Positions 1-34,963 of a DNA stretch of 34,963 bases are shown here, one piece after another. Below the pieces are notes generated by a model. That model searched no databases. It was not told the origin of the DNA and worked only from the letters and a program-made list of their open reading frames with translations. Position numbers and translations under genes: made by a program. This DNA comes from a bacterium (GTDB taxonomy: Bacteria > Patescibacteriota > Minisyncoccia > Moranbacterales > UBA2206), in assembly GCA_021777675.1 (NCBI GenBank), contig JAJYDG010000008.1, forward strand, positions 1 through 34,963. The letters run 5' to 3'. Numbering within the stretch: the first letter of the stretch is position 1; each line of letters begins with the position of its first letter.

Positions 1-192
1 TCTGCTTTTTTTGATTTTAAAGCAAATATTTTTGTTAATTTAATTAAGTTATTATAGATTGAATAAAATATTTCCAGATAATAAGCACGAGTAAGAGGAA
101 ACAAGCAAGAAGGCACAACGATTCTTGAAATCAAAAAAATAGCCACATCCACAACAAAAAAACAAAAGCGCTAAAAAATAATTCAAGACCAT
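1..192 (-). pseudogene. Partial, apparently frameshifted membrane-protein start
   Basis: A minus-strand ATG at 192 follows a strong promoter and opens a hydrophobic N-terminus (MVLNYFLALLFF). That frame soon leaves sense at a run of seven T on the coding strand (plus-strand A7, 156-162) and closes after about 43 codons. If one T is removed, the reading continues as VVDVAIFLISRIVV and stays open to the window edge, giving a plausible membrane-spanning segment followed by a basic stretch. I infer one gene with an indel in the homopolymer. It could be a true mutation, a sequencing error or slippage. The family is not recognised and the rest lies outside the window. It could also be two chance open frames. 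Confidence 0.35.
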
Positions 193-226
193 TTTAACTG
201 CTTCACTGTAATGATTATATCACACT

Positions 227-254
227 ATTATACATAAATCCACAATCCTGTCAA
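227..254 (-). promoter_or_regulatory. Sigma-70-type promoter for the leftmost minus-strand gene
   Basis: On the minus strand TTGACA (254-249) is followed after 16 nt by TATAAT (232-227), both perfect consensus hexamers. The expected start is near 220, some 28 nt before the ATG at 192. It diverges from the hrcA promoter about 70 bp away. Confidence 0.7.
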
Positions 255-324
255 CTAGTACATAAAAAATTATACAAAAAAACAGCTAAAAATAGCCAAA
301 AAAATAAATATTTTGATAGAACAC

Positions 325-352
325 TTGACAGAGAAAAAGAATAGTGTAAAAT
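325..352 (+). promoter_or_regulatory. Promoter of the hrcA-grpE-hsp20-dnaK cluster
   Basis: TTGACA (325-330), 16 nt spacer, TAAAAT (347-352). The CIRCE operator starts 5 nt downstream, so the transcription start falls inside or at the edge of the operator. This is the usual arrangement for HrcA repression. Confidence 0.75.
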
Positions 353-356
353 TAAA

Positions 357-383
357 TTAGCACTCAATACTAACGAGTGCTAA
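357..383 (+). promoter_or_regulatory. CIRCE operator (HrcA binding site)
   Basis: The site reads TTAGCACTC, 9 nt, GAGTGCTAA. It is a perfect inverted repeat that matches the known CIRCE consensus at every arm position. It lies between the promoter and hrcA, so HrcA should repress its own operon. As DNA it is the HrcA operator, and in the 5' leader RNA it can also form a hairpin. Confidence 0.97.
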
Positions 384-411
384 AAGAAAAAAATTAACCC
401 CTTAAATTGAT

Positions 412-1149
412 ATGGAAGAAAGATTACAAAAAATATTGTCTTTCATAATTGAAGAGTATACTGCTTCGGCCGTTCCTGTTGGATCAAAAGTGCTTTCTGA
501 AAAATACATAAAAGATCTTAGTCCGGCAACAATCAGAAACGATATGGCAGAACTGGAAAAGGATGGTTACCTCTATCAACCGCATACCAGCGCCGGACGC
601 ATTCCAACAGACAAAGGTTATCGCTATTTCGTTTCAGAAATTATGCCCGCACAAGAACTAAGCCTATCGGAGCAAAAAAAAATGCAAGCGGAACTTTTGA
701 AATTAAAAGCACAAAATATCAGGCTTTCCCGCTCCACAGCAAAATTATTATCATCGCTTAGCGGTAGCTTGGCAGTAACGGGAATAGAAAAAGAATTTTA
801 TGATTTTGGCATAAAAGAATTATTGGATAATCCGGAGTTTAGAGAAATTGATGAGTTTTGCAAGGTGGCCGAAGCACTGGACTATATCGACGAGAATATT
901 GATACTCTTTTACAAAAAATCAAAGTGGGAGAAACAAAAATTTTTATTGGCAAAGAAAATCCGATAAAAGGCATTTCCAATTGTTCGATGATCGTTTCAC
1001 CCTACGAAACAATCAGTGGTGAAAAAGGATTGCTTGCGATAATTGGTCCCAAAAGAATGAAATATGCCAAAAATAAATCATTAATGGAGTATATGAAAAA
1101 AATTTTAAGTTCGAGTGTGTTAATTTTAATTATTATAAATTTTATTTAA
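412..1149 (+). CDS. hrcA: Heat-inducible transcription repressor HrcA (short form)
   Basis: HrcA represses class I heat-shock genes by binding CIRCE, and in other bacteria GroEL modulates its activity. The N-terminal 75 residues carry the winged-helix domain, with the recognisable segment SPATIRNDMAELEKDGYL and then TSAGRIPTDKGYRYFV. The C-terminal part contains the expected IVSPYE and G-x-LAIIGPKRMKY segments. At 245 residues it is about 100 shorter than the usual HrcA, and the missing part is the middle inserted domain. The last 13 residues are an unusual hydrophobic tail (VLILIIINFI). There is no clear Shine-Dalgarno sequence. It lies directly downstream of a perfect CIRCE site and is first in the cluster, so autoregulation is very likely. 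Confidence 0.93.
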   Translation: MEERLQKILSFIIEEYTASAVPVGSKVLSEKYIKDLSPATIRNDMAELEKDGYLYQPHTSAGRIPTDKGYRYFVSEIMPAQELSLSEQKKMQAELLKLKAQNIRLSRSTAKLLSSLSGSLAVTGIEKEFYDFGIKELLDNPEFREIDEFCKVAEALDYIDENIDTLLQKIKVGETKIFIGKENPIKGISNCSMIVSPYETISGEKGLLAIIGPKRMKYAKNKSLMEYMKKILSSSVLILIIINFI

Positions 1150-1153
1150 AAGC

Positions 1154-1660
1154 ATGAAAGAAGAAAAAACAAAAATTATTGATGATGCCGAAATAAACAA
1201 CACGGAAGAACCAAGAGAAGGCTCTGAGGAAATAAAAGATAAGGAGCAGGAATATTTGCTAGGTTGGCGCAGATGTCTTGCTGATTTTGAAAACTACAAA
1301 AAACGACAACAAGAAAATCAAAAAAACATCGATAGCTACATCAAAGAAGATTTGATTCTACAGATAATCCCCGTAATTGATAATTTTCGTAGCGCTACGG
1401 AACATATTCCGGACAAACAAAAAGAAGTCGCTTGGATCGTAGGAATAATGCATATTCAAAAACAGTTGGAAAACATTTTAAAAGAAAATGGCGTAGCAGA
1501 AATAGAAGTTAAAACAGGAGATGAATTTGATCCGAATTTTCATGAAGCTATTGCCAATAATGAAAAACAGGATTCGACAAATAAAATTAAGAAGGTAATT
1601 TTACGAGGTTACCGGCTCGGAGAAAAAATAATTCGTCCGGCGCGAGTAATCGTAGAATAA
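1154..1660 (+). CDS. grpE: Nucleotide exchange factor GrpE
   Basis: GrpE releases ADP from DnaK and so resets the chaperone cycle in the cytoplasm. The first 40 residues are charged and low in complexity, followed by a helical region with LADFENYKKRQQ. The C-terminal beta domain carries GDEFDPNFHEAI and GYRLGEKIIRPARVIV, both family hallmarks. At 168 residues it is a normal length. It starts 4 nt after the hrcA stop without a visible Shine-Dalgarno sequence, so translation is probably coupled to hrcA. Confidence 0.96.
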   Translation: MKEEKTKIIDDAEINNTEEPREGSEEIKDKEQEYLLGWRRCLADFENYKKRQQENQKNIDSYIKEDLILQIIPVIDNFRSATEHIPDKQKEVAWIVGIMHIQKQLENILKENGVAEIEVKTGDEFDPNFHEAIANNEKQDSTNKIKKVILRGYRLGEKIIRPARVIVE

Positions 1661-1696
1661 TCTGTAAAAAATTAAAATTGAAAGGAGGTGAATAAT

Positions 1697-2104
1697 ATGA
1701 ACAGAGGAATTATTCATTGGTCTCCCATGCGAGATCTTAACAGATTTTTTGAAGACGAAATGTTCGAAGGAGCAGATTTTGTTCCAGCGGTGGATGTTTA
1801 TCAAGACAAAGATAATGTTATTGTCGAAACACCATTAGCCGGAGTTAATCCTGAAAACGTTGATATTTCGGTTGAAAATGATGTGTTGACTATTTCCGGC
1901 TCAACCGAAGAGAAAAAAGAAGTGAAGCGAGAAGATTATTACAGAAAAGAAGTGCGCTCCGGTTCGTTTTCTCGTTCGATAATCTTACCAATGGCGGTAA
2001 AATCGGACAAGGCGGAAGCTCATTCATCCAAAGGAATGCTTAAAATTATTATTCCTAAAGCAGATGAGGTGAAGCCGAAAAAGATTTCAGTTAAAATCAA
2101 ATAG
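1697..2104 (+). CDS. Small heat-shock protein, Hsp20/alpha-crystallin family
   Basis: This is an ATP-independent holdase that binds unfolding proteins and passes them to DnaK. The alpha-crystallin domain spans about residues 30-135 and includes VDVYQDKDNVIVETPLAGV, the G-x-L signature in SSKGMLKIIIPKAD, and a short basic C-terminal tail. I place the start at the ATG at 1697, because a full Shine-Dalgarno sequence AAAGGAGGTG lies at 1681-1690. A GTG at 1688 lies inside that ribosome site and is not a credible start. The strong ribosome site contrasts with hrcA, grpE and dnaK, which have none, and suggests higher translation. Confidence 0.95.
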   Translation: MNRGIIHWSPMRDLNRFFEDEMFEGADFVPAVDVYQDKDNVIVETPLAGVNPENVDISVENDVLTISGSTEEKKEVKREDYYRKEVRSGSFSRSIILPMAVKSDKAEAHSSKGMLKIIIPKADEVKPKKISVKIK

Positions 2105-2113
2105 TGTGGCTAA

Positions 2114-2150
2114 CCCTTAGGCCGACAAATTTGTTTGTCGGCCACTAGGG
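2114..2150 (+). other. Strong hairpin between hsp20 and dnaK
   Basis: A perfect 10-bp stem (GGCCGACAAA at 2120-2129 with TTTGTCGGCC at 2134-2143) closes a four-base loop. Flanking CCCT (2114-2117) and AGGG (2147-2150) can extend it. No T run follows, so it does not look like an intrinsic terminator. An RNA processing or stability element, or partial attenuation between the two genes, is possible. Confidence 0.7.
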
Positions 2151-2174
2151 AAAGTGACAACCCTGATAATTTAA

Positions 2175-4148
<1,974 letters not shown>

Positions 4149-4163
4149 CACTAATTTAATCGC

Positions 4164-4197
4164 AAAAGAGTCCCGTTTTTTACGGGACTCTTTTTTT
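4164..4197 (+). terminator. Intrinsic terminator after dnaK, probably bidirectional
   Basis: GAGTCCCGT (4168-4176) pairs perfectly with ACGGGACTC (4182-4190) around a T5 loop. It is flanked by AAAA and TTTTTTT, so it also works for the convergent gene that ends at 4221 on the other strand. Confidence 0.95.
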
Positions 4198-4220
4198 ACT
4201 TAAAAGAAAAAAATCGAAAT

Positions 4221-5285
4221 CTATTTTGTCAATTCGCTATCAATTACGGATTTTAATTGATCAGCTGAAATTGTTCCGCTTTGAAGTTGATTATTAACAA
4301 AAACACTTGGCGTTTCGGAAATAGCAAAGCTATCTGCTTCTTTTTTATCCGCATCAATTTTAGTTTGATATTTTTTATCTACCAAACATTGATTAAATTT
4401 AGCAGCATCCAATCCCAATGTCTTGGCATATTCCTTGAATTTTGGCAAATCATCCTTAGTCGACCATATTGTTTGATTAGCATAAAGCTTATCGGCATAT
4501 TCCCAAAACTTATTTTGCTCTAAAGCGCAACCGGCAGCCAATGCGGCATCATTAGCTTGAGTGTGAATATCCATTGGTAAAAACTTATAATCAAACAATA
4601 CTTTATCTTGATAATTTTTCATAATATCACGCAAAGCCGGTTGAAATAATTTGCAATAAGGACACTGAAAATCAGAAAAGATAACCACCTTTACTTTCGC
4701 ATTATTAGCGCCAAAAATAGCATCCCCCTCATTGATTTTTGGCAATTCAATATATTTTCCGACCGGAATTCCGACATCCTGCGTGCGTAATGCTAATTGG
4801 CTATCTTTTTCATCAAAAAGCGTTCCGGCTTGACTATAAAAATCAGTTTGTTTCACTTCTGATCCAAACACAAAAGCTGGCAATGTTTTAATGGAAAATT
4901 TTTGAATCAGTTGCTTGCCCTCTTCTGAATTATAATTAATTTTTTCAGTTGACAATGTTGGTAATATTCTTTTTAGCCAAACTAAAATTTCATCCACTTT
5001 GCAGTTTTCACAACTATCATCATTAATTACATCCACACTTACCGCCGGATCGCCATAGGCCACCCAAGTTTTTTTATCAGCCTCAAAAATATCACTTTGG
5101 TTCAATTTTTTTGCCGAAAATCCATCCCGCCTGATTAATTGTGAAAAATCAACAAAAAGACTACCCAGAAACATTCCTAAAAGTAAAATGACAATGGAAA
5201 TTAAATTCTTAGTTTTATTTTTTATTTTTTTTCCATTGACAATCTTTTCTTCTTCTGTCGTTTGAATGTTTTTTTCCATTTCCAT
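4221..5285 (-). CDS. Membrane-anchored tandem thioredoxin-fold (DsbA-like) protein
   Basis: A probable extracytoplasmic thiol oxidoreductase. A basic segment is followed by one transmembrane anchor (about residues 27-45, NLISIVILLLGMFLGSLFV). A first thioredoxin-like unit carries C-E-N-C (about 92-95) and a cis-proline-like TLPAFVFG. A second, DsbA/Thioredoxin_4-like domain carries F-S-D-F-Q-C-P-Y-C (active site CPYC, about 208-211) and ends with ETPSVFVNNQ, its cis-proline loop. I chose the ATG at 5285, preceded by an AAGG at suitable spacing. A TTG at 5315, overlapping the upstream stop, would add 10 residues. It follows a small anchored protein in a two-gene unit. Likely substrates are exported Cys proteins such as the one at 24685-25182, which is inference. 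Confidence 0.88.
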   Translation of the reverse strand: MEMEKNIQTTEEEKIVNGKKIKNKTKNLISIVILLLGMFLGSLFVDFSQLIRRDGFSAKKLNQSDIFEADKKTWVAYGDPAVSVDVINDDSCENCKVDEILVWLKRILPTLSTEKINYNSEEGKQLIQKFSIKTLPAFVFGSEVKQTDFYSQAGTLFDEKDSQLALRTQDVGIPVGKYIELPKINEGDAIFGANNAKVKVVIFSDFQCPYCKLFQPALRDIMKNYQDKVLFDYKFLPMDIHTQANDAALAAGCALEQNKFWEYADKLYANQTIWSTKDDLPKFKEYAKTLGLDAAKFNQCLVDKKYQTKIDADKKEADSFAISETPSVFVNNQLQSGTISADQLKSVIDSELTK

Positions 5286-5311
5286 AAATTTAACCTTATT
5301 TATTGTGCAAA

Positions 5312-5614
5312 TCAATTTTGCGCTTGATTATTTTGCTCAACAGGAGTACCTTGACCATTTTTTTCATTTCCGCTTGCTTCGGAATTATTTTGATTTTGCG
5401 ACACCGCATTTCTCGCTTGCATCAAATCCATTTGCATTTTATTGATATTATAATCTTGGGAATCAATTTTCATTAAATAATCGTTATAACCAATCGTTAT
5501 TTTTTTCAATGCTTCAGTTTTAAGCACAATACCAATTAAAAACCCCAAAATAAAAATCATTCCCAGATTTATGATAAAATTCTTTTTACTATCTTTTTCA
5601 ACTTCTTTTTCCAT
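5312..5614 (-). CDS. Small single-pass membrane protein, unknown function
   Basis: 100 residues, no family recognised. A charged cytoplasmic start is followed by one transmembrane segment (about residues 13-31, FIINLGMIFILGFLIGIVL). Next comes a short possibly helical stretch (about 35-75) and then a Gln/Asn/Glu-rich disordered tail. The stop overlaps a possible TTG start of the thioredoxin-fold gene and lies 26 nt before its likely ATG, so the two are probably co-expressed and may interact at the membrane. Its upstream promoter suggests it begins a unit separate from the MacB genes. Confidence 0.7.
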   Translation of the reverse strand: MEKEVEKDSKKNFIINLGMIFILGFLIGIVLKTEALKKITIGYNDYLMKIDSQDYNINKMQMDLMQARNAVSQNQNNSEASGNEKNGQGTPVEQNNQAQN

Positions 5615-5653
5615 GCGCTTTTTTAAAAATTTTTTTTACCAAAAACCTTTTTT

Positions 5654-5681
5654 AGTTTAGCATAACCAAAAAAAGCCACAA
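5654..5681 (-). promoter_or_regulatory. Possible extended -10 promoter for the thioredoxin-fold unit
   Basis: Minus strand TTGTGG (5681-5676), 16 nt, then TAAACT (5659-5654) with TGC directly before it as an extended -10. It overlaps the terminator-like hairpin of the preceding MacB unit, so the assignment is moderate. Confidence 0.45.
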
Positions 5682-5693
5682 CTTGCGCTTTTT
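5670..5693 (-). terminator. Possible terminator after the MacB-type permease genes
   Basis: Minus strand AAAAAGC (5693-5687) pairs with GCTTTTT (5676-5670), with a 10-nt loop and a run of seven T at the 3' side (5674-5668). The stem is A/T-rich and short. Confidence 0.55.
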
Positions 5694-5716
5694 GTATTTT
5701 ATTGTATATTTTTTAT

Positions 5717-6973
5717 TCAATCTTTTCGCAATGCCTCCATTGGACTGAGTTTGGATGCGGCGCGCGCCGGATAATAACCAAAAATTATGCCCGTCAAAAA
5801 AGAAAAACCTACCGCTAAAAATATAGCATTGGCGCTAACGGATAAATTTATCGAATAACCGAAAGAATTAGAAAAATAAGACAACGCTAAAAGCAATAAA
5901 TATCCCAACATGATTCCAATTATTCCGCCAAAAAAAGTAATAAAAATTGCCTCCCACAAAAATTGACGCAAAATATTTTTTGCTTTGGCGCCTACCGCTT
6001 TGCGCAATCCAATTTCAAAAGTACGCTCCGCCACTGCCACATACATTATGTTCATAATTCCAACCCCCCCAACTAGAAGCGAGATGGAAGTCAGCGCCAA
6101 AAGCAAAATATTGATTGTATTGAACACGCTATTTATTGTATTTTGCGCATCCTTAATCGACATAACACCGAAATCGTCTTTATTGGGATCGGTTATTTTG
6201 TGTAATTTTCTCATTTCGAAAATAATATTGGCAGTTGTTTCATCAATAGCATTTTGATCACTTACTCGCAACCCAATCATTCGAACATAATTTATGCCTA
6301 AAATCTTTTTTTGCAATGTTCTCACCGGAACATAAATAATTTCGTCAAAATTAAAAAATCCCACCGTTCCTCTTTTCGCCAGCACACCGATTACTCGGTA
6401 TTTTTGGTCTTTTATTTTAATCTCTTTGCCAATTGGATCGACTCCGCCAAAAAAAGCGTCGTTAATATCCGAACCGATTACAGCCACCTGAGCTAAACCG
6501 CGGTCATCCGCTTCGGAATAAAAAGAACCTTCTTTTAAGCCAAAATTAGCATCCACTGTCGGCAGTTGCGCTCCGGCGCCAAAAAGCATAACTTGTTTGT
6601 TAAAATTTTGGTAACTAACTAATTCTTGGTCAATTGAAGCCGCATAATAACTTTTAATATTTGGTAATTTTCCTAATGCGTCCGCATCAGAAAGAGTGAG
6701 AGTGGTAATTTGAATTCCCGTTGCCTGCCCGACGGCATTGGAAGTTGATGTTTGCTTTGTAGCGGGGACTTTAACTTCCACTTGAATTAAATCTGTGCCA
6801 AAACTGTTTACTTGCTTTAAGATATATTCTTTCACTCCTTGCCCTAATGCGCTTACTAAAATAACCGCCAATACACCAATAACCACACCGATTAATGTCA
6901 AAACTGTTCGCCCCAAATTGGCGCGCAGATTATTAATTGCTAATTTAATTGAAATAATTAACTCTGTTAACAT
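5717..6973 (-). CDS. ABC transporter permease, MacB/FtsX type (second permease)
   Basis: Membrane subunit of a MacB-like exporter. The layout is typical: an N-terminal transmembrane helix (about residues 22-46), a large extracytoplasmic MacB core domain (about 47-275), then three helices with the FtsX signature VGGVGIMNIM and GLRKAVGAKAKNI. The C-terminal end Y-P-A-R-A-A-S-K-L-S-P-M-E-A-L-R is characteristic. The length of 418 is normal. It is a paralogue of the permease directly upstream (13 nt between them), so the transporter is probably a heterodimer with the ATPase at 8233-8964. The substrate is unknown; in MacB systems peptides, toxins or lipids are moved. Confidence 0.93.
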   Translation of the reverse strand: MLTELIISIKLAINNLRANLGRTVLTLIGVVIGVLAVILVSALGQGVKEYILKQVNSFGTDLIQVEVKVPATKQTSTSNAVGQATGIQITTLTLSDADALGKLPNIKSYYAASIDQELVSYQNFNKQVMLFGAGAQLPTVDANFGLKEGSFYSEADDRGLAQVAVIGSDINDAFFGGVDPIGKEIKIKDQKYRVIGVLAKRGTVGFFNFDEIIYVPVRTLQKKILGINYVRMIGLRVSDQNAIDETTANIIFEMRKLHKITDPNKDDFGVMSIKDAQNTINSVFNTINILLLALTSISLLVGGVGIMNIMYVAVAERTFEIGLRKAVGAKAKNILRQFLWEAIFITFFGGIIGIMLGYLLLLALSYFSNSFGYSINLSVSANAIFLAVGFSFLTGIIFGYYPARAASKLSPMEALRKD

Positions 6974-6986
6974 GCTGATTTATTAT

Positions 6987-8228
6987 TTATTCATAACGTA
7001 ATGCCTCCATTGGAGAAATTTTTGCAGCTTTAAGCGCCGGATAGATTCCAAAAACCAATCCGATGAAAATAGAAACGGATGTAGCAAGAATTATCGCACT
7101 TCCCGTAATCATAAATTGCCAAGAATAGCCAAGTTGATTGATGATTATTGCAGCTAAAAAGGAAACTGCTATACCAATAATTATACCAAGAATTCCACCG
7201 ATTAGCGTTATAAAAATCGCCTCGACTAAAAATTGAGAAATGATGTGCGAATTTCTGGCACCAATCGCTTTGCGCAATCCCACTTCGCGAACACGCTGAT
7301 GAACAGAAATCAGCATAATATTCATAATTCCCACACCTCCGACAATCAAAGAAATCGCCGCTACCGCAGCCAAAAAATATTTTAAGATATTTGTTATTGT
7401 TGTAAGTACATCAAGAGCTTGAGCGCTATTTCTAATGGAAAAATCATCACTGGCGTCACTTTTTATTTTATGTTGTCCGCGAAGAGTTATTTCAATATCC
7501 GAAACAGCTTTATCCATATTATTCTTATCATCAATCTTAATCCGCATAAAATTCAAATAATCAATTCCCAGAAGTAATTTTTGTCCGGTGAACAGCGGAA
7601 CAAAAATCATGTCATCATTATTGGAAAACCCCACCGATCCTCTTTCAGTCAATACTCCTATAACTGTTAAGCTAATATTTTTCAGTGAAATCGTTTTGCC
7701 AATCGAATCTTCATTGGGAAAAAGATCTTTTGCTCTGTTAAAACCCAAAACAGCCGTTCGTGACATATTAGTATCATCTTCTTTGGCGAAAAATCTACCT
7801 TCTTTTAATTTTATATCCTCAACATTTATCAAGCTAGCCGTTACACCTTGAAAACTGGTCTGAAAAGAACCATTTTTGTTTTTTACTGTTGCCGATCCTG
7901 TCACATAGGCCGATGCGTCAACTGCATCAGGCACATTTCTTTTTTCCAAAACAGCCTTTAAATCAGCATATTTCAAGGTTGTCGTTACCACTCCCAATGC
8001 GGAGGCTGGCGGTCCTTTTTGATCAGAAGCTCCCGGTAAAACTCCAATTAAGTTAGAACCAATTCCTGATACTTGATCCAGAATTAATTTTTGAGCACTA
8101 GCACCAATCGCCATCACAATAATTACAGAAGCGATTCCGATAATAATGCCCAGAATTGTTAAAAATGAACGGAATTTTACCGCCATTAAGTTTTTATAAG
8201 CTATTTTGATTGAATTGGTAAGTATCAT
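6987..8228 (-). CDS. ABC transporter permease, MacB/FtsX type (first permease)
   Basis: Same architecture as its downstream paralogue: N-terminal helix starting FRSFLTILGIIIGIASVIIV, an extracytoplasmic core domain, then VGGVGIMNIMLISVHQRV and GLRKAIGARNSHI with three C-terminal helices and the ending YPALKAAKISPMEALRYE. 413 residues. It starts 4 nt after the ATPase stop, so the two are translationally coupled. Two different permeases next to one ATPase point to a heterodimeric exporter. If the host lacks an outer membrane, as CPR bacteria are thought to, export would be across a single membrane. Confidence 0.93.
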   Translation of the reverse strand: MILTNSIKIAYKNLMAVKFRSFLTILGIIIGIASVIIVMAIGASAQKLILDQVSGIGSNLIGVLPGASDQKGPPASALGVVTTTLKYADLKAVLEKRNVPDAVDASAYVTGSATVKNKNGSFQTSFQGVTASLINVEDIKLKEGRFFAKEDDTNMSRTAVLGFNRAKDLFPNEDSIGKTISLKNISLTVIGVLTERGSVGFSNNDDMIFVPLFTGQKLLLGIDYLNFMRIKIDDKNNMDKAVSDIEITLRGQHKIKSDASDDFSIRNSAQALDVLTTITNILKYFLAAVAAISLIVGGVGIMNIMLISVHQRVREVGLRKAIGARNSHIISQFLVEAIFITLIGGILGIIIGIAVSFLAAIIINQLGYSWQFMITGSAIILATSVSIFIGLVFGIYPALKAAKISPMEALRYE

Positions 8229-8232
8229 TTTG

Positions 8233-8964
8233 TTATTTCAAAAGCTCGTCTTCACTTTCGGCTATCTTCCTATCCCTAACTAAATCATCAGCAATAATTG
8301 CCCCGTCTTTCATATATAAAATTCTTTTGGCATGTTGTGCTGTATAAGTTTCATGTGTTACTAAAATTACCGTATGCCCGGCATCATTCAATTTTTGTAA
8401 AATTCTCATTACTTGCAGTCCCGATTTAGAATCCAAATTACCGGTCGGCTCATCAGCAAAAATAACTTCCGGATCATTAACCAATGCTCGCGCAATCGCT
8501 ACTCGCTGTTTTTCTCCGCCGGATAATTGATTGGAAAAATATCCTAAACGATGTTCCATTCCAACAGCATGCAAGGCGGAATTTACCCGTTCTTGATTAT
8601 TTTTCAAATATTTATTGCTATATAAAAGTGGCAATTCGACATTTTCAAAAACAGTTGTGCGAGAAAGTAAATTAAAAGATTGAAAAATGAAGCCGATTTT
8701 TTTATTGCGAATTTCCGCTAACTGATCATCTAAAAATTCAGAAACATCCAGCCCTTCAAAAAAATATCTTCCTTCACTGGCACGATCCAAGAAACCTAAA
8801 ATTTGCATCAATGTCGATTTTCCCGATCCGCTTGGACCCATAATGGAAATAAACTCTCCTTTTTCGACAGAGAAAGAAACACCGCACAACGCTTGAGTCT
8901 CTACTCCGTCATTGGCATATATTTTGCGCAAGTTTTCTACGGTGATTAACATTTGGTTTGACAT
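8233..8964 (-). CDS. ABC transporter ATPase, MacB/LolD type
   Basis: Cytoplasmic ATPase that powers the MacB-type exporter. Walker A GPSGSGKST lies at residues 43-51, the Q-loop at Q95, signature LSGGE at 147-151, Walker B VIFADE at 167-172 followed by PTGNLDSKSG, which is typical of the MacB/LolD/FtsE group. The switch histidine sits in LVTHE. 243 residues, a single domain. ATG at 8964; an internal ATG at residue 5 is an alternative. Its start region overlaps a promoter facing the opposite way (8958-8986). Adaptor and permease neighbours define the system. Confidence 0.95.
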   Translation of the reverse strand: MSNQMLITVENLRKIYANDGVETQALCGVSFSVEKGEFISIMGPSGSGKSTLMQILGFLDRASEGRYFFEGLDVSEFLDDQLAEIRNKKIGFIFQSFNLLSRTTVFENVELPLLYSNKYLKNNQERVNSALHAVGMEHRLGYFSNQLSGGEKQRVAIARALVNDPEVIFADEPTGNLDSKSGLQVMRILQKLNDAGHTVILVTHETYTAQHAKRILYMKDGAIIADDLVRDRKIAESEDELLK

Positions 8965-8986
8965 AAAAAAAATTATAAACTATATT
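8958..8986 (+). promoter_or_regulatory. Promoter of the plus-strand cysteine-rich gene
   Basis: TTGACA (8958-8963), 17 nt, TATATT (8981-8986). The -35 overlaps the first codons of the divergent ATPase gene. A minus-strand TATAAT (8977-8972) lies inside the spacer, so the two directions may compete for polymerase. Confidence 0.7.
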
Positions 8987-9045
8987 TACGGCAAGTTAGT
9001 TCTTTTTAGAATAAACGCAATAAATAAAAAGGGAGGGCGTTATTT

Positions 9046-9324
9046 ATGGTAAGAGAACATATTTTAGTTTCAAATTTATTACCAACGGCTTGCAACGATT
9101 GTCTTCGTCCTCGTGTTTTTCCCAGATGGGATAATCTTTGCGGAGGATTGTATCCCTTGCAACCAAAGAAAGACGGTTGCGTTTATTTCATACCGGCTGT
9201 TTGCGATTGTTGCGAAAAGTCGGGGAAAAAATGTTCAAATAAGGATGAGCAGAAAATTAATGGCTGTGGAGAATTTAAGCCAAAAATTCCTTATCGGTCA
9301 GAGGCAATTCGCATACTCGACTGA
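9046..9324 (+). CDS. Small cysteine-rich protein, putative metal binding
   Basis: 92 residues, family not recognised. Nine cysteines (residues 16, 19, 32, 45, 53, 55, 56, 63, 74) include C-N-D-C near the start and C-D-C-C in the middle. There is no signal peptide or membrane segment, so a cytoplasmic zinc or iron-sulfur site is possible. The start is supported by GGGAGGG at 9031-9037. It has its own promoter upstream and a strong terminator downstream, and it lies on the opposite strand between the adaptor and the ATPase gene. An overlapping frame at 9113-9352 lacks these signals. Function cannot be stated. Confidence 0.75.
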   Translation: MVREHILVSNLLPTACNDCLRPRVFPRWDNLCGGLYPLQPKKDGCVYFIPAVCDCCEKSGKKCSNKDEQKINGCGEFKPKIPYRSEAIRILD

Positions 9325-9328
9325 ACAG

Positions 9329-9375
9329 AAAGCATATTTTGCAAAATGGTAAGCTATCTGCAAAATATGCTTTTT
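9329..9375 (+). terminator. Terminator after the cysteine-rich gene
   Basis: A perfect 15-bp stem (9329-9343 with 9359-9373; arms contain GCATATTTTGC) encloses a 15-nt loop and ends in TTTTT (9371-9375). It begins 5 nt after the stop codon. In the minus direction no T run follows, so the surrounding operon may read through. Confidence 0.88.
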
Positions 9376-9391
9376 ACTTGCTCAAAAATGC

Positions 9392-10408
9392 CTAGTTATT
9401 TTTTGTAAATGTGACAACCTCCACTCCTTCACTTAATCCGCTTTTTACTTCAACAAGACTGTTATCCCCCTCCAATCCTGTTTCGATTTTTCTTTTTTCA
9501 ATATTTGCCGATCCGTCTGAATTATATGATCTTAAAACCTGAACGAATTTATCCGTACCGGAAGTTTCCACTGCTCGAGCCGGAATAACCAAAATATTTT
9601 TTTGTTCCGCTGTATGCACATCAATATCCGTACTCATTCCATCTTTCAATCGCGGATCTTGATTATCCAGACTCAATTTAATTCCATAATAAACCACATC
9701 CTGAATAACTGTTGAAGCCGGATCTATTTCAGAAACCTTAGCAGATAATTTATCTTCACTCGGAAAAGCATCTAGGGATAAATTCGCCTTTTGTTCAAGT
9801 TTTATTTTCACAATATCCGATTCAGGAACATTGGCAGACACCTCCAAATCCGTTCCTTGAAAAAGTGAAAGCACCGCCGTTCCGGCAATTTCCGTTTCTC
9901 CCGGATCAAAATTTCTTTTTCCAATAGTGGCGTCTATCGGTGAATAGATTTTTGTTTCATCTATATTTTTTTTAATTTCCGCCACAACCGCGGTATATTT
10001 ATCAATCACCGATCTTTGCGCATCGCGTTGATCCAGCGTGAAATCATTGTGCCTTCTTTTCATATTATCCAAAGTTTCTTTTTGTGCTTCCAAATCAGCT
10101 TGCGCTTGTTTGAGATTTTGTTCCAATGCTTCGGAGTCTAGTTGCGCCAATAACTGATTTTTTTTAACAATATCTCCGACAGAAACAAAAACATCTTTCA
10201 GCGTTCCTGTTGTTTTGAAGGATAAATCTATTTCATTAGGTGAAGTAATTTTTCCGGAAACTGAAACTGTTTGTGCTAAATTTTGCCTCGCTACTTTTTC
10301 CGTCGTATATTCGACTTTACTTTTTTTATTTTTAGAAAAATAAAAAAATCCGCCAAAAACAAGCACCAAGATTATCCCGACCCAAAGAAACTTTTTCTTT
10401 TTTATCAT
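9392..10408 (-). CDS. MacA/HlyD-type membrane fusion (adaptor) protein
   Basis: Periplasmic-type adaptor that works with MacB-like exporters. An N-terminal transmembrane anchor (about residues 7-24) is followed by a split lipoyl-like domain with GTLKDVFVSVGDIVKKNQLLAQLD. The helical hairpin (about 95-150) is much shorter than in tunnel-reaching MacA proteins. The second lipoyl half (IYSPIDATIGKRNFDPGE), a beta-barrel and a membrane-proximal domain follow, up to residue 338. It lies upstream of the ATPase and two permeases, separated from them by an oppositely oriented small gene. The short hairpin fits a system without an outer-membrane channel (inference). Confidence 0.92.
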   Translation of the reverse strand: MIKKKKFLWVGIILVLVFGGFFYFSKNKKSKVEYTTEKVARQNLAQTVSVSGKITSPNEIDLSFKTTGTLKDVFVSVGDIVKKNQLLAQLDSEALEQNLKQAQADLEAQKETLDNMKRRHNDFTLDQRDAQRSVIDKYTAVVAEIKKNIDETKIYSPIDATIGKRNFDPGETEIAGTAVLSLFQGTDLEVSANVPESDIVKIKLEQKANLSLDAFPSEDKLSAKVSEIDPASTVIQDVVYYGIKLSLDNQDPRLKDGMSTDIDVHTAEQKNILVIPARAVETSGTDKFVQVLRSYNSDGSANIEKRKIETGLEGDNSLVEVKSGLSEGVEVVTFTKNN

Positions 10409-10419
10409 AAAAATATTTT

Positions 10420-10857
10420 CTAAATTAAACTTCTTTGTTTCATTTGCGCATCCAATGCCTCATTGGCTAGAGCATCCGCAATTGTATTTTTTTCTCTAGG
10501 TATATGATAGAACTTAATTTCTCTAAAATCAAGCATTAAATTCCAAATTTCCAAAAAACTTTTTTGAATATGTGACTCTTTTAACTTATATTCATGATTA
10601 AGCTGACGAACAACCAGTTCGCTATCCAGATAACATTCAATGGCATATTCTTTTATTTTATTTTTTCCCAATATTTGCTTAAGTTTGGTCAATCCATAAA
10701 TAAGCGCAGTATATTCCGCTTCATTATTGGTTTTTTCTCCAATATATTCTCCATATTTTTTTCCTAAAGACTCAATCCAAACACCAATTCCTGCCGGACC
10801 CGGATTACCTCGCGATCCGCCGTCAGTAAACATTTTAATTTTTTCTGTTTCTGCCAT
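10420..10857 (-). CDS. Ribonuclease HI family protein
   Basis: Cleaves RNA in RNA-DNA hybrids. The fold starts with MFTDGGSRGNPGPAG, and the acidic active-site residues are visible as D12, E48 (NNEAEYTAL), D78 (YLDSELVV) and D128 (NTIADALANEA). IPREKN before D128 is typical of the rnhA-like bacterial/archaeal group. At 145 residues it is full length with no added domain. It is 4 nt downstream of the HAD gene and 11 nt upstream of the adaptor gene. The order is probably chance operon sharing. Confidence 0.94.
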   Translation of the reverse strand: MAETEKIKMFTDGGSRGNPGPAGIGVWIESLGKKYGEYIGEKTNNEAEYTALIYGLTKLKQILGKNKIKEYAIECYLDSELVVRQLNHEYKLKESHIQKSFLEIWNLMLDFREIKFYHIPREKNTIADALANEALDAQMKQRSLI

Positions 10858-10861
10858 ATTT

Positions 10862-11500
10862 TTAAGAATTCTTTAATGTTAATAGTTCTTTTGGTTTATC
10901 AAATAAATAATCCGGGTGATTTTTTTCTAACATTTTTCTCGAATTAAAGCCCCAGCTTACAGCCGCAATTCGCATATTCGCTTCTCTGGAAGCATCAATA
11001 TCGCGACTTTCATCACCGACATATATAGCTTCACTCGAATCAAAATGATATTCTTTCAATATTTTCTTTAAAATTTTTGCTTTACCGAATAAATTTCTTT
11101 CGCTATGAATAAAAGTAAAAACGTCAATTTTATTATTTTTCATAAATTGCTCCAATATTTCCTTTCGCGTAGAACTTAAAACACCCAAAACGAAACCGTT
11201 TTTTTTCAATTCTTGCAAGGTTGGAATCATCTCCGCGACTGGACTGACTTGAGAAATTTTTTGCGCAAATTTTTTTTGGATCTTTCTTGCCAAAAAAAAT
11301 AGTTTCCATTTGGAAATTTTTAATTGAAAAATAATTTCTCGCATCGGAAGATCTCTCGCTTTTTCAATTTGATCAGCGGAAAAAACACCAAGACATTCCG
11401 CTTTTCCAAGCTCATTCACTATTTCAATTAATGTCAAAAAAGAATCAGCAATTGTTCCATCGAAATCAAAAATGATAATTTTAGTTTTTAAATTTGGCAT
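10862..11500 (-). CDS. HAD-superfamily phosphatase, phosphoglycolate phosphatase-like
   Basis: Probable small-molecule phosphatase of HAD subfamily I. Motif I IIFDFDGTIADS lies near residues 9-20, motif II around GVLSSTRKE, a catalytic lysine in the KAKILKKIL region and motif IV YVGDESRDIDASREA. An alpha-helical cap lies between motif I and motif II. I use the ATG at 11500 because the protein then begins directly before motif I. An ATG at 11536 would add 12 residues of no recognisable role. Length is 212. The substrate cannot be told from sequence; Gph-like and PpaX-like activities are both possible. Confidence 0.88.
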   Translation of the reverse strand: MPNLKTKIIIFDFDGTIADSFLTLIEIVNELGKAECLGVFSADQIEKARDLPMREIIFQLKISKWKLFFLARKIQKKFAQKISQVSPVAEMIPTLQELKKNGFVLGVLSSTRKEILEQFMKNNKIDVFTFIHSERNLFGKAKILKKILKEYHFDSSEAIYVGDESRDIDASREANMRIAAVSWGFNSRKMLEKNHPDYLFDKPKELLTLKNS

Positions 11501-11567
11501 AAAAAAATAAATTGGCTTTTTCAAATTATAGCACATTCTAAAATTTTTAAGCCATCAACCAATAAAA

Positions 11568-12320
11568 TTATTTCTCCAAAAGCTCAACTCCTTTAATATT
11601 GATATCATTAATCGGTCGATCGGAAGATGTGGTTGCCACATTTTCAATTTTTAATGCAATATCCATTCCTGAAACAACTTGACCAAAAATCGTATAACTT
11701 GGAGGCAATTGCGCTTGCGGACTTGCGGTTACAATAAAAAATTGGCTTCCATTAGTATCTGGCCCCGCATTCGCCATTGCCAACACGCCTTGCTTATATT
11801 TTTCCGTTCCGGTTAATTCATCTTTAAATTCATAACCCGGACCACCTGTTCCCCAGCGATTTTTCATTGTTTCATCCTTGGAAAGCGGATCTCCGGCTTG
11901 AATCATAAACCCTTTAATCACTCTATGGAATTTTATTCCGGCATAAAAACCGCTATTTGCCAATTGCAAAAAATTAGTAACCGCCAATGGCGCATTTGTT
12001 CCGGAAAATTGAACTTTAATATCGCCCATATCGGTTTTAATTAACGCAAACGGATATTTTTTAATCAACTCTTGATTGACCACTGGCGTCTTATTTGCTG
12101 ATTCCATATTATTATTTGATAAATTATTATTACTAACATCTGTGTTTGTGCCTAATGATTTGCCTTGACTTGATCCTGTGTTAACACTACTTGCATTATT
12201 CATAACGAGACCGCTACTCAATCCTGATCCGGTCGAAACATCATTGCCACCCGAGCAAGCTGAAAGAAAAAACAAAAGAAAAAACAACCCGACAATTGAA
12301 GTATTTTTTTTAATTTGCAT
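11568..12320 (-). CDS. Lipoprotein peptidyl-prolyl isomerase, cyclophilin type
   Basis: Catalyses cis-trans isomerisation of proline peptide bonds, here outside the cell membrane. A lipoprotein signal peptide ends with the lipobox L-S-A-C (Cys22). A Ser/Asn/Gly-rich linker (about 23-85) leads into the cyclophilin domain. The domain shows GDIKVQF, FHRVIKGFMIQAGDP, ELTGTEKYKQGVLAMANAG, NGSQFFI and the closing YTIFGQVVSGMDIA. The catalytic Arg (in FHRV) and the QFF block are intact. It probably helps folding of exported proteins along with the thioredoxin-fold protein nearby. It has its own promoter. Confidence 0.95.
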   Translation of the reverse strand: MQIKKNTSIVGLFFLLFFLSACSGGNDVSTGSGLSSGLVMNNASSVNTGSSQGKSLGTNTDVSNNNLSNNNMESANKTPVVNQELIKKYPFALIKTDMGDIKVQFSGTNAPLAVTNFLQLANSGFYAGIKFHRVIKGFMIQAGDPLSKDETMKNRWGTGGPGYEFKDELTGTEKYKQGVLAMANAGPDTNGSQFFIVTASPQAQLPPSYTIFGQVVSGMDIALKIENVATTSSDRPINDINIKGVELLEK

Positions 12321-12350
12321 ATTTTTATAACATTATCAAGTTACAATAAA

Positions 12351-12379
12351 ATTATACATAATACTCACAAACTTAACAA
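12351..12379 (-). promoter_or_regulatory. Promoter of the cyclophilin-HAD-RNase H run
   Basis: Minus strand TTGTTA (12379-12374), 17 nt, TATAAT (12356-12351), about 31 nt before the cyclophilin ATG at 12320. Confidence 0.65.
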
Positions 12380-12417
12380 TAGCTTCTTAAGATATTTTTT
12401 GAATATAGATATTGGAT

Positions 12418-13311
12418 TTACAAAAGATACTTACGTATATGTTCCTTATTCGCAAGCCAATATTTGAATAGTTTTACAAATGATTCATCAACAGGATTTT
12501 CGGCAAATGGGTTATTAACGAAAATACAATCTTCACCAATATTTTTTGGGTGATTCAAAACTGATTTATCAGAAAATAATACTCCGCTAACAAAACTAAA
12601 ATCTTCATTAAGAAAATAATTTACCGGAACGGATTCATTATTTGCTTTATCAATTTTATCTCTGCGTGAAAAATTAGTTGCATAAGTTTCGATAAGTTGG
12701 TGATGAAAACCAAACAATGCCTTCAAAACATTCGGCATGCTTGGATCTTCAGCATACGACAGATCACCAGTATTTACAGCAATAACAAAAGGCATTTTTG
12801 AATCAAACCATTTTTTACTTTTCCAATTTTCATATTGATCCAATGCCTTATTTTTTATAGATCCCGTAATTCGCAAAATCATTTTATCAACAGGCACATC
12901 TTGAGCGCAGATTTCTTCGGGCGTTGTAGCAACAAACATTTCGGGAACTGAATCAGGTTTGGCGGGGTCGCCTTTTGTTGGTGCAACGCACTCAATATAG
13001 GCGATATTATCAATTAAAAAATCCGGTCCTTCATTTTGTGATCGTATTGTCAGTTTCTTTTCTAAAAGGACATTGCCAACATACATTTCCCATGATCTCT
13101 GGTGAAAATTGGTTCGGATTTGATTTAAAAAATGTCTATCGGCATATGGTTTATACTTTTCCCATAATTTATCAAATTTCTCTCGTCTTTCTTTGCAACA
13201 ACCACTTGCAATAAAGTATGAATCATATTTTGAATATACTTGTTTTACCTTTTCCAATTCCTCATTTGTTTCTATAATAGGAAGCTCAACTGCAAAAATA
13301 GTGTTGGACAT
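12418..13311 (-). CDS. Uncharacterised protein with a possible restriction-endonuclease-like core
   Basis: 297 residues, no family recognised with certainty. A segment around residues 72-113 looks like a PD-(D/E)XK nuclease core: W-E-M-Y-V-G-N with E75, then G-P-D-F-L-I (D97), then Y-I-E-C-V-A (E107), with K113 nearby. The usual Lys two residues after the second acid is a Val, so activity is doubtful or the lysine has moved. The N-terminal region contains a Cys pair (38-39). Directly upstream, 12 nt away, is the tail of an HNH nuclease gene. The pair may be a relic of a defence or restriction locus next to tRNA genes, which is inference. Confidence 0.6.
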   Translation of the reverse strand: MSNTIFAVELPIIETNEELEKVKQVYSKYDSYFIASGCCKERREKFDKLWEKYKPYADRHFLNQIRTNFHQRSWEMYVGNVLLEKKLTIRSQNEGPDFLIDNIAYIECVAPTKGDPAKPDSVPEMFVATTPEEICAQDVPVDKMILRITGSIKNKALDQYENWKSKKWFDSKMPFVIAVNTGDLSYAEDPSMPNVLKALFGFHHQLIETYATNFSRRDKIDKANNESVPVNYFLNEDFSFVSGVLFSDKSVLNHPKNIGEDCIFVNNPFAENPVDESFVKLFKYWLANKEHIRKYLL

Positions 13312-13323
13312 ACTTTTTTAATT

Positions 13324-13425
13324 TTATTTCCCCGATTTTCTTCTATTACATTCTTTGCATAACATCTGACAATTTTTATCTGTTGTTTTTCCTCCCTTAT
13401 GCCGAGGAGTTATGGCCAATCCGTA
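13324..13425 (-). pseudogene. Remnant of an HNH endonuclease (C-terminal tail)
   Basis: A 33-codon minus-strand frame between two stops reads through ITPRHKGGKTTDKNCQ, then MLCKECNRRKSGK and a stop. This matches the end of HNH endonucleases (pattern H-I-x-P-x-x-x-G-G-K-T, N-C-Q-M-L-C-x-x-C-N-x-x-K-S). The upstream half with the catalytic His pair is absent: the residues before ITP are YGLA, not a D-H pair, and a TAG stop precedes them. It is therefore a truncated, inactive fragment. It ends 12 nt before the start of the nuclease-like gene, in the same direction. Confidence 0.75.
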
Positions 13426-13448
13426 CTAAACTAAACCAGTACCTAAAG

Positions 13449-13487
13449 CAGTATTTTGAAAAAACCTTGATTTGGCGTAAAATACTG
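13449..13487. repeat. Inverted repeat in the tRNA-flanking gap
   Basis: CAGTATTTT (13449-13457) and AAAATACTG (13479-13487) form a perfect 9-bp inverted repeat with a 21-nt centre. The gap 13312-13648 otherwise holds only the HNH remnant and the GC-rich element. Confidence 0.6.
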
Positions 13488-13514
13488 GCACAGTAATCCA
13501 AAAAACTATGCCAA

Positions 13515-13618
13515 CAAAAACCCGCCCACATTCATCCCTAGACCCCTCCTGCGGACGGGAAACCAGCCGAAGCAGGGCAAATCCAAACCCCAGAAAATTG
13601 TTTCGCCCTGCCGACCCC
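13515..13618 (-). other. GC-rich structured element downstream of tRNA-Ser
   Basis: A stretch clearly richer in G+C than its surroundings. Read on the minus strand it has two potential stems. GCAGGGC (13611-13605) pairs with GCCCTGC (13578-13572). CCCGTCC (13559-13553) pairs with GGGCGGG (13527-13521) with one G-U pair, and TTTTTGTT follows. The second stem plus T run resembles a terminator for the tRNA transcript, with a long loop of 25 nt. A noncoding RNA is possible. No credible protein frame was found in it. Confidence 0.5.
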
Positions 13619-13648
13619 ATTTCTACTCCTATTTTCAATCCCGAACAT

Positions 13649-13738
13649 TGGCGGAGAGATAGGGATTCGAACCCTAGGTACTCATATGAGCACACCTGAT
13701 TTCGAGTCAGGCCCATTCGACCACTCTGGCATCTCTCC
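13649..13738 (-). tRNA. tRNA-Ser(CGA)
   Basis: Minus strand. Acceptor arms GGAGAGA (13738 side) and TCTCTCC (13653 side) pair perfectly, followed by discriminator G and an encoded CCA (13651-13649). The anticodon stem CCTGA/TCAGG holds loop CTCGAAA, anticodon CGA (13704-13702), reading UCG. A long variable arm with GTGCTCATATGAGTAC confirms the class II serine form. The T arm has the usual GGTTCGAATCC. The second tRNA gene, tRNA-Ala, lies 12 nt upstream and shares a promoter. Confidence 0.95.
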
Positions 13739-13750
13739 TGAAAAATATCG

Positions 13751-13821
13751 TGGACTTAGCGAGAATCGAACTCGCGTTTCCGCAATGCGAATGCGGCGTA
13801 TTACCACTGTACGATAAGCCC
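13751..13821 (-). tRNA. tRNA-Ala(CGC)
   Basis: Minus strand. Acceptor arms GGGCTTA and TAAGTCC pair with a G3-U70 wobble, the classic alanine identity element. The anticodon stem CCGCA/TGCGG encloses loop TTCGCAT, anticodon CGC, reading GCG. The T arm is GCGAG-TTCGATT-CTCGC, discriminator A. CCA is not encoded (the sequence reads CGA), so it must be added enzymatically, unlike the neighbouring tRNA-Ser. Confidence 0.94.
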
Positions 13822-13849
13822 GTTGCAACCGCCACTTTTCACTAAAATA

Positions 13850-13878
13850 ATAATAACAAGACACTGCACATTTGGCAA
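13850..13878 (-). promoter_or_regulatory. Promoter of the tRNA-Ala/tRNA-Ser pair
   Basis: Minus strand TTGCCA (13878-13873), 17 nt, TATTAT (13855-13850), about 28 nt before the 5' end of tRNA-Ala. Confidence 0.65.
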
Positions 13879-13936
13879 ACAAAAAAGCGCGACCAAGCTC
13901 ATGTGTCCAAATAAAAAATACTATCTTAAAAAAAGA

Positions 13937-15136
13937 TTATTTAGAAAATATTTTTAATTTTTCCACTGCATCCCGCCAAGCTGTCGCAGCAAATTTTCCC
14001 AACGGACAAAAAGTGGTATTTTCCAATGTCCACAATATATCTTCCACTGCTATCTTGTCTCTATCAGAAATTTCTCCATCTCTTAGGCGCTGAGCGATTT
14101 CATTAAGACGAAAAGTGCCTTCTCGACAAGGTACGCATTTTCCACAGGATTCACGACGAAAAAAACCCGCCCAAGATAATAATAAGTCATAAATATTGGC
14201 ATTTTTATCAACAACCAAAACCGCTCCCGAACCGGAAACTGGCACATTCAGTTCTTCTTTTAGAAATAACCTTCCCGACGCTCCTCCGACTTGAGCAAAC
14301 CAAAAATCCTTGCCATCCAATATCCCGCCTCCTAAATTTTCAATTGCCTCTTTAATTGTTGTTTTTATCGATGCTTCAAATACGCCCCGCTTTTTCACCG
14401 CGCCTCCTAAAATAAATAGCTTCGTTGAGCAGTTGGCATATCTTTTTCCACCGTTAAGAACTATCCAAGGAATATTAGCAATTGTTTCCGCGTTATTCAC
14501 TACCGTAGGCATTCCAAGAAGTCCCGATTCCGCAGGATATGGCGGACGCAATTTCGGTTCCCCGCGATTGCCTTCAATTGAATTGATTAAGGCAGTCTCT
14601 TCCCCGCAAATATACGCTCCTGCTCCGGAAAAAATTTCCAATTGCAAAGAATAATCCGAATCTAATATTTTTTCACCCAAAAATCCATTTTCTTGCGCTT
14701 GTTTAATTGCTTGCGCTAAAATATTGTTCGCTTTTTCATAATTTCCATTAAGATAGATATAGCTTTTTTTTGCGCCGACAACAAGAGCGGAAACAATTAT
14801 TCCCTCCAAAAGCAAATGCGGATTATTTTCTGCCAAAGTACGATCTTTATATACCCCCGGTTCCGATTCATCCAGATTGCAAATAAAGTACTTCTCTTTT
14901 TTTTCTTGCGACATCACCATTTCCCATTTCATTCCGGTCGGAAAACCCGCCCCACCTCGCCCGGAAAGTTTGGAAAATTTAATTTCTTCTAAAATTTTTT
15001 CCCTATTCGATTTCTTAATAAATTTTTTAAGCGCGCTATATCCTCCAACAGCCAAATAATCCCTGATTTTCAATGGATCAATTTCGCTCCAATGTTTTGT
15101 TAGTATTTTTTCAATTTTATTTTCAAACATATTCAT
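13937..15136 (-). CDS. nuoF: NADH dehydrogenase/diaphorase subunit, NuoF-like
   Basis: FMN- and NADH-binding flavoprotein with one [4Fe-4S] cluster. GRGGAGFPTG (residues 59-68) is the NADH/FMN loop and NLDESEPGVYKDR (87-99) the flavin site. An SLBB-like region follows, and the C-terminal domain holds C331, C334, C337 (S-C-G-K-C-V-P-C) and C377 (T-F-C-P-L-G). At 399 residues it is near the usual size without extra ferredoxin domains. It overlaps the end of nuoE. No other complex I, NuoG or hydrogenase gene is in the window, so it may be the diaphorase module of a soluble enzyme encoded elsewhere. The start could also be the ATG at 15130. Confidence 0.94.
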   Translation of the reverse strand: MNMFENKIEKILTKHWSEIDPLKIRDYLAVGGYSALKKFIKKSNREKILEEIKFSKLSGRGGAGFPTGMKWEMVMSQEKKEKYFICNLDESEPGVYKDRTLAENNPHLLLEGIIVSALVVGAKKSYIYLNGNYEKANNILAQAIKQAQENGFLGEKILDSDYSLQLEIFSGAGAYICGEETALINSIEGNRGEPKLRPPYPAESGLLGMPTVVNNAETIANIPWIVLNGGKRYANCSTKLFILGGAVKKRGVFEASIKTTIKEAIENLGGGILDGKDFWFAQVGGASGRLFLKEELNVPVSGSGAVLVVDKNANIYDLLLSWAGFFRRESCGKCVPCREGTFRLNEIAQRLRDGEISDRDKIAVEDILWTLENTTFCPLGKFAATAWRDAVEKLKIFSK

Positions 15137-15575
15137 TTAAAATTTCATGCATCCTGCTTGTTGTAACTTTTTCAAAGATTTTTCCATTTATAACCATAAT
15201 GGGACCTTGCGCACACATTCCAAAGCAACTGACAATTTCCAAGCTGATTTTTGGATTGAATTTATCTCCCGATTTTATTCTAAAGTAATTTTCAATTTCC
15301 GAAACGATTTTATTTGCTCCTCCCAAAACACAATCCGCTCCCGAACAAACTTTAATCACTAAATCGGCTGCTTTTTCCAGATTAATCAAATCATAAAAAC
15401 TGGCAGTTTCATAAATCTGAGAAAGAGGCAAAGAAAAATATTCCGCTGTTTTTTTCGCATTATCTTTTGAAATGTAACCAAAATTAGCGTTAATTTCTTT
15501 TAACGCTAAAAGCAAATTATTTTTTTGAGGATCGAATTCCAATAAAATCTTCTCCGCAGTTGCACTTTTTAGCAT
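15123..15575 (-). CDS. nuoE: NADH dehydrogenase/diaphorase subunit, NuoE-like
   Basis: Thioredoxin-fold [2Fe-2S] protein that partners NuoF. The cluster ligands are visible as C77 and C82 (C-S-G-A-D-C) and C117 and C121 (C-F-G-M-C). The N-terminal helical bundle includes LLALKEINANFGYIS. Length 150, normal. It ends 14 nt inside the nuoF start, indicating coupled translation, and follows the aldolase gene by 12 nt. Electron exchange with NAD(H) is known for the family; the electron acceptor here is unknown. Confidence 0.94.
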   Translation of the reverse strand: MLKSATAEKILLEFDPQKNNLLLALKEINANFGYISKDNAKKTAEYFSLPLSQIYETASFYDLINLEKAADLVIKVCSGADCVLGGANKIVSEIENYFRIKSGDKFNPKISLEIVSCFGMCAQGPIMVINGKIFEKVTTSRMHEILNEYV

Positions 15576-15587
15576 TTTAATTTTAAT

Positions 15588-16451
15588 TTAGATCTTATCA
15601 TTACTTCCGAATAGCAAGATCTTCTTCTTGACACTGTCCTTTACTGCTTCGCGTGCTTGACCTAAAATATCACGCATATCAAATCCCGGATCTTTATCAT
15701 TATGAAAAATATTACTAAGAGCATTTACGAAAGCCATACGAGTATTAGTATCAATATTAAAACAACTTATACCCTTTTTTACCGCCTCGCTGGCCTTGCC
15801 ATCTTCCCAATCCGATGCCCCATGCATAATCAATGGAACATCCACTATTTCTCTGATTTTTTCCAGCCTATCCCAATCGGGAATCTCTCTTTCTCGAAAA
15901 AAACCATGCGCATTACCAACAGCAACCGCCAAAGCATCAATTCCCGTTCCATCTACGAATTGTTTTGCCTCAAGAGGATCTGTCATATATTTATCCCAAT
16001 CAACATCCATCATTTTATGCTCGCTTAAATAAGGAACATTACCCAATTCTCCCTGAACAGATACGCCTCTTTCATGGCAAAAATCAACCACTTTTTTTGT
16101 TATTTCAATATTATCAGAAAAATTTTTGCGAGAACCGTCATACATCACAGAAGTAAATCCCGCTGTAACAACACGCTGAACAATTTCAAAACTATGTCCG
16201 TGATCAAGATGAATTCCGATGGGAATTTCTGATGCATAAAACTCCGCTTCATTTTTAATTAGGTTAAAAATTCCTCTTAATCCCGCATATTCCAATGTTT
16301 TTTCGGAAACCTGAATAATAATTGGCGAATGCAATTCCTTGGCTGCCCGCACAATTCCTTGTGTGGTTTCCAAGTTGACAGTATTAAAAGCCCCGACGGC
16401 ATAACCGCCCTCTTTAGCTTTAATTAAAATTTCCTTAACTGACGTAATCAT
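15588..16451 (-). CDS. Class II fructose-bisphosphate aldolase
   Basis: Zinc-dependent aldolase that interconverts fructose-1,6-bisphosphate with dihydroxyacetone phosphate and glyceraldehyde-3-phosphate. The metal site is visible: HLDHGHS with D83 and H84, E135 in GELGNV, H182 in GNAHGFF and H210 in LIMHGASD. N-I-D-T-N-T-R near the C-terminus is the phosphate-binding loop of the family. HGASD replaces the more common HGGSG. 287 residues, complete. A tagatose- or other ketose-bisphosphate aldolase of the same family cannot be excluded. The place directly before nuoE-nuoF links sugar breakdown with NADH handling (inference). Confidence 0.94.
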   Translation of the reverse strand: MITSVKEILIKAKEGGYAVGAFNTVNLETTQGIVRAAKELHSPIIIQVSEKTLEYAGLRGIFNLIKNEAEFYASEIPIGIHLDHGHSFEIVQRVVTAGFTSVMYDGSRKNFSDNIEITKKVVDFCHERGVSVQGELGNVPYLSEHKMMDVDWDKYMTDPLEAKQFVDGTGIDALAVAVGNAHGFFREREIPDWDRLEKIREIVDVPLIMHGASDWEDGKASEAVKKGISCFNIDTNTRMAFVNALSNIFHNDKDPGFDMRDILGQAREAVKDSVKKKILLFGSNDKI

Positions 16452-16471
16452 AGTTTTTTAAAATTTAATTT

Positions 16472-16933
16472 TTATTTCTTTACTGGAACTATCGCCTTTG
16501 TCGTAGCGGCAACTTTATCACTAGCTTTTTGTGTAATTGTTATTAAATTAGCCTCTTTTGTGTCTTGATTATATTGTGCGTCAACTGAATCATTCAATCG
16601 AACATCGGCAATTTGCCCAATTGTTGGTTGAGCATTTTTGCTTATCGACAACATTATCGGAGTAGAACCATTAATACCTATTACTACATCGCCTTGTACT
16701 GTAGCAATCGTCATTGTTTTTTCGGCAATCTCTTTTACCGAGCCAGTAACTTTGATTATTTTTACATTGCTACTATTTTTCACATTAAACATATTATTAT
16801 CATTTTTTGACTGTGAAGAAACTGGCGAATTGATATTTTTTTTATTATTTATAATTTTTATCGCAACCAAAAAAATCGTAGCAATTAAAATAACTGCAAC
16901 AACCATGGTTGTTAATATTTTTCGTTTATTCAT
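16472..16933 (-). CDS. Small membrane-anchored extracytoplasmic protein, unknown function
   Basis: 153 residues, family not recognised. A short basic start (MNKRK) precedes one transmembrane segment (about residues 7-27, ILTTMVVAVILIATIFLVAI). A Ser/Asn-rich linker leads to a small beta-rich domain (about 58-140), with alternating hydrophobic strands such as KIIKVTGSVKEIAEKTMTIA and a closing EANLITI. An OB-fold-like domain seems possible. It lies between the histidine kinase and the aldolase, all in one direction, 20 nt before the latter. Confidence 0.75.
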   Translation of the reverse strand: MNKRKILTTMVVAVILIATIFLVAIKIINNKKNINSPVSSQSKNDNNMFNVKNSSNVKIIKVTGSVKEIAEKTMTIATVQGDVVIGINGSTPIMLSISKNAQPTIGQIADVRLNDSVDAQYNQDTKEANLITITQKASDKVAATTKAIVPVKK

Positions 16934-17020
16934 ATTTTTATTATTTTTTTATTTATATTATCTAATTGTATTTTCATTATACACTATTTTATTTTTTTTT
17001 GCGAAACCTAAATCATTATT

Positions 17021-18742
17021 TTATTGCATCGGTAATTCAATAATAAATCTCGAGCCTTTATCTTTTCCTCCCGATTCAACCCAAACTTTTCCGCCGTTTC
17101 CTTCAATCATTTTTCTTCCTACAAAAAGTCCCAGTCCAGTTCCTCCGGTATTAAGACGATTAATATCTTTTCCGCGAGAAAATTTTTCAAAAAGATAAGG
17201 CATTTCTTCTTTAGGAACGCCAATCCCCGTATCGGAAACAGTTATTCTGACATGTTTTCCGGAAAGACAATTTGGTTCATTTTTGTCACACAAGGCGACC
17301 ACCAAAGAAACACCTCCTCTCGGAGTATACTTTATGGCATTATCAAGCAAATTAGAAATTACTTCTTTGACTTTCCCTCCATCAATCCGAAGCTCTGGAA
17401 GATCAATATTTGATTTTTTATAATCCAAATAAAGGCCTTGATTTTTAGCCTTGGGATAAAGCGTATCAACCACCTCCCTGCAAAGATCCTCTATTTTGAC
17501 ATTAGAAAATTCATATTCCAAACGACCGGACTCGATACGAGAAACATTAAGCAAATCTTCAATCAAATTAACCATTCTTTCATTGCTATCAAAAGTTTTT
17601 TGCAAAGCGATTCTTTGCTCTGGATTAACCTCTCCATAAGACCCCTCTATAAGCATTGAAAGATAACCTTTTATTCCTGTTACCGGCGTTCGCAATTGAT
17701 GAGATGCCATAGAAATAAATTCCGTCTTGGCGCTGTCTAGTACTTTTAATTTATCATTGGCAATCGCCAAAAAATCAGCCATCTTTTGCAGTTGCTCTTT
17801 GCGTTCATTGATTTCTTTGTTCGCTATTTCCAATTCTTCTTTTTGTTTTACTTCTTTTTTAGCCGAACGCACCAGAATCCAGCCAAAAACCATTGCAATA
17901 AAAAGCGTAATAGCTGTAAGAATTTTATTAGTATCGTTGCGAATGAAAGCAAATTGGGAAGCAATGAGTATTACCAGAGAAACAACCAGGACCTGCGTAG
18001 CAATAAGTCTTATATTAAAAGCTTTATATTTAACAATCAAATAAGCCAAAAAGCCCATAAAAATTGGCATGCCAAAATATCCATATTGAGACACCACCCA
18101 ATTATCAGTAAAGCTACCAATAATATTACCAGAAGAAAAAGCCAGAAGAAAAATTAAAATTCCAGCAGTAAATAATAATATCTGTTTTTTTTCATACTTA
18201 TCAGTTGTTTTTATATATCTAGATATAGCCAATATGAAAATCCAACAAGCAAACAAAATCTCAATAGCATAAGAAAAATAGAGCGCAACAGGACCCTCAA
18301 TTGCTGTACAATCTGCAATATTGACCCCCACCAAATTATACTTACTTGGAATTACTATTGAAAATGAAGCTATTATTAATACCAATATAGTTTTTTTAAA
18401 TAATGATATGTCTTTTTTATCAAAAAACACATATGTCAGATATAAACTTCCGGCATAAATCAAAATCTCAACCAAAATCGTAAGCGACCAAAAAAGCATT
18501 ACTGTTTGGGGATTGTTAGTCGCAAAAAGCATGAGACTAAACGCTCCCCAAACAAAAAAACAAGTTGAAATAAAAAGTAATAATTTTGCGGCCAAATCAT
18601 TTTTTTTATTTAAAAAAATAAATAAACCAAGAAACATAGAAACTATCATGCCGGGAATAAGCGCGTAATACAAAATTTGAGGAACATTGCTGGAAAATAT
18701 CAAATACTTTGCAGGCGCCCAAGGACAAAAAATTGTTTCCAT
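17021..18742 (-). CDS. Sensor histidine kinase with multi-helix membrane sensor
   Basis: Two-component sensor kinase, 573 residues. About nine hydrophobic segments occupy residues 20-290 and form a 7TM-like N-terminal sensor. A coiled-coil stretch (KQKEELEIANKEINERKE) follows. The HisKA domain has the phospho-accepting H in MASHQLRTPVTGIKGYL. The ATPase domain shows the N box SNLLDNAIKYTPRGG, the G1 box VSDTGIGVPKEEMPYLFEKF and the G2 box GGTGLGLFVGRKM. All key residues are present. No response regulator gene is adjacent or in the window, so it is an orphan kinase here. It follows the SET-domain gene by 27 nt. The signal is unknown. Confidence 0.95.
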   Translation of the reverse strand: METIFCPWAPAKYLIFSSNVPQILYYALIPGMIVSMFLGLFIFLNKKNDLAAKLLLFISTCFFVWGAFSLMLFATNNPQTVMLFWSLTILVEILIYAGSLYLTYVFFDKKDISLFKKTILVLIIASFSIVIPSKYNLVGVNIADCTAIEGPVALYFSYAIEILFACWIFILAISRYIKTTDKYEKKQILLFTAGILIFLLAFSSGNIIGSFTDNWVVSQYGYFGMPIFMGFLAYLIVKYKAFNIRLIATQVLVVSLVILIASQFAFIRNDTNKILTAITLFIAMVFGWILVRSAKKEVKQKEELEIANKEINERKEQLQKMADFLAIANDKLKVLDSAKTEFISMASHQLRTPVTGIKGYLSMLIEGSYGEVNPEQRIALQKTFDSNERMVNLIEDLLNVSRIESGRLEYEFSNVKIEDLCREVVDTLYPKAKNQGLYLDYKKSNIDLPELRIDGGKVKEVISNLLDNAIKYTPRGGVSLVVALCDKNEPNCLSGKHVRITVSDTGIGVPKEEMPYLFEKFSRGKDINRLNTGGTGLGLFVGRKMIEGNGGKVWVESGGKDKGSRFIIELPMQ

Positions 18743-18769
18743 ACTTTTAATTTTAAACTGTTCTTACTT

Positions 18770-19294
18770 TTATTTTTTTATTTTATCAATTTTTTCTTGC
18801 AAAAAAGGCTGAAAATAGCCTCTATATTTTTTTTGCAATTCTGGCAATTTCCAATCTTCATCTGTAATAATCCCGCGACATTTTTTTTTGCCACACAAAC
18901 ACCTCATTTTGAATGGTTCTTCGCTATCTATTTTGCAAAGTGTCATTGCATAATCAAATGTCAGCTCCTCCCCTTTTTTTATATCTCGCATGGAAACCAA
19001 TGAAAGCTGTCCTCTTTGACCAAGATTGGGCTCACAGCTATGATTAAACCGGCAATCATCCTCAATCTCGCATTTTTTTTTAATACCCATAAAAAAATTT
19101 TCTTCTACTTGAAAAGAAAGATATTCTAAATTTTTTGGCAACTTTTTACACTCCGCCCATGTCATTATATAGCCTCCGGCAATCGCTACTATTTCACCTT
19201 TTTTAATTGCTTCTTTAGCAAAAACGCCTTTATCGTATTTATTCGTATCCCTCACTTCTGCTTTTTCCGACACCCAAGAATAAGTTCTTTTCAT
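18770..19294 (-). CDS. SET-domain protein, putative protein lysine methyltransferase
   Basis: The SET fold is known for transfer of methyl groups from S-adenosylmethionine to protein lysines. Visible are KGVFAKEAIKKGEIVAIAGG at the start of the domain, the signature NHSCEPN (residues 84-90), GEELTFDYA (108-116) and a post-SET motif C-x-C-x4-C (C132, C134, C139). The three post-SET cysteines, with C87 of NHSC, would form the zinc site seen in active enzymes. 174 residues, a single domain. SET proteins are sporadic in bacteria. It heads the run leading to the kinase and aldolase, behind its own promoter. The target protein is unknown. Confidence 0.92.
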   Translation of the reverse strand: MKRTYSWVSEKAEVRDTNKYDKGVFAKEAIKKGEIVAIAGGYIMTWAECKKLPKNLEYLSFQVEENFFMGIKKKCEIEDDCRFNHSCEPNLGQRGQLSLVSMRDIKKGEELTFDYAMTLCKIDSEEPFKMRCLCGKKKCRGIITDEDWKLPELQKKYRGYFQPFLQEKIDKIKK

Positions 19295-19406
19295 GGTTAT
19301 TTTGTTACAAATTTTATAATTAAATTATTTTTTATTCTTAACACTAAAAGATATTTTCCAAATCATTTTAATTTATTATCTTTTTCTGAAATCAAATCCT
19401 ATTATT

Positions 19407-19435
19407 ATTCTATCTCTATATTATTATTAAATCAA
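19407..19435 (-). promoter_or_regulatory. Promoter of the SET-kinase-aldolase-nuoEF run
   Basis: Minus strand TTGATT (19435-19430), 17 nt, TAGAAT (19412-19407). The expected start is about 105 nt before the SET-domain ATG; that leader is A/T-rich and I see no clear structure in it. Confidence 0.6.
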
Positions 19436-19458
19436 TAGTTTTTAATAAATTGAGAAAG

Positions 19459-19495
19459 GTCGTCTTGGCGGTCAATAGTATTCCCCCAAGACGAC
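19459..19495 (-). terminator. Hairpin closing the polyamine/transporter group
   Basis: GTCGTCTTGG (19459-19468) and CCAAGACGAC (19486-19495) form a perfect 10-bp stem, starting 4 nt after the transporter stop. The following minus-strand sequence CCTTTCTC is only weakly T-rich, so termination is likely but not certain. Confidence 0.65.
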
Positions 19496-19499
19496 TACG

Positions 19500-20528
19500 C
19501 TATCGAACACAATTCACAACAAAATTAACTGCGACATTAATCTGTTGCGTTGGAAAACTTATCAAAACAACCGCGCTGATAATTGTCATGATGCTGACCA
19601 ATTTTATCAATATATGATCATTTTGATCGGCGCATACTTCCCGAATTATTTGGCGCTGATTTTTTTTCCAAAAAAATATAGTAACGCCAAGTATCCATGA
19701 AATAAACAACGCAAATACCGGTTGCAAGCAATAGACTGTAGAAACATAATACGGCTCAGTCATTGATATCGCCAACTCTTGAGTAAAAGCACCCAAAAGC
19801 TCAAGTGTTTCCATTAGAAAAAAAACTAAAAAAAATCTCTTAGACAAGGAGAAAAGACTTTCTCTTTTTGAAGATATTCTAATAGTGGCAAAAAACCACC
19901 CTGTCATAAAACACCCAATTAGAAAAACACAGAAAATTGGAATAAATTGAGCAATCTCATAGACATAACTTTCAATAATCACACTAATTGAAAGAAAACT
20001 AGCGGCAAGAAGCATTGAAACTGCTTTTTTGTTTACAATCTGCGTGATTGACAAATCTTGACCACGTAAATAGAGTAACATTGCCCCGCTAAAGGCAAGA
20101 AAAATTCCCAACCAATGATATGGTGTCAACGCTTTACCTAAAAATACAACGGACAAAACTGGAACAATAATCGAAGTTAAATTAAAAATTGATTCAATAA
20201 AAACAACATCCGCTTTTTTTCCAGTCATTACTGCCCGAAAATAAAAATAACTAGACAATGAATATGTTATCCCGCCTAAAAATGCCAACCCCACAAATAT
20301 TGGATCAGTTATTGAAATCTGATCCAAGAGAGATTTTTGATTATTAATCTGACACCAAGCGATTAGAAAAGGAATTGCAATAAGTTTGAACATACAACTA
20401 ATTGCCGCACCATCTAGCTCATCTTCATATATTCCTTTCGAGAAATGCACATCAACTATATTAACAAATGCGTTAGAAAAAGGAGCAACGATTGCCACAT
20501 ATAACCACTGCGGAACAAAGACTTGCAT
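19500..20528 (-). CDS. EamA/DMT-superfamily membrane transporter
   Basis: 342 residues with about ten hydrophobic segments in two five-helix halves, the arrangement of drug/metabolite transporters. LTPYHWLGIFLAFSGAMLLYL closes the first half, as is typical of EamA proteins. The start at 20528 is supported by a full Shine-Dalgarno AAGGAGG a few nucleotides upstream. It is the last gene after speD and the deoxyhypusine-synthase-like gene. A role in moving polyamines or a precursor is suggested by position only; family members carry many substrates, such as amino acids and nucleotide sugars. Confidence 0.87.
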   Translation of the reverse strand: MQVFVPQWLYVAIVAPFSNAFVNIVDVHFSKGIYEDELDGAAISCMFKLIAIPFLIAWCQINNQKSLLDQISITDPIFVGLAFLGGITYSLSSYFYFRAVMTGKKADVVFIESIFNLTSIIVPVLSVVFLGKALTPYHWLGIFLAFSGAMLLYLRGQDLSITQIVNKKAVSMLLAASFLSISVIIESYVYEIAQFIPIFCVFLIGCFMTGWFFATIRISSKRESLFSLSKRFFLVFFLMETLELLGAFTQELAISMTEPYYVSTVYCLQPVFALFISWILGVTIFFWKKNQRQIIREVCADQNDHILIKLVSIMTIISAVVLISFPTQQINVAVNFVVNCVR

Positions 20529-20594
20529 ATTCTCTTCCTCCTTATCAAAGTTTAAATTGTAAAGAACTAACCTTTTATATTAAAAAGGAATAGA

Positions 20595-20619
20595 AAGATT
20601 GAAACTTAATTTCAATCTT
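20595..20619 (-). other. Hairpin between the synthase-like and transporter genes
   Basis: AAGATTGAAA pairs perfectly with TTTCAATCTT (10 bp, 5-nt loop). On the minus strand it is followed by TCTATTCCTTTTT. It may terminate part of the transcripts, lowering expression of the downstream transporter. Confidence 0.55.
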
Positions 20620-20637
20620 CCATAGCCCGACTTAATC

Positions 20638-21675
20638 TTATTTTTTTAATTTATTCTTTTCTTCAAAGATAAGACTTAAATTATGCTTTTTTCTATTCTT
20701 CCAATTACCTTTATGATAAGCATAACTTGCAAGTAAAGGCAAAACTGAAGTAGCCTCCGCATACACCATTTGCTCAAAATTAGTTTCAACTTTTCCCCAA
20801 GAGCTAGCTTCTTTCAGCGTTGAGCTGGAACAAGCACCATCACGAACATCTGCCACAGTTATTTGAATAGCATATTTATGCATTGGCACATTTTTTCCTA
20901 ATATTTCAGCACAAACAACAGTATCTTGAACAAAATTTTTAGGCGCTCCTCCACCAATCATCAAGAGTCCGCTTGTTTTTGCTTGCATTTTAATTTTAGT
21001 TAACTCCCGAAAATCTTTCACAGAATCAATGGACATATGCTCATCCGGATTATTTACCTGATGCACAACTAGACCAAATCCTGCACTGCTATCAGAAAAA
21101 GCCGGACAAAAAATGGGAACATTATGTTCATAGGCAACTTGGACCAGTGAATCTTTCTTTTTTGCGTGTTTTGTCAGATATTTTCCCATTTCTTGAATGA
21201 ATTCCCTTGATGAATATGGTCTATGCTCCAATTGATCGGCAATTTTTCGAATAGCAATGTCACAAACTTGCAATTCTTCTTCGTCAATGAAAGTATCATA
21301 AATTCTATCAACATACACCGATCTAAGATTTTTATCATCCACAAAAGGTGTCCCCTTGTAATGACTGAAACCAAGAGCTTCAAAAAAATCCATATCAACA
21401 ATACTAGCACCTGTTGCCACAATTGCATCAATCATATTGTTTTTAACCATATCCACATATATTTGCATACATCCTGCAGCACTGGTGCTTCCGGCTAAAG
21501 TTAAAATATTCACACAATCTTTTTCTTTGAGCATAAGATTAAAAATTTCACTTGCCCTTCCAAGATCACGAGCAGTAAAAGACATCTTTTTCATTGCTTC
21601 AATAATATCCACTGAATTAATCTTTTTGATATCTATATGCTTAATTTTCTCTTTTAGTAAATCCGTTTTTTTCAT
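20638..21675 (-). CDS. Deoxyhypusine-synthase-like protein
   Basis: Known members move a 4-aminobutyl group from spermidine, using NAD, to eIF5A lysine (eukaryotes, archaea) or to an amine, forming homospermidine or spermidine (bacterial and plant relatives). Visible are ATGASIVDMDFFEALGF and HYKGTP with RIYDTFIDEE (NAD/substrate region), FSDSSAGFG, and the active-site lysine block S-S-W-G-K (K295) followed by VYAEATSVLPLL. 345 residues, full length. Bacteria have no eIF5A/hypusine system, so a polyamine-forming role is more likely. It lies 54 nt after speD, which makes the aminopropyl donor. Confidence 0.93.
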   Translation of the reverse strand: MKKTDLLKEKIKHIDIKKINSVDIIEAMKKMSFTARDLGRASEIFNLMLKEKDCVNILTLAGSTSAAGCMQIYVDMVKNNMIDAIVATGASIVDMDFFEALGFSHYKGTPFVDDKNLRSVYVDRIYDTFIDEEELQVCDIAIRKIADQLEHRPYSSREFIQEMGKYLTKHAKKKDSLVQVAYEHNVPIFCPAFSDSSAGFGLVVHQVNNPDEHMSIDSVKDFRELTKIKMQAKTSGLLMIGGGAPKNFVQDTVVCAEILGKNVPMHKYAIQITVADVRDGACSSSTLKEASSWGKVETNFEQMVYAEATSVLPLLASYAYHKGNWKNRKKHNLSLIFEEKNKLKK

Positions 21676-21729
21676 ATTATTTTGCTTATTTAATAAATAA
21701 AAATCTCGTTTTTAGATAATATTTTTTCA

Positions 21730-22131
21730 CTAAGGAACATTATCTACGGGATATCGCGTGCCTCTTCTAACAAAATTAGTTTCAGTATCTTTTAGACCGA
21801 ATATTTTCACAAAGTAATCTTCCACAAATTTGATATTCATTCCATTTTTACATGTATAAGCATCAATGCTCACAAATCTTCTTTTGGGAAAAGTATGAAT
21901 ACTGATATGACTTTCTGCAATCACCACAAATCCACTCCAACCTCCCGGATCTTTAATGTCATTTGATTTAGCAAAATAAATTTTCGGTTCGGACAATTTA
22001 CGCATTCCCAAGAGTACAGGAAGCTCATTAAGACATTTCAAAACCAATTTTTTGTTATTTAGCTTTTCGCAATTTCCTTGATATCCATCAAGCATAAAAT
22101 GCTCACCAAAATTACAAATAATTTTTTTCAT
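21730..22131 (-). CDS. speD: S-adenosylmethionine decarboxylase proenzyme
   Basis: Decarboxylates S-adenosylmethionine to give the aminopropyl donor for spermidine synthesis. The self-cleavage site is I-A-E-S-H-I-S: S74 becomes the pyruvoyl group and H75 follows. C94 in DAYTCKNG is the catalytic cysteine. F-G-E-H-F and the G-x-S-G block before the cleavage site are typical of the small bacterial/archaeal SpeD (133 residues). No speE (spermidine synthase) is in the window; instead a deoxyhypusine-synthase-like gene follows. Its own promoter and a duplicated noncoding element lie upstream. Confidence 0.95.
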   Translation of the reverse strand: MKKIICNFGEHFMLDGYQGNCEKLNNKKLVLKCLNELPVLLGMRKLSEPKIYFAKSNDIKDPGGWSGFVVIAESHISIHTFPKRRFVSIDAYTCKNGMNIKFVEDYFVKIFGLKDTETNFVRRGTRYPVDNVP

Positions 22132-22173
22132 TTCTTTTTGCTTAAACTTTTAATTATTAAAAAATAACCTGTC

Positions 22174-22202
22174 AGCTTAGCACAAAACAAATAGAATATC
22201 AA
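22174..22202 (-). promoter_or_regulatory. Extended -10 promoter upstream of speD
   Basis: Minus strand TTGATA (22202-22197), 17 nt, TAAGCT (22179-22174) with TGC directly before it (TGCTAAGCT). It lies between the terminator of the noncoding element and the speD ATG at 22131. Confidence 0.6.
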
Positions 22203-22229
22203 CACCCCGCACATATCAGATTATTAAAC

Positions 22230-22392
22230 AAAAAAAACGCCCGAATGGACGCTTTAAACAATATTCAATTTGAAACTAAATTCAAATGATAACTATTCAT
22301 CAGCATAGTTGACAGCCCAAAAAATATCTGACCTGGTTTTTTCCTAAATATTTGCATACAGTTTTTTCAACTTCCTTTTTCTATTTTTCTAT
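22230..22392 (-). ncRNA. Putative small RNA, element copy A (upstream of speD)
   Basis: Minus strand, start predicted near 22392 from the promoter, end at a terminator. The terminator stem (22255-22247 with 22242-22234) has 9 pairs, a 4-nt loop and then about eight T. A hairpin with arms AACTAT and ATAGTT (22310-22291) and loop GCTGATGA lies upstream, and between them ATTTGAA/TTCAAAT can form another stem. The last ~125 nt resemble copy B at 25207-25330. The gap 22132-22568 holds nothing else I can call, apart from two promoters. It may be a free small RNA, because speD has a further promoter downstream. Confidence 0.6.
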
Positions 22393-22398
22393 GATTGT

Positions 22399-22427
22399 AT
22401 TGTAGCGAGAAAATTAAAAAAAATCAA
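22399..22427 (-). promoter_or_regulatory. Promoter of element copy A
   Basis: Minus strand TTGATT (22427-22422), 17 nt, TACAAT (22404-22399). A second TACAAT overlaps at 22399-22394. It is well placed to start the putative small RNA. Confidence 0.65.
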
Positions 22428-22568
22428 GCCAATGTATGAGTCCACCCAACTTTGCACTCTATGGATAAATTAAAATTATTAATTTGCAATAACATTATGA
22501 ACTGTTTTTCAGAAAGTTCTCCAAAGGTTCAACCTTCAAATACTTTCGGATAAAATATGCCAGTAAGC

Positions 22569-23441
22569 TTATACGGCCAGTTCAACAAAGAATTGTGGGT
22601 AATATTTTTTTAAGATTTCTTTTGCTTTCAGGGCTTCTTTTTTTGTTTTAAAGATTCCAAAAACTGTTGGACCCTTTCCGCTAATCGAAGCGCCCATTGC
22701 ACCAAAAGCTATTAGCGCTTTTTCTAATATTTCCAAATTGGAATATTTCTTTTTCGCCACGACTGAAAAATCATTATAAAGACAACCGCTGAATTTTTCC
22801 AAATTAGAAATATTATTTATAAACTCTCTGGTTATATTTTTTCTTTTAGTCTCATGCATAAAAAACAAATACTGATCCAATTCACCATAAGCCCAAGGAG
22901 TAGGAATTTCTCCCGCAGGATTGATTATTAAAACATTAAACTTGAAAGAATTTTTAATTGGCTTTATTTTTTCACCCATTCCGGAAATGCTGGCAAGTTT
23001 TGACTGAGAAATAAAAAAAGGAATATCTTTTCCTACCTCACTGACAATCTTGATTAATTTTTTTTCAGACAGGCTATTCTTAAAATATTCATTCAATGCC
23101 AAAGCTACTACTGCGCCATTCGAACTTCCCCCGCCCATACCCGAAGCCAATGGAATATTTTTTTTAATTTTTATCTTAAGTCCTACGTGCCTGCCTGTTT
23201 TTTTAAAAAATTGTTCTGCAATTTTCCAACAAATATTTTTTTGATTCAACGGCACATTCGGATTATTGCAGACTATTTCTATTCCGGCGCAACTTTCGTC
23301 AAAAAATAATTCAATTTCATCAAAAATATTTTCCGTTTTCAACATCACTGTACGAATTTCATGAAAACCATTGGGCATTTTTTTTACCACTTCTAACACC
23401 AAATTTATTTTAGCTACCGATTTTAATTTAATTTTTTTCAT
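22569..23441 (-). CDS. ispE: 4-(cytidine 5'-diphospho)-2-C-methyl-D-erythritol kinase
   Basis: GHMP-family kinase of the MEP isoprenoid pathway; it phosphorylates CDP-methylerythritol. The family signs are KINLVLEVVKKMPNGFHEI near the start, the ATP loop PLASGMGGGSSNGA (residues 97-110), and a C-terminal GASISGKGPTVFGIF. 290 residues, full length. It overlaps the end of ispF by 14 nt and follows ispD-ispF, so three consecutive MEP steps are in one unit. The product goes back to IspF, whose gene is directly upstream. Confidence 0.96.
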   Translation of the reverse strand: MKKIKLKSVAKINLVLEVVKKMPNGFHEIRTVMLKTENIFDEIELFFDESCAGIEIVCNNPNVPLNQKNICWKIAEQFFKKTGRHVGLKIKIKKNIPLASGMGGGSSNGAVVALALNEYFKNSLSEKKLIKIVSEVGKDIPFFISQSKLASISGMGEKIKPIKNSFKFNVLIINPAGEIPTPWAYGELDQYLFFMHETKRKNITREFINNISNLEKFSGCLYNDFSVVAKKKYSNLEILEKALIAFGAMGASISGKGPTVFGIFKTKKEALKAKEILKKYYPQFFVELAV

Positions 23442-23916
23442 CTTTAATCAGGCTGATAATTACAAATACTTGAATCCCCTCACCCCTTCCAAAAGCGGTT
23501 AATTCATCTCCCGATGTGGCATTTATTCCGATATTATTTTTATCCAATTTTAATATTTTCACAAGATTGTCTTTTAATTTATCTTCGAGTGGCAAAATTC
23601 TCGGCTTTTTCGCTTCCATTGATATACCCAAATTATTAATAATATAATTATTTTCTTTTAGGTGCGACAGAGCTATCTTTAAATATTCCGCACTATCAAC
23701 AATACCATTTTTGCACATTTCATCAGCATAAACAGAAAAATTAGTTCTGCCCAGCGCCTGCTCAATAGCAGCACAAATTGCGTGAATAAACACATCCCCA
23801 TCGGAATTCCCTTCGAGACCACTCTCATTTTCAATTTCAACTCCTCCCAATACCAGCTTTCTCGTGGCATCATTTGAAAAACGATGGGAATCTTGTCCGA
23901 ATCCAACTCGAAACAT
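23428..23916 (-). CDS. ispF: 2-C-methyl-D-erythritol 2,4-cyclodiphosphate synthase
   Basis: Forms the cyclic diphosphate of the MEP pathway. The zinc ligands are visible in GQDSHRF (D and H at about residues 8-10) and SDGDVFIHAICAAIEQALG (H at about 45). EAKKPRILP and ATSGDELTAFGRGEGIQVFV are the substrate and C-terminal signatures. 162 residues, the usual size, single domain (not fused to IspD). It starts 4 nt after ispD and overlaps ispE by 14 nt. Confidence 0.96.
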   Translation of the reverse strand: MFRVGFGQDSHRFSNDATRKLVLGGVEIENESGLEGNSDGDVFIHAICAAIEQALGRTNFSVYADEMCKNGIVDSAEYLKIALSHLKENNYIINNLGISMEAKKPRILPLEDKLKDNLVKILKLDKNNIGINATSGDELTAFGRGEGIQVFVIISLIKDEKN

Positions 23917-23920
23917 ACAT

Positions 23921-24622
23921 TTAAATTTTTTTTATAATTATTTTTGCCAACTCCAAGTCAAGCGGTGTTGTAAGTTTGAAATTATTTTTTCCCGCCTCAA
24001 CTATTTTTATTTTTTTACCAATTCTTTCAACCAAACTCACGTCATCTGTTCCTAAAAAATTATCAAGCTTGGCTTTCTCGAAAACTTTTTTGGCCAAAGA
24101 AAATGTAATTGCCTGCGGAGTTTGCATATTCCACAATTTCGCCCTGTCTAAAACACGAATAGACATTCCGTGCGCATCAACTTCTCTAATTGTATCTCTT
24201 GTTCGATGAGCAACGGCACAAGCACCACTTTTTCTTGCTCCCAAACCGCACATATAAATATCATTTTCACTTACAAAAGGATTGGCTCCATTATGAAAAA
24301 ATAAGATTAGATTGCTTTTATCCTTTTCTTTGAAATAGCTATTTACAAATTCAACTCCGGCATAACTGGAATCTTGCCGCTCTTTTCCTCCCGGAATCAC
24401 TCCCAAGATCTTTTTGAATCGATATTTTTTGATAATTTTCTCAAAGACACTTTGTTCTTTTTCTCCCACAATTAAAACTATGCCTCCAATATTCTTAGAA
24501 TTTTCAAATGCTTTAAGAGCATAAAAAATAATCGGCTTTCCCCCAAGCTCAATGAGCGTTTTATTTTTTCCTACCTCCATTCTTTTGCCAATCCCTGAAG
24601 CAAGAATTATTCCGATATTCAT
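23921..24622 (-). CDS. ispD: 2-C-methyl-D-erythritol 4-phosphate cytidylyltransferase
   Basis: Couples CTP with methylerythritol phosphate. The nucleotide-binding signature is LASGIGKRM, followed by KTLIELGGKPIIFYALKAFE. NGANPFVS stands in place of the usual H-D-x-A-R-P-F-V, so the histidine, aspartate and arginine of that motif appear altered. VAHRTRDTIREV and RAKLWNMQTPQAI are well kept, and GTDDVSLVE lies near the end. 233 residues. First gene of ispD-ispF-ispE. Given the altered motif, activity is likely but worth testing. Confidence 0.92.
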   Translation of the reverse strand: MNIGIILASGIGKRMEVGKNKTLIELGGKPIIFYALKAFENSKNIGGIVLIVGEKEQSVFEKIIKKYRFKKILGVIPGGKERQDSSYAGVEFVNSYFKEKDKSNLILFFHNGANPFVSENDIYMCGLGARKSGACAVAHRTRDTIREVDAHGMSIRVLDRAKLWNMQTPQAITFSLAKKVFEKAKLDNFLGTDDVSLVERIGKKIKIVEAGKNNFKLTTPLDLELAKIIIKKI

Positions 24623-24684
24623 AGATTTGTTATTTTATTGAAATATTTTTATATTAGGCATAAAATTACAATTTCTCTTCATTT

Positions 24685-25182
24685 TTACTCATTGCCAGAA
24701 GTCGCATTCAAACACTTAGTATCATCCGGCGCACATACTCCAGCGTCCGATCCGTCAGTCGTCGTTTTATCTACTGGTGGGTTCTCTTTGGTGTATTCCA
24801 TCGGATCACTACATTCCACTTTTTGTTCTGTCTTAGTTTTTTCATCACAAAAAATGTATTGGCAATTCGGTTCATTATCTTCACAAACCAAAGCCTTGCA
24901 ATTTTTATCTGCCGGATTACAAGAAGGAATATGCGACGCGTTTCTTTCGACTAAAATATAATACCAAATGTCTTTTTCTCGATCACCTGTACATTTTTCG
25001 CCATCCACATTTGAAGCCGGGTCACATTTCCAAACAAAACATTTTTGAGTATAAGGATCGCAATCAGTCTGCGCTTTAATAAGATAATTTTTCGCAATCG
25101 CAGTGCGATAAAAAGTAGCAAACACCGATCCAACAATCAACAAACCGAGAGCAATGAAAAATATTTTTGATTTTTTGTCCAT
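24685..25182 (-). CDS. Exported cysteine-rich protein with C-x-P-x4-C repeats
   Basis: 165 residues, family not recognised. An N-terminal transmembrane anchor or uncleaved signal (about residues 5-25, IFFIALGLLIVGSVFATFY) precedes a domain with twelve cysteines. Three motifs share a form: CDPYTQKC, CNPADKNC and CAPDDTKC. Other cysteines come in similar pairs. A disulfide-bonded surface protein is likely, and the thioredoxin-fold proteins of this genome may act on it. Only 24 nt separate the terminator of the noncoding element from its ATG at 25182, so its expression probably depends on read-through. Confidence 0.8.
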   Translation of the reverse strand: MDKKSKIFFIALGLLIVGSVFATFYRTAIAKNYLIKAQTDCDPYTQKCFVWKCDPASNVDGEKCTGDREKDIWYYILVERNASHIPSCNPADKNCKALVCEDNEPNCQYIFCDEKTKTEQKVECSDPMEYTKENPPVDKTTTDGSDAGVCAPDDTKCLNATSGNE

Positions 25183-25206
25183 TTTTTTATTTTAAAATTA
25201 ATTAAC

Positions 25207-25330
25207 AAAAAAACGCACAATGGCGTTTTTAAAAAATTATCAGTTGAAATTATAACTATTCACCAGCATAGCTAGTAACGATTCAAATATTAACCATATT
25301 TTGTTTTGATTTTTTCTAAAAAATCGCATA
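25207..25330 (-). ncRNA. Putative small RNA or leader, element copy B
   Basis: Minus strand, starting directly after the stop of the UDP-glucose-dehydrogenase-like gene. It has a 7-8 bp stem (GATTTTTT with AAAAAATC), then the conserved hairpin at 25273-25254 with arms AGCTAT/ATAGTT and loop GCTGGTGA. The terminator is AAAAACGC (25230-25223) with GCGTTTTT (25216-25209) and T7. Its hairpin matches copy A at 20 of 22 positions, with A-U replaced by G-U in the stem. No separate promoter was found, so it may be an attenuator for the downstream cysteine-rich gene or the 3' end of the upstream mRNA. Confidence 0.58.
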
Positions 25331-25334
25331 TTTA

Positions 25335-26198
25335 TCATTTTTTAATTATATCTTCGCCATACACGCCCTTGAGCAATTCAAAATCTTTTTTACTTTTAAG
25401 CAATAACTCGAGATTCTTTTTTTCAATTGATTTAAAAATTTCATTTCCCAATTTATCATCAAGCATTTTTTCATAATATTGAGTAAATGCCGCATAATCT
25501 TTTATAAAACAATTTCCCGCAGCGCCCCTGCCTCCTTTGTGGACTGGTTGAGTATATGTCGGTCCATTATCAGGATCCATGGCAATTGCCTCTCTGATTT
25601 TTTCCCAATTAGCACCCGCTTTTGTAGCTACATCAAACAATAGGTTATAAAAAATAATTCTTATATAGCCAACGCAATTTCTGGCATATTTAATGAATTC
25701 AGCTTCAGTGGCGGAACAAATCGTATTATAAGGAGCCTTTGCGGAAAAAGACAAAAATTCTTCTGCTCGAGAGCGATATTCAATATTATCCTTGGGAATT
25801 CCTACAATATTTCGCTTTGGATGTGTTGTATCATGATTGGCAGTCGCCTCTGTTAAAAATTCAGGTGAATGCATAACAAAAATATCCGGATTTTCAGCTT
25901 GAATTGAACTTGTCGTTCCCGGTACCACAGTAGACTTGATAATAGCTGTCTTACCCTTTCCTACTAATTTAACCGCCTTTCTCACAATCGAATCATCAAA
26001 TCCATTGGGTGTTGTTGGAGAAGGAACCGCAATCAAAACATAGTCGCAATCTTTGATTTTTTCTTTATTGGCAATATATTGCTCCTCGAGAGAATAACAA
26101 ACCGGCTCAAATCCTCTTGCAGTAAAATCTCGCGCATAGCTTCCTCCCACCCAACCCGTACCGACAATGCCGATTTTTACATTTTTCATTGTATTCAT
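25335..26198 (-). CDS. UDP-glucose/GDP-mannose dehydrogenase-like protein, short form
   Basis: NAD-dependent sugar-nucleotide dehydrogenases oxidise UDP-glucose or relatives to uronic acids. The Rossmann motif GTGWVGGSY (residues 13-21) opens the protein, with IKSTVVPGTT and SPEFLTEATA in the expected order. K170 and N174 (FIKYARN) and the catalytic C230 (G-N-C-F-I-K-D) are present. At 287 residues it lacks the C-terminal nucleotide-sugar domain of the usual ~430-residue enzyme. Its substrate is therefore uncertain. It has its own promoter after the ribosomal operon. An ATG at residue 4 is an alternative start. Confidence 0.88.
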   Translation of the reverse strand: MNTMKNVKIGIVGTGWVGGSYARDFTARGFEPVCYSLEEQYIANKEKIKDCDYVLIAVPSPTTPNGFDDSIVRKAVKLVGKGKTAIIKSTVVPGTTSSIQAENPDIFVMHSPEFLTEATANHDTTHPKRNIVGIPKDNIEYRSRAEEFLSFSAKAPYNTICSATEAEFIKYARNCVGYIRIIFYNLLFDVATKAGANWEKIREAIAMDPDNGPTYTQPVHKGGRGAAGNCFIKDYAAFTQYYEKMLDDKLGNEIFKSIEKKNLELLLKSKKDFELLKGVYGEDIIKK

Positions 26199-26244
26199 AA
26201 TTTAATATTTTCTTAAATCAATTTAAATTTATAAATCTATTCAC

Positions 26245-26274
26245 ATAATACACCTCTGCTTAAAACACTGTCAA
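26245..26274 (-). promoter_or_regulatory. Promoter of the UDP-glucose-dehydrogenase-like gene
   Basis: Minus strand TTGACA (26274-26269), 18 nt, TATTAT (26250-26245), about 46 nt before the ATG at 26198. Confidence 0.7.
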
Positions 26275-26323
26275 TTAAACAAAAAATGCAAAAACTTTTT
26301 TTATTTCAATATTTTTCAGCCAA

Positions 26324-26737
26324 TTAAGTGATTAAAACCAGAAAATTCTCCAGAATAATTTTTGCCGCTTCCTGATCATCTAAACGACCGATTTTTTTCA
26401 TCCCTTTTTCTTTTAAATTTTCTCGCGCCATTTTAGTCGAATATTTTTCATCTTGATAATAAACATCTATGTTTTCCTTTCTAAGAGTTTCTCCCAATTT
26501 TTCTCCGGCATATGTTATATTTTTATCACCACTTCTTTTAGGCACGCCAATCACCACGGTTTCGATTTTTTCTTTTCCGATAATATTCAAAATATTTTGT
26601 AACATTTTCTTGTCGTTCTTCAATGTTCCATAAACAAAAGCGATTCGCGTTTCACTATCCGCTATAGCAAGACCTATTTTCGATTCACCATAATCAACAC
26701 CGAGAAAATATTTAATTTTATTTAGATTTTCAGTCAT
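26324..26737 (-). CDS. ruvX: Putative pre-16S rRNA nuclease / Holliday junction resolvase-like (YqgF)
   Basis: RNase-H-like fold nuclease, implicated in 16S rRNA 5'-end maturation. Active-site blocks are GVDYGESKIGLAIAD (first Asp), VVIGVPK with DKN, and the C-terminal RLDDQEAAKIILENFL (last Asp). DEKYSTKMARENL is the usual DER-S-T-like block. 137 residues, full length. It lies 6 nt after map at the end of the ribosomal run, a place often held by infA or other translation genes. Its likely function in ribosome maturation fits this context. Confidence 0.93.
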   Translation of the reverse strand: MTENLNKIKYFLGVDYGESKIGLAIADSETRIAFVYGTLKNDKKMLQNILNIIGKEKIETVVIGVPKRSGDKNITYAGEKLGETLRKENIDVYYQDEKYSTKMARENLKEKGMKKIGRLDDQEAAKIILENFLVLIT

Positions 26738-26743
26738 AAAAAA

Positions 26744-27505
26744 TTATATTCTTGTCAAAATTTCAACGCCATTTTTTTTCACAACAATAGTATCCTCAAA
26801 ATGTGCGCTTAGTTTTCCGTCCTTTGTAGCATATGTCCAGCCATCCGGCATTAATTTTATATAACGAGTTCCCGCATTAATCATCGGCTCAAGCGCCACC
26901 GTCATCTTTTCTTTAAAAACGCTTTCAACGTGTTTTGCAGGATAGTTGGGGATAAAAGGGTCTTCATGCAATTTTTTTCCCACACCATGACCAACCAAAT
27001 CATATACAACGGAAAAACCGTTTAATTTCGCATGTTTTTCCACCACTCTGCCGTAATCATTTAATTTCGTTCCCGCTTTGATTATTTTTATTCCCACATT
27101 CAAAGCTTCTCTTGTTGTTTCAATTAATTTTTGCGCTTCACTTGAAATTTTTCCCACCGGATATGTTCGCGCCATATCGGTAATCATACCTTTATAAAGA
27201 ATACCAATGTCCAATTTGACAATATCCCCAATTTCAAGAATTTTTTCTTTGCGCGGAATCCCATGAACAATTTCATTATTGACTGAAATGCAAACTGCCG
27301 CCGGATATGGATTTTTCTTATCGCCATAGCCTTCAAAAATAGGCGTTCCTTTTGCTTTTAGAATAAGCTCTTTGGCTAATTTATTTATTTCAAATGTGTT
27401 ATTGCCGGGAAAAACTGCTTTGCCCAAGCGCTCCATAATTTCAGCCAAAATTTTTCCGCCTTCTCGCATTAATTCTATTTCTTTTAGTGATTTGATTATA
27501 ATCAT
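26744..27505 (-). CDS. map: Methionine aminopeptidase, type I
   Basis: Removes the initiator methionine from new proteins. The metal ligands can be seen: D in VKLDIG, D in ITDMARTY, H in LVGHGVGKKLHEDP, E in ALEPMI and the last E in HFEDTIVV. The N-terminal MIIIKSLKEIELMREGGKI is typical. 253 residues, no N-terminal zinc extension, hence type Ia. It overlaps the adk stop by 4 nt (ATGA), so translation is coupled. Confidence 0.97.
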   Translation of the reverse strand: MIIIKSLKEIELMREGGKILAEIMERLGKAVFPGNNTFEINKLAKELILKAKGTPIFEGYGDKKNPYPAAVCISVNNEIVHGIPRKEKILEIGDIVKLDIGILYKGMITDMARTYPVGKISSEAQKLIETTREALNVGIKIIKAGTKLNDYGRVVEKHAKLNGFSVVYDLVGHGVGKKLHEDPFIPNYPAKHVESVFKEKMTVALEPMINAGTRYIKLMPDGWTYATKDGKLSAHFEDTIVVKKNGVEILTRI

Positions 27506-28143
27506 AAATTTAATTTTTTCAAGATTTCTTCAAACACTTTTTCTTCCGGCTGTTCCCCGTTTATTTTTGATATTAGTTGTTCTTTTTCAAAATATTCAAT
27601 CACGGGCATTGTTTCCATTTCAAAAATTTTCAATCTTTTCTCAATTCCTTCTTTTGTATCATCCGATCTTTGCACTAATTTTCCTCCGCATTTTAAGCAA
27701 ACAAACTTTTTGTCACTCGCTTTCAAAACTACCGCTTCTTTACATTTTTCACAAGAAAACCTTTTGCCGATTCTTTTCAATGATTCCTCTTTTGAAATAT
27801 CTATAAAAATCACTCGATTAATTTTTCGACCAAATTCCCTAAGCGCTTCTTGAAAATAAATTGTCTGTTCAAGATTGCGTGGAACTCCGTCAAAAACTAT
27901 GCCCTGTTCACGTCCAAGGTCATTAAGTCTAATGTGCAAAACTTCTTTTAGCAATCGACTGGGCACCAATTCTTTTTTCACCATAACAATTTCATTCACA
28001 TCCCTTCCCAGCGGAGTGTTTAACAAAGAAATCTGCCGTAACGCATGCCCGGCATCAAAATGATCTAGCCCGTATTTTTTTGCTAAAAGCTCGGCTTGCG
28101 TACCCTTGCCGGATCCTTGCGGACCCAAGATGATGATATTCAC
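27502..28143 (-). CDS. adk: Adenylate kinase with zinc-type LID
   Basis: Interconverts ATP, ADP and AMP. P-loop GPQGSGKGT at residues 7-15. The LID domain has four cysteines (C131, C134, C149, C152), as in zinc-stabilised Gram-positive-type enzymes. AMP-binding blocks deviate from the norm: DAGHALR stands where STGDMLR is common, and FDGVPRN where LDGFPRT is common. The GTG at 28143 is the start; no ATG lies near. 213 residues. It sits in the usual place between secY and map. Confidence 0.95.
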   Translation of the reverse strand: MNIIILGPQGSGKGTQAELLAKKYGLDHFDAGHALRQISLLNTPLGRDVNEIVMVKKELVPSRLLKEVLHIRLNDLGREQGIVFDGVPRNLEQTIYFQEALREFGRKINRVIFIDISKEESLKRIGKRFSCEKCKEAVVLKASDKKFVCLKCGGKLVQRSDDTKEGIEKRLKIFEMETMPVIEYFEKEQLISKINGEQPEEKVFEEILKKLNL

Positions 28144-28158
28144 AATTTTATGGAATTA

Positions 28159-29436
28159 TTAAAATTCGTCATAATCTCGCATTGCCAGTTGTCCTTGAAT
28201 TTGCTTAATGGTTTCAATTACCACGGAAACAACGATAAGCAATCCTGTTCCACCAATTGAAATGGATGCGATATTGGTAAAGCTTTGAATAAAAAACGGC
28301 AAAATTGCAATAAATCCCAAAAAAAACGCCCCTGATAAAGTGATTCTATTCATAATACGATATAAGTAATCAGCCGTATTTTTCCCCGGGCGAATTCCCA
28401 AAATATATCCGCCTTGTTTTTGTAAACTTTCAGCAATTTTATTAGGATCAAAAACCACAGCAGTATAAAAATAAGTAAAAGCGACAACTAAAATAAAATA
28501 CATAAACCAATAAAACCAATTGGTCGGAGAAAAAATCGCGCTGGCTTTAACGGCAATGGCTGCCAATGTCGTATTGGAACTTTTTGTAAGAAAATTAGCG
28601 ATCATCCCCGGAAAAAGCATAATGGAAAGCGCAAAAATAATCGGGATAACACCCGCTTGATTGATGCGAAGCGGTAAATGCGTTGAACTTCCTCCATACA
28701 TTTTATTACCTTTAATTCTTTTTGCGTATGAAACTGGAATATTGCGTTGCCCCTCAGTAACAAATACTACCGCCAAAATAGCCAAAACTAAAACTGCGCC
28801 AAGAATAATATAGGTAAATATTTGAGACGAATCCACTGAAGTGGCATATAAATTCATTAAAGAGGAAGGCAATCCGGAAACTATTCCGGCGAATATAATC
28901 AAAGACACACCATTTCCAACACCTTTTTCCGTAATCAATTCTCCAAGCCACATCAAAAAAATAGTTCCGGCAGTGGCAATCGCGATCATTGAAAAAATAC
29001 TTCCCGCTCCACCTGATGTGATAATACCTTGCGAACGAAAAAGCGCAATCATTCCAAAAGTTTGCATTGCGGCAAGCGGAACTGTTGCCCAGCGCGTCCA
29101 TTGATTAAACTTTTGCCGTCCGGCCTCACCTTCTTCTTTATAGATTTTTTCAAGACTGGGAATAATCATTGTAAGCAATTGCATAATAATAGACGCTGTT
29201 ATATATGGGCCAACACCCAACATAACCAGTGATATACTCGATAATCCGCGTCCGGAAAAAAGATTCAACAATCCAAATAGTTGATTACTATCAAAAAACA
29301 TTTTTAATTTATTTTGATCCACGCCGGGAATGGGAATATTTGCCACCAAGCGAAACACAACTAAAAGCGCCAAAATAAAAAAAATTTTATTCCGGAGCTC
29401 TTTAATGCGAAAAATTTGAGTAATTTTTTCTAGCAT
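28159..29436 (-). CDS. secY: Protein translocase subunit SecY
   Basis: Central pore of the Sec translocon. About ten transmembrane segments. Family blocks are LFGLLNLFSGRGLSSISLVMLGVGPYI (helix 2a plug region, quoted here only in part: LFNLFSGRGL-like), TEGQRNIPVSYAKR, and FADPNKIA-like FDPNKIAESLQKQGG. I take the ATG at 29436 (MLEKITQIFRI), the normal family start, giving 425 residues. A TTG at 29454 would add six residues. It follows rplO by about 20 nt, as in the spc operon. Confidence 0.97.
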   Translation of the reverse strand: MLEKITQIFRIKELRNKIFFILALLVVFRLVANIPIPGVDQNKLKMFFDSNQLFGLLNLFSGRGLSSISLVMLGVGPYITASIIMQLLTMIIPSLEKIYKEEGEAGRQKFNQWTRWATVPLAAMQTFGMIALFRSQGIITSGGAGSIFSMIAIATAGTIFLMWLGELITEKGVGNGVSLIIFAGIVSGLPSSLMNLYATSVDSSQIFTYIILGAVLVLAILAVVFVTEGQRNIPVSYAKRIKGNKMYGGSSTHLPLRINQAGVIPIIFALSIMLFPGMIANFLTKSSNTTLAAIAVKASAIFSPTNWFYWFMYFILVVAFTYFYTAVVFDPNKIAESLQKQGGYILGIRPGKNTADYLYRIMNRITLSGAFFLGFIAILPFFIQSFTNIASISIGGTGLLIVVSVVIETIKQIQGQLAMRDYDEF

Positions 29437-29457
29437 ATTCTCTTTTTTTAACAAGTG

Positions 29458-29910
29458 CTATTTCTCCTCCTTGATCTTCACTTCTCCCCCTGCACCGATA
29501 ATAGCATTTTTTGCGCCATCGCTCAAATAAATTTCAGCAGCCACAATAAATTTCTTAGTCAATTTTGCATTTCCTAGAATTTTAATTCCAAGATGCAAAT
29601 CTTTTCTGGCAATCAACTTAGCCACCATTAACGTTTCGGAGCTGATTGTATCGCCATTCTTAAAAGTTTTTTCCAAAACTTCCAATTGGATAATATTTCT
29701 TTTAGGTTTATAGGAAGTAAATCCGCGTTTTTTCTTCATATGATCAACTAACGTTGAGCGACCACCTTCAAAAAGAGGATCAACATGTGCGCCACTACGC
29801 GCTTTTTGTCCCTTATTTCCCTTACCGGAATATGTCCCCTTTTTACCTCCGCGACCGATAGTTTTTTTCTTCTTTCTCTTTTGGACTAGTTGTAAATCAT
29901 TTAACTGCAT
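29458..29910 (-). CDS. rplO: 50S ribosomal protein L15
   Basis: Large-subunit protein uL15. The N-terminal Gly/Lys-rich loop (GRGGKKGTYSGKGNKGQKAR) is characteristic, followed by FEGGRSTLVDHMKKKRGF and the C-terminal beta domain with IGAGGEVKI. 150 residues, normal. It follows rpsE after 31 nt with no rpmD (uL30) between them, as known for CPR bacteria. Confidence 0.97.
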   Translation of the reverse strand: MQLNDLQLVQKRKKKKTIGRGGKKGTYSGKGNKGQKARSGAHVDPLFEGGRSTLVDHMKKKRGFTSYKPKRNIIQLEVLEKTFKNGDTISSETLMVAKLIARKDLHLGIKILGNAKLTKKFIVAAEIYLSDGAKNAIIGAGGEVKIKEEK

Positions 29911-29941
29911 AAATTTGCAAAAAATTAATTACCTAAAAAAA

Positions 29942-30442
29942 TTAACCCATTTTTGCCATACGTTCCTTTCTGGTCTTTGAAAAATTCAATGTTTCCAACG
30001 CTTCAATTGTCGCTCTGGCAACATTAAGCTTGTTTGATGTTCCTAATGATTTAGAAACAATATCACGAATTCCGGCAAAATCAACCACTGCACGAACCGC
30101 CCCTCCCGCTACAATACTGCGACCCTCCTTGGCAGGTTTTAAAATTATTCTTGCACTACCCATTTTATGTTCAATTTCATGTGAAATAGTATTTTTCTTA
30201 ATCGCAACGACAATTAAATTCTTTTTTGCATCATCAAATGCTTTCTTAATTGCATCCGTAACATCAGCACCTTTTCCAACTCCAACACCAACCTTACCCT
30301 TGCGATTTCCAATAACAAGCGTGGCTCTAAATCGAAAACGACGCCCACCCTTAACCACACGAGTAACCCGTGCCAGATCCAAAAGCTTTTGTTCATACTC
30401 CGGTTTTTCTTTTTTTGCTCGAAACCTCTTATCTTTTGCCAT
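29942..30442 (-). CDS. rpsE: 30S ribosomal protein S5
   Basis: Small-subunit protein uS5, involved in decoding accuracy. The double-stranded RNA-binding fold shows VTRVVKGGRRFRFRATLVIG and GKVGVGVGKGADVTDAIKKA. The C-terminal part has VRAVVDFAGIRDIVSKSLG and the ARATIEAL helix. 166 residues, without long extensions. Part of the spc-type operon, between rplR and rplO. Confidence 0.97.
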   Translation of the reverse strand: MAKDKRFRAKKEKPEYEQKLLDLARVTRVVKGGRRFRFRATLVIGNRKGKVGVGVGKGADVTDAIKKAFDDAKKNLIVVAIKKNTISHEIEHKMGSARIILKPAKEGRSIVAGGAVRAVVDFAGIRDIVSKSLGTSNKLNVARATIEALETLNFSKTRKERMAKMG

Positions 30443-30459
30443 AAAAATTAACTTTTAAT

Positions 30460-30807
30460 TTAAAACTTAAGTCCACCCTTTCTGGCTCCGTCAGCCAAGG
30501 CTTTTACTTTCCCATGATAGCGATAACCAGATCTGTCAAAAACTATTTCTTCTATTTTTTGCTCTAAACATTTTTTTGCAACTAATTCTCCCAGTTTTTC
30601 CGCTCCCGAAACATCATTTTTTAATTTATTTTTTTGCGTATCAACAAAAACCAAAGTATTCATTGCCACATCATCAACAACCTGCGCCTTTAACATTCTC
30701 AAACTGCGAAAAACACAAAGACGCGGAATATTTTTAGTTCCTGAAATTTTCGCCCTAACCCTTCTCCTTCTGTGCAATCTTAATTTATTGCTATCAATTT
30801 TATTCAT
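30460..30807 (-). CDS. rplR: 50S ribosomal protein L18
   Basis: uL18, which binds 5S rRNA together with L5. Basic N-terminus (LRLHRRRRVRAKISGT), then PRLCVFRSLRMLKAQVVDD and the C-terminal FDRSGYRYHGKVKALADGAR block. 115 residues, the normal length. Operon position between rplF and rpsE is standard. Confidence 0.97.
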   Translation of the reverse strand: MNKIDSNKLRLHRRRRVRAKISGTKNIPRLCVFRSLRMLKAQVVDDVAMNTLVFVDTQKNKLKNDVSGAEKLGELVAKKCLEQKIEEIVFDRSGYRYHGKVKALADGARKGGLKF

Positions 30808-30835
30808 TGCCTTTTAAAATAAAAAAATATATTAC

Positions 30836-31381
30836 TTATTTAGTGCCAGCCTTTTTTCCCGCTTTTCTTCTTACTTTTTCTCCGACATAACGAAAACCCT
30901 TTCCTTTATACGGTTCGACTTTCTTTAATGCTTTTATATTTGCCGCAAATTGACCAACTAATTGTTTATCAATTCCGCTAATTGAAAGTATATTATTTTC
31001 TTCCAATTTCACAGCAATCCCATCAACAATTTCCATTTCAACCGGGTGGGAAAAGCCAAGAGCAAAAACGATTTTCTTTCCTTGGATTGACATGCGATAA
31101 CCAACACCTTGCAATTCCATCTTTTTCTCATATCCAACACTCACACCAATAATAATGTTATTTACCAGAGATCTTGTCAATCCCCAAATAGCATTAGCTC
31201 CAGGCGCCTCAATCATTTTAGAAACAATGATCTGTTCGCCATTTTCAATCTCAACCTTGGCGTCTTTGTGAATAAGCATTGACAATTCGCCCTTTACTCC
31301 CTTTGCTTTTAAAATATTATCAATCAAAGAAACAGTCACTCCGGACGGAATTTTAATTGCTTTTTTACCTATTTTACTCAT
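30836..31381 (-). CDS. rplF: 50S ribosomal protein L6
   Basis: uL6, a two-domain protein near the sarcin-ricin loop. MSKIGKKAIKIPSGV at the start and GIDKQLVGQFAANIKALKKV with EPYKGKGFRYVGEKVRRKAG at the end are diagnostic. 181 residues, complete. It lies 28 nt after rpsH and 28 nt before rplR. Confidence 0.97.
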   Translation of the reverse strand: MSKIGKKAIKIPSGVTVSLIDNILKAKGVKGELSMLIHKDAKVEIENGEQIIVSKMIEAPGANAIWGLTRSLVNNIIIGVSVGYEKKMELQGVGYRMSIQGKKIVFALGFSHPVEMEIVDGIAVKLEENNILSISGIDKQLVGQFAANIKALKKVEPYKGKGFRYVGEKVRRKAGKKAGTK

Positions 31382-31409
31382 AAAATTAGCTACTTTTTTA
31401 ATATAAAAA

Positions 31410-31814
31410 TTACCAAACTTCGCAAATATATTCTCCGCCTAATCCAGATCTTTTTGATTCATAATCGGTCATTACGCCCTTAGATGTTGAAATAATCGCG
31501 ATTCCATAATTATTTTTCACCTGCTTTATATCTTTATTCCGAACATAAATTCTTTGCCCTTCTTTACTGATTCTGCGTAAACCCTTGATAGCGGGGATTT
31601 TTTGCGTATTGGATACAGTATAATATTTTAAAACAATCTTGAGCACATCAAAATCAGCCTGCTTTTCTTTTGCGACAGATTCAATGAAGCCTTCTTTTTC
31701 CAAAATTTTAGCCAATGCCAATTTAAGTTTGGAAAAACTCAAAGAAACATTGCTCAACCCGGCTGTTTGAGCATTTCTAATTTTAGTTAACATTTCTGAT
31801 ATTGGATCCAACAT
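31410..31814 (-). CDS. rpsH: 30S ribosomal protein S8
   Basis: uS8, a central 16S rRNA-binding protein, which in other bacteria can repress the spc operon. DPISEMLTKIRNAQ at the start, RRISKEGQRIYV in the middle and GIAIISTSKGVMTDYESKR near the end are typical. 134 residues, complete. Confidence 0.97.
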   Translation of the reverse strand: MLDPISEMLTKIRNAQTAGLSNVSLSFSKLKLALAKILEKEGFIESVAKEKQADFDVLKIVLKYYTVSNTQKIPAIKGLRRISKEGQRIYVRNKDIKQVKNNYGIAIISTSKGVMTDYESKRSGLGGEYICEVW

Positions 31815-31859
31815 ATTCTTTAAAATTCAAAAAAATTTATAATCACAAATAAAAAACCC

Positions 31860-32045
31860 TTACCAACTAGATCTTTTTACGCCCGGTATTTGTCCGGTAC
31901 TGGCCAATTCACGAAAACAGATCCGGCAAAGATCAAATTTACGCATATAGCCATGCTTCCGTCCGCACTTCCAACAGCGCCTCACGATTCTGGAAGAAAA
32001 TTTCGGTTTCTTTTTTGCTCTAACTTCAACAGATAATTTGGCCAT
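31860..32045 (-). CDS. rpsZ: 30S ribosomal protein S14, zinc type
   Basis: Short zinc-binding uS14. Two C-x2-C pairs are present (C-W-K-C and C-R-I-C) with 13 residues between, and R-E-L-A near the C-terminus. 61 residues, the usual size of the type Z form. The C-terminus IPGVKRSSW is canonical. It lies between rplE and rpsH. Confidence 0.97.
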
Positions 32046-32076
32046 TTTAATCTAAATTAATTATTTATTAAAAAAA

Positions 32077-32628
32077 TTATTTACTGACTTTTTTCTCTAT
32101 TGGAAAACCTAATCCGCGAAATAATGCCAATCCTTGTTCCTGATTTTCAGCGGTCGTAGCAACATTAACTTGAAAACTAAAATTTGTCTTTACTTGCTCG
32201 GGAGAAATCTCAGGAAAAATCAGATGATCTTTTATTCCAATATTCAAATTTCCCTTATCATCGACAGCAGAAATTTTAATTCCCTGAAAATCACGCACAC
32301 GCGGAATTGCCGCACCAACCAATCTTTCCAAAAAATCCCACTTTCTTTTGCCACGCAAAGTAACCTTTATTCCGATTTCCAATCCCTCCCTGGTTTTGAA
32401 TCCGGCAATCGATTTTTTCGATTTTGTCATAACCGGTTTTTGCCCGCTAATCATTTTTAATGTATTAAAAACATCCTTTACTAAAGCGGAGTCTTTAACA
32501 AATTTACCAATTCCCGCATTCAGAACTACTTTTTCTATTTTTGGAACAACCAGGTCGTTCTTAAAAGCGAATTGCTTTTTCATTTCAGCAACAACAGTCT
32601 TATTATACTTTTCCTTAATTGATGTCAT
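32077..32628 (-). CDS. rplE: 50S ribosomal protein L5
   Basis: uL5, which contacts 5S rRNA and P-site tRNA. VPKIEKVVLNAGIGK, TKSKKSIAGFKTREGLEIG and VRDFQGI are the family blocks; the C-terminal part has NVATTAENQEQGLALFRGLG. 183 residues, complete. Confidence 0.97.
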   Translation of the reverse strand: MTSIKEKYNKTVVAEMKKQFAFKNDLVVPKIEKVVLNAGIGKFVKDSALVKDVFNTLKMISGQKPVMTKSKKSIAGFKTREGLEIGIKVTLRGKRKWDFLERLVGAAIPRVRDFQGIKISAVDDKGNLNIGIKDHLIFPEISPEQVKTNFSFQVNVATTAENQEQGLALFRGLGFPIEKKVSK

Positions 32629-32640
32629 ACTTTTTATAAT

Positions 32641-32946
32641 TTAAATTTCTGCTTGGCACTTTTTACAAATTCTAATTTTCTTTTCTCCTTCAATTCTAAA
32701 TCCAACTTTTGTCGCAACGGAACACTTCGGGCAAACAGTCATGGCATTAGATATATCAATTTTTCTTGGCAACTCAACTCTTTGTCCTTTTTCTCCTTCC
32801 TTTCTCGGCTTATTATGTTTTTTTAATATATTCAAACCCTCCACTACAATTTTATTTTCTTGAGGAAAAACACGCAAAACCTTTCCTGTTTTACCGGAAT
32901 CTTTTCCTGCCAACATTTTTACCAAATCGTTTTTCTTAATTCGCAT
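32641..32946 (-). CDS. rplX: 50S ribosomal protein L24, zinc-ribbon form
   Basis: uL24, an early assembly protein. The KOW motif is MRIKKNDLVKMLAGKDSGKT with GKVLRVFP. I set the start at the ATG at 32946; an upstream GTG/ATG frame to 33036 would overlap rplN and lacks family sequence. The C-terminal half has two C-x2-C pairs (C-P-K-C and C-K-K-C), a zinc ribbon known from many bacterial L24 proteins. 101 residues. It lies 12 nt before rplE. Confidence 0.96.
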   Translation of the reverse strand: MRIKKNDLVKMLAGKDSGKTGKVLRVFPQENKIVVEGLNILKKHNKPRKEGEKGQRVELPRKIDISNAMTVCPKCSVATKVGFRIEGEKKIRICKKCQAEI

Positions 32947-32962
32947 ATATTTATCAAAAAAA

Positions 32963-33328
32963 TTATAAAACCTCCGGCGCAAGAGAAGCGATCTTGCTGT
33001 AACCCTTATCCCTAATCTCTCTGGCAATCGGACCAAAAATTCTAGTTCCTTTCGGCTCCTTATTATCTAAAATAACTGCAGCATTTTCATCAAAACGAAT
33101 ATAAGAACCGTCTTTTCTCCTGAATTCCTTTCTCTGTCTTACAATAACCGCTCTGACCTTATCACCCTTTTTCACCATGCCCCGAGGTTCTGCCGATTTA
33201 ACTGAGGCAACAATAATATCGCCTATTTGAGCAAAATGCCTTCTCGTTCCACCAAGAACCTTAAAACATTTAATCATCTTGGCTCCGGTATTATCCGCTA
33301 CTATTAATTTTGATTCTGCTTGTATCAT
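32963..33328 (-). CDS. rplN: 50S ribosomal protein L14
   Basis: uL14, at the subunit interface. [37 protein letters not shown] and [20 protein letters not shown] are diagnostic, ending in SLAPEVL. 121 residues, complete. Located between rpsQ and rplX in normal order. Confidence 0.98.
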
Positions 33329-33344
33329 AATATTTCAGTTACGT

Positions 33345-33578
33345 TTATGCTACGATATAACTTTTATCTTTACTAAGAGGACGGCAAGGAACAATCTCAA
33401 CCGCATCCCCAATTTTATATTTATTTTCCTTGTCATGCACTTTGTATTTTTTAGTCGAACGATATTTTTTCTTATACTTAGAGTGCGTCTTTAAAATATC
33501 CACTGCCACAACAACAGTTTTATCCATTTTATCGCTGACAACAATTCCTTTTTTTCTGCTGACAATTTTCTCTTTCAT
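33345..33578 (-). CDS. rpsQ: 30S ribosomal protein S17
   Basis: uS17, which binds the 5' domain of 16S rRNA. GIVVSDKMDKTVVVAVD, HDKENKYKIGDAVEIVPCRP and LSKDKSY are the standard blocks. 77 residues, slightly short but complete. Confidence 0.96.
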   Translation of the reverse strand: MKEKIVSRKKGIVVSDKMDKTVVVAVDILKTHSKYKKKYRSTKKYKVHDKENKYKIGDAVEIVPCRPLSKDKSYIVA

Positions 33579-33604
33579 ACTTCAAAAAATTATATTAACT
33601 TAAC

Positions 33605-33787
33605 TTATTTTTCATTTAAAAGCGTCATAATCCTCGCCATATCGCGCTTTTCTGATCTGATTACTCGCACACCTTTAATCTGTTTAGCCACCAAATCAAA
33701 CCTTTGCTTTCGAACGCTTTCCGCTTTTTCAAGCAAAATCTTTTCTAGCTCTTCTTTATTTTTTCCTCTCAATTCTTTAATCTTCAT
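33605..33787 (-). CDS. rpmC: 50S ribosomal protein L29
   Basis: uL29, near the polypeptide exit tunnel. An all-helical 60-residue protein starting MKIKELRGKNKEELEKILLE and ending with IRSEKRDMARIMTLLNEK. Normal length, between rplP and rpsQ. Confidence 0.95.
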   Translation of the reverse strand: MKIKELRGKNKEELEKILLEKAESVRKQRFDLVAKQIKGVRVIRSEKRDMARIMTLLNEK

Positions 33788-33804
33788 ATAAATATTACTT
33801 AACC

Positions 33805-34218
33805 TTAATCCTCTTTAACGATAAATCTGGTTTTTAAATTCAACTTATGCGCTGCCAAACGCATCGCTTCCTTTGCAATTTCCCTTTTTACACCATCCAT
33901 TTCAAACAAAACTGTTCCCGGCTTGACTACTGCCACAAAATGATCCACCGCCCCTTTTCCTTTTCCCATAGGAGTTTCATCGCCTTTTTTGGTCATAGGT
34001 TTATCGGGAAAAATTCTAATCCAAATTTTGCCTCCGCGTTGGATATATCTTGTCATCGCTCTTCGAGCCGCTTCAATCTGCCTGGCAGAAACCAAATTAG
34101 CACTTATTGCTTTCAAAGCAAAACTGCCGAAACTGATCGTGTTCCCACGCGAAGCATTACCACGAATCGCTCCACCGCGTTGAATCTTTCTGTGTTTTAC
34201 TTTCTTAGGCATTAACAT
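33805..34218 (-). CDS. rplP: 50S ribosomal protein L16
   Basis: uL16, close to the peptidyl-transferase centre. The N-terminus [15 protein letters not shown] fits the family; an ATG at residue 3 is possible. [46 protein letters not shown] and [17 protein letters not shown] follow in order. 137 residues, complete. Confidence 0.97.
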
Positions 34219-34242
34219 AACTTTTCACTTTTAATTTAAATA

Positions 34243-34896
34243 CTATTTATTCTTTTCGAAAACATCTCCCTTGTACAACCAAGCCTTAACACCAATTGAT
34301 CCATAGGTTGTGTGCGCTGTAGCTCTGGCAAAATCAACATTGGCTCGCAGTGTGTGCAGTGGCAAAGTACCTTTTGACAGCCATTCTCTACGTGACATTT
34401 CCGCTCCACCCAATCTTCCTGACATCTCGATTTTAACTCCTTTAATCGTGCTATTTTTCATTGCTTGCTCCAGCATCATTTTCATCACCCTCCTGAAAGG
34501 CGTTCTTTTCTCCAGCTGTTCAGCTACATTTTGAGCAACAATCATTGCGCTTTCCTCAAAATTTTTAACTTCCTGAATTTCGATTCTTAAATTTATATTG
34601 CGATTTTTTTTAAAATATTCATCTTTAATATATTTTTTAATATCTTCCGCTCCGCTACCACCTCTTCCAATCAACACACCGGGACGAGCAGTTTTAATGA
34701 TAACACTTATTGCCGATTGCGATCTTTCAATCTCGACTTCAGAAATAAACGCGGATTTCCATTTTTTAAAAATATCCAGCCTTATCTCAATATCTTGCTT
34801 GAGATTAGCATTATAATCTTTTTTACTAAACCATTTTGATCTCCAGTTTTGCGTAATTCCCAGTCTTAGACCAATTGGATTGACTTTATGTCCCAT
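34243..34896 (-). CDS. rpsC: 30S ribosomal protein S3
   Basis: uS3, at the mRNA entry channel. MGHKVNPIGLRLGITQNW starts the protein. The KH domain has VLIGRGGSGAEDIKKYI, and the C-terminal domain has RRVMKMMLEQAMKN, GVKIEMSGRLGGAEMSRREW and GSIGVKAWLYKGDVF. 217 residues. First complete gene of the ribosomal run in the window. Confidence 0.98.
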   Translation of the reverse strand: MGHKVNPIGLRLGITQNWRSKWFSKKDYNANLKQDIEIRLDIFKKWKSAFISEVEIERSQSAISVIIKTARPGVLIGRGGSGAEDIKKYIKDEYFKKNRNINLRIEIQEVKNFEESAMIVAQNVAEQLEKRTPFRRVMKMMLEQAMKNSTIKGVKIEMSGRLGGAEMSRREWLSKGTLPLHTLRANVDFARATAHTTYGSIGVKAWLYKGDVFEKNK

Positions 34897-34923
34897 ATTA
34901 TCTTCTTAAAAAATTCAAATTAA

Positions 34924-34963
34924 TTACATTGACTTTCTTCTAAAAATTCTATTTTTCCATGTT
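34924..34963 (-). CDS. Possible 3' end of an upstream ribosomal gene (rplV?)
   Basis: Minus strand, a frame entering from the window edge reads T-W-K-N-R-I-F-R-R-K-S-M and then TAA (34926-34924), 27 nt before rpsC. The Lys/Arg-rich tail and the position fit the end of L22, which normally precedes S3. Another frame is also open here (ending SQCN and a stop), so the call is weak. Confidence 0.35.
   Translation of the reverse strand, partial: TWKNRIFRRKSM

Follow-up and report, generated by a model that had tools for sequence, protein, structure and literature searches.

Among the described systems closest to the element reported here, SgrS/SgrT is a dual-function small RNA that is also translated, trpL, tnaC and speFL are leader-peptide attenuators, and Ldr and Ibs are multi-copy type I toxin loci. 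For Patescibacteria, our literature searches turned up hardly anything about small proteins or regulatory RNAs. Here we analysed a 34,963-nt stretch of DNA from a member of this group (contig JAJYDG010000008.1, hereafter the window), which carries two copies, A and B, of a short element with an open reading frame (ORF), a hairpin and a terminator. Comparison with relatives establishes a sequence family with a fixed ATG, an open frame, in-phase indels, RNA-type covariation and terminators. On these comparisons, we consider the element to be probably a micropeptide gene that is autonomous, fast-evolving and lineage-restricted and has a structured mRNA.

The two related minus-strand copies lie where a preliminary description of the window had placed them, and are tied together by a gap-free shared block. 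A genome-wide BLAST search at E values up to 0.001 returned copies A and B and no other place, and a genome search allowing 3 mismatches returned the same two copies plus one weak match only. The features of the window are:

21730-22131, minus strand: speD, S-adenosylmethionine decarboxylase, the gene after copy A
22174-22202, minus strand: promoter-like stretch P2 (TTGATA, 17 nt, TAAGCT after TGTGC), read by eye
22234-22255, minus strand: intrinsic terminator of copy A
22265-22357, minus strand: short ORF of copy A, 30 codons plus stop, MQIFRKKPGQIFFGLSTMLMNSYHLNLVSN; the ATG position and open frame are common to 15/15 copies
22281-22308 (copy A) and 25244-25271 (copy B), minus strand: gap-free shared block, 28 nt at 89% identity, E = 5e-4 for the whole genome
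22297-22315, minus strand: conserved hairpin H1 within the copy A ORF, weak in this copy
22399-22427, minus strand: promoter-like site before copy A (TTGATT, 17 nt, TACAAT), the TGCTACAATA-type box seen before most copies
24685-25182, minus strand: 165-aa gene after copy B, without a Pfam or NCBIfam match
25209-25230, minus strand: intrinsic terminator of copy B
25240-25329, minus strand: short ORF of copy B, 29 codons plus stop, MRFFRKNQNKIWLIFESLLAMLVNSYNFN
25260-25278, minus strand: conserved hairpin H1 within the copy B ORF, 8 bp, loop UAU, -8.0 kcal/mol
25335-26198, minus strand: UDP-glucose/GDP-mannose dehydrogenase-type gene directly 5' of copy B

In agreement with the preliminary description, an intrinsic terminator is found at the end of each copy, a promoter-like site stands before copy A with its -10 box about 40 nt 5' of the ATG, and a separate promoter-like stretch for speD, P2, sits between the copy A terminator and that gene, where by eye it resembles stretches after five other copies. 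Copy B has no promoter of the type found before most copies, and its ORF begins 5 nt past the stop codon of the dehydrogenase-type gene.

Some further observations concern the surroundings of the copies. A further stretch, AAAGTTGGGTGGACTnATACAT, is shared upstream of the promoter by copy A (window 22405-22450) and the copy of genome G016 (L217). Within 20638-22131 of the window, the gene after speD belongs to the deoxyhypusine synthase family and may encode a polyamine enzyme; judged by ORF size, G016 has the same order. The dehydrogenase-type protein encoded at 25335-26198 is short (287 aa), with the Pfam N-terminal and central domains and without the UDP-binding C-terminal one.

The family was started from a DNA search of the seven genomes of the genus, which belongs to Moranbacteria. 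This gave related stretches in most, each of which, when read along the transcribed strand, contains the short ORF, and a covariance model was built from nine copies of the genus, A and B included. Covariance models found 15 copies in 8 genomes, namely all 7 genus genomes and one from another genus of the family (A and B in G000, one each in G001, G002 and G016, four in G003, and two each in G004, G005 and G006). The preliminary description had proposed such a search, which thus yielded further copies in relatives, with covarying stem pairs and terminators. With the nine-copy model, 14 copies are strong and one, G006b, is weak; we accepted the latter because its ORF start is at the corresponding place and the next gene resembles that after copy B, and because it matches the protein profile at E 3e-7, a profile that had included G006b. 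As further copies outside the training set score 71-118 bits, the shared element is more than chance. An ungapped match of just 28 nt in the window might by itself be taken for a fortuitous likeness of two terminator regions, but this reading has a negligible probability, already refuted as it is by the 15 copies that the models find in 8 genomes.

In a sample of 131 genomes of the order, copies were found in those 8 genomes only, and a sample of 384 genomes of the class gave no convincing copy; the one added match there, G159 (42 bits), was rejected as chance, with its hairpin part unaligned and no ATG at the place. Among 100 stretches from other bacteria with exact matches to a 16-base core, model R2 recovers L063, a stretch of the same genus, and otherwise a single one at E 0.35. 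The same model finds the element on contig JAPLXG010000002.1 (Candidatus Moraniibacteriota), a record of the genus, and a protein profile search returned the 14 copies of the genus and nothing else strong. No Rfam 15 family reaches its gathering threshold, the sole match below it being to 6A RNA (plus strand; 21.8 bits versus 41.2), in keeping with the preliminary description, in which no named RNA family was recognised. Pfam, NCBIfam and PHROGs hold no profile matching the peptide, the best E-values being near 0.09.

The element had been described as noncoding, a description that is not supported and is probably wrong: every copy keeps a short frame open and its phase intact. All 15 copies have an ATG at the same position of the minus strand, followed by an open frame of 26-33 codons with its stop shortly before the terminator. 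All 13 distinct aligned ORFs are open, whereas column shuffles leave 1.24 open on average and not one of 20,000 reaches 13. Furthermore, gaps inside the ORF measure 3, 6 or 12 nt, with one exception of 10 nt right at the end of G002. The GCATA that had been noted at the far end of both window copies is indeed shared, but it is really the start-codon context, TATGC on the other strand. In the two pairs with the least divergence, B/G002 and G003_1/G003_4, which were picked after the full set looked saturated, differences number 3/6/15 at the three codon positions (p = 0.003).

Next to the frame itself, we examined the amino-acid sequence. The conservation test is positive for the closest pairs and for the N-terminal block, and in the part outside the hairpin amino-acid substitutions score above shuffles (z 2.7, 1/400, with a codon alignment made by hand), synonymous change there being mostly at F4 and R5. 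Over all pairs, mean pN/pS is equal across the three frames (0.68, 0.66 and 0.66) and codon-position differences are flat, which indicates that amino-acid conservation is weak or saturated; either the peptide is fast-evolving, or the comparison has reached saturation, or it is the frame alone that counts. Inspection of the regions upstream of the ORFs revealed no clear Shine-Dalgarno site at the usual distance. The ORFs of B and G002 begin 5-6 nt past the stop of the upstream gene, like a normal downstream cistron. Judging from these sequence features, translation of the short ORFs is likely.

The conserved structure is a different one from that first proposed. The hairpin AACTAT-GCTGRTGA-ATAGTT, put forward as the conserved one, is paired in 77% of cells over 14 copies, whereas the conserved helix, H1, has 8 bp and a 3-nt loop, lies inside the ORF (columns 65-72 / 76-83 of alignment A9; TTACTAGC-TAT-GCTGGTGA in copy B) and has 94.6% of its cells paired, 6 of its 8 pairs showing two-sided changes. 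There are 16 cells with two-sided changes versus 7.4 expected, and covariation exceeds that of 500/500 shuffles and of all slid controls, in an alignment that was fitted to a model containing the helix, so that these counts lean in its favour. A plain MAFFT alignment of nine copies gives the same helix, also with two-sided changes. Since G-U cells are common and A-C/C-A cells rare (19 versus 5), H1 would be a structure of the minus-strand RNA, and on the same counts a DNA-level dyad (operator) is disfavoured. No copy folds more weakly than copy A, in which H1 is nearly absent (-0.7 kcal/mol). A hammerhead-like reading of CTGATGA was rejected, the motif being kept neither in copy B nor in most relatives. 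In the codons of the hairpin the nonsynonymous/synonymous ratio rises to about 1, as structural constraint would cause.

These results can be set against the hypothesis of a noncoding small RNA, in which the hairpin and terminator would be functional, the open frame incidental and targets bound by pairing. The strong covariation of the hairpin, the flat overall pN/pS and the presence of a promoter and terminator of its own in most copies are what such an RNA would show. It would leave unaccounted for the fixed ATG, the frame open in all copies, the indels that keep phase on either side of the hairpin and the third-position excess in the closest pairs; moreover, the loop sequence varies among copies and thus offers no obvious pairing seed. 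We regard this hypothesis as unlikely, while giving it more weight than any other alternative.

A second type of small ORF, built on a similar plan (28-35 codons, an internal hairpin and a terminator), was observed downstream in G002, G004, G005 and G003_3, with MRKTRKSLFQINLKYAFSLEKVGLFFSFSNLKLVF as an example of its peptide. The units, with a promoter-like stretch, are:

L194:5349-5502, second small-ORF unit
L192:534-687, second small-ORF unit
L189:5366-5519, second small-ORF unit
L187:8341-8472, second small-ORF unit

In a family search, this second ORF is convincing only inside the genus. Between G002 and G004 it has 3 nonsynonymous and 0 synonymous differences, beside a pS of 0.53 for the adjoining speE, and it may therefore be constrained mainly as RNA, a neighbouring case that speaks for the noncoding alternative to our element. 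The genus-restricted structured micropeptide mRNAs and this second family of the same plan might together form a lineage-specific layer in which ribosomes crossing the hairpin control nearby genes, among them those of polyamine and S-adenosylmethionine-using enzymes, an extension that we consider highly doubtful.

LOOT RNA (RF03000) was also observed above its gathering score, in 2 of the 7 genus genomes:

L192:2921-3038, LOOT RNA match
G002:C6:2457-2577, LOOT RNA match
G004:C4:2469-2589, LOOT RNA match

It is likewise a structured small RNA, and in G004 it shares a contig with one copy of the element, but its structure is unrelated to that of the element and the window has no match to it.

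Next we examined the neighbourhood of the copies, all of which, where placeable, sit between genes of the same orientation. Most copies have a TGCTACAAT-type promoter, with a TGCTACAATA-type box 5' of the ATG; in place of that box, B and G002 start directly past the stop of a UDP-glucose dehydrogenase-type gene. The next gene is speD after A and G016, speE after G002 and G004_1, an unnamed gene after G003_1 and G005_1, and the gene at 24685-25182 or look-alikes (a similarity judged by eye) after B, G003_4 and G006b, and other downstream genes across the family include radical SAM. The functional class of the downstream gene is thus not constant, and a position upstream of speD as a general rule was rejected, since among the speD loci of the family only those of A and G016 have a copy. 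By eye, a TTGACA...TGCTAGGCT-like stretch is found past the terminator in six copies; a strict search for the P2 pattern missed even its source copies and is uninformative on P2 elsewhere.

Under the hypothesis of a cis-acting attenuator, translation of a leader peptide would decide whether the terminator halts transcription ahead of the next gene. The order of a leader-sized ORF, a hairpin and a terminator, with the stop codon close to the terminator stem, fits such a device. For copy B in particular, as the preliminary description had suggested, attenuation is possible, given the 24 nt between its terminator and the next ATG and the apparently same gene that follows G003_4 and G006b. Family-wide, the observations speak against it: the next genes are varied (speD, speE, radical SAM and others) and a promoter-like stretch often intervenes, standing past the terminator in at least six copies. 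In averaged base-pair probabilities, modelled for the RNA free of ribosomes, H1 and the terminator are separate helices and no conserved alternative fold excluding the terminator appears. As the ORF, hairpin and terminator are constant and the promoter and neighbours are not, we prefer the reading as a small gene whose message is structured to that as an attenuator of a given gene, and hold the latter to be quite unlikely.

Signs of gene conversion were observed within two genomes, as G003_2 and G003_3 (L187:4681-4819 and 8561-8697) have identical ORFs and different terminators, and G005_1 and G005_2 (L189:5651-5781 and 6544-6677) have identical 3' halves and different 5' halves. The copies are related and those within a genome apparently partly converted, and so they are not independent of one another.

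If the repeat were mainly a recombination site that shuffles genes between copies, such mosaics would be expected, as would the clustering of copies (four in 14 kb in G003, a pair separated by 0.9 kb in G005 and another by 3 kb in the window), the shared upstream UDP-glucose dehydrogenase-type gene of B and G002 with different genes downstream, and the reverse case of G002 and G004_1, both with speE. Ordinary gene-order change together with gene conversion would give the same picture, we saw no recombinase linked to the copies, and the in-phase indels would be left unexplained; we judge this hypothesis very improbable.

Returning to the micropeptide gene with a structured message, we infer from the comparisons that the element is transcribed and translated and that its peptide and hairpin have roles. 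Each copy would be a small, usually autonomous, translated gene consisting of a promoter, a leader of a few tens of bases, an ATG, 26-33 codons, a stop and, a few nt on, a terminator, so that transcripts would measure some 150-170 nt. In the mRNA, the second half of the ORF would fold into the hairpin of 8 bp and a 3-nt loop. Most likely, translation would give a fast-evolving micropeptide working in trans, and the hairpin would tune how well the message is translated or how stable it is. Copies would have been duplicated and partly converted inside the genus.

Taken together, these results offer a concrete, testable case in Patescibacteria, short, multi-copy and with clear start, stop, promoter and terminator, in which constraint on the reading frame and on RNA structure are displayed together. 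They also advise caution, in that a covarying intergenic hairpin with a terminator can sit within a small gene.

Of the systems introduced at the outset, SgrS/SgrT resembles the element in being a short promoter-to-terminator transcript with a small ORF and conserved RNA structure, whereas the element has no known target or seed, carries its hairpin inside the ORF and shows no relation in Rfam. With the attenuators trpL, tnaC and speFL it has in common a leader-sized ORF followed by a hairpin and terminator, and two copies precede speD and two speE; it differs in its inconstant next gene, in the promoter-like stretch that often lies between, and in that no alternative antiterminator fold was found. 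Like the Ldr and Ibs loci, the copies are repeated intergenic small-ORF units with a promoter and terminator of their own, but no antisense RNA gene was noticed on unsystematic inspection, and several of the peptides, such as MQAFRQNKYQMQIDPELSSAESMSQFCVLN, are, as read from their sequences, plainly not hydrophobic membrane peptides.
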